Shown here: positions 1-64,000 of the stretch, piece by piece
Position numbering within the stretch: the stretch's first letter is position 1
Layout of the letters: each line of letters starts with the position of its first letter
Assembly: GCF_000009905.1 (NCBI RefSeq)
Contig: NC_006177.1
Coordinates: forward strand, 310,001 to 374,000
Length of the DNA: 64,000 bases
Reading direction: 5' to 3'
Source of the DNA: Symbiobacterium thermophilum IAM 14863
GTDB lineage: Bacteria > Bacillota > Sulfobacillia > Symbiobacteriales > Symbiobacteriaceae
The notes under the pieces: model-generated
What the model was told of the DNA's origin: nothing
What the model saw: only the letters and a program-made list of their open reading frames with translations
The model's database searches: none
Position numbers and translations under genes: made by a program

Positions 1-110
1 CTCAGTGCCACCGCGCTGGCCGGATGAGATCGGAAACGGCGGTCGACTTGGATCAGAACCAGTGGTCGGCTTGAACCGGAATCACTGGTCGATTTGACCG
101 GAATACGCAA
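1..110. repeat. IS21-type terminal tandem repeats
   Basis: Three imperfect copies of a roughly 23-bp unit run in tandem; each contains a TGGTCG(G/A)(C/T)TTG core followed by a purine-rich spacer such as CCGGAAT. Multiple direct repeats like these are typical of IS21-family ends. They differ from the GAGCCAC-type repeats of the element starting at about 112, so they probably belong to a second IS21-type element whose body lies left of the window. No gene was seen here. Confidence 0.4.
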
Positions 111-226
111 AGAGATAGTGAGCCACTTTGATCATCGAAAAGTGAGCCACCTGCCAGCCCTATAGGGCTGTTTTTGTTTCCATTGCCGTTTCCAGTTGTC
201 AGGCTACCTGCGGAGGCCCAAGGGAC

Positions 227-1000
227 TTACGGTGACTCCAGGCGCTGCTTCAAGGCTTCCTGCCGCCGGAGGGTCTCACGGAATCGGTACGACTCCCCGT
301 TCATCTCGATGATGTGTGCCTTGTGGGTTACACGGTCTGCCAACGCCGCTGTCATCTTCTCGTCCCCAAACACCTGCGGCCATTCCGAGAATTCCAGGTT
401 CGTCGTAATCATCAGGCTGCCCCGTTCGTAGCGTGCGGCGACGAAGTGGAACAGCAGTTCACTGGCCGTGCGGCTGAGGGACACATAGCCAAGCTCGTCC
501 AGCACGACCAGATCGAGTCGCAGCCACTGCTTCTCGAGGCGGCTTAGCCGGTGCTCATTCTGCGCCTCCTGAAGTTCGGCGACGAGCTGGCCGACGCGCC
601 AGAAGCGAACCCGGTAGCCCTGCCGGCACGCCGCGATGCCCAGCGCTGTGGCCAGGTGAGTCTTGCCTGTACCGCTATTTCCAACGAAGAGGACGTTCTC
701 CCGATCCCGGATGTATTCGCTCTTGCTCAGCGCCAGGATCTTCGCCTTGTTCACGGACGGAATAACCGTGAAGTCGAAAGACTCCAGTGTCTTGGGAACA
801 GGGAAGCCGGCGGCCTTGAGACGGCGCTGAAGCTGGTTGTCTTCCCGGTGGATCACCTCCTGCTCCATGAGGGCTTGTAGGTACTCCTCAAAGGTCTTGT
901 TGTGTTCAGCCGCATCCCGCGCCAGATCCTTGTACAGGCGCCGGACTGTGGGTAGCTTTAGGCGCTTCAGGTAGTAGTCCAGCAGGAGTTCCTGGCTCAA
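227..1000 (-). CDS. istB: IS21-family helper ATPase IstB
   Basis: This is an AAA+ ATPase that assists the IstA transposase in target capture and strand transfer. The 257-residue product has Walker A GNSGTGKTHLATAL, a Walker B region LVVLDELGY and the sensor segment MITTNLEFSEW, all standard for IstB, and its length is normal for the family. I chose the TTG at 1000 because it overlaps the istA stop (TTGA), implying translational coupling; the open frame extends further upstream only as a shadow inside istA. It appears intact. Confidence 0.92.
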   Translation of the reverse strand: MSQELLLDYYLKRLKLPTVRRLYKDLARDAAEHNKTFEEYLQALMEQEVIHREDNQLQRRLKAAGFPVPKTLESFDFTVIPSVNKAKILALSKSEYIRDRENVLFVGNSGTGKTHLATALGIAACRQGYRVRFWRVGQLVAELQEAQNEHRLSRLEKQWLRLDLVVLDELGYVSLSRTASELLFHFVAARYERGSLMITTNLEFSEWPQVFGDEKMTAALADRVTHKAHIIEMNGESYRFRETLRRQEALKQRLESP

Positions 1001-2490
1001 TGCACCACGCCCCCTTTCAGGAGCCGGTTGTACTGAGCCAGTGAGGGTTGCTGGACCCGAATGCTGGCCAGTTCCCCGGCGGTGGAGGGCGGTGCTCCAT
1101 CTGCAAGATCCGGCTGAGCTCCAAGGAGTTGCTTGACGGCTGCGTAGCAAGCCGTACGCTGGGCCAGGGCTCGCTCCAGAGCGGTGCTTACCTCTGAAAC
1201 CGAATAGGTGCGGTGCAGCATGAGGATCTCGATGAACTCCCGGTCACTGCGACCCTGTGCCTGCAGCTCGGCCCGGAACTGGTGGTAAACGGCCGGAAGC
1301 TGCGCCATCCGGAAGGGCTTCGCCTGCTCCAGCGCCCCAGGCTTCGCGTGAAGGAGTTCGAGGTAGTGGTCCAGATCGAGGATCTCCCGGTTACGTTCGT
1401 AGCAGCGGGGATGACTGGCGATCTTCTCCTGCCCGACGTAAATGTCGATCCGGTCCCAGTAAGCCCGCACCTGCAGGGACCGGTTCGCATACTGAACTGG
1501 CACGGAGTAACGGCAGGTCTCGAACGTCACGCAGGACACCTTGTTGCTCGTGACCAGCGCCACCTTGCAGCAGTCGAATGGCCGGGCAGGCAGAGGGCGC
1601 AGGAACTTCTTCTCGTGCTCCCAGCGCTCCAGGATGGACTGCGTCGAACCCTGTGGGACACGCCTGGCATACTCCAGGCACCGCTGCCACAGAATGGCGT
1701 TGAGCTCGTCCCAGGTCCTGGCTTCCCGGTGTGGCCCGACGATGTAGCGCTGGGCCAGGCCGACCAGATTCTCTACCGAGCCCTTCTCGTTGCCGGAAGC
1801 CGGGTTGCAGAAGTTGCTGTCGATGAGGTAGTAGGTGCGGAAGCTCAGGAAGGCGTCCTGCTCTTCCCGGTTGCGGCCTTCCAGAATCCGCTTGACCGCC
1901 TGCTTCAGGTTGTCCAGGGTCATGCGGCGGGGAACTCCGCCCAGCAGCTCCAGCGCCCGCCGGAGGCCGTCGAACATGGCTTCCTGCCGCTGAGTCGGAT
2001 ACGCAATCACAACAGGCATGCCACTCCAGCGCAAGCGGACACACAGGATGTGGACCGTGACCTCTACACCGTCTAGGACGACCACCGCCTCACCCCAATC
2101 GACTTCGATGCTCTCGCCAGGGTCGTGGTCCAGGGGGATGAATGCCGGCTGCATTCGCTTCAACTTGCGGATCTTAGCGATGTGACGCCGGACGGTGGGC
2201 TCGCTGCCCTGGTAGCCCAGGGCAACCAGGTCCTCGTAGATCGTCCTGCCGGTCCACCGTTGCTTACGGGGCAAGATCTCGTTTTCGGCGAGTCGCCGCT
2301 CGATCTCCGCCTGAAACTCCGGAGTCAGCACCAGCGGCTCGGCCGGCTTCTGCCGCCGATAGCGCGGGATTTCGGTAAGCTGGGCGTACTTGGCGACGGT
2401 CTTTCGAGAGATTCCGAGCGCCTTAGCAACCTGTCGCTGCGATTTCCCTTCTACATGAAGCAGCCATCTGATACGCTCAACATGAGCCAT
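997..2490 (-). CDS. istA: IS21-family transposase IstA
   Basis: This is a DDE transposase of about 497 residues. An N-terminal helix-turn-helix (GKSQRQVAKALGISRKTVAKY) would bind the terminal repeats. The retroviral-integrase core follows, with DWGEAVVVLDG, the middle aspartate segment MTLDNLKQAV and the glutamate segment NEKGSVENLVG. The chosen ATG gives MAHVERIRWLL; in-frame upstream GTG and TTG codons are possible because an AAAGGA lies close to them. It overlaps istB by four bases. It looks intact, so the element may still be mobile. Confidence 0.92.
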   Translation of the reverse strand: MAHVERIRWLLHVEGKSQRQVAKALGISRKTVAKYAQLTEIPRYRRQKPAEPLVLTPEFQAEIERRLAENEILPRKQRWTGRTIYEDLVALGYQGSEPTVRRHIAKIRKLKRMQPAFIPLDHDPGESIEVDWGEAVVVLDGVEVTVHILCVRLRWSGMPVVIAYPTQRQEAMFDGLRRALELLGGVPRRMTLDNLKQAVKRILEGRNREEQDAFLSFRTYYLIDSNFCNPASGNEKGSVENLVGLAQRYIVGPHREARTWDELNAILWQRCLEYARRVPQGSTQSILERWEHEKKFLRPLPARPFDCCKVALVTSNKVSCVTFETCRYSVPVQYANRSLQVRAYWDRIDIYVGQEKIASHPRCYERNREILDLDHYLELLHAKPGALEQAKPFRMAQLPAVYHQFRAELQAQGRSDREFIEILMLHRTYSVSEVSTALERALAQRTACYAAVKQLLGAQPDLADGAPPSTAGELASIRVQQPSLAQYNRLLKGGVVH

Positions 2491-2626
2491 CTCGATCTTC
2501 AATCCTTTCACCCCTGCAAACTGGAAATGCGGCACATCCCAGTTTACAGGTTTGGAAGTTCGAGGTGGCTCCCTTTTGCGTGATCAAATGGCCCCCGAAT
2601 GGCTCCCTTTTAGGTTATCAAACACA

Positions 2627-2827
2627 GAGAAAACCATGTCGGGTGGTGGACTTGATGGCTTGCGCAGCGATGTTGGGTGTCGTACCATGAGACTGCATCA
2701 GTCGAACCTCCACATGGTGGATTGGGAGCGGCCACACTCCCACCATGTATCATTGGTTCTGACTGATGCTTTTTCAATGGGTTTCCATTGCACGAAGTCC
2801 GGGTTATTCACGCGAAACTTGAGCTAG
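2627..2827. mobile_element. End fragment of an IS1380-like element
   Basis: About 200 bp nearly identical to the promoter-proximal end of the element at 10829-12564. It holds the first 20-odd codons of the minus-strand transposase (ATG at 2696-2698), its GGAGG ribosome-binding site and the terminal repeat ending CTTGAG. It is followed by CTAG (2824-2827), the sequence that flanks every copy in this window. The rest of the element has been replaced by the IS21 element on the left, so it cannot move by itself. Confidence 0.85.
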
Positions 2828-3622
2828 GAGCTGGACGAGAAGATGGCCCAGTTCCGCAACCGCCCCCTGGACGGGGAGTACCCCTACGTGTGGCTGGATG
2901 CCAAGGCGGTCAAGACCCGGGAGAACGACCGGGTGGTGAACATGGCGGCCGTCGTGGCTGTGGGAGTCCGCACCACAGGGGACCGGGAGGTCCTGGGGTT
3001 CGACCTCGGGCCGGCTGAAACGTATGAGTTCTGGGTGACCTTCCTCCGCAGCCTGGTGCGGCGGGGGCTGGGGGGCGTGCGCCTGGTGATTTCCGATGCC
3101 CACGAGGGCCTGAGACAGGCCATCGCAGAGGTGTTGCAAGGGGCGGCCTGGCAGCGGTGTCGGGTGCACTTCATGCGCAACCTGCTGGGTTATGTCCCCA
3201 AGCCGGCCCAGTCCATGGTGGCGGCGCTGGTCCGGACGGTTTTCGCCCAGCCTGACATCGAGGCGGCCCGGGAGCAACTGGACCGGGTGGTAGCCAGCCT
3301 GGGACGCCGCTATCCCAAGGTAGCTGCTCTGCTGAGCGAGGCGGCTGAGGATGTTCTCGCCTACATGGCGTTTCCAAGGGAGCACTGGCAGAAGATCCAC
3401 TCCACGAACCCGCTGGAGCGCCTGATGCGGGAGATTGGCCGGCGTGTCGATGTGGTCGGCATCTTTCCCAACGCAGCGGCAGCCCTACGGCTGATCGGCG
3501 CCGTCCTGCAGGAGCAGGAGGACGAGTGGCGGGTGCAGCGGCGGTATCTGAGCATGCAGTCGATGGCCAAGTTGGCCCTCACGCCGTCTGAGCCTGAAGC
3601 AGCCCTGGTTCTCGACGCCTGA
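2828..3622 (+). pseudogene. IS256-family (mutator) transposase, N-terminus lost
   Basis: The frame encodes the C-terminal two thirds of an IS256-type transposase (about 265 of roughly 400 residues). It includes WLDAKAVKTREN (first catalytic aspartate region), LVISDAHEGL (second aspartate), the RCRVHFMRN motif and STNPLERLMREI (catalytic glutamate). Coding begins directly at the CTAG left by the adjacent IS1380-like fragment, so insertion followed by rearrangement removed the N-terminus. An internal ATG at 2843 could start a truncated product but it would lack the DNA-binding part. Confidence 0.88.
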
Positions 3623-3735
3623 GCTCGCAAACGAGCCTGTTCTCGAAGGGAACCGCCGTTTACACACTTGACGGGACACGACCCACGAGGGAACTGCGGT
3701 CGCAGATTGCCCACGACAAGTGTGAGTAAAGTTTT

Positions 3736-5323
3736 CGTGGGTAGGCCACAACATTTCTGCTGAAAAAAGCAGGACGAGAGATGGCCCCTTCCAAAAGTGT
3801 TGTTGCTGGGAAAACACCAACACAGGGAGGGTCATCTCTCGTCATGGTTGAGATTCGTGCAGACAACGGCTTTTCCTTTGAGGAACTTGAAAGTGGTGTT
3901 TGGCAGCAGGTAGTGGAGTGTTTCCGCGAAGTGCTGGTCGAGGCACTCTCGCGGGTGGACACTTTGCTGTATGAAAACCGGGACGCCCAGCGGTATGTGT
4001 TCAAAGAGATGCGGTCCCGCACCCTCATGACCAAGTTTGGCCCGATCACATTCAAGCGCCGCTACTACTGGGACCAGGAGGAAAAGCGCTTTGTCTTTCT
4101 GCTGGATGAGGTGCTGCAGATCGCAAAGCGGCAGCGGGTGAGTGAATCGGTGAGGGCAGATGCGGTTGAAGCTGCAGTGACGGCCGGATCGTTTCGGGGT
4201 GCGGCAGCCGAGCTGGGGCGGCGGGACTGTCAGGTTTACGTCAGCCACGAGGCGATCCGGCAGTGGAGCATCGAGACGGGAATGGCCCTTGCGGCAGCGC
4301 AGAAGCAGCGGCAGGTGACCGAAGGGGGGACCCGCAAAGTCCGCTTCCTGTACATCGAGGCGGATGGATTCTGGCCGGGTCGTCAGCGCGGCAAGAAGGC
4401 GGAAGTGCGGCTGTTCGTGATTCATGAGGGTTGGGTAGAGCGAACCCCGGCTGGTACGGAGTACAGGCTGGTAAACCGCCGCGATTTCATTCCCGACAGC
4501 GGACGGGACAGCTGGGAGCAGTTGAGCGAGTTTCTGGAGAGGGAGTACGATCTCAGCGACACGTGGGTGATCATCAACGGGGACCGGGCCCGGTGGATTC
4601 GGGAGGGCGTGACGTGGTTCCCGAAGGCGCTGTACCAGATCGACCGGTTTCACCTGAAGCAGGAGCTAAACCACGTGCTGCGCCACCAGCCCCGGCTCCT
4701 GGAACGAGCGAACGCTGCGCTGGAGACAAACGACGCCGGAGGATTGCTGGCGGTACTGGAGGAAGCGCGTACTGCTGAGACCGACTCGAAGCGTCGTGGA
4801 GAGATCCGCAGGCTGGTGGCCGACCTCAGGACGATGCCGGAGTCGATACGGGACTACCGCGTCCGACTTCAAGAGCGGGGCGTCAGCGTTGAAGGGTTAC
4901 GCGGCCTGGGTGCAGCGGAAGGGGCGGTGGAGCGGTACTCAGCACGGTTGCGGAAGGTCGGCCGGAGCTGGTCCGAGAGGGGCTTGAAGGCGATGATGCA
5001 CGTGCTGGCCGCCTACTTTCACGGCACTTTGCGTGGGGCCGTGGAGATGGTGGAACGCCAGCTGGGACTCGAATCACTGGCTGCAGTTCGGGAAAAGGTG
5101 CGGCACCGGGTCGTGGAGACCGTGGGGCGGGGCATTGAAGGAGTCCGCCACGGGCGCATGCCGATCTTGTATGCCGGTCGGAACGCCAGCGGCGGATACT
5201 CTCGGATGCTGAGGGCGGCCGCCGGCTTCACCAAGTAGAAGAGGCAACAGAGGCATTCGGCGCCAATTCATGAACCAAAATCATACAGAACACTTTTGGA
5301 AGTGCGACGTACCCACTTTCACT
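3736..5323 (+). mobile_element. ISLre2-type insertion sequence
   Basis: The element surrounds one transposase gene. Its ends form imperfect inverted repeats: an outer GTGGGTA motif and an inner CTTCCAAAAGTGTT (left about 3787-3800; reverse complement at right about 5287-5300). The length near 1.6 kb fits the family. Borders are estimated from the repeat match; no target-site duplication was confirmed. It lies between the IS256 fragment and the graspetide-like cassette. Confidence 0.6.
3844..5238 (+). CDS. ISLre2-family transposase (UPF0236)
   Basis: A 464-residue protein of the UPF0236 family, which are transposases of ISLre2 elements. Recognisable segments are the N-terminal REVLVEALSRVDTLLYENRD, the central MTKFGPITFKRRYYW and the catalytic-core stretch FLYIEADGFWPGRQRGKKAE, with INGDRARWIREG carrying a further acidic residue and YQIDRFHLKQEL after it. 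An upstream ATG at 3781 lies inside the inverted repeat, so I prefer the ATG at 3844 behind GGGAGGGTCATC. It appears full length and undamaged. Confidence 0.88.
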   Translation: MVEIRADNGFSFEELESGVWQQVVECFREVLVEALSRVDTLLYENRDAQRYVFKEMRSRTLMTKFGPITFKRRYYWDQEEKRFVFLLDEVLQIAKRQRVSESVRADAVEAAVTAGSFRGAAAELGRRDCQVYVSHEAIRQWSIETGMALAAAQKQRQVTEGGTRKVRFLYIEADGFWPGRQRGKKAEVRLFVIHEGWVERTPAGTEYRLVNRRDFIPDSGRDSWEQLSEFLEREYDLSDTWVIINGDRARWIREGVTWFPKALYQIDRFHLKQELNHVLRHQPRLLERANAALETNDAGGLLAVLEEARTAETDSKRRGEIRRLVADLRTMPESIRDYRVRLQERGVSVEGLRGLGAAEGAVERYSARLRKVGRSWSERGLKAMMHVLAAYFHGTLRGAVEMVERQLGLESLAAVREKVRHRVVETVGRGIEGVRHGRMPILYAGRNASGGYSRMLRAAAGFTK

Positions 5324-5359
5324 TGACAGACCCACCGTCTTTCCGCTACTTGACAACCG

Positions 5360-5388
5360 TTGAAGTGGCGAAGGTTAAGCGATACAAT
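5360..5388 (+). promoter_or_regulatory. Predicted sigma-A promoter of the peptide cassette
   Basis: TTGAAG (5360-5365) and TACAAT (5383-5388) are separated by 17 bp, an ideal housekeeping spacing. Transcription would start near 5395, leaving a short leader before the ribosome-binding site GGGGGACGAG and the GTG at 5423. A perfect TTGACA at 5350 is 27 bp from the same -10 and so is less likely to be used. Confidence 0.55.
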
Positions 5389-5422
5389 ATCCACGTAAAA
5401 CATAGTGAAATGGGGGACGAGT

Positions 5423-5650
5423 GTGACGCTAGGAAGTAACCATCCGTTACTCAAGAGGGCATTTGTGTATCCCGGTGGAACTAAAGTACCAGACTTGACA
5501 GGGTGTTGGTATGACCCGAGACTCGGGGTCTGGTTGACGATAGAGGGCGACAAGACAGTCCCACTGGTCAAGTCCAACAATCCCGAGAAGCCTCGCCCTG
5601 TAACCAAGAAGGCCGATCGTGAGACAGGTGAAGACCTAAAGGGGACTTAA
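5423..5650 (+). CDS. Candidate graspetide precursor peptide
   Basis: A 75-residue peptide read from the GTG at 5423, which has GGGGGACGAG just upstream; an in-frame GTG at 5405 lacks a ribosome-binding site. I recognise no protein family. The C-terminal 15 residues, TKKADRETGEDLKGT, are packed with side chains that can form omega-ester or omega-amide links (Thr and Lys donors, Asp and Glu acceptors). The N-terminal 55 residues would be the leader. The gene ends 7 bp before an ATP-grasp ligase of the graspetide type, the expected precursor-enzyme arrangement. Local GC is clearly below that of the chromosome. The role as precursor is inferred from position and composition. Confidence 0.6.
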   Translation: MTLGSNHPLLKRAFVYPGGTKVPDLTGCWYDPRLGVWLTIEGDKTVPLVKSNNPEKPRPVTKKADRETGEDLKGT

Positions 5651-5657
5651 CTGGGAT

Positions 5658-6614
5658 ATGCTGAGACCTGAAGTCTTGATTTTATCCAATCGGCACGATT
5701 ATGCCTCGGACTACATTTGCTCACAGCTGTGGGAGCAAGGAATTCCATACTTGAGGCTTAACACGGACGACATGCCAGAGATGGAGTTATGCTTGTACCC
5801 TACCGAGCCACGTCTCGAAGGTGTTGTTTCCGGTCTAGAATTCTGTATTGATTCTGCTCTGCGGTCCGTTTATTTCAGGTGTCCGGTCTTCCTGAGGGAA
5901 ATGCCGGGCATAGCTCTGCCGGCTCATGATCAAATGGTTCGTTCTCAATGGGCATCATTTGTCAGAAATCTTACCGTCTTCCAGGAGGCTTTGTGGGTAA
6001 ATCACCCGGGCAAAACATACTTGAGTGAAAACAAAGCACTACAGTTACTCGAGGCTCGCAAGGCAGGTCTAACAGTACCTAGGTCCATAGTGACAAACAG
6101 TACTAAGAAAGTGACTACAGAGTTTGCAGGCGAGTCTCGTGTCATGCTAAAGAGTTTGGACACTCTATTGGTTAGGCAGGGTGATGTAGAAGCATTTGCT
6201 TATGCCGTTCCATGGAACTTATCGGAACTTGCAAAGGAAACGATGAGCGCGGCTCCAGCTACTGTACAACCTTACTTTGAGCCTAAGGTGGACTGGAGAG
6301 TGACGGTGGTTGGCAAGAAGCTCTTTGCGGTAAAGATACTTAAGGACGAGAAGGGTGTATCTGGAGACTGGAGGTTGGAAAAAGACAGGGTCCGATTTGT
6401 TCCGTCTAATCTTCCTGCTCCTGTTTCGTCTGCGTGTCTACGACTTACTAAACAATTAGGTCTCATTTTTGGGGCCATAGACCTTGTAGAAGTAGGGGGC
6501 GAGTTTGTTTTCCTTGAGATTAATCCTACCGGGGAATGGGCATGGTTGGTTGAGCAGGCCGGGTTGCCGATTGATCGTGAGATTGCAAAGATTCTGCGAC
6601 AGGGGGAGCTGTAG
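5658..6614 (+). CDS. ATP-grasp ligase, graspetide (MvdD-like) type
   Basis: A 318-residue ATP-grasp enzyme. The N-terminal pre-ATP-grasp domain reads VLILSNRHDYASDYICSQL and includes LRSVYFRCPVFLR, matching the (V/I)WxRRP segment of MvdC/MvdD-type maturases. NKALQLLEARKAGLTVPRS begins the nucleotide-binding region, DWRVTVVGKKLFAVKI and FLEINPTGEWAW (metal-binding Glu and Asn about residue 289) complete it. Such enzymes phosphorylate Asp or Glu side chains of a precursor and join them to Thr, Ser or Lys. The 7-bp gap from the small upstream gene and the tight link to the downstream membrane gene suggest one operon. A RimK-like ligase acting on another substrate is the main alternative. Confidence 0.82.
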   Translation: MLRPEVLILSNRHDYASDYICSQLWEQGIPYLRLNTDDMPEMELCLYPTEPRLEGVVSGLEFCIDSALRSVYFRCPVFLREMPGIALPAHDQMVRSQWASFVRNLTVFQEALWVNHPGKTYLSENKALQLLEARKAGLTVPRSIVTNSTKKVTTEFAGESRVMLKSLDTLLVRQGDVEAFAYAVPWNLSELAKETMSAAPATVQPYFEPKVDWRVTVVGKKLFAVKILKDEKGVSGDWRLEKDRVRFVPSNLPAPVSSACLRLTKQLGLIFGAIDLVEVGGEFVFLEINPTGEWAWLVEQAGLPIDREIAKILRQGEL

Positions 6615-6619
6615 GTCAA

Positions 6620-7231
6620 TTGTCGTTTGTTAGTAAGTTAATAGACATAATGCTTGATGAAATTCTGCCGTATGCCGGAGCTTGGGTAGCACAACGACGT
6701 CTCGTAGAGGAGATTCGACCGATGATCGAGACGGGGGAACTACCACCTGACAGGGAAAGGTATGTAGAGATTGATCTCGGCACATTGGAAAGATTACATG
6801 CTTCTGAGAAAGATCGCAAGAAGGGAATTGAGGAGAAGGCGAAAGCAAACTTGGTTGCAGTCACTGTATCTTTTGCACTATTGTCATCTGTCATCGGTCT
6901 CCTTAGGGAAGGTAATCCGTTTATCAAGCACGGTGCCCTTGGCATAACTCTAACCATCTTTCTTGCCGTAGGCCTAATTTCATTATTACTTGGAGGATTA
7001 GCCGCCTTAAGAGCCCTGCGAGTTGACCAAATGTGTGATTTGTATATACAAACAGAATATCGCCTGTTGGGAGCGCCTGAAACAGAACGGAAAAGAGAAC
7101 TTGTGCTTGCTATCTCCATAAATGAACGAATAACGAATATTAGAAGCAACTTCGTGGATGCGAGTTATACTCATATTCGCAACGGAATCCTAATAATGGC
7201 GTGTTTCGGCCTCTTTTTGATTTTCCATTAA
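6620..7231 (+). CDS. Membrane protein of the ATP-grasp cassette
   Basis: A 203-residue protein starting at TTG, with AGGGGGAG shortly upstream inside the end of the ligase gene. Residues 1-75 are soluble and charged, with likely amphipathic helices. Membrane segments are predicted at about 77-95, 105-130 and 187-203, with a cytoplasmic-looking helical loop between the second and third. No family was recognised; it is not an ABC exporter or peptidase by sequence. Its position after the ligase suggests export, immunity or membrane anchoring for the modified peptide, but that is inference. It has the same low GC as the two preceding genes. Confidence 0.65.
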   Translation: MSFVSKLIDIMLDEILPYAGAWVAQRRLVEEIRPMIETGELPPDRERYVEIDLGTLERLHASEKDRKKGIEEKAKANLVAVTVSFALLSSVIGLLREGNPFIKHGALGITLTIFLAVGLISLLLGGLAALRALRVDQMCDLYIQTEYRLLGAPETERKRELVLAISINERITNIRSNFVDASYTHIRNGILIMACFGLFLIFH

Positions 7232-7243
7232 AGGACGGCGCAG

Positions 7244-7480
7244 GTGAGCGGGGGTAGTTCGGGCTGGAGCGCACCCCGCCACTGGAAGCTCGGGATACTG
7301 TACTATCATTACCCCGAGGACAGACGGATGGTGGTGCCCAGGCGCAGGGGCATGGGCATGACGCTCAACTCTGCCCACAAGCATACGTGGTTCTTCGTGG
7401 GCGCCCTGTTCCTGCCGCTGGTGACGGTTCTGCTGTTGATCCTGGTGTCGACCGCAGCAGGAGAGATTTCGGTCCCTTGA
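7244..7480 (+). CDS. Small DUF5808-like membrane protein
   Basis: A 78-residue protein. The segment LGILYYHYPEDRRMVVPRRR followed by GMGMTLNSAH matches the DUF5808 pattern (GxxYYNPxDPRxxVPKRxGxGxTLN) that is usually found at the end of larger membrane proteins; here it precedes a single hydrophobic helix, WFFVGALFLPLVTVLLLILV. Start GTG at 7244 has AAAGGACGGCGCAG in front. It returns to the high GC of the chromosome, so it is probably not part of the preceding cassette. Function unknown. Confidence 0.65.
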   Translation: MSGGSSGWSAPRHWKLGILYYHYPEDRRMVVPRRRGMGMTLNSAHKHTWFFVGALFLPLVTVLLLILVSTAAGEISVP

Positions 7481-7570
7481 TCTGCAAGCCGCCGCCCGTC
7501 ACCACCCATCCCGCGAAACTGGCTGTTTGGGAGAAAGTGATAAGCGACCGACCTGTTCGGCCCAGGAAGA

Positions 7571-7594
7571 GAACCGGGGGTAGGCCCCCGGTTC
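7571..7594. terminator. Hairpin between convergent genes
   Basis: GAACCGGGGG and CCCCCGGTTC form a perfect 10-bp stem with a TAGG loop. It lies between the convergent genes ending at 7480 and 7660, where a two-way terminator is expected. There is no long T-run. Confidence 0.6.
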
Positions 7595-7659
7595 GTTCAG
7601 CTCGGCTTTGCGAAGTAACGTAGCGGCCTGGCCGTCTATTCAAATGCTATGTGGATCGC

Positions 7660-8295
7660 TTACCCCCGTGCCACTTGGTCAGCGTACTTGTTCCAGAGCG
7701 ATACCATTTTGCCGGCTATCTCGTACACACTGTTCGTATCCCTGATGGCGGTCAGCGGCTGAATGACCATGACGCCGCGCTTGGGCCAAGCGTAGGACCC
7801 ATCCGGCAGCTTACTCCGGAACCAGATTTCTGTGTTCATGGGTAGAGAGTGTCCAGACACCTCGTTGTCGTCTACTCGATATGAGAACAGGTCTTGGTGG
7901 TTCGCGGTGGCATACCACACTCCCTGGTGACAGAAGTCCATCGCCTGCGGGTGATTCATGGGGGCCACTACCCCGTACGAGAAGAGGGGCTCGATGGGCT
8001 GATCGTCAGGTGTCAGGAGGGACACGGTAGCAGAGAGGTAGGCGGCGCGGCGCCCCTCCATCAGGCCGTGCCGGTCATCGACCCAGCATTCGGAGACGTA
8101 GCGCGCCAGCCAATGCCGCGGCTTATCCATACCTGACTGAAACCCATAGATTCTACCGACCAACGGTTGAAGGTTCCTGTCCCTTTCTTGCAGCGCTGTG
8201 CGCAGGTCTTGGAAAAGGAAGTGAAGTTCCTCGTAAACACGCACCACGTAGTCGAAAGCCGTCCGTATGTGCCTTTCAACCGGGTCGTTGCCCAT
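7660..8295 (-). CDS. Unknown protein, partner of the PD-(D/E)XK gene
   Basis: A 211-residue soluble protein with no family I recognise. The N-terminal third (YVVRVYEELHFLFQDLRTAL) is helical; the remainder is mixed with many aromatic residues and contains WFRSKLPDGSYAWPKRGVMV. Its ATG follows the stop of the upstream nuclease-like gene without a gap (TGA-ATG), so the two are almost certainly translated together. Such strict coupling to a nuclease suggests a joint role, possibly in defence, but nothing in the sequence proves it. The gene ends before the hairpin at 7571. Confidence 0.6.
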   Translation of the reverse strand: MGNDPVERHIRTAFDYVVRVYEELHFLFQDLRTALQERDRNLQPLVGRIYGFQSGMDKPRHWLARYVSECWVDDRHGLMEGRRAAYLSATVSLLTPDDQPIEPLFSYGVVAPMNHPQAMDFCHQGVWYATANHQDLFSYRVDDNEVSGHSLPMNTEIWFRSKLPDGSYAWPKRGVMVIQPLTAIRDTNSVYEIAGKMVSLWNKYADQVARG

Positions 8296-9207
8296 TCACG
8301 TATCCCTCCTGTACCACACCGGCGATGGGGGAGGCGGCAGGGGCCCGGCAGGGTTCGGCTCGGGCCAACCGCGAAACCTCCTGTACCCTTTGTGCGCCAG
8401 TAGATCGAGCAAGTCGCCGAGAATCCGGCGGCGATACGGGTCTTGCTCCTGGGTGTAGAGCTCCCGGAACACGGCCCACATGGCCGGCCAGCCGATCCAG
8501 TAAGTCCGGTCCAGAAACCGCTCCCGGAGTCTGTTGCCCCGATTGGAGCCTGCTTCGCCTGCCAGGGCTGCAGCGCTCGTTTCCAGGTCGCTCCGGGGCA
8601 GCACCGAGTGGCCGGTGACATACAGCAGGATGCCGTCTCCGCCTTGTTCTGACAGCCAGTCGGTCAGATCTAGAAATTCCCGGGCCAGTTGATCGGGCAG
8701 TGCTGAGCGTTCTTCCACATCACCGTTGGCTTCGGCACCAGGTCTGTCCGACTTGGGCGATCGATACTTGCACTCGACCAGGACCAGAAACGGCTTCCCC
8801 TCATCGCCGGACAACTGGATGAGCACGTCCGGCTCGCAGCGCTTCAGCCATGGCCAGAACTGGTAGTCGGGTTCAGGGCTCACCGTCTGCGGCAGTGGGC
8901 AGCCCCGGTTCCCCTGGAGATTGACCGCTTGTTGCAGCACCGGTATCAGCCCGCGGTCGGGTGGGAGGTACCGGAGCCGGCCAAACACATCGGAAGTGAG
9001 TAGATCCTCGAGGCGGTCAAAGGCGTTGGAGCCGCTCTGGGATATCTTCCCACGAAGTTCGGCATGGGGCACCCATCCGTCCCTCCTTTGTGCACAAATT
9101 GGAGTCTCAGGAGAGGCCCGGCCGCAGTTCCGACCGCAAGGGGAAATAACCAGTCGCGCAAGTAGCGAGGGTTCCATGTCCGACTTCTGCATCGGCGGTG
9201 TGTACAT
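8296..9207 (-). CDS. PD-(D/E)XK nuclease-like protein
   Basis: A protein of up to 303 residues. EPDVLIQL (Asp127) followed by LVLVECKYRS (Glu145, Lys147) is the D-(E)xK active-site pattern of the PD-(D/E)XK nuclease fold. FDRLEDLLTSDVFGRLRYLP upstream resembles the helix that precedes it. The C-terminal half is helical and ends in a proline-rich stretch. The first ATG (9207) has GGAAGCAGG close by; the ATG at 9177 is an alternative. It is directly coupled to the unknown gene at 7660-8295. A restriction-like role in a small defence operon is plausible; no methyltransferase is adjacent. Confidence 0.65.
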   Translation of the reverse strand: MYTPPMQKSDMEPSLLARLVISPCGRNCGRASPETPICAQRRDGWVPHAELRGKISQSGSNAFDRLEDLLTSDVFGRLRYLPPDRGLIPVLQQAVNLQGNRGCPLPQTVSPEPDYQFWPWLKRCEPDVLIQLSGDEGKPFLVLVECKYRSPKSDRPGAEANGDVEERSALPDQLAREFLDLTDWLSEQGGDGILLYVTGHSVLPRSDLETSAAALAGEAGSNRGNRLRERFLDRTYWIGWPAMWAVFRELYTQEQDPYRRRILGDLLDLLAHKGYRRFRGWPEPNPAGPLPPPPSPVWYRRDT

Positions 9208-9376
9208 CCTGCTTCCGGTGGCACCGCGTCCCCTCCCGCCCGTGCGCCATCAGCCTCCCGTCCACCAGCCGGGTCCCGGGTAGCCGGGCAGGCCGTCGGG
9301 TCCAGGGCGGTTGGGGCGGACCTGCTGGACTTCCTCCCAGGCCCGGTCATCGGGACCAAAGGCGCTCCGCCTGCAC

Positions 9377-9408
9377 AACAGGCGCCGGGGATCTCCCTGG
9401 CGCCTGTT
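9377..9408 (-). terminator. Terminator-like hairpin
   Basis: AACAGGCGCC and GGCGCCTGTT form a 10-bp stem around a 12-nt loop, 40 bp past the stop of the minus-strand gene ending at 9449. Confidence 0.6.
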
Positions 9409-9448
9409 TACTGGTGCCCCGGCGTCCGCCGTTCTCTACCGGCGGGGC

Positions 9449-10828
9449 TCACTTGAGCTGGTACCCGAGCTTGGCCGCCTCGGCCTCGACCTTCTCCCGG
9501 TAGGGCCGTAGGGCCTCCGCCAGGGGCCTCACCCGCTGGGTCAGGGTCTTGACCTGTTCGGCCGTGTAGCGGTGCAGCTCGGCGGCTCGCTTGCCCACGG
9601 CCGCCCGGACTTCCTGGACCGCCAGCCTCCTCTCCAGGGCGATCCGTGCCCGAGTGGCGTTGTATTCAGAGACGACCCGGTCCACGGCCTCTTTCAGCGC
9701 CGCCGAGTCGAAGATCTTGCCGCTGAGGCATTTCCGCACCTCGGCGAGCATCCCCTCCGGAGTCAGCTTGTCCAGGTTCTTCGAGAACTCGGAGGCCATC
9801 CGGCGGAGTTCCTGGCGCTGCCGGGTGAACCACAACTCCACGGCCCGGTAGCGCAGGTCGTCCGCACTGGGCCAAAGGATCCGCCGCCAGACGGGGGAAC
9901 GGGGGAGCTCCGCCAGCACCCGCTGCTGCTCCTCCGCCAGCTCCGCCTCCGCTCGCAGGAGTAGCTCCGGCAGCCGCTTCCCCAGGTCCTGGGCCACGTC
10001 CCAGAAGCGGTTCCGGGCTTGGCGGGCGGCCTCTTCGTGCCGCCTCCGGATCGCCTGGATCTCCGCCAGCAATTCGGCCCGGTGGATGTCGATGGTCCGG
10101 ACCACCTTGGCCACCAGGATGTTGTGCTCCTCCGTCGCCGTCTTGTGGAACCGGGCGTACTGCTCCTGGTACTCCTCCAGCGCCTTCCGGAGGGCGGCGA
10201 GCTTGATGTCGTTGGTGATGGCCCGCCCCACCATCGAGCCCGCCAGGCCGGCCAGGAGGGCGCCGATGACGGTACCGAGACCCGGGAGAATCGCCGTGCC
10301 GACGGCGGCTCCGACCTTCGCCCCCACCCATCCGCCGATCCCAGTGCCGGCGATGTCGAGGGCCGCACTGCGGAGGCTCGTCCCCAGGTCCGTCTGCCCC
10401 AGGGCCAGGTGCTGGATCTCCCGCAGGGCCGAGAGGGCCGCAGGGACGACGGGGAAACTGGGACCGATATCCAGTCCTTCGACGCCGTCCAGGGTTTCCT
10501 GGGTGAGCTCGGCGATCTGGTCCGCCTCCAGACCCTCCAGAGCCAGGACGTGGTCCTGAAGTTCCGGGGGCAGTTCTGCCGCCACCTCCGGGCTGGTGAT
10601 CACCGGGATGTCCGGGTACTCCGCGAAGTGTTCCAGAATTTGATCCGGGTCATCGGTGATCTTCACGTTGAATGGCTGCCCTTCGACCAGGAGGTCCCAC
10701 CCGGGCTGGTTGGGCACGTCGGCCAGTTCCACCTGATAGCCCTGCCGGGCCAGGACATCCGCGGCCACCACCTCGCCCACGTAGCCCTTCAGCCGTTCAA
10801 ACCAGCCTGCGTAGGCTTCGGGATCTAG
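9449..10828 (-). pseudogene. Nuclease-like/glycine-zipper protein beheaded by IS
   Basis: About 459 native residues remain. The N-terminal part, GEVVAADVLARQGYQVELAD then NQPGWDLLVEGQPFNVKI, has the layout of restriction-like (PD-(D/E)XK) domains, though the usual Q/E-x-K is N-x-K. At about 160-205 is a strong glycine zipper (GGWVGAKVGAAVGTAILPG) likely to enter a membrane; residues 215-460 are charged coiled coil. The frame runs into the terminal repeat of IS1380-like copy A at CTAG (10825-10828), and a GTG in that repeat is the only apparent start. The true N-terminus is not on the other side of the IS, which instead adjoins an IS110 gene. Expression is doubtful. Confidence 0.7.
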
Positions 10829-12564
10829 CTCAAGTTTCACGCGAACAACTCGACATTCGTGGTGTTAAAAGGGCGTATGGGTAGGGAGTGGCCCGGTTCA
10901 GGGTAATCTCAGCTCCAGCCAGGGGAGTACCCCGGCTGAACACCAACCGCAGCGTGTCGCCGAGGCACCGAATGGTTGCTCGGCACCGGGCCGCTACTCG
11001 TACCAAGAGTCGACTCCCCGCCTCGGCCAGTTTGGGCGAGTTCGTGCTCAGAAACCGCCAAGCCCAGCGCACCAGGTTGAAGGCGAACAAGACCAGCTGC
11101 GTGAAGGCGGCGTTGGCCTCATACTTCCGCAGCCGAGGAGTACCAAAGTGGAACGTTCCCTTCCACTCCTGGAACCCGGCTTCGATGGTCTGCCGTCCAT
11201 GGTAGAGCTTGACGACCTCTGTCGTGGTGAGCTCCTCAGGCTGGAGCGTAGTCAGGATGACGCTGCGGACCTCCCGGCCATCGGCGTCCCAGCGGCGCAT
11301 GGCGACCAGTCGCACCGGATACGGTGCGAGCAAAGTGGGGCCAGGTACGGTAACGGCTTCGGAGGCAAACCGGTTCTTCTCGACTTCAACCCAGTTCTCT
11401 GCCGGTACAGCGTCGAAGAGGTGCTTGTAGGCGACGTTGCTCCCGGAGTAGGACTTGATGGTGAACTCATACCCCAGTTCCAGCAGGCGCTGGATCACTT
11501 CCGGCGTGCCAAAGGCGCTGTCAGCTCGCAGCAGAATACGGAGGGGAGCCAGGTTCGTCCGATTCTCCTGCCGGTACTGCCGGAGTCGCTGGTTCACTTC
11601 ACGGAGGTGCTGAACCTCCTCCTGGAACTCACGCTGCAGCTTCTGCTTCCGGCGGGCGCTGCCCTTGCCTGATACCGTCTGCAGTTGCTGATACAGCTGC
11701 CTGACCCGAGCCTTCTGCTGAGCCAGGCATGCCTCGACCCATTCGACTCGCCGCAGGGGACGACCAATCCGGGCTTCGATCCTGGGAATCAGTTCGAGCA
11801 GGCAGGCGCCGGAACGGCTGTTGGCCTTGCCGGACTTGAGAAGGCCGTCGATGGCAAAGCGCTGCTGCTTCCCGCTGAGGAAGGCGGCTGCGATCTGATA
11901 GCCTCGGGCCAACTTCCCCTGGATGTAGCCGAAGTCGGTACCGGTGTACTGCCTGGTCTCGCCCCGAACCTTCTGGCCGGTGAGGTCAATGTCGACGATG
12001 ACCATTCCGGAGCGGTCTGGACCTGCTACGGCAGCCACCTCCTGCTGAAGCAGCGGGGCCTGGATCTCAGCGAGTGCGTCGGAAAGCTGCTGAACGTTCT
12101 CCTCCGTCAGCTTGCTGAAGGTCGCACAGACGGTGGAAAAGTGAGCAAAGCGTTCCTGCCCCCAGGCTTGAGCTACGGCAGGATCGGCAACCAGCGGCTC
12201 AGGGTCGAAGTTGAGATCCTTCATGTAGCGACAGTTGCCGAGAATGGCAACCAACGCCTCGACCACCTTGTCAACCGGCGTGTGGGCGTAGGTCTTCTGC
12301 TTGATGCGCAGGTGCCGATTCAGGATCTCAACCAGGTTGAGTCTTTGAGCTACCCAGCCAAGAGCGACGAGAAAACCATGTCGGGTGGTGGACTTGATGG
12401 CTTGCGCAGCGATGTTGGGTGTCGTACCATGAGACTGCATCAGTCGAACCTCCACATGGTGGTTTAGGAGGGGCAACTCCCACCCATGTATCATTGGTTC
12501 AGACTGATGCTTTTTCAATGGGTTTCCATTGCACGAAGTCCGGGTTATTCACGCGAAACTTGAG
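10829..12564 (-). mobile_element. IS1380-like element, copy A
   Basis: A 1,736-bp element with terminal inverted repeats CTCAAGTTTCACGCGAA (left) and its near-exact complement at the right, flanked on each side by CTAG. Copies B (33712-35447) and C (56012-57746) are almost identical, so transposition was recent. Left and right flanks come from two different interrupted genes, showing that this copy is a recombinant of two insertions. Confidence 0.88.
10830..12440 (-). CDS. IS4-superfamily (IS1380-like) transposase, copy A
   Basis: A 536-residue DDE transposase. Catalytic segments are VIVDIDLTGQ, LLRADSAFGT and YHGRQTIEAGFQEWK, the last a perfect Y-x2-R-x3-E-x6-K signature of the IS4 superfamily. 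I chose the ATG at 12440 (MQSHGTTPNIAAQ) because GGAGG lies 8 bp upstream; longer frames start inside the terminal region. The stop codon lies inside the left terminal repeat. The gene is intact, as is copy C; copy B is frameshifted. The family name IS1380 is a best guess from size, 4-bp CTAG flanks and motif layout. Confidence 0.87.
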   Translation of the reverse strand: MQSHGTTPNIAAQAIKSTTRHGFLVALGWVAQRLNLVEILNRHLRIKQKTYAHTPVDKVVEALVAILGNCRYMKDLNFDPEPLVADPAVAQAWGQERFAHFSTVCATFSKLTEENVQQLSDALAEIQAPLLQQEVAAVAGPDRSGMVIVDIDLTGQKVRGETRQYTGTDFGYIQGKLARGYQIAAAFLSGKQQRFAIDGLLKSGKANSRSGACLLELIPRIEARIGRPLRRVEWVEACLAQQKARVRQLYQQLQTVSGKGSARRKQKLQREFQEEVQHLREVNQRLRQYRQENRTNLAPLRILLRADSAFGTPEVIQRLLELGYEFTIKSYSGSNVAYKHLFDAVPAENWVEVEKNRFASEAVTVPGPTLLAPYPVRLVAMRRWDADGREVRSVILTTLQPEELTTTEVVKLYHGRQTIEAGFQEWKGTFHFGTPRLRKYEANAAFTQLVLFAFNLVRWAWRFLSTNSPKLAEAGSRLLVRVAARCRATIRCLGDTLRLVFSRGTPLAGAEITLNRATPYPYALLTPRMSSCSRET

Positions 12565-12568
12565 CTAG

Positions 12569-13027
12569 GCGAGGTAGGCGACCTGCGCCGGTATGCGGAC
12601 TGGCGGCAACTTCGCAAGCTGGCGGGCTACAACCTGACAGAGAACACGTCGGGGCAGCGGGACCGCAGCCGGACGCCCATCAGCAAGCGCGGCCGGCCTG
12701 GACTGCGCCACGTGCTGTACCAGATGGCGATGACGGCGGCCGCCAAGAACCGGGAGTTTCGAGCGCTGTACGAGCACTTCAGGACTCGCCAGCAGAACCC
12801 GCTCAAGGGCAAGCAGGCCCTGGTGGCGCTGGCGTGCAAGCTGTTGCGGGTGCTGTTCACCCTGGTCAGGAAGCAGTGTAGCTATGATCCGGCCAGGGCC
12901 TTGGGGGCCTGGCGGGCGGAGCAGTTAGGTCTCGCCGCCTGAGAGGGCGGTGTGCCGATAGATGTGCCGCTTTGGGTGGGGGAAGCCGACTATGGCTGGA
13001 AGGGCATGACCCTGCAGCAGAGTACTA
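12569..13027 (+). pseudogene. IS110-family transposase, 3' fragment and right end
   Basis: Coding to 12942 gives the last 123 residues of the transposase that is complete at 32330-33625, differing by only a few residues. It contains the C-terminal serine-domain pattern TPISKRGRPGLRHVLYQMA. The fragment starts exactly at a CTAG that is also present inside the intact gene (33249-33252), marking the insertion point of an IS1380-like copy. Bases 12943-13027 match the right end of the full element up to AGTACTAG. It lacks the DEDD domain and cannot act. Confidence 0.9.
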
Positions 13028-13229
13028 GCGCCCCACCCGCCCCCATTTAGGCAGGACGAAGGACTTTGAGGGCAAGGACCCCGGGAGACATGATAGGGTG
13101 GCCGGGGGCGGAGTACGTGGGACCCGTCCAGGCGGCAGCATACAGGGCATGTCTGAAGAGTCGCACGGGGCTCTTCTCTGCCACCCCGCGTTTGTCTCGC
13201 GCCAGAAGTCAGAGTCTTTCGTCCAATAG

Positions 13230-14279
13230 GTGTGTCTGAGCCAAGTGGCAGGACGCGAAATGGTGCGAACCAGCGAGATTGAGAGAGTTTGAGTGCATAA
13301 CATCGAGATAGGCCATAGTACCAGATCGGGGAAGCCCGGGATGGGAAGGGCCAAACGTCAGGAAAGGGGTGAACCCGTTGCGTTCGAGCAGCCCGCGACA
13401 AACGCAGAAGACCCCGAACGGGACCTGATCGCCGGAGGTAGCGGTGAAGCCGCAAGGGACGGCGAGAGGGCGGAGTGGGCAGCCGGCACAAGGCGGAGCG
13501 TCACCCCGCGGGGAGCAAGGCAACCTGATGGAACGGGTGGTGGCCAGGGAGAACATGCTGGCCGCGCTGAAACGGGTGGAGCGAAACGGAGGCGCCCCCG
13601 GCGTGGACGGTGTCCCCACCGAACGGTTGAGGGACCACGAAGCGGGCGGGGGAGCGGGTATTCAGGAGTATCCGCGGCTACCTGGAGGAACGGTTACGGC
13701 TCAGGGTCAACGAGCAGAAGAGTGCGGTCGACCGCCCATGGCGGCGACAGTTCCTCGGGTTCAGCTTCTACAAGAACCGGGGAGTTCACATTCGCATGGC
13801 GGATAAAGCCCACAAGCGGGTGAAGCGGGAGCTCCGCAGGATGACCAAGCGCAGCCGCAGCCAGAGCATGAAAGAGCGGATCCAGCGCATTAACGCATAC
13901 CTGCGTGGCTGGATCGGCTATTACGCGCTCTCGGATGCCGACTCGGTCTTCAAAGAGATCGAGGGTTGGCTCCGTCACAGACTGCGAGCATGCCTGTGGA
14001 AACAGTGGAAGCGCCCCCGCACGCGCCTGCGGGAACTCCGCGCTCTCGGGCTACCTGAGTAGGTCGCTCGCGAATACGCCTACAGCCGCAAGGGCGTGTG
14101 GCGCATGGCGGGCGGACCAATGAACAGAGCCCTGGGCGACGCCTACTGGCGTGCCCAGGGACTGCTCAGTCTAACCGAATGCTACGAAGCAACTCGTCAA
14201 TCCTGGCGAACCGCCGGATGCGGACCCGCATGTCCGGTGGTGTGAGAGGACGGGGGCTAACCGCCCCCTCCTACTCGAT
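13230..14279 (+). mobile_element. Decayed group II intron
   Basis: The 5' end begins GTGTGTCTGAGCCAAG, a plausible group II start (GUGYG). The 3' end has a domain V-like hairpin (CCGGATGCGGACCCGCATGT, about 14214-14233), a domain VI-like hairpin with GGGGGCTAACCGCCCCC, and the usual CTACTCGAT terminus. Total length is about 1.05 kb against about 1.9 kb for intact relatives, because most of the reverse transcriptase has been deleted. The catalytic RNA ends are kept, so splicing in trans with a maturase from elsewhere is conceivable but untested. Between 13028 and 13229 I see no gene. Confidence 0.8.
13528..14062 (+). pseudogene. ltrA: Group II intron reverse transcriptase/maturase remnant
   Basis: Two parts of an LtrA-type protein are joined near 13645 by an internal deletion and frame change. 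The first gives MERVVARENMLAALKRVERN then GGAPGVDG (the RT-0/1 start). The second continues after the lost RT domains with LEERLRLRVNEQKSAV, FLGFSFYKNRGV and IQRINAYLRGWIGYYALSD (the thumb/maturase X region). All catalytic RT motifs, including YADD, are missing. Further C-terminal similarity (YSRKGVWRMAGGPMNRALG) continues beyond the stop at 14062 in the same intron. Confidence 0.85.
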
Positions 14280-14298
14280 CGAGCCGATCCGCCTTTCC

Positions 14299-14315
14299 GC
14301 CCCCGACACGGGGGC
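14299..14315 (-). terminator. Terminator-like hairpin
   Basis: GCCCCCG and CGGGGGC form a 7-bp stem with an ACA loop just past the stop of the hydrolase gene at 14363. It lies directly after the 3' end of the group II intron, the kind of place where class C introns insert. Confidence 0.45.
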
Positions 14316-14362
14316 CGGGACCGATCGCAACCATCATCAGGTCACCGCTGCCTCCAGGCGCT

Positions 14363-15286
14363 TCAGGAGCCTGCCCTGCACAGCGCTTCCAGCCGCTGCG
14401 TCAGGCCTGCACTGAAATCCATCGGGAAGTCGTGAGCGAGGCCGCTGCGCACCTCCAGTTCACATGGCAGCCCGGCCTGCTGCATGGCCTCGGCGAACCG
14501 GCAGGCCGCCGGGTATCCAAAATCCTGATCTCCCACGACCACGTAGCCCTGCACGTCGCGGGGGCACGTTTCCAGCAGGGGCAGCACCGACTCCACCCGG
14601 ATGGCCGGGGCCACCGCCAGGAACCAGCTCACGGGGAGGGAGCCGCACAGCGCGGCATAAACCGCCAGCGCCCCGCCCATCGAGAAGCCCGCCACCACCG
14701 TGGCCTCAGGGGGGTTCAGCGCGCCAAGATGGGCAGACACCTCGGCCAGGCCCTGGTCGCGGCCGCTCCAGAAGTACTTTCCGGGCGCCCACACCTGCGA
14801 GGACTGAGCCAGCGCGACCCGCCAGCCGGCCGCCAGTGCCGGCAGCCACTGCCCGCGCTCCTCCGAGTCCTCGAAGTTGCTGGCGTTCCCGTGCAGAGCC
14901 AGGAGCAGTCCCTTCGGTTCGCCTTCGGGCGAGTAGGTGTACAGCACCGGTCTGGCGGTGGCCTGGGCGGCAGCCCGACGCTCCTCGAACACCGCCAGTA
15001 ACGGTTTCAGGCGGGGATCGTCCCTCAGCGGCGCCAGGTCCGGATCCCGCAGGATGCGCTCATGGTACCACAGGCCCCGTTCGGCGGCTTCCTGCAGCCA
15101 CCGGAGCCCCGCGTCCGCTCCTTCCGCCCGGCAGGCCAGACAGGCCCGCCAGTAGTAGATGTCGCTGGCACGATGGGCGAAACGGGCGGCCTCCCTCTCA
15201 ATCAGGGCCAGGGCCTCCCGGTACGCACCTTCCCCGTAGAGGCGATACACCTCGTACTGAAGCTCCCGGAAGCCGCGGACTTCCAT
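14363..15286 (-). CDS. Alpha/beta hydrolase with N-terminal TPR-like region
   Basis: A 307-residue soluble protein. Residues 1-100 resemble TPR helices (YRLYGEGAYREALALIEREA). A serine hydrolase domain follows: the oxyanion segment LLLALHGNASNFEDSEE, nucleophile elbow GFSMGG (Ser about 199), an acid in VVGDQDFGYP and His in GLAHDFP. This matches esterase/phospholipase-like hydrolases; the substrate is unknown. The ATG at 15286 has GGGAGAGGTGGGC upstream and is preferred over an ATG 33 bp earlier. Confidence 0.8.
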   Translation of the reverse strand: MEVRGFRELQYEVYRLYGEGAYREALALIEREAARFAHRASDIYYWRACLACRAEGADAGLRWLQEAAERGLWYHERILRDPDLAPLRDDPRLKPLLAVFEERRAAAQATARPVLYTYSPEGEPKGLLLALHGNASNFEDSEERGQWLPALAAGWRVALAQSSQVWAPGKYFWSGRDQGLAEVSAHLGALNPPEATVVAGFSMGGALAVYAALCGSLPVSWFLAVAPAIRVESVLPLLETCPRDVQGYVVVGDQDFGYPAACRFAEAMQQAGLPCELEVRSGLAHDFPMDFSAGLTQRLEALCRAGS

Positions 15287-15463
15287 GCCCACCTCTCCCT
15301 GCGCACTCCTTTTGGACAATGACGTGTGTGATCTGCCGGGTGTTCACGCTGGGGGGGCGGTGGCCAGGGGCCCGGAGCCGGTGGGGCGGTGGCGCCGTGG
15401 ACCCGAACCCGCGGAGAGCGTTGTGCCATCTATTTGGCGAAACAGGGAAGGGAGTGAGGGCGC

Positions 15464-15652
15464 ATGTACGAGTATAAGGTTCTTATGCTGAGCGCGGCCG
15501 AGCAGCTCGAAGGTGCGTTGAACCGCTACGCCCGGGAGGGTTGGCGCTGCAGGTTCCAGTACGTCGTGGAGGGATTCGGCGGTTTTACGAAGCTCGTGGT
15601 CACGCTGGAGCGGAAGGTGGGCTCAGTCCCGGACGATCCGGCTGAGGCGTAG
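15464..15652 (+). CDS. DUF4177-domain protein
   Basis: A 62-residue protein. YEYKVLMLSAAEQLEGALNR then YAREGWRCRF is the DUF4177 pattern (YKVV..., LE..LN..A.EGW); these small proteins have no known function. A GGGAGTGAGGGCGC lies just before the ATG. It stands alone between divergent and terminator signals. Confidence 0.75.
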   Translation: MYEYKVLMLSAAEQLEGALNRYAREGWRCRFQYVVEGFGGFTKLVVTLERKVGSVPDDPAEA

Positions 15653-15671
15653 GTGTTCATGGCAGTCAGCA

Positions 15672-15704
15672 AAGGCGGTCTGGCCACGATGGCGAGACCG
15701 CCTT
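15672..15704 (+). terminator. Terminator-like hairpin
   Basis: AAGGCGGTCT and AGACCGCCTT form a 10-bp stem with a 13-nt loop 20 bp after the DUF4177 gene. The remaining 180 bp to the next gene contain nothing I can identify. Confidence 0.65.
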
Positions 15705-15884
15705 GCGCGTCAAGGCGAGAGTGTTCGGGTGGAACCGTCGCCTTGCGGGGGGCGGGGCGGAAGGCTTCCCGAGGCCCCTTCTGGCGACTTGTGGTGGCCG
15801 TTGGACGAAGGTCTGCTGACCGTAACGTTTTCGTCACGATAAGCGTTAATCTTACGTGAAAGAGCGGTAAGTGAGGGTGTTGCT

Positions 15885-16973
15885 TTGGTGAGAACCGCAA
15901 GAGTGCTGCTTACCGTGATGTTGATGTTCATGATCATGGGATGCAGTGGAGCAACCGATGGCGGCTCTGGGGAACAGAACGAGGACCGGAACGCATCAGC
16001 TCCGGCGGTCCCCACTGCGGTTGCCTTCCTGAACGAGAGCCACGGCTGGGTAGGGGCTGCAGACGGGATCTGGCATACCCAAGACGGTGGCCAGAACTGG
16101 ACTCTCCAGTTCCCCAGTCAGGAGCCGGTCATCCGGCTGGGTTTTCTGGACCCCCAGAACGGCTGGGCGCTCACAGGATCAGCGGCCCTTCTCCGTACGG
16201 AAAACGGCGGAGAGGACTGGAGCGCGGCAGAGACTCCAGGAGCGGCGCTGCGGGCCGTTGATTTCGTAGGTCCTGCTCATGTGGTCGCAACCGACGGAAA
16301 CGGCCTTCTCGTCAGCCGGGACGGCGGCAAGACCTGGGACAGGACCAGCTCGCCCCTCCCGTTCTCCGACCTGGACTTCGTCAGTGCGGAAGAAGGCTGG
16401 GCAGCTGGCGAGGGGCAGATCTGGCACACCCGCGATGGCGGAACAACATGGAGCGCGCAGCTCACGCTTCCGGAACCCGACAAGTGGTTGGGCCACACCT
16501 TTGTGCGCTTCACATCAGAGAGCAGCGGCTGGGTTCTGTTCTGCCTCGGCCAGGGAGCCGGTTCCCAGGAGACCTATCTGCTCTACAGCACAACGGATGC
16601 GGGCCGCACCTGGACTCCCCGGCTGATCGGTCGCTGGCCGTGGCCGTTTGCGGAGCCCGCGCCGGAGGCTCCGCACGGCCCCGGTGGGCACCCGGTTGCC
16701 CTTGGTGCGTGGGCCGAGACTGCCTGGGTGGCGGTGTATTCACCGGCTGGCGGCCACCTGGAGGTAGCACGGGTAACCATGGGGGGAGCACCGCCTGTCG
16801 TGAGTGACAAGATCCCCGTGGGCGGCCCGGCCAAGCCGACAGCGGGCCTTTCCTTTGTCGATCCGAAGACGGGCTGGCTGGTGGTCAGCGACAGCCAGCG
16901 CACCCAGGGGGCTATCCTGCGCACCGCCGATGGCGGCCAGTTCTGGACGGCTGTCCTCGGGAACCTGGAGTAG
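15885..16973 (+). CDS. Lipoprotein with BNR/YCF48-like repeats
   Basis: A 362-residue exported lipoprotein. A signal peptide (RVLLTVMLMFMIMGCSG) ends in a lipobox with Cys at about 20, followed by a Gly/Asn/Ser-rich linker. At least four repeats follow with the pattern GWxxGxxGxIWHTxDGGxxW, typical of BNR/YCF48 beta-propellers. Such proteins bind partners or glycans at the cell surface; YCF48 relatives assist photosystem assembly elsewhere, which is not implied here. The start is TTG 15885 or GTG 15888, behind GAGGGTG. It is monocistronic, ending at the hairpin at 16975. Confidence 0.82.
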   Translation: MVRTARVLLTVMLMFMIMGCSGATDGGSGEQNEDRNASAPAVPTAVAFLNESHGWVGAADGIWHTQDGGQNWTLQFPSQEPVIRLGFLDPQNGWALTGSAALLRTENGGEDWSAAETPGAALRAVDFVGPAHVVATDGNGLLVSRDGGKTWDRTSSPLPFSDLDFVSAEEGWAAGEGQIWHTRDGGTTWSAQLTLPEPDKWLGHTFVRFTSESSGWVLFCLGQGAGSQETYLLYSTTDAGRTWTPRLIGRWPWPFAEPAPEAPHGPGGHPVALGAWAETAWVAVYSPAGGHLEVARVTMGGAPPVVSDKIPVGGPAKPTAGLSFVDPKTGWLVVSDSQRTQGAILRTADGGQFWTAVLGNLE

Positions 16974-16974
16974 T

Positions 16975-17018
16975 CGGAACGCCACCCACGGATGGGAGAA
17001 TCCCGGGGTGGCGTTCCG
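16975..17018. terminator. Terminator-like hairpin
   Basis: CGGAACGCCACCC and GGGTGGCGTTCCG make a 13-bp perfect stem with an 18-nt loop between two convergent genes, so it may serve both. Confidence 0.72.
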
Positions 17019-17051
17019 ATTTGATGCGATTTCGGCGGACGGGGGGCCGCC

Positions 17052-17987
17052 CTACCCCGCCATCTGCCGCGCCATCAGTACGGCACCGGCGGCGGGGCTG
17101 GCGGCGCTCTCCACCACCCGCGCCTCCGGCACCAGCTCGGCCAGGCGGCGCACCAACTCCGACCGCACCGCCGCCACGCCCTCCAGCACCCCGCCGGTGG
17201 TGGCCACCAGGGGCTCCCGCAACTGCATCCGGCGCAGGAGCGCCGCGGCCAGGTTCGCCAGGTCCCCTCCGGCCCGGGCCAGGATCTCGGCGGCGACCGC
17301 ATCGCCCTCCTCCGCCGCCTGCACCACTTCGGGCACCAGCCCGGCGATGGCCGTGCGGGCGGCGGACGGGTCAGCGTAGATCCGCGGGACTGCCTGCGTG
17401 AGGTCCTGCAGGTTCCAGGCCGCGCAGATGCGGTCGCCGAGGCGCGTGGCCGGCCCCGTGCCGTCCTTGGCGGCGAAGGCGGCCGCCAGGGCCTGCCGGC
17501 CGATGGTGAAGCCGCTGCCCTCGTCGCCGAGGATCCAGCCCCAGCCCCCGGCCCGCAGCAGGCGGCCCGAGTCGTCGAGGCCGTAGGCGATGGAACCCGT
17601 GCCCGCGATCAGGATCGCCCCGGGGCGGCCCTGCAGCGCACCGGCCAGGGCGACCCGGGCGTCGCTCACCACCTGCACCGGTGTGCCGGGGGAGAGGGAG
17701 AGGGCCCCGGGAAGCGCGGCGGCCACCCGGGCCTGGGTCTCCGGCTGCCCGGCGCCCGCCAGGCCGGCGCATACCGCCCCCACCGCGGCGGAGGTATGGC
17801 CGGATGCCTCCAGCGCCTGGCGGACCGCCTGGCCGATGTTCTCCACGGCCCGGTCGAGGCCGACGACCAGCGGGTTGGCGGGCCCGGCTCCTCCTTCTGC
17901 GATCACGCGACCGTCTGTGGTCGCTACCAGGCACCGGGTTCTGGTTCCTCCGCCATCGATTCCAACAAGGATCCGCGAAGTCTCCAC
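17052..17987 (-). CDS. N-acetylglucosamine/N-acetylmuramate kinase (BadF/BadG family)
   Basis: A 311-residue sugar kinase of the ASKHA fold. The phosphate-1 loop is GIDGGGTRTRC (residues 9-19), phosphate-2 is LIAGTGSIAYG, and GGWGWILGDEGSGF is the signature of GlcNAc kinase and MurK-type enzymes. It would phosphorylate GlcNAc or MurNAc released during wall turnover. The GTG start at 17987 has AGGAGGAATCGACACC upstream. It is the first kinase step expected for the salvage genes that follow, and is transcribed in the same direction as the transporter, separated from it by a hairpin. Confidence 0.82.
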   Translation of the reverse strand: METSRILVGIDGGGTRTRCLVATTDGRVIAEGGAGPANPLVVGLDRAVENIGQAVRQALEASGHTSAAVGAVCAGLAGAGQPETQARVAAALPGALSLSPGTPVQVVSDARVALAGALQGRPGAILIAGTGSIAYGLDDSGRLLRAGGWGWILGDEGSGFTIGRQALAAAFAAKDGTGPATRLGDRICAAWNLQDLTQAVPRIYADPSAARTAIAGLVPEVVQAAEEGDAVAAEILARAGGDLANLAAALLRRMQLREPLVATTGGVLEGVAAVRSELVRRLAELVPEARVVESAASPAAGAVLMARQMAG

Positions 17988-18066
17988 GGTGTCGATTCCT
18001 CCTGCTGGTGCGACCCGGCGGGACGCCTGTCGGCCGCGGGCCCGGTGTCAAGGGCGGAATGCGCGA

Positions 18067-18092
18067 CCGGGGGCTGTAGTCGCAGCCCCCGG
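18067..18092 (-). terminator. Terminator-like hairpin
   Basis: CCGGGGGCTG and CAGCCCCCGG form a 10-bp stem with a 6-nt loop, 60 bp past the end of the binding-protein gene. It could reduce read-through from the transporter operon into the kinase gene. Confidence 0.6.
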
Positions 18093-18150
18093 CGCCACCG
18101 CACGTTGGGTCGACGGTGACTTGTGCGTTCTGCTGCTCCGGTCTGTGCCC

Positions 18151-19992
18151 CTACTTGACGAAGTAGAGTTCACCCGCACGGAGTTGCTTCATGAGCATGT
18201 TGTTCAGGTTGCCGTACCAGTAGAAGCTGATCTGCGACTGGCCGATCTCGCCATCGGCGACGCTGAGCTTGGTGTCGTAGATCCGGAGCGGCGCGGTCTT
18301 CTCGATCAGGCCGATGAACGGCAGGTAGTCGCTGGTGACCGTCGCCAGTTCCTGCGTCAGCTCCTTGATCTCCTTCTCGTCGGTGGACTGATAAAGCTTG
18401 GCGAGGATCTGGGTGACGTTGTACTGCTTGCCGGTGCTCGGGGCGGTGATGACCCGGTCCTCACCAGCCTTCAGGGCCGGGAAGTTCATGCGGGTCGCGT
18501 AGGCGCCCAGGTACGTCTGCTGATAGACCTCCCACGGATGCGCGTACGTAGACATGCCGGGCACGAAGTAGCAGGCCACCTGATGCTCGCCCTTGGACAT
18601 GTAGTCCAGCACGTTGGCGGACTCCATCGGCTTGAACTCGACTTCCCAGCCGGCCTCCTGCAGCATCGTGGAGAGGGCCTCGGACGGGTACATCAGCGAA
18701 GGCCACGTACCGACGGTCACGATCTCGATCTTGACGGGTTTGCCCTTCTCGTTGGCCCACTTGCCGTTGACCTTCTTCCAACCGATCGAGGTCAGGAGCT
18801 CCTCGGCCTTGGTCGGGTTGTAGGAGTAGTCAGGTAGGGTGTCCATGAAGCCCTCGTTGGTGTAGGTCGGGATCAGGGAGGGCAGCAGGCCGCTGCCATG
18901 CACGTCGCTGTTGAAGCTGCCGGGCTCAGCCAGCTTGAGCAGCGTGTCGCGGTCCATCATGTAGGCAAAGGCCTTGCGGACCTCCGGGATGTTGAACGGG
19001 TACTTCTGAACGTTGAACAAGTAACCGATCTGCGACAACTGCGGGGTGTAGATGGTCCGCAGGGTGGCCTCGAACTTCTTCTCGACCTGAGCGGTCAGCT
19101 CGGGGCTCATGCCGCCGTTCTCCACCGTGAAGGTCTGTTCCTGCACCGCAGCGGCGAAGGCCTCGGAGTTCTGGGTACGAACCGCCCTGACCTTCTGGAT
19201 GTCGATGTCCATGTAATAGTAGGGGTTCTTCTCGAAGATTGCCTCGGCGCTGGTCATGCCCTTGAGGACGTAAGGCCCGGAGTAGAGAGCCGCGTTGATT
19301 GCGTCGGGCTTGTAGTTGTTGATCTCGGCGGTGATGTTGGCGAGCACGTCGTCGCCTGCGGTGTCGAACTTGTACCGGTTGTTGGCCTCATCCCAGACAC
19401 GGTACTTCTCGACGTAGGCCTTCAGTTCATCGGCCCACTGGCCGTAGATCTTGGTCGGGGCCATGATGAAGTTCGGGAGCAGCAGGTTCAGGTTCAGCGG
19501 GCTCTCATTGATGAACTGCACGCGGACGGTGCTGTCGTCAACCTTCTCGGCTGACTCCATGACCTGCCACAGCGTGCTCCGGCCGGCCTCCAGATAGAGC
19601 ATCGTCATGAGGTCGTCCACCGTCACGGGGCTGCCGTCGCTCCACTTGAGGTCGCTGCGGAGCTTCATGGTGAGCGTCTTGCCGTCGACCTCGTAACTCT
19701 CCAGTGCGGCCGGCCGGTATTCCCGCTCGGGCAGCGGCGAGTAGTCACACAGCGGTTCGTAGAGCAGCGGCTGCAGCGACCAGTTGGGTCCGGCCGTCTC
19801 AGCGTACGGGTTGCCGTGGAACCCAGGCGGCGGCTCGAAGGTGACGAAGGTGGTGAGGGTCTTGCTGGTGTCCTTTTCGCCGGTGAGCTTCAGGGTCGTC
19901 GGCTTGGTGGAAGAGTTGGCGCCGGAGCCACTGCTGCAGGCGGTAACCAGCACCATGCTTACGGCCAGAAGCGCAGCTGCAAGCCTCTTCAT
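18151..19992 (-). CDS. Peptide ABC transporter substrate-binding lipoprotein
   Basis: A 613-residue family 5 solute-binding protein (SBP_bac_5) that would sit on the outer face of the membrane and feed the Opp-type permease downstream in the locus. The signal peptide MKRLAAALLAVSMVLVTAC ends in a lipobox with Cys19. LRSDLKWSDGSPVTVDDLM and VRKAFAYMMDRDTLL are typical OppA/DppA segments. The ATG at 19992 has GGAGG 9 bp upstream, better than the GTG at 20007. With the neighbouring wall-salvage enzymes, a muropeptide or murein tripeptide is a likely ligand, though this is inference. Confidence 0.88.
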   Translation of the reverse strand: MKRLAAALLAVSMVLVTACSSGSGANSSTKPTTLKLTGEKDTSKTLTTFVTFEPPPGFHGNPYAETAGPNWSLQPLLYEPLCDYSPLPEREYRPAALESYEVDGKTLTMKLRSDLKWSDGSPVTVDDLMTMLYLEAGRSTLWQVMESAEKVDDSTVRVQFINESPLNLNLLLPNFIMAPTKIYGQWADELKAYVEKYRVWDEANNRYKFDTAGDDVLANITAEINNYKPDAINAALYSGPYVLKGMTSAEAIFEKNPYYYMDIDIQKVRAVRTQNSEAFAAAVQEQTFTVENGGMSPELTAQVEKKFEATLRTIYTPQLSQIGYLFNVQKYPFNIPEVRKAFAYMMDRDTLLKLAEPGSFNSDVHGSGLLPSLIPTYTNEGFMDTLPDYSYNPTKAEELLTSIGWKKVNGKWANEKGKPVKIEIVTVGTWPSLMYPSEALSTMLQEAGWEVEFKPMESANVLDYMSKGEHQVACYFVPGMSTYAHPWEVYQQTYLGAYATRMNFPALKAGEDRVITAPSTGKQYNVTQILAKLYQSTDEKEIKELTQELATVTSDYLPFIGLIEKTAPLRIYDTKLSVADGEIGQSQISFYWYGNLNNMLMKQLRAGELYFVK

Positions 19993-20106
19993 TCTCTTCG
20001 CCTCCACAGTGTGTTTTATCTCAAGACGCGGTGTGAGGCCGCAGTCTTGATGCCGAACGTGTTGTGGATCCTGAACAGCGCGGATCGGGGAGCAGGACCC
20101 TGCGGT

Positions 20107-21078
20107 TCACTGCATCGCCTTGCGCATACAAGCCCACTCGTGCACAACCTGGAACCCGGCGGACTCGTAGATCTTGCGGGCCACGTTCTCGCGGCCGGTG
20201 AAGAGCGACATAAAGGTGGCCCCGATGTCCCTGAGCCCCTGGCAGAGGGCGGAGAAGAGCACGGAACCGGCCCCGACGCCGCGGAGCTCGCTGTGCACGC
20301 CGATACCGGCGAAGTAGCCGCGGCCGCTCTCCTGCACGTACAGCGGGCCGGCGAAGCCGCCCACGCGCCCCCCCTGCTCCACGATCAGCAGGGGATACGG
20401 GCGGGGGCCGTTCACGTTGGTCATTACCTTGTCCCGCCAGTCCTCGTTGCCCAGGTCGTCGAAGAGTTCGCTCAGGCCGTAATGCCTGGCGGGATCGTAA
20501 TACGTGATGCTGATCCCCTGCGCGGCCAGAGCAGCTGCCCGTTCGGCGATCTTGGGCTGGAACTGGAAGTCCGCCAGGAGGCGGTAGTAGGAGTACTGGC
20601 GGCTGGTCTCGGCGTAGCCGCGGGCCGTGAAGAAGGGGAAGGCCGGTGACGACACGTCCACGCCGGGCGCGTTGGGGTGGTCATGCCCGGGGGTGCCGGG
20701 GATGAACCATTCCAGGTTGATCGGGTTGAAGAAGTTCAGGTCAATCCTGACGATGGTCGGGAAGGCCCGCAACCTGTGCTCCAGCGCACGGAGGAGTGCG
20801 GTGCCTACCCCGCGCCGCCGGTGAGCCGGGTCCACCAGGATGAAGGTGATGTAACCGCGGTCCGTTCCCGTGTTGTGGTAGGCGCTGCCGAAACCGAGGA
20901 TCTGCCCGTCCTGCTCCGCTACCACGTTGCACTTGACCTCGTGATCGCCGGCGCTGACGAAGAGCGCCTGGAAGCGTTCGCAGGCGAGCGGTTTATACAG
21001 AACCTCCCGGCTCAGCGTCGTACGGTTCCAAAGGGTGTGCACAGCCGGCAGGTCGGCCGCCTCCATCGTTCGGATCAT
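20107..21078 (-). CDS. Tandem GNAT-type acetyltransferase
   Basis: A 323-residue protein with two GNAT folds. The N-terminal domain has VDPAHRRRGVGTALLRALEH, a complete acetyl-CoA (R/Q)xxGxG/A loop; the C-terminal domain has ELRGVGAGSVLFSALCQ, a second loop. The start at 21078 follows GGGAG and gives MIRTMEAADLPAV. Its place within the transporter operon suggests it acetylates an imported amino-sugar or peptide. Bacillus subtilis has an acetyltransferase gene (ybbJ) next to its nagZ-namZ cluster, a parallel from general knowledge. Confidence 0.82.
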   Translation of the reverse strand: MIRTMEAADLPAVHTLWNRTTLSREVLYKPLACERFQALFVSAGDHEVKCNVVAEQDGQILGFGSAYHNTGTDRGYITFILVDPAHRRRGVGTALLRALEHRLRAFPTIVRIDLNFFNPINLEWFIPGTPGHDHPNAPGVDVSSPAFPFFTARGYAETSRQYSYYRLLADFQFQPKIAERAAALAAQGISITYYDPARHYGLSELFDDLGNEDWRDKVMTNVNGPRPYPLLIVEQGGRVGGFAGPLYVQESGRGYFAGIGVHSELRGVGAGSVLFSALCQGLRDIGATFMSLFTGRENVARKIYESAGFQVVHEWACMRKAMQ

Positions 21079-21097
21079 GTTATACCGGCTCCCTTGC

Positions 21098-21337
21098 TTA
21101 CCGGCCGCGCCGCTGCACGAACCTGACCACCGGCCAGTAGAGCAGCGCAATCAGGGCGTTCAGCCCGATCACCAGCGCGTAGAGCGTCACGGTACCGGCA
21201 TCCTTGGGGCCCAGTGCCAGCCCCAGCACGGCGATGATCAGGATCGTCAGCGCGACCGTGGCGATAAACCTCAGGAATTGGAGGAGGTGCTGAACCGGCC
21301 ATTCATCCCGGCCCTGATGCTCTCCGCCAGATGGCAT
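21098..21337 (-). CDS. Small two-helix membrane protein
   Basis: A 79-residue protein with hydrophobic helices at about 20-45 (FIATVALTILIIAVLGLAL) and 50-70, ending in RRGR. It overlaps the end of the ATPase gene by 67 bp when read from the ATG at 21337; later starts would be non-ATG. It is not recognised as a family member. The arrangement within the operon suggests co-expression with the transporter, but function is unknown. Confidence 0.5.
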   Translation of the reverse strand: MPSGGEHQGRDEWPVQHLLQFLRFIATVALTILIIAVLGLALGPKDAGTVTLYALVIGLNALIALLYWPVVRFVQRRGR

Positions 21338-22293
21338 GCCACCAGGCCTCCTTCAAACTCCCGGAGCTTGGGCTCCTCCCGCTCGCAGATCTCCTGCGCG
21401 TACGGGCAGCGGGGATGGAACTTGCAGCCGGGCGGTGCGTTGGTGACGCTGGGCATGTCGAAGGAGCGGAGGGGGAGCTGGGTGAGGCGCTCTCCCCGCA
21501 GGGTCGGATCGGCCTCCGGCACCGCCGAGATCAGGGCGTGGAAGTAGGGATGTGCGGGGTGATCCAACGCCGCCTGAATCTGGTTGATCTCGACCATTCG
21601 GCCCAGGTACATCACGGCGATCCGGCCATGATGCGCGATGTAGCGTGCGGTGCCCAGGTCGTGGGTGATGTAGACGAAGGAGACGCCCAGCTTCTGGTTC
21701 GCCCGGGCCATCAGGTCCAGGAGCGAGATGCGCAGGGAGACGTCGACCATGGACACGGGCTCATCGGCCACGATGAGGGTGGGCTTGACCGAGAGGGCCC
21801 GTGCCAGCAGGATGCGCTGCCGCTGTCCGCCGGAGAGCTGGTGCGGGTACTTCTGCAGGAACTGCGCCGGCGGCGTGAGGCCGATCTCGACGAAGAGCTC
21901 GCTCAGCTGATCCCACGCGTCGTGCTGGTTGTGCGCCAGCCTGTGCTGCAGAAGTGGCAGGGAGAGGGACTGGAAGATCGTGCGGTTGGGGTTGAGTGCG
22001 GCGTAGGAGTCCTGATGGATCATCTGCACGCCCAGCCGGTACTCCTTGTACTCCTGCTTGGTCAGCTTACGGAGCTCCTTGCCCTTGTAGAGCACCCGGC
22101 CCTCAGTGGGCTGGTAGATGTCCGTGATCACCTTGCCGAGGGTGGTCTTCCCGCAGCCGCTCTCGCCGACCACGGCGATAATCTCACCCGGTTCGATGGA
22201 GAGGTTCACCCCTACCAGGGCCCCGACCTGCTCCCGGGGGTTCCGCTCACTCTTGAAATAGACACTGACGTTCTCCAGTGATACCAGGCTCAC
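21271..22293 (-). CDS. oppF: Opp/Dpp-type ABC transporter ATPase, OppF-like
   Basis: A 340-residue ATP-binding subunit. Walker A is GESGCGKTT, signature LSGGQRQRILLARAL and Walker B LIVADEP, followed by the oligopeptide-transporter C-terminal motif GCKFHPRCPYAQEIC. The GTG start overlaps the previous gene's stop (GTGA), showing translational coupling with the OppD-like subunit. It forms the cytoplasmic motor with that protein. Confidence 0.9.
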   Translation of the reverse strand: MSLVSLENVSVYFKSERNPREQVGALVGVNLSIEPGEIIAVVGESGCGKTTLGKVITDIYQPTEGRVLYKGKELRKLTKQEYKEYRLGVQMIHQDSYAALNPNRTIFQSLSLPLLQHRLAHNQHDAWDQLSELFVEIGLTPPAQFLQKYPHQLSGGQRQRILLARALSVKPTLIVADEPVSMVDVSLRISLLDLMARANQKLGVSFVYITHDLGTARYIAHHGRIAVMYLGRMVEINQIQAALDHPAHPYFHALISAVPEADPTLRGERLTQLPLRSFDMPSVTNAPPGCKFHPRCPYAQEICEREEPKLREFEGGLVACHLAESIRAGMNGRFSTSSNS

Positions 22294-23294
22294 GGTTGAA
22301 ACACCTTCTCCCAACTATAGCAGCGGGTGTACTGTCCCGGATGGCTGGGGTAGAGCTGCTCGGTTTTTTTGCGGTCGCCGTCGCAGATGCCTTTCGCACA
22401 GGCGAAGCAGCGCGGGGCGAACCGGCAGGAATCCGGCAGGTTGGCCAGGTCGGGCGGATGGCCCGGAATGGCCTTGCGCTTGGTCACGTCATCCCGCAGG
22501 GAAGGGATGGCGCTCATCAGGCCGGCGGTGTAGGGGTGCGTGGGCTGCTTGAACATGGTGAGCACGGGGCCGAATTCCACCAGCTGGCCGGCGTACATCA
22601 CGCCCAGCCGGTCGACGATGGAGCCGATGATGGAAACGTCGTGGGTGCAGAAGACCATCGTCAGACCGTATTCCTTCTGGATCCGCCTCAGGATCTCGAG
22701 GATGTACCACTGGGTGATCACGTCCAGCGCGGTGGTAGGCTCATCCAGGAAGATGATGTCGGGATCGAGGATCAGGCTCAGAGCAATGATCGTGCGCTGC
22801 TTCATGCCGCCGGAGAGCTGGTGCGGATAACAATCCAGCACCCGCTCCTCGAGCCGCACATGGCTGAGCAGATCCCGGGCCTTGGCGAGGATCTCTTCCT
22901 CGGGCATGTTGGGATTGTGGGCCCACGCGGTCTCCAGGAAATGCTCCTTGACCCGCAGCGTCGGGTTCAGGACGTTCTGTGCAGCCTGGAAGACTGTGGT
23001 CAGGTAGGTCCAGCGGTAACGGGCGAAGTCCTGGGGGGTCAGCTTCCGCAGGTCAACCGGATTGCCGTCTTTCGGGTAGTAGATGACTTCACCGGAGGTG
23101 ATCTTGCCCGGCGCCTGAATGAGGTTCAAGATGCCGAAGACCAGGGTGGACTTTCCAGAGCCGCTTTCGCCGATGATGCCGACGATCTCGCCCCGGTTGA
23201 TCGTAAGGCTGACGTTATCACAGGCCCGGATCGTGCGCCCGTGCACCGTGAACTCCACCGTGAGGTTTTTCACCTCGAGAATCGGTTGTGTCAT
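22290..23294 (-). CDS. oppD: Opp/Dpp-type ABC transporter ATPase, OppD-like
   Basis: A 334-residue ATP-binding subunit. Walker A GESGSGKST, signature LSGGMKQRTIIALSL and Walker B IIFLDEPTTALD are all intact. The C-terminal cysteine-rich segment CRFAPRCFACAKGIC is the oligopeptide-ABC motif. It ends in the start codon of the OppF-like gene and follows the permease gene by 13 bp. It would power import of the ligand bound by the lipoprotein at 18151. Confidence 0.9.
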   Translation of the reverse strand: MTQPILEVKNLTVEFTVHGRTIRACDNVSLTINRGEIVGIIGESGSGKSTLVFGILNLIQAPGKITSGEVIYYPKDGNPVDLRKLTPQDFARYRWTYLTTVFQAAQNVLNPTLRVKEHFLETAWAHNPNMPEEEILAKARDLLSHVRLEERVLDCYPHQLSGGMKQRTIIALSLILDPDIIFLDEPTTALDVITQWYILEILRRIQKEYGLTMVFCTHDVSIIGSIVDRLGVMYAGQLVEFGPVLTMFKQPTHPYTAGLMSAIPSLRDDVTKRKAIPGHPPDLANLPDSCRFAPRCFACAKGICDGDRKKTEQLYPSHPGQYTRCYSWEKVFQP

Positions 23295-23307
23295 GACTCA
23301 CCCTCCT

Positions 23308-24195
23308 CTAGGCCCGCAGCCGGGGGTTGAGCGCCTCGTCCAGTCCGTTGGCAAAGCAGTAGCAACCCAGCTGGAACAGCATGAGGCAGACCACCGGTGC
23401 CAGGAAGTACACAACGGTGGCGGAGCCCATCAGCGCACCGGTCTGCGAGATGGCCACCTGGATCATGACACCCCAGTGATTCCCCTGGAACGGAACCAGG
23501 CCCAGGAGCATCAGGCCGACGCTGGAGGTAATGGCGCTCTTCATGATGGAGATGAAGTTAACGGCGACGTAGGAAACCAGATTGGGCAGCACATCGTAGC
23601 GGATGATGTTCAACTTGCTGATGCCCAGCAGGCGGCTGGCCTCAATGAACTCCCGGTGTTTGAGGCTTAGCACCTGAGAGCGGATGGCTTTGGCCAGGCC
23701 GGCCCAGGACCAGAGGCTGAGCACCACGCCGAAGAGGAGCGGATCGGTGATGCGGATGATCATGGACAGGATCATGGTGACCGGGAAACTGGGCATTGTG
23801 AGCACGACGTTGGTGAGGAGCATCAGCACCTGGTCCACCACGCCGCCCTGCAGGCCGGAGATGACACCGATACCGGTGGCGATCAGCACCGTGAACAGAC
23901 CGGCATAGGCTGCCACCAGCAACACGTTCCGGGAGCCCAGGATCAGCTGGAGCAGGGTGTCCTTGCCGGCCAGATCCGTGCCCAGCGGGTGCTTCCACGA
24001 GGGCGGCTGCAGCCGGTTGACGTAGTCGGACTTGAGTTCGGGAATGAACATGGGCCCGAAGATGGCCATGAGCAGGAAGACCAGCAGAATGAGGAAGCCT
24101 GCACGGGACATCGGGTTGCGCCAGATGGTGCGGAAGAACGCCCTGACGCCGCCGAACCGGTCCTGGTTGACCCCATTCTTCTTGCGGCCGTTCAT
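23308..24195 (-). CDS. oppC: Peptide ABC transporter permease, OppC-like
   Basis: A 295-residue permease. After a cytoplasmic N-terminus come TM1 (AGFLILLVFLLMAIFGPMF), the HPLGTDLAGKDTLLQLILGS segment typical of DppC/OppC, and further TM helices. The EAA loop, EFIEASRLLGISKLNII, contacts the ATPase. It ends in NPRLRA, as does its partner (NPRLRER). It is 6 bp from the upstream permease gene, with GAGGTGAGC as ribosome-binding site. Confidence 0.9.
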   Translation of the reverse strand: MNGRKKNGVNQDRFGGVRAFFRTIWRNPMSRAGFLILLVFLLMAIFGPMFIPELKSDYVNRLQPPSWKHPLGTDLAGKDTLLQLILGSRNVLLVAAYAGLFTVLIATGIGVISGLQGGVVDQVLMLLTNVVLTMPSFPVTMILSMIIRITDPLLFGVVLSLWSWAGLAKAIRSQVLSLKHREFIEASRLLGISKLNIIRYDVLPNLVSYVAVNFISIMKSAITSSVGLMLLGLVPFQGNHWGVMIQVAISQTGALMGSATVVYFLAPVVCLMLFQLGCYCFANGLDEALNPRLRA

Positions 24196-24201
24196 TTGCG
24201 C

Positions 24202-25176
24202 TCACCTCTCCCTCAGGCGTGGGTTCAGCACTGTGTAGAGCCACTCGGCCAGCAACCCGCAGAGCACCACCACGACGATCATCATGAAGTACATCCCCTG
24301 CATCAGGGGGTAGTCCCGGCGCGAGATGGCCACGTTCAGGTAATAGCCAACGCCTGGGTACACGAACAGGTTCTCGATCAGCGGAGATCCGCCGAACATG
24401 AAGCCAAAGGAGATGGCCAGCGAGGTGATCATCGGCAGGATGGAGTTGCGACCGACATACTGGAGGAGGATTCGCTTCTGAGGGAGCCCGCGGGCGGTGG
24501 CGTAGGTGACGTAATCCTCGCTCAGCACACCGATCGCGTTGGCGCGCATGCTGACGGTCCAGCCGCCTACCGTCGTGAGGAAGTATGACAGAACCGGCAG
24601 GATGGCGTGCTGTAGCACGTCACCGATGAAGGCGCCGTTGAACCCGGGAGTTACCTCGGCGCTGTACGGGCCGCGGGAAGGAAGCCAGCCCAGGTTGACG
24701 GCGAAGAGGAAGACCAACAAGTAGGCCACGATGTAATTGGGAATCGAACCGAAGATCGACTGCCACACGTTCAGCAGAGCGTTCAGCCACCGCTTCCGCT
24801 TCCAGGCGATGAAGAGGCCCACGATGACCCCCATGGCAAAGGAGAGAAACAGCGATATCGTCAGCACCAGCAGGGTCCAGGGCAGTGCGCCCAGCATCAG
24901 GCTGGTGACGGGTTTGTGATAGCTGAGTGACTCACCCAGGTTTCCGCGCAGCACGCCGGCCAGGTAGTTTGCCAGACGTTGCAGGACGGGGATGTCAGGG
25001 TCGTAGTTCAACATGCTCTTGGCCCTGGCGTAAGCCAGGTCCATCTCCAGATTTTGGGTTTGTGCGATCTCAGCGGCCAGTGTCTCCACCGGATCGCCGG
25101 GCATGTTCTGGATTACCAGGAACATGCAAACAATGGCAAACAAAATGGTCACAAGCGAAATTAGCAACTTCTGCAC
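24202..25176 (-). CDS. oppB: Peptide ABC transporter permease, OppB-like
   Basis: A 324-residue permease and the first gene of the transporter operon. TM1 is LLISLVTILFAIVCMFLVI, followed by QNMPGDPVE, the characteristic DppB/OppB P-G-D-P segment; the EAA loop reads YATARGLPQKRILLQYVGRN. The GTG start at 25176 is preceded by AGGTGTG. The 190-bp AT-rich region between it and the divergent nagZ gene probably holds the promoters for both. Confidence 0.9.
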   Translation of the reverse strand: MQKLLISLVTILFAIVCMFLVIQNMPGDPVETLAAEIAQTQNLEMDLAYARAKSMLNYDPDIPVLQRLANYLAGVLRGNLGESLSYHKPVTSLMLGALPWTLLVLTISLFLSFAMGVIVGLFIAWKRKRWLNALLNVWQSIFGSIPNYIVAYLLVFLFAVNLGWLPSRGPYSAEVTPGFNGAFIGDVLQHAILPVLSYFLTTVGGWTVSMRANAIGVLSEDYVTYATARGLPQKRILLQYVGRNSILPMITSLAISFGFMFGGSPLIENLFVYPGVGYYLNVAISRRDYPLMQGMYFMMIVVVVLCGLLAEWLYTVLNPRLRER

Positions 25177-25269
25177 AGACGCGTCACACCTTTTTCACCG
25201 TCGTCCGAATGGAAGGAACAAAAAAGGAGTTCCTTCCAGCGGGGGAGAATTCCTCCTAATCCAAAAGAG

Positions 25270-25335
25270 GGATTGTATATACCACTATACGCATCCTCTA
25301 ATGAGTTAGAACAAATGTTTGTTAGTCCTCCAGTA
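25270..25335. promoter_or_regulatory. Divergent promoter/operator region, candidate GntR-type site
   Basis: The AT-rich gap between oppB and nagZ contains GTATATACCACTATAC (25275-25290), an inverted repeat whose left half GTATATAC fits the GTnTAnAC core of HutC/NagR-type GntR regulators. A further GTATAC lies at about 25334. Its location between two divergent salvage operons suits an operator for an amino-sugar-responsive repressor. No such repressor gene is in the window, so this remains tentative. Confidence 0.33.
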
Positions 25336-25368
25336 TACATTCAGCAGAGTATGAGGGGAGTGACGGCC

Positions 25369-26922
25369 ATGTCTCTGGCTGAGCGCGCAGGGGAACTCTT
25401 CATGATCGGTTTCCGCGGCACCGACCCCGGCGACGTGCCCGAGGCCCTCATCCGCACGGAGGGCGTGGGCGGGGTCATCCTCTTCGCACGCAACCTGGTC
25501 TCGGCGGACCAGGCCCGCCGCCTCACGGCGCGCATCCAGTCCTGCAGTCCCGATCTCCCGCTCCTCATCGCCGTCGACCAGGAGGGGGGCATCGTTCTCC
25601 GGCTGGCCGTCACCCCCTGGCCCGGCGCCATGAGCCTGGGTGCCGCCGGCTCACCGGACCTCACCCGACGGGTGGGTGCCGGCATCGCCCGGGAGCTCCG
25701 GGCGATGGGCATCAACATGAACCTGGCCCCGGTGCTCGACGTGAACGTCAACCCTGCCAATCCGGTCATCGGCGTGCGCTCCTTCGGATCTGACCCCGCC
25801 CGGGTGGCCGAGCACGGGGCCGCCTACATCCGCGGCCACCACGATGAGGGAGTGCTGGCCACTGCGAAGCACTTCCCGGGCCACGGGGACACCGACGTGG
25901 ACTCGCACCTTGCCCTGGCCCGGGTGCCCCACGGCATGGACCGGCTGGAGGCGGTGGAACTGGTGCCGTTCCGCTGGGCGATCGCGGCGGGGGTGGACGC
26001 CATCATGACGGCCCACGTCGTCTTTCCCGCGGTGGAACCGGACCCCGACCGGCCGGCCACCCTCTCGCCCGCGGTGCTGACGGGCCTGCTGCGGGAGCAA
26101 CTGGGCTTCGACGGGCTGGTGATCACCGACTGCATGGAGATGAAGGCCATCGCCGACCACGCGGGGACCGCGGAGGGGGCGGTGCAGGCCATCGCCGCCG
26201 GCGCCGACCTGGTGCTGATCTCCCACACTGAGCGCCTCCAGCGGGAGGCGATTGCGGCGGTGCGGGCCGCCATTGCGAGTGGCCGCATCCCCGCATGGCG
26301 GGTGGAGGAGGCGCTGCGCCGGGTGCGGGCCGCCCGGGAGCGGGTGGCGCAACGCTGGCAGACGGCCGACCTGGCCGACGTCGGCGCCCCGGCGCATCAG
26401 GCGCTGGCTGCCGAGGCCGCCGCAGCCGCGGTGACCGCCGTGGGCGATCTCGGGTCCCTGGTGCCCCTCCGGCCGGAGCGGGCCCTGCTCCTCGCCGTCG
26501 ACCCCGCCCCCGTGGTGGAGGTGGAGGAAAGGGAGCCAGCCGGCTCGCCGGTGCTGCAGGCGGCGGCACGGCTCGCCCCGGCTCTGCGGGCCGTGGGTGT
26601 GCGGCGGGACCCGGACCCCGACGAGGTGGAGCGGCTGGTGGCGGCGGCAGCCGGGGCCGACCCGGTGGTGGTGGCCACGTTCCTGGCGCCGCGCTTCCCC
26701 GGCCAGGTGGCCCTGGTGCGGGCCCTGCAGGCGGCGGGCCACCGCGTGGTCCTCGTGCCGCAGCGGGGGCCGTATGATCTGCTGGCCGTGCCCGGGATGG
26801 CGGGGGCCGTGGTGATGTACGAGGAGCGGCCCCTCGCGGCGGAGGCGGCGCTGCGCTGCCTGCTGGGACAGGCGGCGGCGCCGGGCCGTCTGCCCGTGGC
26901 GCTGCCGGGGCACAGCGACTGA
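25369..26922 (+). CDS. nagZ: Beta-N-acetylglucosaminidase NagZ (GH3)
   Basis: A 517-residue glycoside hydrolase family 3 enzyme that removes non-reducing GlcNAc from muropeptides. The NagZ loop KHFPGHGDT (about 167-175, with the His acid/base) and the nucleophile segment ITDCMEMKA (Asp254) are present. The C-terminal 170 residues form a second alpha/beta domain as in Gram-positive NagZ (YbbD). There is no signal peptide, so it probably acts in the cytoplasm on imported fragments. The ATG at 25369 follows GAGGGGAGTGACGGCC; an ATG-less upstream extension is discounted. It is divergent from the transporter. Confidence 0.9.
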   Translation: MSLAERAGELFMIGFRGTDPGDVPEALIRTEGVGGVILFARNLVSADQARRLTARIQSCSPDLPLLIAVDQEGGIVLRLAVTPWPGAMSLGAAGSPDLTRRVGAGIARELRAMGINMNLAPVLDVNVNPANPVIGVRSFGSDPARVAEHGAAYIRGHHDEGVLATAKHFPGHGDTDVDSHLALARVPHGMDRLEAVELVPFRWAIAAGVDAIMTAHVVFPAVEPDPDRPATLSPAVLTGLLREQLGFDGLVITDCMEMKAIADHAGTAEGAVQAIAAGADLVLISHTERLQREAIAAVRAAIASGRIPAWRVEEALRRVRAARERVAQRWQTADLADVGAPAHQALAAEAAAAAVTAVGDLGSLVPLRPERALLLAVDPAPVVEVEEREPAGSPVLQAAARLAPALRAVGVRRDPDPDEVERLVAAAAGADPVVVATFLAPRFPGQVALVRALQAAGHRVVLVPQRGPYDLLAVPGMAGAVVMYEERPLAAEAALRCLLGQAAAPGRLPVALPGHSD

Positions 26923-26992
26923 CGCGCAAGCAACGGAACCGCGACACGGCTCCGATCTTGTCACGGATTGCGAAGACAAGGAGGAATCGGTC

Positions 26993-27724
26993 ATGACGGG
27001 TACCAGGGAGATGCGAATCCTCACCATCGGTGCGCATGCGGCTGACCAGGAACTCTCCGCCGGGATGATCATCGCCAAGTACACCGCCGCGGGGCACAAG
27101 GCGTTCATCCTGAGCCTCACCCCGGGCGAGAAGGGCCACCCCACCCTCTCGGCCGAGGAGTACGCCGAGCAGAAGCGGCGGGAGGCCGCCGAGTGTGCCC
27201 GCAAGCTGGGCGCGGAGTCGATCGTCCTGAACTACAAGGACGCCGAGTTGCCGTACAACGACGAGATCTCCCTCGAGGTCTGCGACATCATCCGCGACAT
27301 CAAGCCTGACGTGATCATCACGCACCCGGAGCATTCCATCCACCGCGACCATCGGCATGCCCACAAGATCGCCATGGACGCCCACTTCTTCGCGGCGCTG
27401 AAGTGGATCGAGCGGGCGAAGCCGGCCCACTGGACCCGCCGCGTCTACTTCTCGGAGAACTGGGAGGACATGGAGGACTACGAGCCGGACATCTACGTGG
27501 AGATTCCCGAGCCCATCTTCGAGCAGTACTGCGATGCCCTCTCCAGCTTCGCCCTGTGGAACGGCGGCACCGGCTGGCCGTACGCGGACTACTACAAGTC
27601 GCTGGCCCGGCTGCGCGGCTGCCTGGGCGGCGGGCTGAACTGGAAGTACGCGGCGACGCTGATGGTGCCCAAGGGCGGCCTGCGCCAATACGCCGCCGGG
27701 GACCGGCTGCCGCTGGAACTCTGA
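26993..27724 (+). CDS. PIG-L/LmbE-family deacetylase
   Basis: A 243-residue protein of the zinc-dependent GlcNAc-deacetylase family. The usual AHPDDE zinc motif reads AHAADQE here, keeping the His, the second acid and Glu but losing the Pro-Asp. The second site, HSIHRDHRHAH, keeps the HxxxH ligands. EKGHPTLSAEEYAEQKRREA is the typical substrate-loop region. It lies 70 bp downstream of nagZ, with AAGGAGGAATCGGTC before the ATG, so it probably de-N-acetylates a sugar or muropeptide in the same pathway. Confidence 0.83.
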   Translation: MTGTREMRILTIGAHAADQELSAGMIIAKYTAAGHKAFILSLTPGEKGHPTLSAEEYAEQKRREAAECARKLGAESIVLNYKDAELPYNDEISLEVCDIIRDIKPDVIITHPEHSIHRDHRHAHKIAMDAHFFAALKWIERAKPAHWTRRVYFSENWEDMEDYEPDIYVEIPEPIFEQYCDALSSFALWNGGTGWPYADYYKSLARLRGCLGGGLNWKYAATLMVPKGGLRQYAAGDRLPLEL

Positions 27725-27736
27725 TCGCAATGCGGA

Positions 27737-27766
27737 AACTGCCAGGGCAAGTGCGCCCTGGCAGTT
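27737..27766. terminator. Hairpin between convergent genes
   Basis: AACTGCCAGGGC and GCCCTGGCAGTT pair in a 12-bp stem with a short loop, followed by CTCT. It can serve both the deacetylase and the serine hydrolase transcripts. Confidence 0.75.
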
Positions 27767-27783
27767 CTCTGGCCGACTCCGAC

Positions 27784-28935
27784 CTACCGCAGCGCCGCTG
27801 CCACCGCGTTGTGGAACCGGGGGCGCAGGCGGATGATGTGCGGAGTGCGGCCGAAGTGAACCCGGTTGGTGAGGAGGGCCACCACCAGCCGCCGGTGGGG
27901 GTCGACCCAGAGGCTGGTGCCCGTGAACCCGGTGTGGCCGAAGGAGCCGGGGCTGAAGAGGTCGCCGCAGCTCAGCGACTCCGAGTCCTCCCGGGCGACG
28001 ATCCAGCCGAGGCCCCGGTGCTCCGGGCCCTGGATGTGCGGCGTCTGGTCACGGGTGGCCGCCGCCACCATCGCGGGCGAGAGCACCCCGGCGCCGCCGT
28101 CGAGCCACATCTGGCCGTAGGCGGCCACCTCGGGCGCCGTGCTGAAGAGCCCGGCGTGGCCGGCGATGCCCCCGAGGGCGGTGGCCGTCTCGTCGTGCAC
28201 CTCGCCGCACTGGTAGCGGCCCAGCCGCTCCCGGTACTCGGTGGCCGCAGCCCGGGCAGCGCGCTCGCCCGTGGGCAGGAAGCCGGTCTCCGTGAACCCC
28301 AGGGGCCCGTGGACCTGCTCCTGCACGAACCGCTCCAGCGGCTGGCCGCTGACCCTGGCTACCAGTTCGCCCAGCAGGATGAAGCCCAGGTCGCTGTAGA
28401 TGATCCGGGTGCCCGGGGGCGCCTCGAGCGGCAGGGTGGCGATGCGGGCGATGAGCTCCTCCCGGGGCCGGGAGGGGTCCCGCAAGGCCTGGCTGAACGG
28501 CTGGAGGCCGGCGGTGTGGGTGAGCAGGTGACGGATGCGGATCTCCTCCCGCCCCTCGCCCTGGTACTCGGGGAAGAAAAGGTGAAGCGGGTCGTCGAGC
28601 CGGATGTCGCCCCGCTCGATCAGCCGGAGCACCGCCGGCAGCGTGGCGATCACCTTGGTGAGCGAGGCCAGGTCGAAGAGGGTCTCCGGCCGCATCGGCC
28701 GCCGCTCCGGGTAGACGGCTGCCCACCCGAGGGCCCGGTGGACGGCCACCTTTCCGTCCCGGGCGATGACCACAACCGCCCCGGGCAGGCGTTCGGCGGC
28801 GATCTCCGCTTCCAGGAGCGCGATGGCCTGCTCCAGGCGCTGCGGGTCGAACCCGGCCTCCGCAGGCCCGGCCGCGCGCAGGCCGCGGGGCCAGCGGGTC
28901 TCGTGCAGGGCGTCGACGATCGGTACGGCGTTCAC
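27784..28935 (-). CDS. Serine hydrolase, beta-lactamase/class C esterase family
   Basis: A 383-residue protein of the beta-lactamase-related (AmpC-like, YbbE-type) family. The catalytic SLTK (S-x-x-K) lies in FDLASLTKVIATLPAVLRL, the tyrosine motif is YSDLG, and HTGFTGTSLW near the end replaces the KTG triad. No signal peptide is seen. The GTG start at 28935 has AAAGGAG upstream; a far longer open frame on this strand is only a shadow of the divergent namZ gene. In B. subtilis a relative sits in the nagZ-namZ cluster, so a muropeptide-linked esterase or amidase role is likely. Confidence 0.83.
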   Translation of the reverse strand: MNAVPIVDALHETRWPRGLRAAGPAEAGFDPQRLEQAIALLEAEIAAERLPGAVVVIARDGKVAVHRALGWAAVYPERRPMRPETLFDLASLTKVIATLPAVLRLIERGDIRLDDPLHLFFPEYQGEGREEIRIRHLLTHTAGLQPFSQALRDPSRPREELIARIATLPLEAPPGTRIIYSDLGFILLGELVARVSGQPLERFVQEQVHGPLGFTETGFLPTGERAARAAATEYRERLGRYQCGEVHDETATALGGIAGHAGLFSTAPEVAAYGQMWLDGGAGVLSPAMVAAATRDQTPHIQGPEHRGLGWIVAREDSESLSCGDLFSPGSFGHTGFTGTSLWVDPHRRLVVALLTNRVHFGRTPHIIRLRPRFHNAVAAALR

Positions 28936-28974
28936 GGTTCGGTCAACTCCTTTGGCAAGCGTGAGGGATGCGAC

Positions 28975-30132
28975 ATGGCCAGGATCAGGCTTGGCAACGA
29001 GGTGCTGCTCGCCGCCCGCAAGGAGCTGATCACGGGCGTGCGGGTCGGCCTCATCACGAACCACACCGGAACCAACAGCCAGCTGGAGTCGCTGGTGGAC
29101 CTGCTGGTGGCGGACCCCGCCGTGAGGGTGACGGCGCTCTACTCGCCGGAGCACGGCATCCGCGGGGACGCGGCGGCGGGGGAGAAGGTGAGCAGTTCCA
29201 CCGACCCGGTGACCGGGCTGCCCGTGTACAGTCTGTACGGCGAACACCGCAAGCCCACGCCGGAGATGCTCCGGGAGGTGGACGTGCTCCTCTTCGACAT
29301 CCAGGACGCCGGGGCCCGCTTCTACACCTACACCTGGACCCTGGCCCTGTGCATGCAGGCCGCCGCGGAGAGCGGCAAGCGGCTGGTCGTTCTCGACCGG
29401 CCCAACCCCATCGGCGGCGTGCAGGTGGAGGGCGGCGTTGTGCGGCCCGGGCTGGAGTCCTTCGTCGGCCTCTACCCCGTGGCCACCCGCCACGGCCTCA
29501 CCCACGGGGAGATTGCCCGGTGGCTGAACGACCGGTTCGGCCTGGGCTGCGACCTCACCGTGGTGCCCATGGAGGGCTGGCGCCGCACGATGTGGTGGGA
29601 CGAGACGGGCCTCCCCTTCGTTCCGCCCAGCCCGGCGGCCAACGGGCTCGACATGCTCACGCTCTACCCTGGCCTCTGCTTCCTGGAGGGAACGAACCTC
29701 TCGGAGGGGCGGGGTACGGCGCTGCCCTTCCAGGTGTTCGGCGCGCCCTGGCTCGACGAGCGGCGCACGGTGGCCGAGCTGAAGCGGCGGAACCTGCCCG
29801 GGGTGCTGTTCCGGCCGGCCTATTTCACGCCCTGGACGTCGAAGTACCAGGGGCAGTTGTGCCGGGGCGTGCAGGTCCATATCGTGAACCGGCAGGCTGT
29901 GCGGCCCGTGGCGCTGGGAGCGCACGTTCTGGACGTGGTGCGGCGGCTGCACCCGGGGGAGTTCCAGTGGGTATCGTGGGACGGGACCCGCACCGTCGAC
30001 CGGCTGAGCGGCTCCGACTTGCTCTACCGGGCGGTCGAGGGCGAGCTGGCGCTGGAGGCGGTGCTGGCCCAGTGGGAGGAGGAGGCGCGCCGGTTCGCCG
30101 CGGAGTCGGCGGCATACCACTTGTATAAGTAG
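28975..30132 (+). CDS. namZ: Exo-beta-N-acetylmuramidase NamZ (DUF1343)
   Basis: A 385-residue protein of the DUF1343 (YbbC) family, shown in B. subtilis to release MurNAc from the non-reducing end of glycan chains. Typical segments are VGLITNHTG near the start, LYSPEHGIRG, FDIQDAGARFYTYTWT, VLDRPNPIGG and the FLEGTNLSEGRGT loop. No signal peptide is visible, unlike secreted relatives, so the substrate may be imported. The ATG at 28975 follows GAGGGATGCGAC. It is divergent from the serine hydrolase, the two starts lying only 39 bp apart. Confidence 0.9.
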   Translation: MARIRLGNEVLLAARKELITGVRVGLITNHTGTNSQLESLVDLLVADPAVRVTALYSPEHGIRGDAAAGEKVSSSTDPVTGLPVYSLYGEHRKPTPEMLREVDVLLFDIQDAGARFYTYTWTLALCMQAAAESGKRLVVLDRPNPIGGVQVEGGVVRPGLESFVGLYPVATRHGLTHGEIARWLNDRFGLGCDLTVVPMEGWRRTMWWDETGLPFVPPSPAANGLDMLTLYPGLCFLEGTNLSEGRGTALPFQVFGAPWLDERRTVAELKRRNLPGVLFRPAYFTPWTSKYQGQLCRGVQVHIVNRQAVRPVALGAHVLDVVRRLHPGEFQWVSWDGTRTVDRLSGSDLLYRAVEGELALEAVLAQWEEEARRFAAESAAYHLYK

Positions 30133-30154
30133 AGGGGCGTGTGTGCCGCAGGGG

Positions 30155-30187
30155 GCACGGGGTCGCCAGGCTCTGGCGGCCCCGTGC
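30155..30187. terminator. Strong hairpin between convergent genes
   Basis: A stem GCACGGGG-CGCCAG with CTGGCG-CCCCGTGC, one bulge on each side, lies between namZ and the GH20 gene. Confidence 0.75.
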
Positions 30188-30190
30188 GAT

Positions 30191-32050
30191 TTAGCCCAGG
30201 TTTTTCAGCTCCTCCCGCCAGGCGCGGAACGGCGGCATGCTCATCTCCTCCAGCCCGCCGGGACGGTTGCGCTGCAGCCACAGGTCCCGGTGCTCGCAGG
30301 CGATGGCCTCCAGCTCCCGGCCGAGCGCCTCGCGCTGCTCCGCAGACGGCAGGCTGCCCCGCAGCACGCCCTGCAGCGTCTGTCCGAGGTCGCAGAGGAA
30401 GAGGAGCAGGCGAACGGCGTTGCGCAGCTCCCGCATCACCAGGGGCCCCCGGGCGCAGCGCAGGTCGGCCAGGTCGAGGCCGGCGGCGGCGCGACGCACC
30501 GCCTCCGCCTGGGCGGCGAAGTCGATTTCGGGCAGGAGCTTCCATTCCCGCCAGGTCCGGGCGCTGTGGAAGAGGCGGCCGAGGGCGGTGCCGTTGTGAA
30601 TGCGCGGGCCGGCCGCCAGGTAGGTGTTGCCCAGGTCGTACAGCACGCTGCCGATCTGGCCTGCCCCGTCCTCGAAGACGAGGCGGTCGAGGAACGGCCG
30701 CACGTCGGCCTCCCGGTTGGCCTCCAGCGCCCAGCTCACGGCGGCGCCGAAGGCCACCGGCAGGTAGGCGACGGGCTCGTAGTCCTGGTGGCCCAGGTCG
30801 CCCCAGATGGTGTTCAGGAAGCCCTGGGCGCCGTGCTTCAGGCCGCTTTCGGCGGCGCTGCGCATGTTCTGCAGGGCGTTCTCGGTGCGCCCCACCAGCG
30901 ACATCCAGGTGGACGTGCCCGGGCAGACGTAGAACGGCACGCCGGCGTGGGCGTAGACGGCACAGTGCTCGTCGAAGGGGTGGTCCGCCTCATAGCCCCA
31001 CTCCAGGGCGATCACGTCCTTCGGCAGCCGGGCCACGGCTTCGGGATACTTGATGATGATGTCGCCCCAGAACTGCATCGTGCGGCGCCGTTCCGCCACG
31101 AGCCGGTGAATCTTGAGCAGCTGCTCCAGGTAGACCTCGTGCTCGCCCCGTTCGGCCACCGCCCGGGCCGAGCGGCCCTGGCCGACGTCCCACGTCTCGT
31201 CGCAGCCCACGTTGAAGTACTGGCTGGTGAAGTGCGGCAGCAGCTCGTCGTAAAGCCCGGCGAGGAAGGAGATGACCGAGGGCTCGGCCGGGGAGAGCGA
31301 GAACGGCTCGTTCCGGCGCCCGCCCCAGGGCAGTTCGAAGCCGTCGGGTGCCTCGGCCATGTGCTTGTACCGGGAGTGGATCAGCCACGGCGTCATATGG
31401 CCGAACGAGTTCTGGTTGGGCACGAGGTCGATGAAGCGCTCCCGGCAGTAGCGGTCGAGGAGCATGATCTCCTCGCCGGTCATGGGCGAATAGGCCTGCC
31501 AGACCTCCCGGTGTTCGCGGTAGGCAAAGGTGTGCTCCGTATACAGCTGAAACTCGTTGATTTTCAGATCGGCCAGGAGGTCCACGAAGCGGTAGAGGCT
31601 TTCCATCGTGGGAACCTTGCCCCGGCTGATGTCCAGCATCACGCCCCGGCGGCGGAAGTCGGGCCAGTCGGCGATGGTCACCGCCGGCACCCGCCGCCCC
31701 CCGGAGAGCAACTGCTTCAGGGTGGCGAGGCCGTAGGCGGCCCCGGCCGGGGCCCTGGCCCCGATGGTGATGCCGTCGGGGGAGACCGTCAGCCGGTAGC
31801 CCTGCAGGTGGGTGATGCCGGGGTCCTGGGTGTCGACCGTCACGTGCAGTTCCCCGGAGAGGCCCACCGGGCTGGCGGTCAGGTGGACGGTGATGCCCGC
31901 ACGGGCCGCGGCGGACTGGAACCGCTGCAGGGTCGGCAGGAGCAGGTCGTGGCTGCCCAGGACGACCACCCAGAGCGTCTCGGGCAGCGTGACCGTCTGG
32001 TCGCCCCAGGTGACGGTGCGGGGCTGGGGAAGGAGGGGAAGGGTTGGCAT
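30191..32050 (-). CDS. Beta-N-acetylhexosaminidase (GH20)
   Basis: A 619-residue GH20 enzyme. A non-catalytic N-terminal domain (about 1-120) precedes the barrel, which starts DFRRRGVMLDISRGKVPTME. The catalytic Asp-Glu pair is in FNVGCDETWDVG. It removes GlcNAc or GalNAc from chitin, glycan or wall fragments. No signal peptide is seen. The ATG at 32050 has GGGAGGTGCTATT in front; longer frames upstream are unlikely. It completes the set of hexosaminidases in the locus. Confidence 0.88.
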   Translation of the reverse strand: MPTLPLLPQPRTVTWGDQTVTLPETLWVVVLGSHDLLLPTLQRFQSAAARAGITVHLTASPVGLSGELHVTVDTQDPGITHLQGYRLTVSPDGITIGARAPAGAAYGLATLKQLLSGGRRVPAVTIADWPDFRRRGVMLDISRGKVPTMESLYRFVDLLADLKINEFQLYTEHTFAYREHREVWQAYSPMTGEEIMLLDRYCRERFIDLVPNQNSFGHMTPWLIHSRYKHMAEAPDGFELPWGGRRNEPFSLSPAEPSVISFLAGLYDELLPHFTSQYFNVGCDETWDVGQGRSARAVAERGEHEVYLEQLLKIHRLVAERRRTMQFWGDIIIKYPEAVARLPKDVIALEWGYEADHPFDEHCAVYAHAGVPFYVCPGTSTWMSLVGRTENALQNMRSAAESGLKHGAQGFLNTIWGDLGHQDYEPVAYLPVAFGAAVSWALEANREADVRPFLDRLVFEDGAGQIGSVLYDLGNTYLAAGPRIHNGTALGRLFHSARTWREWKLLPEIDFAAQAEAVRRAAAGLDLADLRCARGPLVMRELRNAVRLLLFLCDLGQTLQGVLRGSLPSAEQREALGRELEAIACEHRDLWLQRNRPGGLEEMSMPPFRAWREELKNLG

Positions 32051-32109
32051 AATAGCACCTCCCGCTGCGGGGCGTGCCCCCGGCCCGCCCCGCGTGTTGC
32101 AGTGAGTGG

Positions 32110-33706
32110 CACACCATAGCTTCTCCATTCGCTGGTGCGCGGCGCATCCCCTACCCCGAGGCGAGAGCCCATGGAAGGGATTGGGCAATCGGGCGGGGAA
32201 TTCAGAGGAAGTAGCACGAGCAGAGCAGTCCTGTAATGATGTAGGACGGCGTTGAGAAAAGTAAAGGCCTCCTGATACGGTAGGGTGTGAAAGGTAATCA
32301 CCACTCGTAACAGGAGGTCACGGAACGCAATGCAATTGAAGCAGCGAGCCAGGAAATTGGCCCTGGTCCGAGGTGAACCCACGGTGGTGGTCGGTATCGA
32401 CATCGCCAAGCGGAAGCACTGGGCCTGGGTGGTCGACGGACGGACCGAGGTGCCCGTGGGCAGCCCCTTCCATTTCCAGAATAGCAGGGAAGGGTTCGAC
32501 CGTCTACTGGGAAAGATCGCACGAGCGAAGGAGAAGGCTGGCGCTACCCGCGTGGTGGTGGGGATGGAACCGACCGGGCACTACTGGAAGCCGCTGGCGT
32601 GGTATCTCCAGCAGGTGGGCTTCACGGTGGTCATCGTCAACCCGGCCCATGTCAAGGCGAGCAAGGAACTGGACGATAACTCGCCCACGAAGAACGACCG
32701 TAAAGACGCCTGGCTCAACGCCCAGTTGGTCCTGCAAGGCCGGTTCTCCGTGCCGTATCTGCCAGACGGGGTCTATGCAGAACTGCGGATCCTAACCCAG
32801 GCCCGGCAGCAACACCGGAGGAAGCTGAACGCCGCCCTGAATCAGCTGCAGGCGCTCCTGGACGAGTACTTCCCGGAGTACACGGAGGTGTTTGCCGACC
32901 CGCTCGGTCAGGCGTCGCTGTATGTGCTGCAGTACCGGCCGTTTCCACAGGATGTGCTGGCGGTGCCGGTGACTCAGCTGGCGGCGGAACTCCGGGCTGC
33001 CAGCAACCGGCGGGTTGGGCTCCGGCGGGCCCAGGACCTGCAGGAAGCGGCTCGGCGGTCTATAGGGGTGCCGTACGGGCTGGACGCCGCCCGGCTTCAG
33101 CTGCGGCAGATCCTCCAAGAAGTGATCTTTTGGAAGGAACGGTTGGCGGAGACGGAGGCGGCAATGGCCGAGGCGTTGGAGAAGACGGGCCTCGCCCAGT
33201 ACCTGCTGAGCGTGCCTGGGGTCGGTGTGGTGACCGCTGCTGCCTTCCTAGGCGAGGTAGGCGACCTGCGCCGGTATGCGGACTGGCGGCAACTTCGCAA
33301 GCTGGCGGGCTACAACCTGACAGAGAACACGTCGGGGCAGCGGGACCGTAGCCGGACGCCCATCAGCAAGCGCGGCCGGCCTGGACTGCGCCACGTGCTG
33401 TACCAGATGGCGATGACGGCGGCCGCCAAGAACCGGGAGTTTCGAGCGCTGTACAAGCACTTCAGGACTCGCCAGCAGAACCCGCTCAAGGGCAAGCAGG
33501 CCCTGGTGGCGCTGGCGTGCAAGCTGTTGCGGGTGCTGTTCACCCTGGTCAGGAAGCAGTGTAGCTATGATCCGGCCAGGGCCTTGGGGGCCTGGCGGGC
33601 GGAGCAGTTAGGTCTCACCGCCTGAGAGGGCGGTGTGCCGATAGATGTGCCGCTTTGGGTGGGGGAAGCCGACTATGGCTGGAAGGGCATGACCCTGCAG
33701 CAAAGT
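32110..33706 (+). mobile_element. IS110-family element, complete
   Basis: One intact transposase with a non-coding left part of about 200 bp (32110-32329) and a right part of about 85 bp. The right end is defined by comparison with the fragment at 12943-13027: the two agree to AGTACTAG and then differ. No terminal inverted repeats are seen, as expected for the family. In IS110 elements the longer non-coding end encodes a bridge RNA that selects target and donor; the left part is the candidate here. The left border is not fixed. Confidence 0.72.
32330..33625 (+). CDS. IS110-family transposase (bridge-RNA recombinase)
   Basis: A 431-residue recombinase. The N-terminal RuvC-like DEDD domain starts VVVGIDIAKRKHWAW; the following acidic residues include those in GMEPTGHYW and NDRKDAWLNA. 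A coiled linker leads to the C-terminal serine domain with SVPGVGVVTAAAFLGEVGDL and TPISKRGRPGLRHVLYQMA, where Ser is catalytic. The ATG at 32330 follows AGGAGGTCACGGAACGCA. It is intact and nearly identical to the fragment at 12569. Confidence 0.9.
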   Translation: MQLKQRARKLALVRGEPTVVVGIDIAKRKHWAWVVDGRTEVPVGSPFHFQNSREGFDRLLGKIARAKEKAGATRVVVGMEPTGHYWKPLAWYLQQVGFTVVIVNPAHVKASKELDDNSPTKNDRKDAWLNAQLVLQGRFSVPYLPDGVYAELRILTQARQQHRRKLNAALNQLQALLDEYFPEYTEVFADPLGQASLYVLQYRPFPQDVLAVPVTQLAAELRAASNRRVGLRRAQDLQEAARRSIGVPYGLDAARLQLRQILQEVIFWKERLAETEAAMAEALEKTGLAQYLLSVPGVGVVTAAAFLGEVGDLRRYADWRQLRKLAGYNLTENTSGQRDRSRTPISKRGRPGLRHVLYQMAMTAAAKNREFRALYKHFRTRQQNPLKGKQALVALACKLLRVLFTLVRKQCSYDPARALGAWRAEQLGLTA

Positions 33707-33711
33707 ACTAG

Positions 33712-35447
33712 CTCAAGTTTCACGCGAACAACTCGACATTCGTGGTGTTAAAAGGGCGTATGGGTAGGGAGTGGCCCGGTTCAGGGTAATCTCAGCTCCA
33801 GCCAGGGGAGTACCCCGGCTGAACACCAACCGCAGCGTGTCGCCGAGGCACCGAATGGTTGCTCGGCACCGGGCCGCTACTCGTACCAAGAGTCGACTCC
33901 CCGCCTCGGCCAGTTTGGGCGAGTTCGTGCTCAGAAACCGCCAAGCCCAGCGCACCAGGTTGAAGGCGAACAAGACCAGCTGCGTGAAGGCGGCGTTGGC
34001 CTCATACTTCCGCAGCCGAGGAGTACCAAAGTGGAACGTTCCCTTCCACTCCTGGAACCCGGCTTCGATGGTCTGCCGTCCATGGTAGAGCTTGACGACC
34101 TCTGTCGTGGTGAGCTCCTCAGGCTGGAGCGTAGTCAGGATGACGCTGCGGACCTCCCGGCCATCGGCGTCCCAGCGGCGCATGGCGACCAGTCGCACCG
34201 GATACGGTGCGAGCAAAGTGGGGCCAGGTACGGTAACGGCTTCGGAGGCAAACCGGTTCTTCTCGACTTCAACCCAGTTCTCTGCCGGTACAGCGTCGAA
34301 GAGGTGCTTGTAGGCGACGTTGCTCCCGGAGTAGGACTTGATGGTGAACTCATACCCCAGTTCCAGCAGGCGCTGGATCACTTCCGGCGTGCCAAAGGCG
34401 CTGTCAGCTCGCAGCAGAATACGGAGGGGAGCCAGGTTCGTCCGATTCTCCTGCCGGTACTGCCGGAGTCGCTGGTTCACTTCACGGAGGTGCTGAACCT
34501 CCTCCTGGAACTCACGCTGCAGCTTCTGCTTCCGGCGGGCGCTGCCCTTGCCTGATACCGTCTGCAGTTGCTGATACAGCTGCCTGACCCGAGCCTTCTG
34601 CTGAGCCAGGCATGCCTCGACCCATTCGACTCGCCGCAGGGGACGACCAATCCGGGCTTCGATCCTGGGAATCAGTTCGAGCAGGCAGGCGCCGGAACGG
34701 CTGTTGGCCTTGCCGGACTTGAGAAGGCCGTCGATGGCAAAGCGCTGCTGCTTCCCGCTGAGGAAGGCGGCTGCGATCTGATAGCCTCGGGCCAACTTCC
34801 CCTGGATGTAGCCGAAGTCGGTACCGGTGTACTGCCTGGTCTCGCCCCGAACCTTCTGGCCGGTGAGGTCAATGTCGACGATGACCATTCCGGAGCGGTC
34901 TGGACCTGCTACGGCAGCCACCTCCTGCTGAAGCAGCGGGGCCTGGATCTCAGCGAGTGCGTCGGAAAGCTGCTGAACGTTCTCCTCCGTCAGCTTGCTG
35001 AAGGTCGCACAGACGGTGGAAAGTGAGCAAAGCGTTCCTGCCCCCAGGCTTGAGCTACGGCAGGATCGGCAACCAGCGGCTCAGGGTCGAAGTTGAGATC
35101 CTTCATGTAGCGACAGTTGCCGAGAATGGCAACCAACGCCTCGACCACCTTGTCAACCGGCGTGTGGGCGTAGGTCTTCTGCTTGATGCGCAGGTGCCGA
35201 TTCAGGATCTCAGCCAGGTTAAGCCTTTGAGCTACCCAGCCAAGAGCGACGAGAAAACCATGTCGGGTGGTGGACGTGATGGCTTGCGCAGCGATGTTGG
35301 GTGTCGTACCATGAGACTGCATCAGTCGAACCTCCACATGGTGGATTGGGAGCGGCCACACTCCCACCATGTATCATTGGTTCTGACTGATGCTTTTTCA
35401 ATGGGTTTCCATTGCACGAAGTCCGGGTTATTCACGCGAAACTTGAG
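33712..35447 (-). mobile_element. IS1380-like element, copy B
   Basis: Same ends as copy A and flanked by CTAG at 33708-33711 and 35448-35451. It is inserted exactly at the right border of the IS110 element: the empty form AGTACTAGCGCC is visible at 13023-13034. The transposase is frameshifted. The next 110 bp (35452-35560) are AT-rich and contain no gene I can identify. Confidence 0.88.
33713..35322 (-). pseudogene. IS1380-like transposase, frameshifted (copy B)
   Basis: This copy is one base shorter than copies A and C. At about 35021 the run GGTGGAAAAG has lost an A, moving the frame after roughly 100 codons. All three catalytic segments lie after the shift in a frame of about 400 residues that has no proper start. 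It is presumably inactive but could be mobilised by the transposase of copies A or C, because the ends are intact. Confidence 0.9.
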
Positions 35448-35559
35448 CTAGCTCGGGGCATTTTACACCACTACCCGTACTTTAACCTGCAGGGTTCAAT
35501 TACCTTCTGTCGAACAACTCAGTATGCTAAATAATCGCTGTTGGAGTAACTGGTCTGGC

Positions 35560-37020
35560 GGAGACAGACGGCGTTGTCCCGGAAATCGTGGAAATTCAAA
35601 GTGGCGGCCCTCAAGCCCCGTTTGGTATAACGGGGGTGGACAGTAGGAAGGAGGTTGCCGCCACTGATGTCAGTGTACCACGGGAAGACCAAGAAGCGCC
35701 AGATGCTGGAGGTGGACAAACAGCACTGGTTGCCCCAGCAGGTGCAGGTGACGCTGCATGCCCTCATGGGAGCAGCCAAGGAGGGTCTGCTGGCCCTGGC
35801 CGTCGCTGTGGGGCTTGACGTACTGCGCTCCATGATGGAGGCAGAGGTGACGGCCATCGTCGGCCCCAAGGGCAAGCACAACCCCAATCGAAAGGCTTTT
35901 CGGCACGGTGCCGAGGAGGGGCGGGTGGTGCTGGGGGGACGGAAGGTACCCATCCAGCGGCCTCGGGTGCGGACGAAGGACGGACAGGAGGTCAGGCTCT
36001 CGAGCTACGAAGCCTTCCAGGATGAGCAGTTGCTGACGCAGGCCGCCCTGGAACGGATGCTTCATGGCCTCTCCACTCGGCGCTACCATCATGGCCTGGA
36101 GCCGGTGGGCGACGATCTGCCGGCCGTGGCTACGTCCAAGAGCAGCGTAAGCCGGCACTTCGTGGCGGCCACACGCAAGGCACTGGCTGAGCTGCTGGCG
36201 AGGCCGCTTGGTGATCAGCGCTACCTGGTGCTGATGCTGGACGGGATCGAAGTCGCAGACCACACCGTGGTGGTCGCACTGGGGATCACGGACGACGGGC
36301 AAAAGCAGATCCTCGGCCTCTGGGAAGGGGCTACCGAGAACGCAACCGTCTGTCGCGCCCTGCTAACAGACCTGGTGGAACGCGGCCTGCGGGTGGACGG
36401 GGGCATCCTGGTGGTGATAGATGGGGCCAAGGCCCTCAGGGCTGCCGTGCGGGACGTGCTGGGTGCCAGGGCGACCGTGCAGCGATGCCAAGTTCACAAA
36501 AAGCGCAACGTGCTGGACCACCTGCCGGACGAGGCTCGCGCGTGGGTCAGCCGCAAGCTGGAGCAAGCCTGGAGGGAGACGGACTACGAGAAGGCCCGGA
36601 CTGCTCTCACCAGCCTGGCCAAGACCCTGGACGACAAGTATCCGGGCGCCGCCGCCAGCCTGCGCGAGGGGCTCGAGGAGACCCTGACCGTCCTGCGGCT
36701 GGAACTGCCCGAGGCGCTGCGCAAGACTCTCCGTTCCACGAACCCCATCGAGTCCGCCTTCGAGAAGGTACGGATGGCTAGCCGCAACGTCAAGCGCTGG
36801 CGGAACGGCCAGCAGGTGCTGCGCTGGACTGCCGCGGGCCTCCTGGAAGCGGAGAAGGGCTTCCGGCGCATCAAGGGATACCGCCAGCTCCCAATGCTGT
36901 CGGAAGCCCTAAGCAGACACGCCGCTCCAGAAGCATCCAGCGCCGTGCAAACGGCCTAAAAACGAAGAAAAAGGCCGCCACGAAATTCCACGGCGGCTGG
37001 GACGTCGCCGAGACAGACCC
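35560..37020 (+). mobile_element. IS256-family element
   Basis: Imperfect inverted repeats frame the transposase. Left (35560 onward) GGAGACAGACGGCGTTGTCC and right (inward) GGGTCTGTCTCGGCGACGTC share the C-G-rich core, and both continue to GTGGAA and GTGGCGGCC. It differs from the truncated IS256 gene at 2828. The right end is about 75 bp upstream of cas3. Confidence 0.7.
35667..36959 (+). CDS. IS256-family (mutator) transposase
   Basis: A 430-residue DDE transposase. The catalytic acids are in LVLMLDGIEVADHT, ILVVIDGAKALRAAV and STNPIESAFEKVR; RCQVHKKRNVLDHLP is the usual family motif between them. The ATG at 35667 is preceded by GAAGGAGG at a longish spacing; a TTG at 35655 is too close to it. 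It appears complete. Confidence 0.9.
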   Translation: MSVYHGKTKKRQMLEVDKQHWLPQQVQVTLHALMGAAKEGLLALAVAVGLDVLRSMMEAEVTAIVGPKGKHNPNRKAFRHGAEEGRVVLGGRKVPIQRPRVRTKDGQEVRLSSYEAFQDEQLLTQAALERMLHGLSTRRYHHGLEPVGDDLPAVATSKSSVSRHFVAATRKALAELLARPLGDQRYLVLMLDGIEVADHTVVVALGITDDGQKQILGLWEGATENATVCRALLTDLVERGLRVDGGILVVIDGAKALRAAVRDVLGARATVQRCQVHKKRNVLDHLPDEARAWVSRKLEQAWRETDYEKARTALTSLAKTLDDKYPGAAASLREGLEETLTVLRLELPEALRKTLRSTNPIESAFEKVRMASRNVKRWRNGQQVLRWTAAGLLEAEKGFRRIKGYRQLPMLSEALSRHAAPEASSAVQTA

Positions 37021-37095
37021 TCTCTGGGCTTAACCACCGACAGACCGATGAGTCTCGGTAAGTAGAGCCATTGTTCACATAAGACGTCGACGGGG

Positions 37096-39255
37096 GTGAG
37101 TCCCATTCCCTGCTACGCCCACAGTCCTGGGCCACGGGGGTGGCACGACCTCTATTCCCACCTGACAGAAGTGGCACGAATGGCCTGCCAGTTCGCCGCA
37201 CCATTCGGTGCTGGGGAACTAGCGTATTGGATCGGGTTCTGCCACGATCTTGGCAAGATAAACCCCGCATTCCAACAGTACCTTGAAACCGTGAACTGTG
37301 GACAGCCGCACCCCGTCGTTCCTCACGCCATCTGGGGAGGAGCCCTCGCGTACTGGCTGCTCTGGAAACACAAACAAGATGCTTACATGTGGAAGCTCCT
37401 CGCCTTACCCATTTACGGCCACCATGCTGGTCTCCCCAACGGCGGCACAATCAGTTCGGTGTTGGAGCACTTCGTACAGGAAACCCCCGTCGCCCTGGAC
37501 CAGATGATGGCCTACCTCCAAGAGCACAAGGCTCTGCTTCCCAGGCTCCGTGCCCCTGCCCTTACTGGCACCCGTCTCGAGCTTTTTATTCGAATGGTTT
37601 ACTCAGCACTCGTTGACGCCGACTACCTCGATACCGAAGGTCACTTTAACCCCGCGGAGGCATCCAAACGAGGCGGATGGCCAAGGCTTGAGGAGTTGCT
37701 AGAGCAGTTCAAGCGAAATCAACAGGAGTTCATGGCGCGGGTGCCGGACACACTCGTAAATCGTGTCCGGCGCGAAGTATACGAAGCTTGTTGGCACGCT
37801 GCAGAACGACCACCGGGCATTTTCCGCCTCACTGTTCCCACTGGAGGCGGTAAAACTCGGAGCGGCCTGGCATTTGCTCTGAGGCATGCCGTTATTCATG
37901 GCCTGCGAAGGGTCGTTGTGGCCATACCTTACACGAGCATCATAGACCAGACAGCTACCGAATACCGGAAGATTCTTGGCAACGCTGCGGTGGTGGAACA
38001 CCACAGCCAGTTACAACCGCCGGAAGATGAAAGCCAGTCAGAACTGGCCCTGCGGCAACGGTTAGCAACGGAAAACTGGGACGCCCCCCTTATTGTCACC
38101 ACCACCGTGCAACTCTTCGAAAGCCTCTTTTCAGCCCGTCCACACCAGGCACGCAAGCTTCATAACTTGGCACGCTCAGTAATCCTTCTTGACGAGGTAC
38201 AGTCGCTGCCTCCAGAAATTCTGGCGCCTACTGTCGACGTGTTGCGGAGTTTAGTAGAGAACTACGGGGTAACCGTCGTTCTATGTACTGCCACTCAGCC
38301 GGCCCTGGATAGGGTCCCTGCACTATCTGACTTCCAGGAAGTAGGGATCTCCGAGATCGTAACGGACTACCCGCGACACTTCACCTTGTTACGGCGCGTT
38401 CAGTATGAGCGCAGGGCGGAGCCTATGACATGGGCAGAGTTGGCTCGGGAAGTAGCTAATCGGTCGCAAATCATGGTGGTGCTGAACCGCCGTCGCGATG
38501 CGCTTGCCCTCTTGGAAGTACTCAAAGAAGACCCCGATGTCTTCCACCTTTCCACGCTTCTTTGCGGTGCACACCGCCGTGAAGTCCTTAACGAGGTCAA
38601 ACAACGCCTTAAGGACGGCAAACGCGTACGGCTCATCAGTACACAGGTCGTGGAGGCCGGGGTTGATCTCGATTTCCCTGAGGTTTGGCGTGCTGTTGGT
38701 CCCCTCGATCGCATTGTTCAAGCTGCGGGGAGATGCAATCGGGAAGGTGCGCGCCATTTCGGACGGCTCGTGATCTTCGAGCCTGCTGAGGGCGGAAGCC
38801 CGAGCGGTCCATATAAGGTTGGAATCGAGAAGGCAAGACAGATACTGGAACACTACCCTCCGGACGCTTTACACAGTCCAGATATCTTCCGCGAGTATTT
38901 TGCGGAGCTCTACTCCACGGTCAACCTCGACGCCAAGAACATCCAGCAGTTACGGGAAGACCTGAACTATCCAGAGGTGGCTTCCCGTTACCGTCTCATT
39001 GCCGAGGATACAGTGCCTGTCGTTGTCGATTACAAGGATGGGTTTCGCCGCCTAGACGACTGGCTCCGGCGCCCAACACTCGAAGCATGGCGGGCTTTGC
39101 AACCATACGTGGTCAGCATCTATCGCAGGGAGGTACACCAGAACACAGAGTGGCTGGAACCGGTCTTTGGCGGGCTCTATCGTTGGTCCGGTGGCTATGA
39201 TCCCAAACGTGGGCTGGTGCAATCCTTCCATGACCCCAGCGATCTGATTGCATGA
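37096..39255 (+). CDS. cas3: Cas3 nuclease-helicase, type I-C
   Basis: A 719-residue fusion of the HD nuclease and the SF2 helicase that degrades DNA marked by Cascade. HD ligands are seen in YAHS (His9) and FCHDLGK (His50, Asp51), with GHHAG later. Walker A is PTGGGKT (about 248), the DEAH-type box is DEVQ (366), and motif VI is QAAGRCNR (about 542). The length fits type I-C. The GTG start has only a weak GGGGG before it. An IS256 element ends about 75 bp upstream and has probably replaced the native promoter. It overlaps cas5c by four bases. Confidence 0.92.
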   Translation: MSPIPCYAHSPGPRGWHDLYSHLTEVARMACQFAAPFGAGELAYWIGFCHDLGKINPAFQQYLETVNCGQPHPVVPHAIWGGALAYWLLWKHKQDAYMWKLLALPIYGHHAGLPNGGTISSVLEHFVQETPVALDQMMAYLQEHKALLPRLRAPALTGTRLELFIRMVYSALVDADYLDTEGHFNPAEASKRGGWPRLEELLEQFKRNQQEFMARVPDTLVNRVRREVYEACWHAAERPPGIFRLTVPTGGGKTRSGLAFALRHAVIHGLRRVVVAIPYTSIIDQTATEYRKILGNAAVVEHHSQLQPPEDESQSELALRQRLATENWDAPLIVTTTVQLFESLFSARPHQARKLHNLARSVILLDEVQSLPPEILAPTVDVLRSLVENYGVTVVLCTATQPALDRVPALSDFQEVGISEIVTDYPRHFTLLRRVQYERRAEPMTWAELAREVANRSQIMVVLNRRRDALALLEVLKEDPDVFHLSTLLCGAHRREVLNEVKQRLKDGKRVRLISTQVVEAGVDLDFPEVWRAVGPLDRIVQAAGRCNREGARHFGRLVIFEPAEGGSPSGPYKVGIEKARQILEHYPPDALHSPDIFREYFAELYSTVNLDAKNIQQLREDLNYPEVASRYRLIAEDTVPVVVDYKDGFRRLDDWLRRPTLEAWRALQPYVVSIYRREVHQNTEWLEPVFGGLYRWSGGYDPKRGLVQSFHDPSDLIA

Positions 39256-40013
39256 CCTGGTTACGGTTTGGGGGTGCTTCTGTGGACGACAAGGCACGGG
39301 TGGCAGTCAAGGTATGGGGAGACATGGCGTGTTTTTCCCGTCCCGAGTTCAAGGTCGAACGGGTCTCTTACCCCGTCATGACCCCGAGTGCTGCCAGGGG
39401 GATTCTGGAGGCTATATTCTGGCGGCCGGAGTTCCGTTACCAGATCCGGGCAATCGGCGTTCTCAAACCCGGCAAGACGATCTCTATCCTCCGTAATGAA
39501 CTGGCAGAGCGCCAGGGTAATGCGCCGATCTTCATTGAAGATCAACGGCAACAACGCGCCAGCCTCGTCTTACGGGACGTGGCATACCTCATTCACGCTG
39601 ACATGGTACTGCGCCCGCACGCTACCGATCCCATCTACAAGTATGTGGACCAGTTTCGTCGAAGGGTCGAACGCGGGCAGTACCACCACGCGCCCTACCT
39701 CGGTACCCGGGAGTTCCCGGCCTTCTTCAGTCCCGATAACGGTGAGACCCCTCCGGACTTGAATCTGGACGTTGGCCCGATGCTGTTTGACATCGCCTTT
39801 ATCCCTTCCTCCCAGAGGCCAGAAATGGAGTTCCACCGCCACGGCCCAGGAGGAGCCTGCCGGGTAACCGGGTACGCCCAACCTCTGTTCTTTGATGCCC
39901 GCGTCGAGCATGGGTGGCTACACGTGCCGCCACAGAAGTACGACGACCTGTATCGAATGGAGGGGGACGATGCTGCGGGAACTGGTCAGGGCAGCCGACC
40001 GTTTTCGGGCTGA
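39252..40013 (+). CDS. cas5c: Cas5c (Cas5d) pre-crRNA endonuclease
   Basis: A 253-residue Cas5d protein. In type I-C it replaces Cas6: it cuts the pre-crRNA at the base of the repeat hairpin and stays on the 5' handle. KVWGDMACFSRPEFKVERVS followed by YPVMTPSAARGILEAIFW is the family hallmark. The ATG overlaps the cas3 stop (ATGA). The C-terminus overlaps cas8c by 44 bp. The stem-loop of the array repeats (CACCCGGCC/GGCCGGGTG) is its expected substrate. Confidence 0.92.
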   Translation: MTWLRFGGASVDDKARVAVKVWGDMACFSRPEFKVERVSYPVMTPSAARGILEAIFWRPEFRYQIRAIGVLKPGKTISILRNELAERQGNAPIFIEDQRQQRASLVLRDVAYLIHADMVLRPHATDPIYKYVDQFRRRVERGQYHHAPYLGTREFPAFFSPDNGETPPDLNLDVGPMLFDIAFIPSSQRPEMEFHRHGPGGACRVTGYAQPLFFDARVEHGWLHVPPQKYDDLYRMEGDDAAGTGQGSRPFSG

Positions 40014-41745
40014 GGGTCGCCTGCCGCCTACTGCGTACAAGGTCAAGTCGCCGCGATGGATTGTAAACCTGCGGGGCGGAAAGGCGTACCTGGAGGGTCC
40101 TTATGCCCGCAGGGACATAGCACCGACTCCGGCTCCGGATCGACAGCGTTCAGGAACACCCTCGGAGTCCAACCTCAAACCCTACCTGTTGGCAGATGAC
40201 GCCCGTTACGCCCTTGGCAAGATCGATCCGCAACGCCCTCATCAGGCGGAGTTGCAACACCGGAGCTTTGTGGAGTTATTGAATCAGGCCTACCAGGAAA
40301 CTGGGTTGGCGCCGCTGCGAGCCATCCTCGACTTTCTGACAAGTCCCGAGGCTGCCGTCATCCGCGATCGGATCGACGCTGACGGCCTGGTGGCATTCAG
40401 GGTTGATGGCACGGACCCAGCCGAAAACCATGAGGTGCAGCGATTTTGGGCCCGGTACCTGGCTAGGGAACTCGCCCTGGATCATTCCTCTTACTGTGCG
40501 GTCTGCGGCGAACACACTCACATACTGCGTATCCTTCCGCGCGAGGTCGTAGTGCTGGGACAAAAGTGCCAGATCACGTCCTTCAACCAAACGGCCTTCC
40601 GCTCCTTTGGCAAGGAACAAACCGCCAACTCTCCCATCTGTTTTGCCTGTGCCAGCAGCGCCATCGATGCGCTGGATTACATGATTCGAACCGAGCGTCA
40701 CCACCGCGTCCTGGTCAACAACCCCAAGGGGCGGGGGTTGGCCAATCAGCTCGCGGTGTTCTGGATGAAAGACCCTCTCGAGGTACGGGTGGGGGAAGTG
40801 ACCTATGAAGTAGAGGACCTGCTGGGCGCCGTCCTCGGCGTTGGTACCGGGCTGGGACAAGGAGACCCCCCGGCAGATCTGGCTCAACTTCGGGCCCTGT
40901 TGAACGTGCCATGGACAGGCAAGGACGTTTCCCTCACCCTGGGTGATAACCAGTTCTACTTGGCCATCCTTTCAGCCAACAAGGGGAGGCTCGTGGTCCG
41001 GGAGTGGTTTGACGTATCAGTCGCTCGCTTGAGGGACAGCCTGCGCACCTTCCTCGATGCTCTTCGTATGGTGGACCCGTCGGGGACAACTGTATCTGCG
41101 CAAACCATCGACACGCTGGTGCTGGCTCTGGAAAGCGAGGATCCGAACCTGTCCCGTAGCCTCCTCCGCAGTGCGTTTCTGGGCTACCCACCCCCGTGGG
41201 AGATCGCTGAGGCGGCGGTGCGCCGGTTTCGGGTAGCTGTCGCCAGGCAAGATCCGGCACTACAGCATCGACTCGCGGCTGCCCTCAAACTTGGCTTGGT
41301 ATTTGGAAAGTCGGAGGAAGAGGTGAGGCAGATGGAAATGCTCGACCCAAGTCGCAATGTACGGGCCTATCTGTGCGGCCGCCTCTTTGCGGTATTGGAG
41401 GAAGTCCAGCGGCGGGCAGCAGTCGGCAAGCTGAACGCAACGATTGCGGATCGGTTCTACGGAGCCACTGCCGCCGCACCGGCGGCCAACCTTGCCTACC
41501 TGCTCAACCGTGCACAGACGTCCCACCTTGCAAAAATCCGGAGAGAAAGGCGGGGCCACGGGGAACTGGAACAACTGATCGGCGAGGTACTCGCTCGCAT
41601 CCACGAACTGGGCGGCTTCCCCAAGACTCTGACGCTCCCTGAGCAGGCCGAGTTTGCCTTGGGCTTTTACCATCAACGAGTGCAGTTCAGAGCTAAGGGC
41701 GGTCAAACATCCAACTTGAAGGTGGAAGGGGCTGTTGCACCGTGA
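39970..41745 (+). CDS. cas8c: Cas8c (Csd1) large subunit
   Basis: A 591-residue large subunit of the type I-C Cascade, which recognises the PAM. It begins MLRELVRAADRFRAEGRLPP. LDHSSYCAVCGEHTHIL and the later CFACASSAIDALDY provide the paired cysteines of the Csd1 zinc-ribbon region. The ATG at 39970 is preceded by AGGGGGACG; the frame is open further back, but only within cas5c. The last 137 codons also appear to be translated separately as Cas11c. Confidence 0.9.
   Translation: MLRELVRAADRFRAEGRLPPTAYKVKSPRWIVNLRGGKAYLEGPYARRDIAPTPAPDRQRSGTPSESNLKPYLLADDARYALGKIDPQRPHQAELQHRSFVELLNQAYQETGLAPLRAILDFLTSPEAAVIRDRIDADGLVAFRVDGTDPAENHEVQRFWARYLARELALDHSSYCAVCGEHTHILRILPREVVVLGQKCQITSFNQTAFRSFGKEQTANSPICFACASSAIDALDYMIRTERHHRVLVNNPKGRGLANQLAVFWMKDPLEVRVGEVTYEVEDLLGAVLGVGTGLGQGDPPADLAQLRALLNVPWTGKDVSLTLGDNQFYLAILSANKGRLVVREWFDVSVARLRDSLRTFLDALRMVDPSGTTVSAQTIDTLVLALESEDPNLSRSLLRSAFLGYPPPWEIAEAAVRRFRVAVARQDPALQHRLAAALKLGLVFGKSEEEVRQMEMLDPSRNVRAYLCGRLFAVLEEVQRRAAVGKLNATIADRFYGATAAAPAANLAYLLNRAQTSHLAKIRRERRGHGELEQLIGEVLARIHELGGFPKTLTLPEQAEFALGFYHQRVQFRAKGGQTSNLKVEGAVAP
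41332..41745 (+). CDS. cas11c: Cas11c small subunit from an internal start in cas8c
   Basis: Within cas8c, in frame, the ATG at 41332 is preceded by GGAGGAAGAGGTGAGGCAG, two overlapping Shine-Dalgarno matches that an ordinary coding stretch would not need. It would make a 137-residue, mostly helical protein starting MEMLDPSRNVRAYLCGRLFA, the right size for Cas11. Independent translation of Cas11c from cas8c is established for other type I-C systems. A second ATG two codons on (41338) could also be used. Confidence 0.7.
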   Translation: MEMLDPSRNVRAYLCGRLFAVLEEVQRRAAVGKLNATIADRFYGATAAAPAANLAYLLNRAQTSHLAKIRRERRGHGELEQLIGEVLARIHELGGFPKTLTLPEQAEFALGFYHQRVQFRAKGGQTSNLKVEGAVAP

Positions 41746-42854
41746 GTCACACGGATGTGAGTAAGCGTCATGAGTTTGTCCTGCTGTTTGACGTACGGGA
41801 CGGGAATCCCAACGGTGATCCCGATGCCGGCAACTTACCACGGATCGACCCCGAAACCATGCACGGCTTGGTTACGGATGTAGCACTCAAGCGCAAGGTA
41901 CGAGACTACGTGTCCGGCGTCCTCGGCAAACCCATCTTTATCCAGAGCAAGGTCGCCCTCAACACCCTCATCCTGGGGGCATTCCGGCACGTGGGGTACG
42001 AGCCTGTTGTTACCTCGCTCCAGGGCGAGGAGCTGGAGGACGAGGAGTTGATGGCCTGGCTGGCCGGAAAGGCAGACGCCGGCTTCGCCGTAGACGGCGA
42101 GCGACTCCTGTACTCCGGCGAGTCTCTTCGTCAACAGGACATCATTCGGGCACTCACTGAGGGCATTGACGAAGAACAGCGAGAGCTAAACCGTAAACTA
42201 CGAGACCTTGGCCGGCGCCTGGCCGACGCCGCCAAGGCCCGCAAGGGCGAACTGACGGCTGAGACTCAGGATAAGGCGCGCAAATGGCTGTGCCAAACCT
42301 ACTACGACATTCGGATGTTCGGCGCTGTGCTCTCCACGGGTCTCAACGCCGGTCAGGTACGTGGGCCGGTGCAGCTTACCTTTGCCCGCTCCCAGCATCC
42401 CATTACCCCCCTGGACCTGTCCATCACCCGCCAGGCCCGTACCACTACAGTGCGCATGGCAACCGGCCCAACAGAGATGGGCCGTAAGCCGATCGTCCCC
42501 TATGGCCTCTACCGCGCCCACGGCTTCTTTAACCCGTTCCTCGCCGAGAAAACCGGCGTAACGGATGACGATCTCCGCATCCTCTGGGACGCGCTGCAGC
42601 ACCTATTTGACTACGACCGTTCTGCCGTCCGTGGCGAAATGAACATGCGGGGCCTCTGGGTCTTCACCCATGATGACGCCAAGGGGTGCGCCCCGACGCA
42701 CAAACTTTTCGAGCTAATTCAGACGGATAAACTCCGGAATGGGGTTGAGGTCCCCCGCGATTTCAGCCACTACGATGTACAGTCACCACCTGAAGGTCCC
42801 CTGGATGCACTTGGTTACCCCGGCGTTACCCTTACGTGCCTGGTGAAGCCGTAA
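41742..42854 (+). CDS. cas7c: Cas7c (Csd2) backbone subunit
   Basis: A 370-residue Cas7 protein that coats the spacer part of the crRNA. FDVRDGNPNGDPDAGNLPRI followed by ALKRKVRDYV is the Csd2 N-terminus, and DIRMFGAV and QVRGPVQLTFARS mark the later RRM strands. The family is usually nearer 290 residues; here about 80 charged residues (roughly 85-170) are inserted between these blocks. The GTG start overlaps the cas8c stop (GTGA). No cas4, cas1 or cas2 gene follows. Confidence 0.9.
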   Translation: MSHTDVSKRHEFVLLFDVRDGNPNGDPDAGNLPRIDPETMHGLVTDVALKRKVRDYVSGVLGKPIFIQSKVALNTLILGAFRHVGYEPVVTSLQGEELEDEELMAWLAGKADAGFAVDGERLLYSGESLRQQDIIRALTEGIDEEQRELNRKLRDLGRRLADAAKARKGELTAETQDKARKWLCQTYYDIRMFGAVLSTGLNAGQVRGPVQLTFARSQHPITPLDLSITRQARTTTVRMATGPTEMGRKPIVPYGLYRAHGFFNPFLAEKTGVTDDDLRILWDALQHLFDYDRSAVRGEMNMRGLWVFTHDDAKGCAPTHKLFELIQTDKLRNGVEVPRDFSHYDVQSPPEGPLDALGYPGVTLTCLVKP

Positions 42855-42949
42855 TTGCGTAAGGAGGGGATGCCCCGTGTGGCACGGGCCGTTTGGCCCG
42901 GTCACCGGGGCGCTTAGTCTGAGCGTCCAGGTGGCTTTCCCCGAGTACC

Positions 42950-43998
42950 GTAGCACCCAGCTGCAAGGCTATGTGAGGGTTGAAACAGGGGAAGTGTCAC
43001 CTGAGGCGTCATCCTCGTAAGGCTTAGGATGGTTTGAAATCTAATCAGATTGCCTAGCACCCGGCCGCGAGACCGGGTAAGGATTGGCCACTTTTGCTCG
43101 GACTGGTACGAGGCGGTCGCACGTAGCACCCGGCCGAGAGTCCGGGTGAGGATTGAAACGTGTTCGATGAGGGGGCAATTGAGTTCAACTCGCGGGGTAG
43201 CACCCGGCTCTTGAAACCCTGTCACCCTGGACGCTTCGACTGTCACCGCTGGTAGCACCCGGATCCAAGGCCGAGCAAGGATTGAAACGCCGAGTACCTC
43301 TCGGCCACCATCTGAGGCACGCCCAGTAGCCCTCGGCGTGGGCTGGGTGAGGATTGAAACCAGAGAGTGAACGCCCTGGAGAGGTAGCAGAGCGCCCGTA
43401 GCAGCCGGCCCTAAAGCTGGGTGAGGATTGAAACACGATGGCCTCAGCCATATCTGCCATGGCTCATGTAGCACCCGGCCCAAAGGCCGGTGAGGATTGA
43501 AACTCGTCGATGTCGATCACGCCGCCCAGGAGCACCTGCCAGTGGCACCCAGCCCTAAGGTAGGGTGAGGATTGAAACATCATCTACTACGCCGCCATCA
43601 TCGGGGACAGCCCTGGTAGCACCCGCCCCCCAGGCTGGGTGAGGATTGAAACAGTGCAACCTCAATCAGCAGGGCCATGTGCTTAGGCAGCGCCCGGCCG
43701 TAAGGCCGGTAAGGATTGAAACGACGAGTACGGCAAGCCGGTCGCCATCATCCGCCGGTAGCACCTGGCCCAAAGGCCGGGTGAGGATTGAAACGGCATC
43801 GCCCTCGCAGACATGACCCTTGGACATGATCGCAGCACCTGGCCACAAGGCCGAGTGAGAATTGAAACAACGTCGCCGGCCTGCTCCGCGGTGACTAGAA
43901 GAGGTAGCACCCCACCACAAGCCGGGGGAGGATTGAAACCCCTCAACGATCGCCGTGTCAATCAGGTGACCGATGGTAGCACCCGGCCACAAGGCTGG
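42950..43998 (+). CRISPR. Degenerate CRISPR array 1 (about 15 repeat units)
   Basis: Units start at about 42950, 43054, 43123, 43197, 43252, 43326, 43398, 43468, 43542, 43616, 43686, 43758, 43832, 43904 and 43976. They are versions of the 37-bp array 2 repeat (GTAGCACCCGGCC ... GGATTGAAAC), but hardly two are alike. The hairpin stem and loop vary, some units are 35-36 bp, the fourth is a stub, and the last is cut by the IS1182 end. The 3' ATTGAAAC handle is kept in most. Spacers are mostly 34-39 bp. No leader is obvious before the first unit. Confidence 0.92.
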
Positions 43999-43999
43999 C

Positions 44000-45145
44000 C
44001 CAGTGGGCTGACCTAGGAACCTGTCTGAGTAAGCCAGTTCTGTAGGAGCAAAAGGGTTGGGTGTCCAATGTCTTCAGCATGAGCAAGAAGACGTATCGAC
44101 CGTATCAGCCCAATCAACTGTTGCTGCTGCCCCCTGCCCTGCAGGACTGGCTTCCGCATGACCATTTCGCTTACTTCCTGAGTGATGTCGTGGACTCACT
44201 CGATTTGAGCCAAATCGAACGGACATACGAGCGAGAGCTGCGAGGTTACCCACCGTACCATCCGCGGATGATGGTCAAGGTGCTGCTGTACGCCTACTGC
44301 AACGGCGTCTACTCCTCTCGCAAGATCGAACGCCGGCTGCAGGAGGACGTAGCCTTCCGCGTCCTTGCGGCCAACAATCAGCCCGATTTCCGGACGATCA
44401 GCGATTTCCGGAAGCGGCATCTAAAGGCCCTCTCCGACCTGTTCCTGCAAGTGGTCAAGATCTGCAAGAAGGCCGGGCTGGTTCGCCTGGGTCATGTGGC
44501 CCTGGACGGCACCAAGATCAAGGCCAACGCCTCCAAGCACAAGGCGATGAGCTACAGCCGGATGGTGGAGGAAGAACAACGCCTGAAAGCGGAGATCGCT
44601 GAGTTGCTCCAGAAAGCCGAGGAAGCTGACCGGGCCGAGGATGATCGCTTCGGCCCGCATCGTCGTGGGGATGAACTGCCCGAAGAACTCCGCTTCCGAG
44701 AGCGGCGGCTGGCCAAGATTCAAGAAGCCAAGGCTGCTCTGGAAGCCGAAGCGCGCCTGAGGGCCGGCGCTGACGAACATGAGCCTCCAGAGGAGCCGGG
44801 ACCCAAGGGGCCCAAGGGCGGTCGTCGGCGGAAGCGGTCGAAAGCAGACCCCGCACCAACAGCGCAGCGCAACTTTACGGATCCCGATTCCCGGATCATG
44901 AAAGGCTCTGATAAGCAGTTCATCCAGGGGTACAACGCCCAGGCCGTCGTCGATGCCGATACGCAGATCATCGTAGCTGCTGCCGTAACAAACCAGGCGG
45001 CAGATGCTCCGCACTTGATCCCCATGATGGAGCAGGTCGAAACCAATGTCGATGAGATGCCGGAGGAGGTTTCTGCCGATGCAGGGTACTTCAGTGAGCA
45101 AAACGTTCAGTGGCTCTTGCAGCGGCGAATCAATCCCTACATGAA
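44000..45145 (+). mobile_element. IS1182-family element, 3' part lost
   Basis: The element starts in the last repeat of array 1 (about 44000) and runs through a transposase gene that stops matching its family near 45145, where sequence of cas2 begins in another frame. The right terminal repeat is therefore missing. The insertion and a deletion at its right side best explain the loss of cas4, cas1 and most of cas2. Confidence 0.75.
44079..45145 (+). pseudogene. IS1182-family transposase, C-terminus truncated
   Basis: About 355 residues remain of roughly 480-550. The N-terminal LLLPPALQDWLPHDHFAYFL and HPRMMVKVLLYAYCNGVYSS, the first catalytic segment VALDGTKIKANASKH, and DKQFIQGYNAQAVVDADTQI with the second aspartate are typical of IS1182. 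A long charged helix (residues about 165-240) separates them. The catalytic glutamate region is lost. After 45145 the frame reads 25 unrelated residues to a stop at 45224. Confidence 0.88.
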
Positions 45146-45301
45146 GCCCAGTACGAGGAACTGGTCCGGAACCTCCTGGACGAGATTGACCAGTCGGAAG
45201 ACAGCTTGCGCATCTACCGCCTGATGGAACCCAAGGAACAGTACGTACAGGAGTTCGGTGTTTTCCGTGCGATCGACTTTGAAGGGCCGCTCGTTCTCTA
45301 A
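45146..45301 (+). pseudogene. cas2: C-terminal remnant of cas2
   Basis: Fifty-one codons ending in a stop just before the CRISPR leader. [19 protein letters not shown] then LRIYRL and [10 protein letters not shown] match the C-terminal half of type I-C Cas2 proteins (general pattern L...L...ID...DSLRIYRL ... G....ID.E.PL). The catalytic N-terminal half is absent because an IS1182 fragment joins at about 45145. The position immediately before leader and array is where cas2 normally ends. Confidence 0.85.
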
Positions 45302-45481
45302 GTGCGAACCAGTAATGCTGACAAAAACCCGGGGGGTTCGCAAATGTCTCCAAGGCCAGGTGGGAAGCGGGTTTCGCGTTTCACCTGTCACCGTAGGATA
45401 TTGCCGAAACGGTCTCTGCAGTGCGGTTCGCAAAACCAGGACCGAGACCTGGCTCAGGAAGCGGCCTCCCCTCGGGTAGGG
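45302..45481 (+). promoter_or_regulatory. CRISPR leader of array 2
   Basis: The 180 bp between the cas2 remnant and the first perfect repeat. It contains GTGCGAACC (about 45302), GGGGGGTTCGCAAATG (about 45333) and GGTTCGCAAAACC (about 45425), that is, inverted and direct copies of GGTTCGC, a layout I associate with type I-C leaders. The array promoter is expected here. Its orientation agrees with the repeats' GATTGAAAC 3' ends. Confidence 0.7.
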
Positions 45482-47547
45482 GTAGCACCCGGCCGCGAGG
45501 CCGGGTGAGGATTGAAACAGGTCGGCGCTGTACTCGGCGTCAGTCTTCTGCCGGTAGCACCCGGCCGCGAGGCCGGGTGAGGATTGAAACGATGATGTTG
45601 CCGGCCAGGATGCGAATTTCGGCCAGGTAGCACCCGGCCGCGAGGCCGGGTGAGGATTGAAACCTGCAGGGGGATGATGTTTGCGCCCTCCACCGGGCCG
45701 GGTGTAGCACCCGGCCGCGAGGCCGGGTGAGGATTGAAACACCACAGTGGCCGCCCGGTTGATGGTAACGGTCCGGTAGCACCCGGCCGCGAGGCCGGGT
45801 GAGGATTGAAACCCCCAGGAGGAAAACCGGTTGCTCCGCCAGCTCATGTAGCACCCGGCCGCGAGGCCGGGTGAGGATTGAAACTTCTCGACCATGGCGA
45901 TCTCTTTGGCGCAGTTGACGGGTAGCACCCGGCCGCGAGGCCGGGTGAGGATTGAAACATCGATATGAAGTGGATAGAAGAGGAAGAAGGTGAGTAGCAC
46001 CCGGCCGCGAGGCCGGGTGAGGATTGAAACGTGTTCGAGGAGAACGGAACCCCGGTTGATGTTGCGGGTAGCACCCGGCCGCGAGGCCGGGTGAGGATTG
46101 AAACGTCATCCAGAGCGCCACCAGGGCGGCGCCCACGGGTAGCACCCGGCCGCGAGGCCGGGTGAGGATTGAAACATCGCTCATTCCTCCAGATGCGCAA
46201 GACCTTGCGCTGGGTAGCACCCGGCCGCGAGGCCGGGTGAGGATTGAAACATGACCCTGCAGCCTATCTGGGCGGCGATGCAGGGGTAGCACCCGGCCGC
46301 GAGGCCGGGTGAGGATTGAAACGAGCGGATGGCCGCCGGTCTGAAAAACGCCCACCGTAGCACCCGGCCGCGAGGCCGGGTGAGGATTGAAACATGATGA
46401 CCATCTCGATGCAGGAGATCGAGCGGGAGCGTAGCACCCGGCCGCGAGGCCGGGTGAGGATTGAAACGTGGCCGAGGCCGAGAGGGTGAAGCACTACGCC
46501 GGGTAGCACCCGGCCGCGAGGCCGGGTGAGGATTGAAACATGGTGGAGTCGAGGATGAACCAGCGGCCATCGTGGTAGCACCCGGCCGCGAGGCCGGGTG
46601 AGGATTGAAACCTCCTTCAGTGAGTTGATAGTCCCCTGCACTTAGTCGTAGCACCCGGCCGCGAGGCCGGGTGAGGATTGAAACCTCGGCCTCGCATGCG
46701 ACCTGCTGGGAATCGGACGTAGCACCCGGCCGCGAGGCCGGGTGAGGATTGAAACCTCATCGTCCCACATGACGATTGCCTGCCCTGTCCGCGTAGCACC
46801 CGGCCGCGAGGCCGGGTGAGGATTGAAACTCCCGGTAGCCGGCGAGGGTCGCCTGCTCGACGATGGTAGCACCCGGCCGCGAAGCCGGGTGAGGATTGAA
46901 ACAGGAATCCGTGGTCCAAGGAGCACTGGAACCTGACGGTAGCACCCGGCCGCGAGGCCGGGTGAGGATTGAAACCTTCGTGCAGTACGACCTCCACGTG
47001 ATGCGTGAGGGGTAGCACCCGGCCGCGAGGCCGGGTGAGGATTGAAACTTCGGGGTGCGGTGGGTGCCCCCCACGGAGCGCACAGGGTAGCACCCGGCCG
47101 CGAGGCCGGGTGAGGATTGAAACCTGGTCGCCACCAAGAAGGCCCCTGGCCGCGAGTAAGGTAGCACCCGGCCGCGAGGCCGGGTGAGGATTGAAACGTC
47201 TTCCCACTCCACAACGCCGCCGAGGGCCTCGGGTAGCACCCGGCCGCGAGGCCGGGTGAGGATTGAAACCTCGGTCGGCCGCGAAAAGTCCTACCCACAC
47301 GAGTAGCACCCGGCCGCGAGGCCGGGTGAGGATTGAAACCTTACGCCGTGGTTGAGGTGGACTAACCAGCCCAGGTAGCACCCGGCCGCGAGGCCGGGTG
47401 AGGATTGAAACGTGAATGGGGTTGCGCTCGCGCACTTCCTCTTTAGGTAGCACCCGGCCGCGAGGCCGGGTGAGGATTGAAACACCAGCTACCGACAGAT
47501 GCAGCTCGCCTACAAGGCCTGTAGCACCCGGCCGCGAGGCCGGGTGA
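45482..47547 (+). CRISPR. CRISPR array 2 (28 repeats plus a truncated one), type I-C
   Basis: Twenty-eight 37-bp repeats start at 45482, 45554, 45627 and so on to 47447, then a 27-bp stub at 47521-47547 lacks the last 10 bp. The repeat is GTAGCACCCGGCC-GCGA-GGCCGGGTG-AGGATTGAAAC: a 9-bp hairpin for Cas5c cleavage and an ATTGAAAC handle. All copies are identical except one (46866, GCGAAGCC). Spacers are 34-40 bp and none is repeated by eye. The new end is at 45482 next to the leader. Frames through the array that read NPHPASRPGAT are artefacts of the repeat. Confidence 0.97.
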
Positions 47548-47909
47548 CCCGACTTTGGCCCGTTCTTCAACCAGATCCAGCACTTGGTGGAGGATCCGTG
47601 GTCGCCGGAGGGCGTGCAGGCGCTCTGGAAGATCTCGCCGATCGCGTACGTGAAGAACGTCAAGACGCCGATCTCCCTCATGCACTCGGAGTTCGACTAC
47701 CGTTGCCCGATCGAGCAGGCCGAGCAGTTCTACATGGCGATCAAGTTCTACAAGAAGGCCCCGACCGAGCTGGTCGCCACCCGCGCTCCAACCACGACCT
47801 GACCCGCCAGGGTCCGCCCGTCCTGCGGGTCGACCGGTTCCACAAGATCCTGCGCTGGCTGAACATGTACTGCCCGCCCAACAAGGCGGATGGACCCGCC
47901 ACCATGTAA
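47548..47909 (+). pseudogene. S9-family peptidase, C-terminal fragment, frameshifted
   Basis: The end of a prolyl-oligopeptidase-type (acylaminoacyl peptidase) protein. SPIAYVKNVKTPISLMHSEF and DYRCPIEQAEQFYMA hold the catalytic Asp; after a frameshift near 47786 RSNHDLTRQGPP holds the His, and the protein ends RFHKILRWLNMYCP. The catalytic Ser and the propeller are missing because the CRISPR array, with its truncated last repeat, directly abuts the 5' side. Confidence 0.88.
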
Positions 47910-47913
47910 GCGA

Positions 47914-47950
47914 AGATGCCCCGACCGCCCATCTGGTGGTCGGGGCATCT
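47914..47950. terminator. Terminator between convergent units
   Basis: AGATGCCCCGACC and GGTCGGGGCATCT form a 13-bp stem four bases before the end of the glutaredoxin gene and just past the peptidase remnant. Confidence 0.78.
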
Positions 47951-47953
47951 GGT

Positions 47954-48199
47954 CTATACCAGGCCGGCCCTGACGAGCAGATCCTCCACCTGTGCTGGAT
48001 CCGCACCGGGTACCGCACCGACCCCTTCGACCTCAACCACCGGGAGGGAGCGGAAGCCCAGCGCCAGGATACGTTCACGGTCTGCCGACTGCTCGTCCAC
48101 CCGGCGCTCCTCATAGGCAAGTTGGAGATAGTTCAGCATACGCTTGATCTGAAGGCAACCGGGACAGCTCTCCTTCGTGTACACCCTGAGCGCCGCCAT
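47954..48199 (-). CDS. Glutaredoxin-like protein (NrdH type)
   Basis: An 81-residue thioredoxin-fold protein. The redox motif is CPGC (12-15), and the cis-proline segment is RSLPVVEVEG. It lies 15 bp after nrdB in the same direction, so it probably supplies electrons to this ribonucleotide reductase. Confidence 0.8.
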   Translation of the reverse strand: MAALRVYTKESCPGCLQIKRMLNYLQLAYEERRVDEQSADRERILALGFRSLPVVEVEGVGAVPGADPAQVEDLLVRAGLV

Positions 48200-48214
48200 G
48201 GATCACACCTCCGA

Positions 48215-49255
48215 CTAGAGATCATCGAGGTCGATATTGGTCGACTTGGCGTAGTTGGTCACCCGCGTCTCGAAGAAGTCGGCCTTCGTCTGATTCAGGT
48301 TGCTGAACGACTCCACCCACTTGATCGGGTTGGGGTGATTCCCGTACAGCGGTTCGAAACCAAGGGCGCGGGCGCGCTGGTCAGCCAGGTGCTTGACATA
48401 GCCCTGCAGGACCTCCCCGGAGAGGCCCTGGATCCGGTTGCCGACGCAGTAGGCGGCCCAGGCCATCTCGTGCTCGGCCGCCTGCCGGATCATCGCCCGC
48501 AGGTCGGCGTCCAGCTGCGGGGTGAACAACTGGGGGCGCTCCTGCCGCAGCCCGTTCAGGATGTTCTGGAAGACGGCGACATGGGTGATCTCGTCCCGGT
48601 TGATAAACTGGATCTCCGTCGCCGTGCCCTTCATCTTGCCCATCCTGGCCAGTGCGTAGAAGAAGGCGAAGCCGCTGTAGAAGTAGATCCCTTCCAGCAC
48701 ATACTGCGCCATGCACGCCCTGACGAAGTGCTCATCCGTGGGGTTGTCCGCGAAAAGCTGGAAGGTGTTGGCGATGTACCGGTTCCGCTCGAGCAGCTGC
48801 CGGTCCTCACGCCAGAGGTCATAAATGTACTGGCGGCGCTCGGCGGGCACGACGGACTCGAGCACATAGCCGTACGACTTGCTGTGCAGCGCCTCGTGGA
48901 AGTTGTGGATCGAGAGGCACATGTTGATCTCCGGTGCCGTCACGTAGTTGATCAGATTCGGCATGGAGACGGTCAGAATGCTGTCCATGAAGATGACGAA
49001 CGACAGCATCCGGTCGTAGGCCCACTGCTCGTCCGCTGTAAGCTCGAGGTACTGCTTGGCGTCGTCGAGCAGGGGGACCTCCTCGGGGATCCAGAAGTTC
49101 CTGAGCATTATGTCGGACAGCTTCTGGGCCCACTCGTACTTGACGTTGGTCAGCTCCATGATATTGGTCGGGTTCCCGCCGATAATGCGGCGCTTGCCCC
49201 AGTCGCGCTCCCCGTGTTCGTTGAAAAGCCGCTTCCGCTCCGCGAGACGTTCCAT
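48215..49255 (-). CDS. nrdB: Class I ribonucleotide reductase, beta subunit
   Basis: A 346-residue radical-generating subunit. Metal ligands and the radical site are seen in FVIFMDSILT (Asp), EINMCLSIHNFHEALHSKSY (Glu, His and the radical Tyr) and later VLEGIYFYSGFAFF (Glu) and NRDEITHVAVF (Glu, His). Together with NrdA it reduces ribonucleotides. The ATG at 49255 follows GGAGGGGACAGC. It is 21 bp downstream of nrdA. Confidence 0.9.
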   Translation of the reverse strand: MERLAERKRLFNEHGERDWGKRRIIGGNPTNIMELTNVKYEWAQKLSDIMLRNFWIPEEVPLLDDAKQYLELTADEQWAYDRMLSFVIFMDSILTVSMPNLINYVTAPEINMCLSIHNFHEALHSKSYGYVLESVVPAERRQYIYDLWREDRQLLERNRYIANTFQLFADNPTDEHFVRACMAQYVLEGIYFYSGFAFFYALARMGKMKGTATEIQFINRDEITHVAVFQNILNGLRQERPQLFTPQLDADLRAMIRQAAEHEMAWAAYCVGNRIQGLSGEVLQGYVKHLADQRARALGFEPLYGNHPNPIKWVESFSNLNQTKADFFETRVTNYAKSTNIDLDDL

Positions 49256-49276
49256 GCTGTCCCCTCCTTGCTTCCC

Positions 49277-51523
49277 CTATGCCTGGCAGGCCTCGCACTC
49301 CGCTTCCGTCACTTCGAGGCTGCGCGACCGCACGTAGTAGACCGTCTTCAGGCCGTTCTTCCACGCCTGCATGTACAGGTTCAGGAAATCCCTGCCCTTG
49401 ATGTCCGGACGGATGTAGAGGTTGAAGGACTGGCTCTGGTCGATGTGGCGCTGCCGCACCCCCGCCGCCCGGATCGACCAGGTCTGATCGATCTGGTGGG
49501 CTGGCTTGTAGTAGAGATAGGTCTTGGGGGAGAGGCCGGGGGCGGCCAGCGGGATCACCTGATCCTTTTTGCCCTCGTTATAGACCCGGTCATAAATCGG
49601 ATCCACGGAGGCGGTGGTCCCGCAGAGGAGAGAGGTGGAGCTGGTCGGGGCGATGGCGAGCAGGTATGCGTTTCGCAGGCCGACTTCAGCGGCCTGCCGG
49701 CGTAGCGCCTGCCACCGGTCGCTCTCGTAGCCGCGTAGCGCAAAGTACTCGCCGGTCTCCCAGTCGGAGCCCTTACAGAGCGGATAGCACCCCTTCTCCG
49801 CTGCCAGTTCAATCGAGGTTTTGACGGCGTAGTAGTTGAGCAGCTCGAAGACCTCGTCGGCCTTCCGCAGGTGGTCTTCCGACTCCCAGTGGATGCCGAG
49901 TTCGGCCAGCATCTGGTGGTAGCCGTGGACGCCAAGGCCGATGGCGCGGTACTTCTTGTTCGTGATCTTCGCCTGGGGCACCGGATAGAAGTTGAGGTCG
50001 ATCACGTTGTCCAGCATCCGGATCGCCAGGGGGACCACCTCAGCGATCTTCTCCTCGGTGTGCACCTTGCTCAGGTTAATCGATGCCAGGTTGCAGACGA
50101 CGAAGTCGCCGGGCTGCCAGCGGTAGGTGATCACCTCCCCGTCATCGGTCTTCTCGATCAGCCTGGTGGGGCTCTGGTTCTGTGCGATCTCCGTGCAGAG
50201 GTTGGAGCAGTAGACCATGCCGGCATGCTTGTTCGGGTTCAGCCGGTTGACCGTGTCCCGGAAGAAGAGGAACGGGCCGCCCGTCTCGTACTGGCTCTTG
50301 AGCATCGCCTTGGCAACTTGCCTGGCCCTCACGACGGTGGCGTCGAGCTTGTCCGCATGGGCAGCTTCCACGCACAGCCGGTACCGCCGCTCCCACTCCT
50401 CACCCCAGGCGTCCTCCAGGGAGAAGCCCATCTCCGTGCGCACTTCGTGCGGGCAGAACAGGTGCCAGTCAGCGTCCTGCTCCACGGCACGCATGAAGGC
50501 GTCGGGAACGCAGACACCGGGGAAGATGTCGTGGGCCCGCATCCGGTCGTCCCCGTTGTTCAGCTTCAGCGCCAGGAACTCGAAGATCTCCTTGTGCCAC
50601 ACGTCGAGCCAGATTGAGACCGCACCCTTGCGGGCGCCCAGCTGGTCGACGGCGACGGCGGTGTCGTTATAGTTTCGCACCCAGGGAATCACACCGGCCG
50701 CCGCTCCCTTCCGGCCGCGAATGGCGGAGCCGCGGGCGCGCAGCTTGCCGATGTAGATACCCATGCCGCCCCCGTGCTTGGAGACCTGTGCAAAGGACTG
50801 ATTGGTGTCGTAGATCGACTGCAGCGAATCGTCAACGGTGTCGATGAAGCAGGAGGAGAGCTGGGGTAGCGGGGTGGCCGCGTTCCGGAAGGTCGGGGTG
50901 GCAACGGTCATCTCCTGCCTGGAGAGGACGTCGTAGAACCGCTTGGCCCACGTCACCCGGTCCGACTCGACGCTTGCCAGGTGCATGGCGATGTGCATGT
51001 AGCGTTCCTGGGGTAGTTCGAGAATCTCGCCGTGAAACCCCTTGATCAGGTAGCGGTCGGCGAGGTGCAGGAGCCCGACATAGGTGAAGAGCTCGTCCCG
51101 TTCCGGGCGAATATACCGCCCCAGTTCCCGAATCTCTTCCTCGCTGTAGGCCTCGATCATGTACGCCCCATAGACCCGATTGCCGGCCTCATCGCCCATG
51201 GCATGGAGCTGGCGGACCAGTTCGTAGAAGTCGCCGTAGCCCGGCTGATGGTACCCCCGGTTCCTGGCAGCCTCCCCGTATAGCTTCTGGAGGTAGAGCC
51301 GGGCTGCAACGTACTGCCAGTCGGGCTCCTCGACCGAGGTCTTCTCCGCCGCGAGTCGCGCAGCGAGGTCCATCTGCTGGGACCGGTCCGTGGTGGCGTG
51401 CAGGAGCGGCCGCAGCTCAGCGATGAACTCGCTTGCCCGCTCCGGGTAGATCGACCGGCAGGCTGACACCACAAGCTCGGTCAGGTCAATCTCCGGGACG
51501 TTCACACGTTCATCCAGCAACAT
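49277..51523 (-). CDS. nrdA: Class I ribonucleotide reductase, alpha subunit
   Basis: A 748-residue catalytic subunit. SSCFIDTVDDS (redox Cys), MVYCSNLCTEIAQNQ (Asn-x-Cys-x-Glu with the thiyl Cys) and the C-terminal ECEACQA (Cys pair that exchanges with glutaredoxin) are present. No N-terminal ATP-cone domain is visible, so dATP feedback at the activity site may be absent. The ATG at 51523 follows GGGGGAATTGAAC. It heads the nrdA-nrdB-glutaredoxin operon and lies downstream of a cobalamin riboswitch. Confidence 0.9.
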   Translation of the reverse strand: MLLDERVNVPEIDLTELVVSACRSIYPERASEFIAELRPLLHATTDRSQQMDLAARLAAEKTSVEEPDWQYVAARLYLQKLYGEAARNRGYHQPGYGDFYELVRQLHAMGDEAGNRVYGAYMIEAYSEEEIRELGRYIRPERDELFTYVGLLHLADRYLIKGFHGEILELPQERYMHIAMHLASVESDRVTWAKRFYDVLSRQEMTVATPTFRNAATPLPQLSSCFIDTVDDSLQSIYDTNQSFAQVSKHGGGMGIYIGKLRARGSAIRGRKGAAAGVIPWVRNYNDTAVAVDQLGARKGAVSIWLDVWHKEIFEFLALKLNNGDDRMRAHDIFPGVCVPDAFMRAVEQDADWHLFCPHEVRTEMGFSLEDAWGEEWERRYRLCVEAAHADKLDATVVRARQVAKAMLKSQYETGGPFLFFRDTVNRLNPNKHAGMVYCSNLCTEIAQNQSPTRLIEKTDDGEVITYRWQPGDFVVCNLASINLSKVHTEEKIAEVVPLAIRMLDNVIDLNFYPVPQAKITNKKYRAIGLGVHGYHQMLAELGIHWESEDHLRKADEVFELLNYYAVKTSIELAAEKGCYPLCKGSDWETGEYFALRGYESDRWQALRRQAAEVGLRNAYLLAIAPTSSTSLLCGTTASVDPIYDRVYNEGKKDQVIPLAAPGLSPKTYLYYKPAHQIDQTWSIRAAGVRQRHIDQSQSFNLYIRPDIKGRDFLNLYMQAWKNGLKTVYYVRSRSLEVTEAECEACQA

Positions 51524-51617
51524 GTTCAATTCCCCCTGATATGGTTGTGCGGGCCGTACAGCGTTTGAGATGGCACCATCAGGGGGCGACAGGTCGTGGC
51601 TGTTGGGCGCGAACAGT

Positions 51618-51642
51618 GGTGGCACACCCGGAGGGTGCCACC
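51618..51642 (-). other. Hairpin in the nrdA leader, possible expression platform
   Basis: GGTGGCACaCCC and GGGTGCCACC pair around a GGA loop between the riboswitch aptamer and nrdA. There is no T-run on the minus strand, so it may act as an alternative fold instead of as a terminator. Confidence 0.4.
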
Positions 51643-51727
51643 ATCCCGTTCAAGGCGCGCACAGCAATGCCAGCCATAGCCCAGCCCTCCCCTCGAAGGC
51701 GCTTGGTCCAATCCGCTCTCCCTGAAA

Positions 51728-51905
51728 GCGGATGACCGGCAGGTCTTCGGACTTGCAGGCGGGGCGGCACCATCTGCCGCCTGTCCTACTGGCCACGCTT
51801 CCCAGGCCGGAGCCCAGTGCTTGCTGTGGCGGTCGTTCCTGCTCACCGCTGCGGGGCAGTCCCTGATTCGCACAGGGTTCCCTTTTCAGCACCCGATAGG
51901 TGCAC
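51728..51905 (-). promoter_or_regulatory. Cobalamin riboswitch
   Basis: Read on the minus strand from 51905, the leader has GGTGCCTATCGGGTG-like P2 sequence, then AAAAGGGAACCCTGTGCGAA and CAGGGACTGCCCCGC, the conserved B12-box core, and later GCAAGCACTGG and GGGAAGCGTGGCCAG before closing helices. It precedes nrdA by about 200 bp. B12 control of a class I reductase is known in actinomycetes that also have a B12-dependent class II enzyme. Confidence 0.88.
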
Positions 51906-51930
51906 CGGTCACAACCCCAATATATAGTGT

Positions 51931-52695
51931 TTGGAAAGCAGAGTCAACACTACATACGGCATGCTCGTCAAGTTTGTGGGCGCTCTAGCGGATGCCTTCT
52001 CCTTCCTCGAACACGTACCCGGCCTTGGTGGGCTCTACGCTTCGATGCGTCAGGGTATCCACGGGCTGGACAACCTGATCACCGAGTTTGGGGAGTCATC
52101 CCGACAGGGTATGGTGGAGGCCGTCGCCAACGTCAAGGCCGCAGGGGCTGAGGTGGTGGACGCAGCAAAGGACCAGTTCGCAGCCATGAAGGAGTTCGGA
52201 CGCGATGCAGCGGGCGTCGTTAGGGACTTTTTCAAGGAGAAGGACAAGCCGCCCCTGCCAGAGGTGGGGGATGACGCCAAGTACGCCTCCGACCAGCTGG
52301 GCGACCTCAGCGGCACGGCCAACACGGCGGCCGGCGGCATGGACGCCCTCCGGGAGTCCGCCGAGAAGGCCGGAAGCGCCGTCCGGGAGGCGTTCGGCGG
52401 TTTCAAGGCATACGCCCTCGGCGAGGTCGCCTACCGTTTGGGCGCCCTGGCTCCTGACTGGCAGAGCCTGGCCGCCCAGCAGTACGCGGCAGCCAACCGC
52501 TTCTCGGCGGGGCTTCCGGCGGCGGCCTATGCGACCGCTCCGGCCAACAGCACCCTGACCATCGACGGCTCGGTGCGGGTTGAAGGCGTCAACTCCCGCG
52601 GCGACCTGGTGGCTGTGACCCGGCTCCTGGCCGATGACCTTCGAGCGGAGGCTGAGCGGTATCCGGCGGCTCCGTCGCAGAGGAGGTGGCGGTGA
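51931..52695 (+). pseudogene. Phage tail tape-measure protein, C-terminal fragment
   Basis: A frame of up to 254 residues. It starts at a TTG without ribosome-binding site only 26 bp from the end of the riboswitch region. The content is Ala/Gly-rich helical (GMVEAVANVKAAGAEVVDAA) with KDKPPLPEV and a tail end, SVRVEGVNSRGDLVAVTRLL, typical of tape-measure C-termini. The bulk of that long protein and all upstream head and tail genes are missing. Its stop overlaps the next start (TGATG), as in an intact tail operon. Confidence 0.65.
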
Positions 52696-53042
52696 TGTCT
52701 GATCTGTGGGGAAAGACCCCGCTCCGGGTAGTGAGTATGGCGAGGCCCAAGACACAGGTTGGTCTCACCGAAAAGCCGGTGATTCCGGCACCCGGAGCAA
52801 GCGGCCCGCAGTCCATCCTGATGGGCACCGGAAGGCTTCGCCGGCGCCGGGAGATCCGGGGCCTGGCGACTCCGGCGGAGTACGACCAGCTGGAGGCCGA
52901 CTATGAGGCCCTGGTGGTCCGCACGGTGACCTTGGCTGACGGCATGGTGATGCGGGCCATGATCGCAAGTCTGGAGGCGGACGAGGTGGAGGGGACCGGT
53001 GGTTCCCTCCTCTCCTATACCATGACGCTGGTGGAAGCGTGA
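52695..53042 (+). CDS. Phage tail protein, unknown
   Basis: A 115-residue protein behind a perfect AGGAGGTG. It begins MSDLWGKTPLRVVSM, has a charged centre (GRLRRRREIRGLATPAEYDQ) and ends in beta-rich sequence. Position between tape measure and baseplate genes fits a tail-tip or distal-tail accessory protein; the family is not recognised. Confidence 0.6.
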   Translation: MSDLWGKTPLRVVSMARPKTQVGLTEKPVIPAPGASGPQSILMGTGRLRRRREIRGLATPAEYDQLEADYEALVVRTVTLADGMVMRAMIASLEADEVEGTGGSLLSYTMTLVEA

Positions 53043-53056
53043 GGGGGTGACCGACC

Positions 53057-55138
53057 GTGTTTCCAATCCCTGAGCAGATCAGAAGCCTTCTAAAATCCCG
53101 AAGCATGGTCGGCCCCTCCGCCCCCTCGGCGGTGGTGACATTCGATCTGAGGAGCCACCTGGCCGGTAAGCCCTTCGGCGAGTGGCCCACAGTGCCCCTC
53201 CCCAACCTGCGAGGTATCACTTGGCGGCGGAGTGACCGGACATACTTCATGGTCCAGAACAGCCCCCGTGCCCTGGTTCAGTGCGACCAGGCCGGGAATG
53301 TGATTAAGACCCTGGACGTGAATGCCTCCCTGATCGGCCTTGACCTGGACAGCACCGATAATGACCTGCTCTGGCTGGCCGACTACTACCGGGGCGTCCT
53401 GGCCGTGCGGATCAGCACCGGAGCCATCGAGGTAGACCGGGTGATCACAGACCTCCCATATATCACTGCCGTCTGCGCCTTGCCGGACACCATCTGGGTT
53501 GGTTCTGGATACAATTTCCAAAGGAAGATCGCCGTCTATGACCGCCAGGACTGGACTCTCCTGGCGACTATCGCCACGCCTGTGGGACCACGGGACATGA
53601 CATGGGACGGCCGGTACGTCTGGCTGGCAGGCGACAGGGATATTGTGGCCCTCGACACGGAGACCCTGGAGGCGGTGCCAGGCCAGGTGGTGAGCGTCCA
53701 GGGGGCCAGCCGCTTGAACGGGATCGCCGTCGCGGACGACTCGATCGTGGTGACGGACGGCGGTCGGATCTACCGGGTCCACATGCCCAGCCTGACCGTG
53801 CGGCCCGAGCGGGTGCGGATCAGCAAGGATAAGGGCGCCGTCGCCCAGCGGGCGCAGGTATCCTGGCCGAACGGCAACCCGTACAATCCCCGCGACCTGC
53901 CGGGCTACTACAGCCCAGACCGGGGGATCGACCGACCGGAGACCCTGAACGGGTGGAAAGACGTGGTGGTCCCTGGTGCCGACATCACCATCGAGATGGG
54001 CTACGGCGAGGACCGTTCCCTGGCGTTCGCGGGCCAGGTGGATGAGGTGTCAATCGACGTGGAGGGCGGGGACTCCGGGGCCGACTACAGCATCTCCATC
54101 GACTGCCGGGACCACGGGTGGCGGCTCCTGGATCAGACGGTGGTCAACGACCAGGGCGAGTATTACCTGGCATACGAGGACCCAGAGGGCATCGAGGCCA
54201 GCCTGACCGCCCGCGACCTGCTGATTCGGGCCGGGTTCGCACCCGACAAGGTTTTCACCGAACCGACGGGCATCGTGGTCCAGTGCAAGGTTTTTGAGAG
54301 GCAAAGCTACGCTGACGCCCTGGAGTGGCTGAGCAACGTCACGGGCTATGAACTCCTGCTCTATGACGATGGCAGCGCCTACTGGCGCTACCCCTCCGAC
54401 CGCCAGCCCGCCGAGTGGCGCCAGCCGCTTCGGCTGGAAGGCACGGATTGGGTGACCCTCGGCCATGCGCCGATTGTGGCGGGCTCCATGGTGCTGGAGG
54501 ACCCCACCGAGACGGACGAGGGTGGAACCCCGGTGTGCTACACCGAGGGCGTGGATTACGAGGTTGACCTGGCGGCCGGCGCAGTCCGGCGGCTGGACGG
54601 GGGTTCGATCCCAGACGGCGGCCAGGTATTGGCCAGCTACGTTTACGCAGCCTGGACCTTCCGTGAGGGCGAAGACCTGTTCAGGATCGGGTACAAGCTG
54701 ACCCGCCGGGATCAGTACGCCCGAATCCGGGTGGCGGGCGAGGCCACGGACCCGGATGACCCAACCCAGAAATTCCCAGTCTACGGCACCTGGACGCACC
54801 CGGCCGCGGCTGCTAACGGCCTGCCTCCGGCCAAGGTCCAGTTCGTCGAAATTCGGGAGTTGGACAGCGCCGAGAAGTGCCAGGCCGCCGCCAACCAGCT
54901 GGGCCACGACATGCTCCCGCACGCCCGCGAGGTGCGCTTCGCGGCGGTGGCGGTGCCCTGGCTCCAGCCCGGCGACTGCATCCAGATCGTGGAGAGCAGC
55001 ACGACCATCAGCGAGGTCTACCGGATCAGCGAACTGGAGATCGAGTACGGCCCGGACGGGGCGATCATGTACGGCGTAGCCCACCACTACGGTTACGCCC
55101 CGCCCCCGGCCACTGAGGAGGTGACACCCGATGCCTAA
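53057..55138 (+). CDS. Phage baseplate/tail hub protein with propeller-like insert
   Basis: A 693-residue protein. Residues 1-30 and about 255-693 look like a tail hub (baseplate) protein: GADITIEMGYGEDRSLAFAG followed by QVDEVSIDVEGGDSGADYSI and the later LEWLSNVTGYELLLYDDGS resemble XkdQ/gpD-type proteins. Between about 45 and 250 is an apparent half propeller with repeats such as NLRGITWRRSDRTYFMVQ and RLNGIAVADDSIVVTDGGR, resembling NHL/YncE blades. It overlaps the next gene by eight bases. The insert may bind a surface ligand; that is inference. Confidence 0.62.
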   Translation: MFPIPEQIRSLLKSRSMVGPSAPSAVVTFDLRSHLAGKPFGEWPTVPLPNLRGITWRRSDRTYFMVQNSPRALVQCDQAGNVIKTLDVNASLIGLDLDSTDNDLLWLADYYRGVLAVRISTGAIEVDRVITDLPYITAVCALPDTIWVGSGYNFQRKIAVYDRQDWTLLATIATPVGPRDMTWDGRYVWLAGDRDIVALDTETLEAVPGQVVSVQGASRLNGIAVADDSIVVTDGGRIYRVHMPSLTVRPERVRISKDKGAVAQRAQVSWPNGNPYNPRDLPGYYSPDRGIDRPETLNGWKDVVVPGADITIEMGYGEDRSLAFAGQVDEVSIDVEGGDSGADYSISIDCRDHGWRLLDQTVVNDQGEYYLAYEDPEGIEASLTARDLLIRAGFAPDKVFTEPTGIVVQCKVFERQSYADALEWLSNVTGYELLLYDDGSAYWRYPSDRQPAEWRQPLRLEGTDWVTLGHAPIVAGSMVLEDPTETDEGGTPVCYTEGVDYEVDLAAGAVRRLDGGSIPDGGQVLASYVYAAWTFREGEDLFRIGYKLTRRDQYARIRVAGEATDPDDPTQKFPVYGTWTHPAAAANGLPPAKVQFVEIRELDSAEKCQAAANQLGHDMLPHAREVRFAAVAVPWLQPGDCIQIVESSTTISEVYRISELEIEYGPDGAIMYGVAHHYGYAPPPATEEVTPDA

Positions 55139-56051
55139 CCCGGTACGCGAGATCATGCGCATCCAGGATCGCCGGGCCGCCCTCGGCTCCGTGCCCGGCC
55201 AGCAGCAGACGATCAGCGAGCGGAGCGGCTGGAGCAGCCAGGTGACCGGGCTCGGGGTGGATGGTCATCCGCTCCTCGGCGGTGCGATCCAGCTGGTCGC
55301 AGGGGCTGGTGTGACCCTCACACAGGACCCGGTGACGGGCCGGATCATCATTTCTGCCTCCGGGGGCGGTGGTGGCGGCGTCGGCTACCCGCGATTCGAC
55401 CCGGACGAGCCGCCTGCCATCCCCAGCCAGTGGGATGATGAGTTCAACACGAGTGTGCTTCATCAGAAGTGGACCCCTCTGGCTGTCCACGGCCAGGGTG
55501 GCTTCCAGGCCGGCGAAGTCATCTCCATGCTGTCCTGCTACGGCGGTCACAATGACGTGAACCCCATGGCTCTGCTTCAGTCTGCGCCCAGCGGCCCGTG
55601 GGTGATGACTGCGAAAGTAATCAACGCCCAGCAGTACCTCAACGGTGGTGGGGGCGATGGCAGTGCCTGCGTGGGCCTGGCAGTGGCGCCAGCAGCGGAC
55701 CAGGGTGACGCGATGGACACGTGGGTGATAGGCCATTACTCGAACGCCAACACCTACATACGGAGCGAAATTTGGGCCAAACCGATCAGCTGGGGCGGAA
55801 GTAAGGGGATGTTCACCTTTTCCTCGCCCTCCGCCTATCTGCGGATCGTCTGGGATGGCACGCGGCTGTCGTACTGGGCGGCTCCCGATGGCCTGGCCTG
55901 GTATCAGTGGGTGTCGCCTTACGCACCCAACTGGACCCCCGGCCGCATTGGGATCACCGTGCGCGGCGCCGTGGGGCCGTCGTATGTGGATTGGTTCCGA
56001 GTGACCACTAGCTCAAGTTTCACGCGAACAACTCGACATTCGTGGTGTTAA
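55131..56051 (+). CDS. Phage tail-tip/receptor-binding protein, C-terminus altered by IS
   Basis: About 294 native residues. A helical N-terminus (REIMRIQDRRAALGS), a repetitive segment with a six-glycine hinge (ISASGGGGGG, about residue 80) and a C-terminal lectin/concanavalin-like domain (WDDEFNTSVLHQKWTPLAV ... SYVDWFRVTTS). IS1380-like copy C inserted at CTAG inside the last sense codons. Joining both flanks restores ACC-ACT-AGC-TAA, so the native protein ended VTTS; the present frame adds 13 residues from the IS end. The product is probably still functional. Confidence 0.65.
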   Translation: MPNPVREIMRIQDRRAALGSVPGQQQTISERSGWSSQVTGLGVDGHPLLGGAIQLVAGAGVTLTQDPVTGRIIISASGGGGGGVGYPRFDPDEPPAIPSQWDDEFNTSVLHQKWTPLAVHGQGGFQAGEVISMLSCYGGHNDVNPMALLQSAPSGPWVMTAKVINAQQYLNGGGGDGSACVGLAVAPAADQGDAMDTWVIGHYSNANTYIRSEIWAKPISWGGSKGMFTFSSPSAYLRIVWDGTRLSYWAAPDGLAWYQWVSPYAPNWTPGRIGITVRGAVGPSYVDWFRVTTSSSFTRTTRHSWC

Positions 56052-57746
56052 AAGGGCGTATGGGTAGGGAGTGGCCCGGTTCAGGGTAATCTCAGCTCCA
56101 GCCAGGGGAGTACCCCGGCTGAACACCAACCGCAGCGTGTCGCCGAGGCACCGAATGGTTGCTCGGCACCGGGCCGCTACTCGTACCAAGAGTCGACTCC
56201 CCGCCTCGGCCAGTTTGGGCGAGTTCGTGCTCAGAAACCGCCAAGCCCAGCGCACCAGGTTGAAGGCGAACAAGACCAGCTGCGTGAAGGCGGCGTTGGC
56301 CTCATACTTCCGCAGCCGAGGAGTACCAAAGTGGAACGTTCCCTTCCACTCCTGGAACCCGGCTTCGATGGTCTGCCGTCCATGGTAGAGCTTGACGACC
56401 TCTGTCGTGGTGAGCTCCTCAGGCTGGAGCGTAGTCAGGATGACGCTGCGGACCTCCCGGCCATCGGCGTCCCAGCGGCGCATGGCGACCAGTCGCACCG
56501 GATACGGTGCGAGCAAAGTGGGGCCAGGTACGGTAACGGCTTCGGAGGCAAACCGGTTCTTCTCGACTTCAACCCAGTTCTCTGCCGGTACAGCGTCGAA
56601 GAGGTGCTTGTAGGCGACGTTGCTTCCGGAGTAGGACTTGATGGTGAACTCATACCCCAGTTCCAGCAGGCGCTGGATCACTTCCGGCGTGCCAAAGGCG
56701 CTGTCAGCTCGCAGCAGAATACGGAGGGGAGCCAGGTTCGTCCGATTCTCCTGCCGGTACTGCCGGAGTCGCTGGTTCACTTCACGGAGGTGCTGAACCT
56801 CCTCCTGGAACTCACGCTGCAGCTTCTGCTTCCGGCGGGCGCTGCCCTTGCCTGATACCGTCTGCAGTTGCTGATACAGCTGCCTGACCCGAGCCTTCTG
56901 CTGAGCCAGGCATGCCTCGACCCATTCGACTCGCCGCAGGGGACGACCAATCCGGGCTTCGATCCTGGGAATCAGTTCGAGCAGGCAGGCGCCGGAACGG
57001 CTGTTGGCCTTGCCGGACTTGAGAAGGCCGTCGATGGCAAAGCGCTGCTGCTTCCCGCTGAGGAAGGCGGCTGCGATCTGATAGCCTCGGGCCAACTTCC
57101 CCTGGATGTAGCCGAAGTCGGTACCGGTGTACTGCCTGGTCTCGCCCCGAACCTTCTGGCCGGTGAGGTCAATGTCGACGATGACCATTCCGGAGCGGTC
57201 TGGACCTGCTACGGCAGCCACCTCCTGCTGAAGCAGCGGGGCCTGGATCTCAGCGAGTGCGTCGGAAAGCTGCTGAACGTTCTCCTCCGTCAGCTTGCTG
57301 AAGGTCGCACAGACGGTGGAAAAGTGAGCAAAGCGTTCCTGCCCCCAGGCTTGAGCTACGGCAGGATCGGCAACCAGCGGCTCAGGGTCGAAGTTGAGAT
57401 CCTTCATGTAGCGACAGTTGCCGAGAATGGCAACCAACGCCTCGACCACCTTGTCAACCGGCGTGTGGGCGTAGGTCTTCTGCTTGATGCGCAGGTGCCG
57501 ATTCAGGATCTCAGCCAGGTTGAGCCTTTGAGCTACCCAGCCAAGAGCGACGAGAAAACCATGTCGGGTGGTGGACTTGATGGCTTGCGCAGCGATGTTG
57601 GGTGTCGTACCATGAGACTGCATCAGTCGAACCTCCACATGGTGGTTTAAGAGGGGCAACTCCCACCATGTATCATTGGTTCTGACTGATGCTTTTTCAA
57701 TGGGTTTCCATTGCACGAAGTCCGAGTTATTCACGCGACACTTGAG
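56012..57746 (-). mobile_element. IS1380-like element, copy C
   Basis: Same terminal repeats as copies A and B, flanked by CTAG at 56008-56011 and 57747-57750. The flanks join to a clean phage sequence, so this copy is a simple insertion and not a recombinant. Confidence 0.9.
56013..57623 (-). CDS. IS1380-like transposase, copy C
   Basis: An intact 536-residue transposase starting at the ATG at 57623 behind GGAGGTTCGACTG. It keeps the DDE segments VIVDIDLTGQ, LLRADSAFGT and the Y-x2-R-x3-E-x6-K signature. It is nearly identical to copy A. Confidence 0.9.
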   Translation of the reverse strand: MQSHGTTPNIAAQAIKSTTRHGFLVALGWVAQRLNLAEILNRHLRIKQKTYAHTPVDKVVEALVAILGNCRYMKDLNFDPEPLVADPAVAQAWGQERFAHFSTVCATFSKLTEENVQQLSDALAEIQAPLLQQEVAAVAGPDRSGMVIVDIDLTGQKVRGETRQYTGTDFGYIQGKLARGYQIAAAFLSGKQQRFAIDGLLKSGKANSRSGACLLELIPRIEARIGRPLRRVEWVEACLAQQKARVRQLYQQLQTVSGKGSARRKQKLQREFQEEVQHLREVNQRLRQYRQENRTNLAPLRILLRADSAFGTPEVIQRLLELGYEFTIKSYSGSNVAYKHLFDAVPAENWVEVEKNRFASEAVTVPGPTLLAPYPVRLVAMRRWDADGREVRSVILTTLQPEELTTTEVVKLYHGRQTIEAGFQEWKGTFHFGTPRLRKYEANAAFTQLVLFAFNLVRWAWRFLSTNSPKLAEAGSRLLVRVAARCRATIRCLGDTLRLVFSRGTPLAGAEITLNRATPYPYALLTPRMSSCSRET

Positions 57747-57831
57747 CTAGCTAAGCGAATAGCGCACGTCGGGTCGCCTAACGCCGGGGCGGCCATTTCT
57801 GATGCAGGCGGCGGGATCCGAGGTGAGGCGG

Positions 57832-58032
57832 ATGGAGGAGGGCCTGATGAAGCTGGCCATCGAGCAGGGACTCTGGGCGGCACTCTTTGTGGGGCTGCTG
57901 CTGTGGACCTTGCGCCAGAACAACGCTCGTGAAACCCGGTACCTGGAGATCATCAAGACACTTGGCGAGGAGGTTCGGGCACGACTGGACAGGCTGGAGA
58001 GTCTGGCCTCCCGTGGCCGCCGGGATGAATAG
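57832..58032 (+). CDS. BhlA/UviB-type holin-like protein
   Basis: A 66-residue protein with one membrane helix (QGLWAALFVGLLLWTL) followed by a charged helix (EIIKTLGEEVRARLDRLES). MEEGLMKLAIEQGLWAALFV matches the UviB/BhlA family linked to bacteriocin or phage release. The ATG at 57832 follows GAGGTGAGGCGG; an ATG at 57847 with GGAGGAGG is an alternative dual start, as in holin/antiholin pairs. Confidence 0.8.
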   Translation: MEEGLMKLAIEQGLWAALFVGLLLWTLRQNNARETRYLEIIKTLGEEVRARLDRLESLASRGRRDE

Positions 58033-58086
58033 CGCAAAATGGGCCGCTGGCACACGCTGGCGGCCCTTCTTCATGGAGGTGAGACC

Positions 58087-58941
58087 ATGGTTACCCGAAT
58101 CGTCCTGGACCCCGGCCACGGCGGCTGGGACCCCGGCGCTGTGGCGAACGGCATCACCGAGAAGGACTACCAGCTGGCCATCGGACTGCGGCTCCGGGAT
58201 GCCCTCCTCGCCCGCTATGACGACGTGGAGGTCCGTATGACCAGGGAGACGGACGCCTCGGTGGACCCGGCGGGCATGAGTCTGCCGCCTGGCACGGCGA
58301 GACTGGCCCGCGAGCTTCAGGCCCGCGTCAACATCGCCAACGGCTGGCCGGACTCGGTGCTAATCTCCCTGCACAACGACGCCGCTGGTGACAGCCGGGC
58401 CCGTGGCGGAACGATCTACGTGTATGGCCCGCAGTCGTGGGTGGCAGCTGTGGCCCCTGACGGCAAGATCAACCACCGGGCGCCCCGCAGCTACCAACTG
58501 GCGCAGGCCATGGAGCCGATCTTCCGGGAGATGCTGGCGAAACACGGCATCCCCTGCAACGGGACCAAGGCAGGTGATTTCCAGGTTTTGAGAAATACGG
58601 CGGGGCGGGCCGTGCTGGTCGAGGCATTCTTCAGCACCTCACCTCTGGACGCCGCCGCCGCCAAGACGGAGGCTTTCAAGGCAGACCTGACGGACGCCTA
58701 CTGCCGGATGATCGCCGCCGCCCTCGGCCTGCGTGAGAAGGCCCCGGCCACTACTAACCCCCGGCCCGTCCGGGTCGTCCTGCCCAGCGGCAAGGTCATC
58801 ACCGGGGAACTGCGAGACTCGCACACCTGGATCGAGGTCGGCGGGGTCTGGTGCCCGCTCCGGGCGTGGGCAGAACTGCTTGGCTTCGAGGTGCTTTGGG
58901 ATAACAACGGCCCCACCGCAACCGTGCGGCTTCCCAAGTAG
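58087..58941 (+). CDS. N-acetylmuramoyl-L-alanine amidase (endolysin)
   Basis: A 284-residue Amidase_3 enzyme that cuts the wall during phage lysis. Zinc ligands are in DPGHGG (His11), ITEKDYQLA (Glu25) and ISLHNDAA; the catalytic Glu is in VEAFFSTS. After a proline-rich linker (TNPRPVRV) a C-terminal copper-amine-oxidase-N-like domain (WIEVGGVWCPLRAWAELLGF) probably binds the wall. The ATG at 58087 follows GGAGGTGAGACC. No signal peptide is present, consistent with holin-dependent release. Confidence 0.9.
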   Translation: MVTRIVLDPGHGGWDPGAVANGITEKDYQLAIGLRLRDALLARYDDVEVRMTRETDASVDPAGMSLPPGTARLARELQARVNIANGWPDSVLISLHNDAAGDSRARGGTIYVYGPQSWVAAVAPDGKINHRAPRSYQLAQAMEPIFREMLAKHGIPCNGTKAGDFQVLRNTAGRAVLVEAFFSTSPLDAAAAKTEAFKADLTDAYCRMIAAALGLREKAPATTNPRPVRVVLPSGKVITGELRDSHTWIEVGGVWCPLRAWAELLGFEVLWDNNGPTATVRLPK

Positions 58942-58956
58942 AGAGGAGGATGCCCC

Positions 58957-59385
58957 ATGACTGTGACGCTTACCCAGACCCAGCTGCTCCTGGCCGCTGT
59001 CGGCCTGTCGGTGATCGTGACCCTGATTCTTGGCCCCATCGTGACCCTGCTGACCCGGCGTGTGCCTGCGTCCACCGTGCGGACGGTCCTGGACGGGGCG
59101 GAGCAAGTGGCTCGTGTGGCGGAGGCCATCCTGCCGGACGGCACCCTGCCGGATAAGATCGCCCGCTACGCCGGCATGGCCGTGGCCGCCGCCGAGCAGA
59201 TGTTTGACGTGTCCCAGCGCGAGGACAAGTATGCGTACGCTGATGACCTGGTGCGGCAGGCCCTCCGGGCGGCCAGCGTGCCGGAGGAGCAGATCGAGCG
59301 GCTGGGCGGAGTGATCCAGGGCGCCATCGAGGCGGCTGTCCTGGCCCTGCCTGATAGCCACAAGACGGAGGCCGTGGGGGAGTAA
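58957..59385 (+). CDS. Phage holin, LLH family
   Basis: A 142-residue protein with one N-terminal membrane helix (LLAAVGLSVIVTLILGPIV) and a soluble helical tail containing KYAYADDLVRQALRAASVPE, the pattern of LLH-family holins. RBS GAGAGGAGGATGCCCC. It follows the amidase by 15 bp, completing the lysis cassette. Confidence 0.78.
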   Translation: MTVTLTQTQLLLAAVGLSVIVTLILGPIVTLLTRRVPASTVRTVLDGAEQVARVAEAILPDGTLPDKIARYAGMAVAAAEQMFDVSQREDKYAYADDLVRQALRAASVPEEQIERLGGVIQGAIEAAVLALPDSHKTEAVGE

Positions 59386-59430
59386 CCCTCCGGCCTCTTT
59401 TTCTTCGCTATATGAAGGAGTGAACCACGG

Positions 59431-59523
59431 ATGGCAAAGCCTCACACCTGTCCCGATTGCGGCGCAGAGGTTCCGCCGCTCAGCCCGGTCTGCCCGTCCT
59501 GCGGCGCCCCGAGCCCTTGCTGA
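59431..59523 (+). CDS. 30-residue zinc-ribbon peptide
   Basis: MAKPHTCPDCGAEVPPLSPV continues to CPSCGAPSPC: two CPxCG knuckles of a zinc ribbon. The ATG follows GAAGGAGTGAACCACGG, a good ribosome-binding site, 45 bp after the holin gene. Small orphan zinc ribbons are frequent in phages; function unknown. Confidence 0.6.
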   Translation: MAKPHTCPDCGAEVPPLSPVCPSCGAPSPC

Positions 59524-59548
59524 GGGTAGCCGGGGCGCCAGGATGGCG

Positions 59549-59848
59549 CTACGGCGTGCGCTCCAGTTCCCGCAGGCCCATGACGATCCGGCCGGCCAGC
59601 CGCTTCATGCGCTTGGCGTTTACGTACCGGGCACCGAAGAAGTGGCTGAAAACCGACTCGCACAGCCGCAGGACGGCGGTCGGGTCCGGCCAGGCATCAC
59701 CCAGCCCAGCCACCAGCTCGCGGATCTCAGGTTCGTACTCGTCTTCTGGCGCTCCTATCGACAGGAGCCCCATAGGGTCGGTCTGGTTCACCGCACGGGT
59801 CACGACGGCCGTTACGGCCGCAAGCCGGTCCTGATCTCGCATCGTCAT
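59549..59848 (-). CDS. DUF1871-like protein
   Basis: A 99-residue protein on the strand opposite to the lysis genes. DPMGLLSIGAPEDEYEPEIR followed by ELVAGLG is the pattern of DUF1871 proteins (WDPxGLL...DEYDPEI), often seen near toxin or immunity genes. AAGGAGGAGCG precedes the ATG. As a lone reverse-strand gene in a prophage it may be a moron expressed in the lysogen. Confidence 0.6.
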   Translation of the reverse strand: MTMRDQDRLAAVTAVVTRAVNQTDPMGLLSIGAPEDEYEPEIRELVAGLGDAWPDPTAVLRLCESVFSHFFGARYVNAKRMKRLAGRIVMGLRELERTP

Positions 59849-59949
59849 CGCTCCTCCTTCTGGCCTGCCGGAGAATGATGGCTGGGTGCTGGTCGGTGGG
59901 CTTCTGGGGCCGCCGAAAGGAGCGGCTGGCGCCGCTCGTTCTCACAACA

Positions 59950-59996
59950 GCCCCCTGCCGGGTGAATGGCACGGTTTGCTGTTCCTGGCAGGGGGC
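59950..59996. terminator. Hairpin upstream of the DUF1871-like gene
   Basis: GCCCCCTGCC and GGCAGGGGGC form a 10-bp stem with a 27-nt loop in the gap 59849-60260. The gap holds no gene I can identify apart from this, the paired palindromes and a second hairpin. Confidence 0.5.
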
Positions 59997-60130
59997 CTGT
60001 AGCGGCACAAACCCCACCCGGCGAAGCCGGATTCGGCGGTTCCCCTATCCCCTGATCCAAAAGCACGCGTGTATCTTCTTTGGGTATCTTCCTTATATAA
60101 CTTCGGGTATCAGGGCTGACAAGGGAGGGT

Positions 60131-60163
60131 TATCACCCGTGATACCCCCTATCACGTGTGATA
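60131..60163. promoter_or_regulatory. Paired 14-bp palindromes, candidate operator
   Basis: TATCACCCGTGATA (60131-60144) and TATCACGTGTGATA (60150-60163) share the TATCAC-2-GTGATA dyad and are 19 bp apart, close to two helical turns. This suggests cooperative binding by a dimeric repressor. No repressor gene is adjacent. Confidence 0.5.
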
Positions 60164-60206
60164 AGGGGTACCCCTGTGTGCAGACACAGGGGTCAACCAA
60201 GCGCAG

Positions 60207-60235
60207 AGCCCCCGCCGGACTGATTGGCGGGGGCT
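60207..60235. terminator. Terminator-like hairpin
   Basis: AGCCCCCGCC and GGCGGGGGCT form a 10-bp stem with a 9-nt loop, followed on the plus strand by GCTTTGTGTTT. It is also 26 bp past the end of the restriction enzyme gene on the minus strand. Confidence 0.7.
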
Positions 60236-60260
60236 GCTTTGTGTTTCAAGGTCTTCATTG

Positions 60261-61271
60261 TCAGGTGGTTGGGATTCCGCAAAGGGCCTCGATGCGTTGC
60301 CGGAAGTCGGCGTATTCAGGGGTGCTCTTGTCCTTCAGGAGACGCAGGAGGAAGAACTCATTAGTGGTAGGAGTTTGAACCCTTGCCTTGACCAGGTCGA
60401 TGTTGCTGGTGTTGACGATGGTCCAGAACTCGGTGAATCCCTTCTTCTTGGCCTTGTTGTGACTCTTCTCCGCTTCGCCAAGGCGGTTGTAGATATTGGA
60501 ATTATCCTCCCCAGCCTTGACTTCTATGGAGAGAGTACGTTTCACGTTCCGCCCTACCTTCTCTTCAATCCGAACGTCTGGATCAGCCCCGATCCGAATA
60601 GTGACCGTTCGGCCCGCCGAGTTCGTAAGTACAATCGAGTTGGCGTCAGACTTCGTAATGTAAGGCGCTACAATGTCTTCGATGATCAGGCGAACAGCGT
60701 GCATCCCAGCCATGCCGATGGCGACATTCCTGGCCCCTTGAAGCTGGGAACCGAGAGTAAGCAGTTGGAGGTCATCAAGCAACTCTCGTGTAATGCGCTG
60801 GATACCCAAGCCATCAACCAGCTTCTCGGCGGAGGCAATCATCGCAGAGCAGATGGTCGGAATGTGGGGCCGAAGGCGCGGATTGATGACTCCCTTTTTT
60901 TCCAACGTTTCAAACGGCCCTAACGGCGAGTTCATCCGATACAGCCGCTTGGCCGAGTAGCCCAGCAGCAGCCTGTAGTAGGCAATCAAGCGGGGATTGG
61001 CCTCGATCAGGCAAGGCACCGGGTAGACAATCTCCGCGCGCAACCCGACGCCGGCCATCTCCTGGAGCCGATGAGCTGGTACGTACTGGGCCAGTTCAGC
61101 GTTGAGCACGTTAAGGTCCAGAGTCTTCACGGTGGCGAGAAGGGCCTGGACCAGGAACAACTGCCGGAGTGCATCCAACGATGCCCCAAACTCGATAGCA
61201 CCAGCAGGATCGGGAAGAACTAACGGGCTTGGCAGGTTCAGTGGTTTCGGCGGCTTCCGGGCGCTTGCCAT
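60261..61271 (-). CDS. XcyI-like type II restriction endonuclease
   Basis: A 336-residue protein that resembles XcyI/Cfr9I-type enzymes (known target CCCGGG). The PD-(D/E)XK site is RIGADPDVRIEE (Asp about 231) and LSIEVKAGED (Glu, Lys). KKGFTEFWTIVNTSNIDL follows as in the family. It starts one base after the methyltransferase stop, so the two are co-translated with the protective enzyme first. Target specificity is inferred from resemblance only. Confidence 0.72.
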   Translation of the reverse strand: MASARKPPKPLNLPSPLVLPDPAGAIEFGASLDALRQLFLVQALLATVKTLDLNVLNAELAQYVPAHRLQEMAGVGLRAEIVYPVPCLIEANPRLIAYYRLLLGYSAKRLYRMNSPLGPFETLEKKGVINPRLRPHIPTICSAMIASAEKLVDGLGIQRITRELLDDLQLLTLGSQLQGARNVAIGMAGMHAVRLIIEDIVAPYITKSDANSIVLTNSAGRTVTIRIGADPDVRIEEKVGRNVKRTLSIEVKAGEDNSNIYNRLGEAEKSHNKAKKKGFTEFWTIVNTSNIDLVKARVQTPTTNEFFLLRLLKDKSTPEYADFRQRIEALCGIPTT

Positions 61272-61272
61272 G

Positions 61273-62142
61273 CTAAATCACTACCTTTGTAACTTGTGGG
61301 GCCTCGGTCAGGATGCTTGTCAAACGCTTGACGGCGATTTGAATGTACTCCGGGTTAAGTTCGATGCCTACATATTTACGATCCAGATTCTGACACACTA
61401 CAGCCGTTGTGCCTGACCCAAGGAAAGGATCGAGCACGTAGTCGCCAGGCTTACTGCCAGCAAGGATACACGGCTCAACCAGAGTTGTGGGGAAGACCGC
61501 AAAATGGGCTTCCTTGTTTGGCTGGGTGTTGATGTGCCAGACAGAGCGGCGATTGCGCCCATTCTCTTCTCGAATGGCCTGATAGTCGTAATAGTACCTC
61601 TCTGACTTGGAAAAGAGGAAGATGTACTCATGCGACCGGGTTGGTCGATCCTTTACGGACTCCGGCATGGCATTAGGCTTATGCCAGATGATGTCGGATC
61701 GCAAATACCATCCGTCTTGCTGGAGGGCGAAGGCGAGGCGCCACGGGACGCCGATCAGGTCTTTAGGCTTCAACCCTTCTGGGGTATCAGGCCGTATCGA
61801 CATAGCACGGGCCTGGTTTTTCTTATCGGGTGCCCGCCAGGTACGGCCGCCACTGGTGTAGCTGTCGCCGATATTGAGCCAAAGGGTGCCGTCTGGCTTT
61901 AGCACCCTGCGGACCTCGCGAAAGACGCTTACCAATGTGTTGATGTACTGGTACACCGAGTCTTCCAGGCCGATCTGCCCTTCGATGCCGTAATCCCGGA
62001 GGCTCCAGTATGGCGGTGAAGTGACCACACACTGGATTGAGTTGTCTGGAATTCGTTGCAGGGCCAGCCTAGCGTCACCTTCAAGGATGAGCGATCCCTG
62101 CAGTTCTAGCTTTGGCGGTGGCGTGATCCTTTCGTGCTGCAC
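61273..62142 (-). CDS. DNA (cytosine-N4) methyltransferase
   Basis: A 289-residue beta-class amino-methyltransferase. The catalytic motif IV TSPPYW (41-46) precedes the AdoMet-binding motif DPFLGSGTTAV, the order of m4C enzymes such as those paired with XcyI/Cfr9I. LKPDGTLWLNIGDSY and SHEYIFLFSKS are other family blocks. It protects host DNA from the endonuclease encoded just downstream. Confidence 0.87.
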   Translation of the reverse strand: MQHERITPPPKLELQGSLILEGDARLALQRIPDNSIQCVVTSPPYWSLRDYGIEGQIGLEDSVYQYINTLVSVFREVRRVLKPDGTLWLNIGDSYTSGGRTWRAPDKKNQARAMSIRPDTPEGLKPKDLIGVPWRLAFALQQDGWYLRSDIIWHKPNAMPESVKDRPTRSHEYIFLFSKSERYYYDYQAIREENGRNRRSVWHINTQPNKEAHFAVFPTTLVEPCILAGSKPGDYVLDPFLGSGTTAVVCQNLDRKYVGIELNPEYIQIAVKRLTSILTEAPQVTKVVI

Positions 62143-62263
62143 GGACGCAACCTCCCTATTTGATCTTCATATTCGGAAGATGGACCGCAGCATCCTGCTA
62201 CACATCGGCGAAACAAGAACGGGTGCCCAACCTGTCATTGGGCACCAAGATCATTGTTTTGTG

Positions 62264-62292
62264 TTGCATTACTTTACAACCAATGGTATAAT
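62264..62292 (+). promoter_or_regulatory. Predicted strong sigma-A promoter
   Basis: TTGCAT (62264-62269) and a perfect TATAAT (62287-62292) with a 17-bp spacer, in a locally AT-rich stretch. It points away from the methyltransferase, toward the RNA candidate and recombinase. Confidence 0.65.
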
Positions 62293-62298
62293 GAAATT

Positions 62299-62460
62299 GC
62301 CGTTGAGAGACGGCAACAACTTAATAGCAGGACGGCGCCTGAAGAAAGGAAGCCGTTCTCCAAACAGGAAGTCGTTTGTCAGTAGTAGGTATCGGTCGCC
62401 TATCTCCCAAATCCAGGGGCGCAGTATGCGCTCTGGGGGGTAGGCGACCTTCGTGTTTTT
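62299..62460 (+). ncRNA. Candidate structured small RNA of about 160 nt
   Basis: It starts at the promoter at 62264-62292 and ends in a clear terminator. The 5' hairpin TTGCCGT-TGAGAG-ACGGCAA (62297-62316) has a 7-bp stem. The 3' end is a long compound hairpin: GGTCGCCTA with TAGGCGACC outside (62394-62449), CCAG/CTGG and GCGCA/TGCGC inside, then TTCGTGTTTTT. No convincing coding frame lies between: a 50-codon plus-strand frame begins at the -10 ATG without a ribosome-binding site. It matches no RNA family I know. The gap 62143-62544 holds nothing else. Confidence 0.5.
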
Positions 62461-62544
62461 CGCGGGCTTGGACCTGCAGGAGGAGGTGGTGCATAGACAT
62501 TTGTCAGGCCGGGTCTGGTGTGCCGGCCAGGGGGGACTGCTATA

Positions 62545-62754
62545 ATGAAGACAGCTGTACGCTGGGTTGTGTGCAATCACGTCCCGACTGCTCGGGGTAT
62601 TGTATCATTAGATGAACTGACCGGGGCAGAGCGTCAGGCGATTGTAGATCGGATCTATCTGGCGATGGCCCGTGCCATGGCCCCAGAGGGGGTCGAGGTG
62701 CGGCTGGCAAGGGGGCATCAGATCCATGGGCAGGACAAGAGGCAGGCGATCTAG
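62545..62754 (+). CDS. Small protein coupled to the recombinase
   Basis: A 69-residue protein starting MKTAVRWVVCNHVPTARGIV, with a helical centre (ELTGAERQAIVDRIYLAMAR) and a basic tail. GGGGGGACTGCTATA precedes the ATG. It overlaps the recombinase start by 29 bp. No family recognised; small genes in this position may be recombination directionality factors, but nothing in the sequence shows this. Confidence 0.55.
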   Translation: MKTAVRWVVCNHVPTARGIVSLDELTGAERQAIVDRIYLAMARAMAPEGVEVRLARGHQIHGQDKRQAI

Positions 62755-64000
62755 CCCGTCCGGGGAACTTCGGCGGGCCGCCGCATACATTAGGGTGTCA
62801 ACGGGCATGCAGGCGGAGGAGGGCGAAAGCCTTCCAGCCCAGCAGGCCCGTCTTCACGCGTGGGCCAAAGAGAACGGTTATGTGATCGTGCGGGAGTACG
62901 TCGATGCTGGAGAGTCGGCCCGCACAGCGGATCGCCCGCAGTTTGTGCGGATGCTCCAGGACGCCAAGGCGCAGCCCCGTCCGTTTGACAGTGTTTTGGT
63001 GTGGAAGTGGGACCGCTTCGCACGCAACATGGAAGACGCTTCCATGTATAAGGCCCTGTTCCGCCGGAGGCTGGGTGTGGAGTTGGTCAGCATCACCCAA
63101 CCCACGCCGGAAGGGGCTGTGGGCCAGCTGTTGGAACGGATGCTTGACCTGATCGCAGAATTCCAAAGCGCCTTGACCGCCGAGAATGTGTACAGCACCA
63201 TGGCCTACCTGGCGGAGCAGGGCCGCTGGCTTGGCAAGCGGCCGTTCGGGTACGACCTTCGGGATGGCCGCCTGGTGATCAAGCCTGATGAGGCGGAGGC
63301 TGTGGCGTGGGCGTTCAGGATGGTGGCTCGGCGGGAGCGATCTGTCTACGCCATAGCCGAGGGCTTTGGCACAGGCAACCCCTTTCCGGCCACGTTGGCT
63401 CGGGGGTACAAGTGGTCCCCAACCGCCGTCAGAAAGATGCTCCAGAACGAAGTGTACATCGGCCGGGCTACCTGGAACCGTCGCTATACAGATATTGACC
63501 ACGTGGATGGTAAGTCCACGAAGATTCGTGGGTACCGTGACCCATCAGATTGGATCACTGTCGAGAACGCCCACCCTGCCATTGTTGATGAAGAGACGTT
63601 CGAGGCCGTCCAACGGGTTCTGGAGGAGTACAGCAGCCGCTACCCCAAGTCAAAGCGTGGTGAGTACCTGTTCTGGGGCATGGTACGGTGCGCCAGGTGC
63701 GGGCACCACCTGACCTGGCACGAGACGAAAAAGTCACCCGCTAGGCTTGTCTGCTCAGAATACTTCCGGCCGCGGCACATGGCCTGCCGTCCGATGGTCT
63801 ACATTCGCCCCAAGGACTTGGAGGAGGCCGTCATAGGGGCGATTCAGGAGATCATCGCCGGGGCCGAGCAGACCCCGCTTACCTTTGCGATCCCGAAGCA
63901 GGCCAGGGCGGCCTCGCCAGAGGCACTGCTCGCCGCTAACGCCGCAAAGGTCCAGCGCCTCCTGGAAGCATACGAGGCCGGAGCCATCACCCTGGATGAC
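62726..64000 (+). CDS. Large serine recombinase (phage integrase), runs off window
   Basis: The frame is open from the ATG at 62726 to the window end (425 codons). The resolvase domain has AAAYIRVSTGMQAEEGESLP (catalytic Ser25) and VLVWKWDRFARNMED. The recombinase domain includes PFGYDLRDGRLVIKP and WSPTAVRKMLQNEVYIGRAT. A zinc ribbon follows (RCARCGHHLTWHE, later CSEYF and MACRP), and a coiled coil begins near the edge. It would integrate the prophage by attP x attB exchange. Confidence 0.88.
   Translation, partial: MGRTRGRRSSPSGELRRAAAYIRVSTGMQAEEGESLPAQQARLHAWAKENGYVIVREYVDAGESARTADRPQFVRMLQDAKAQPRPFDSVLVWKWDRFARNMEDASMYKALFRRRLGVELVSITQPTPEGAVGQLLERMLDLIAEFQSALTAENVYSTMAYLAEQGRWLGKRPFGYDLRDGRLVIKPDEAEAVAWAFRMVARRERSVYAIAEGFGTGNPFPATLARGYKWSPTAVRKMLQNEVYIGRATWNRRYTDIDHVDGKSTKIRGYRDPSDWITVENAHPAIVDEETFEAVQRVLEEYSSRYPKSKRGEYLFWGMVRCARCGHHLTWHETKKSPARLVCSEYFRPRHMACRPMVYIRPKDLEEAVIGAIQEIIAGAEQTPLTFAIPKQARAASPEALLAANAAKVQRLLEAYEAGAITLDD

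Follow-up and report, generated by a model that had tools for sequence, protein, structure and literature searches.

The window analysed here (a stretch of 64,000 nucleotides, positions 310001–374000 of a single-contig genome of 3,566,135 bp) carries at 5423–7231 three co-directional genes on the + strand, which encode a small peptide, an ATP-grasp ligase and a membrane protein with three predicted transmembrane (3TM) helices. We interpret them as a mobile graspetide cassette of about 1.8 kb, in which a cross-linked peptide that is not exported would act together with the membrane partner in phage defence or superinfection exclusion. This reading as a whole has, in our estimation, about an even chance of being right; the graspetide identity of the gene set, as judged from sequence comparisons, is well supported. 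The features considered are the following:

5423..5650, + strand: precursor peptide gene, an ORF of 75 aa with a GTG start (in-frame alternative GTG at 5405); the gene call is supported by 12 more precursor homologues, each located before a related ligase
5603..5647, + strand: predicted core or tail of the precursor, TKKADRETGEDLKGT, from the alignment of 13 precursors and the identity of tail versus leader
5658..6614, + strand: putative ATP-grasp graspetide synthetase, 318 aa, from TIGR04187, PDB profiles, fold match and tree
6620..7231, + strand: three-TM membrane protein, 203 aa, TTG start, from hydropathy and homologues in sister loci
3781..5238, + strand: ISLre2-family transposase (NF033529 1e-117, PF06782 6e-200), left border of the cassette and context rather than part of the system

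Most elements of the initial annotation were recovered. The 75-aa peptide gene with its distinctive 15-residue tail is present, the third gene encodes a three-helix membrane protein (hydrophobic helices at about residues 77–95, 106–124 and 184–202), the GC content is lower in the gene set than in its surroundings (0.44–0.51 within the cassette versus 0.56–0.70 outside), and the insertion sequence announced at the border corresponds to the ISLre2 transposase on the left. The proposed promoter was not confirmed: the candidate at 5360–5388 matches at 9 of 12 positions, and the region does no better than shuffled sequence, with 2 promoter-like matches observed versus 2.4 expected.

Other elements were recorded in the window. 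Directly after the cassette, at 7244–7480 (+), lies a gene for a 78-aa protein with a DUF5808 domain (5e-9), which was not noticed in the related cassettes. A 200-bp piece is repeated with 96% identity on the same strand at 2627–2827 and 12369–12569, flanking the cassette and its neighbours; the latter copy overlaps the start of a transposase-like gene (10830–12518), and more copies are found near 35251 and 57552. One of the flanking copies is a remnant, and the cassette and its neighbours could have moved as a composite unit. Farther away, the window includes CRISPR arrays of the CRISPR-DR9 type (about 28 repeats, 45482–47483, and three weaker repeats at 43123–43794), a cobalamin riboswitch at 51721–51924 (−, 109 bits) and a group II intron match at 14209–14279 (+) with reverse-transcriptase-like ORF pieces directly upstream.

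The ligase gene begins 7 bp after the stop of the peptide gene, as had been annotated, but the description of its product as MvdD-like has to be modified. Because TIGR04187 is the best-matching profile (8e-54, 182.9 bits), followed by MvdC (6e-39), MvdD (2e-29) and, much lower, RimK, the protein is by sequence nearer to the TIGR04187 (TgmB) family than to MvdD; the curated cut-off of that family, 350 bits, is not reached. A PDB profile search with the ligase retrieved AMdnB, MdnC, CdnC and PsnB, and the structural model matches the folds of AMdnB, MdnC, PruB and PsnB (TM about 0.8). Both in profile and in fold searches graspetide macrocyclases rank first and RimK/LysX after them, and the ligase, as modelled, belongs to the graspetide-macrocyclase fold. 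Residues D275, E287 and N289, which we take to be the expected ATP-grasp metal ligands, are invariant in the ligase alignment. In the tree, the ligases paired with the tail type described below (KK-tail ligases) form a single clade with a support of 100/100, characterized by the signature E[IV]NPTGEW (EINPTGEW in the window); other ligases show NPNGQW or similar.

When homologous peptides were searched for beside related ligases, 13 precursor-ligase pairs were obtained, the window included, with the precursor (62–75 aa) directly before the ligase in both Bacillota and Alphaproteobacteria. All 13 precursors end in the consensus [ST]KKxDxExGEDxK, and the mean pair identity is 0.75 for the tail, 0.30 for the leader and 0.41 for the ligase (nine representatives). 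Hence the peptide does have homologues next to related ligases and its tail is co-conserved with them, so that two of the three outcomes named in the initial annotation as refuting it did not occur; that the tail does not resemble microviridin or plesiocin cores also agrees with it. No tail lacks the first Thr/Ser, either Lys or any of the four acidic residues. In a single divergent tail, SKKHDVERGEDKK, the inner Thr is replaced by Arg, and this Thr is therefore not essential. Two leader motifs are kept in most homologues, HxLLxxA (with its HxL close to the N-terminal end) and Y(D)xxxGxW. The survey by Makarova et al. (2022, PMC8939145) describes a motif of graspetide leaders, Phhx(1,2)h, found in no more than about half of the precursors; HPLLKRA in the window leader fits this motif, and most homologues have HxL without Pro. 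A ligase of predicted MdnB/C-PsnB fold, an adjacent cognate precursor and a core with candidate donors and acceptors are the sequence traits of a graspetide gene set, and all three are found here.

The precursor by itself is a poor query. That of the window had no match in Pfam, NCBIfam or PADLOC, and tblastn against plasmids gave chance-level matches only (E 1 to 6). A looser tail pattern retrieved 7 new stretches from viral contigs, none of them with a ligase, and a further match to the tail pattern (L012) was discarded as a chance occurrence inside a CobT-like gene. Complete cassettes were recovered by other routes. A protein search identified the same three genes in Halobacillus, where the ligase is 42% identical; plasmid copies are present in Rhizobium, Agrobacterium, Martelella, Azospirillum and Mesorhizobium; the tail-pattern search found the complete set in two virus records, including a Mu-like prophage; and genome searches added three further Bacillota genomes. 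The carriers of the 13 precursors are thus plasmids, the Mu-like prophage and chromosomes. The family is rare: ligase relatives occur in 2 of 397 genomes, besides that of the window, in an even sample of Bacillota, in none of the 299 genomes near that of the window, and in 1 of 44 and 2 of 399 genomes around Halobacillus, which is itself counted. A DNA search of E. coli genomes with one of the cassettes (L011) gave no match. In the Mesorhizobium copy (L009, 4941–6000) the ligase is truncated, with an IS66 element behind it, and the precursor is intact. That these ORFs have not come together by chance follows from the recurrence of their order in distant bacteria and from dN being lower than dS in all three genes (close pairs compared). 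The cassettes have no conserved exporter, protease or methyltransferase, and for the first two this agrees with the initial annotation.

A homologous membrane protein is encoded 3′ of the ligase in nearly all cassettes, and the hydropathy profiles of nearly all family members show three TM helices in the same spacing. The order precursor-ligase-3TM was also found in five sister cassettes, from a Leptospira phage, a faecal phage contig, Agrobacterium T29, Sinorhizobium and Croceicoccus. Four of the five, all but the Leptospira phage cassette, have repeated LxTxTx4ExDD cores. The membrane proteins of the KK clade and of the sister cassettes are homologous (hhalign 97.5%, E 7e-12; reversed control 0.6%), and the third gene is therefore an old partner of these ligases and not a chance neighbour. 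The sister cassettes differ in having several core repeats per precursor and ligases with NPNGQW instead of NPTGEW that fall outside the KK ligase clade; the likeness of their leaders to that of the KK precursors is not significant (E 0.05). By sequence, the cassette is one member of a wider precursor-ligase-3TM set, with a sister branch that carries repeated TxTx4ExDD cores. The membrane protein of the window had no match in PADLOC, and a structure search with its model (PDB, viral) returned no informative match, generic helix bundles only, which does not argue for a new fold. Similarity to the Pycsar effector PycTM appears in relatives, below the confident threshold both for the sister locus L028 (E 9.8e-5) and in hhalign (E 2.9e-4 over 156 columns, probability 40%); the label PycTM-like is used here as a lead, from weak profile similarity of relatives. 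Two membrane genes are interrupted: that of G372 (L025, 7242–8123, −) has an in-frame stop between the second and the third TM helix, and that of the closely related G421 copy stops early near a contig end.

Several cassettes are located among antiviral systems. One (L041) is flanked by Gabija (GajA 5e-184, GajB 2e-148) and CBASS (4TM effector 1e-116, cyclase 1e-141); L042 is near BREX (BrxL, PglZ, PglX) and L043 near DUF499/DUF1156, and these last two cassettes share 93.3% identity over 1598 bp and yet are found beside different defence systems. Among the plasmid copies, L005 adjoins DSR1, L006 and L007 have AbiEi/AbiEii beside them, and L007 also Lamassu LmuA/LmuC. The Rhizobium and Agrobacterium plasmid copies have their upstream genes in common and different genes downstream. 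In the Mu-like prophage (L010) the cassette has a neck/tail-completion gene on one side and the head maturation protease on the other; antiviral genes at prophage cargo hotspots are known (PMC9122126). No strong match to a known defence system was obtained near the Halobacillus, Rhizobium and window loci. Within 4 kb 3′ of the window cassette, two genes match candidate defence families: 8296–9207 (−), PDC-M15A (5e-12), and 9449–10840 (−), PDC-M72B (2e-8), the latter with a glycine-zipper domain. As a control, 17 random 10-kb windows with 85 proteins were drawn from the same records; at E<=1e-30 they yielded four single-member family matches (at most 3–4 of the 85 proteins, two of them SspH models), counted as three windows. 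Defence-positive were 5 of 8 cassette loci versus 3 of 17 control windows (Fisher p=0.039), in a small sample with flanks picked by eye, of differing length and not sampled blindly, in which some defence systems lie several kb away. The comparison is supportive of an association with defence islands, but not strongly so. The presence of a mobile cassette in defence islands and in a prophage shifts its likely function from an exported product to a defence or exclusion module. The initial annotation is supported in part: the gene set is of graspetide type, with a core unlike those that it named; the wider precursor-ligase-3TM set and the mobile setting had escaped it.

What is known of graspetides concerns mainly protease inhibitors and other natural products. 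We propose that the ligase binds the precursor leader and joins side chains within [ST]KKxDxExGEDxK, the likely donors being Thr/Ser and the two Lys, and the acceptors Asp, Glu, Glu and Asp; from the chemistry of the family, the bonds would be esters or amides. As conserved genes for an exporter or a leader peptidase are absent from the cassette, the product is probably intracellular, where it would act with the co-encoded 3TM protein. The cross-linked peptide would gate this membrane effector, either activating or silencing it, and the effector would damage the membrane once infection disturbs the peptide, the ligase or their complex. That the core has stayed frozen speaks for a fixed partner inside the cell and against an antibiotic that diversifies.

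The main competing explanation, which we regard as possible but doubtful, is that of an exported graspetide (a protease inhibitor or a small bacteriocin), with the 3TM protein as exporter or self-immunity factor and the leader trimmed by a host peptidase. In PMC13097080 the characterised graspetides count as natural products, and several are protease inhibitors; transport has been proposed for an unnamed membrane family of thuringinin loci without transporter by Makarova et al. (2022, PMC8939145); and plasmids and phages are also common carriers of bacteriocins. What weakens it is that the core is near-invariant from Bacillota to Alphaproteobacteria under ligases that share just 0.41 identity, whereas in the same survey (Makarova et al., PMC8939145) cores vary even under related ligases. 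Exporter and peptidase are moreover not conserved, and defence systems are frequent neighbours. Rather improbable, in our view, is a toxin-antitoxin-like addiction module, in which a toxic membrane protein silenced by the modified peptide or the ligase maintains the element and has no part in phage defence. Carriage by plasmids and a prophage, a compact operon with partly overlapping genes, the small size of the 3TM protein and the two interrupted membrane genes, which fit the loss of a costly toxin, agree with it; copies are, however, also found on chromosomes within defence islands, and the mechanism overlaps with that of a defence module. Very unlikely is a ligase that leaves the tail uncyclised and adds amino acids in a RimK-like manner or forms a cross-link between the peptide and a second protein, for instance the membrane partner: RimK/LysX share the ATP-grasp superfamily and the tail is rich in Lys with invariant acceptors, but graspetide macrocyclases are the best sequence and fold matches, ahead of RimK, and precursor-ligase pairing is a typical graspetide trait.

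The proposed defence module was compared with known systems. Actinobacterial TgmA/TgmB (TIGR04187) also has a small precursor directly 5′ of an MdnC/PsnB-type ATP-grasp ligase. The window ligase scores 183 bits against a cut-off of 350 and falls outside the tgmB branch of the tree, and the cassette has no methyltransferase, a different core and a 3TM gene 3′ instead; leader homology between the window precursor and TgmA is not significant. The thuringinin-type loci with the ‘cluster 18’ membrane protein (PMC8939145), compared here by their description, are also graspetide loci with an uncharacterised membrane protein, mostly without a known transporter. Pycsar PycTM, the CBASS 2TM/4TM effectors and Panoptes OptE have in common with the cassette a small multi-TM protein beside an enzyme for a small signal. 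In the cassette there is no nucleotide cyclase or nucleotide-binding domain, and a modified peptide would serve as its putative signal. With the order peptide-ligase-membrane protein and no pyrimidine cyclase, by which Pycsar is recognised, the cassette is not Pycsar, nor is it, by the cut-off, a member of TIGR04187. In Panoptes, a small molecule that the cell makes constitutively silences a membrane effector (PMC12657218), and, by analogy with this precedent, a peptide version of silencing would fit the cassette.

In the open literature covered, no paper linking ATP-grasp peptides with anti-phage defence was found. The [ST]KKxDxExGEDxK group may already be included in the 43 RODEO groups of PMC13097080 or the 174 families of PMC8939145. 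We advance only tentatively that this is the first phage-defence family in which a ribosomal peptide, cross-linked by an ATP-grasp enzyme, serves as the intracellular signal that gates a PycTM-like effector; it is equally speculative that a near-invariant, unexported graspetide core takes here the place of the cyclic nucleotides of CBASS, Pycsar and Panoptes. A role inside the cell is indicated by a core that stays frozen while its enzyme diverges, in a unit that travels between defence islands together with a membrane partner. If this holds, enzyme-modified peptides would have to be counted among defence signals besides nucleotides.
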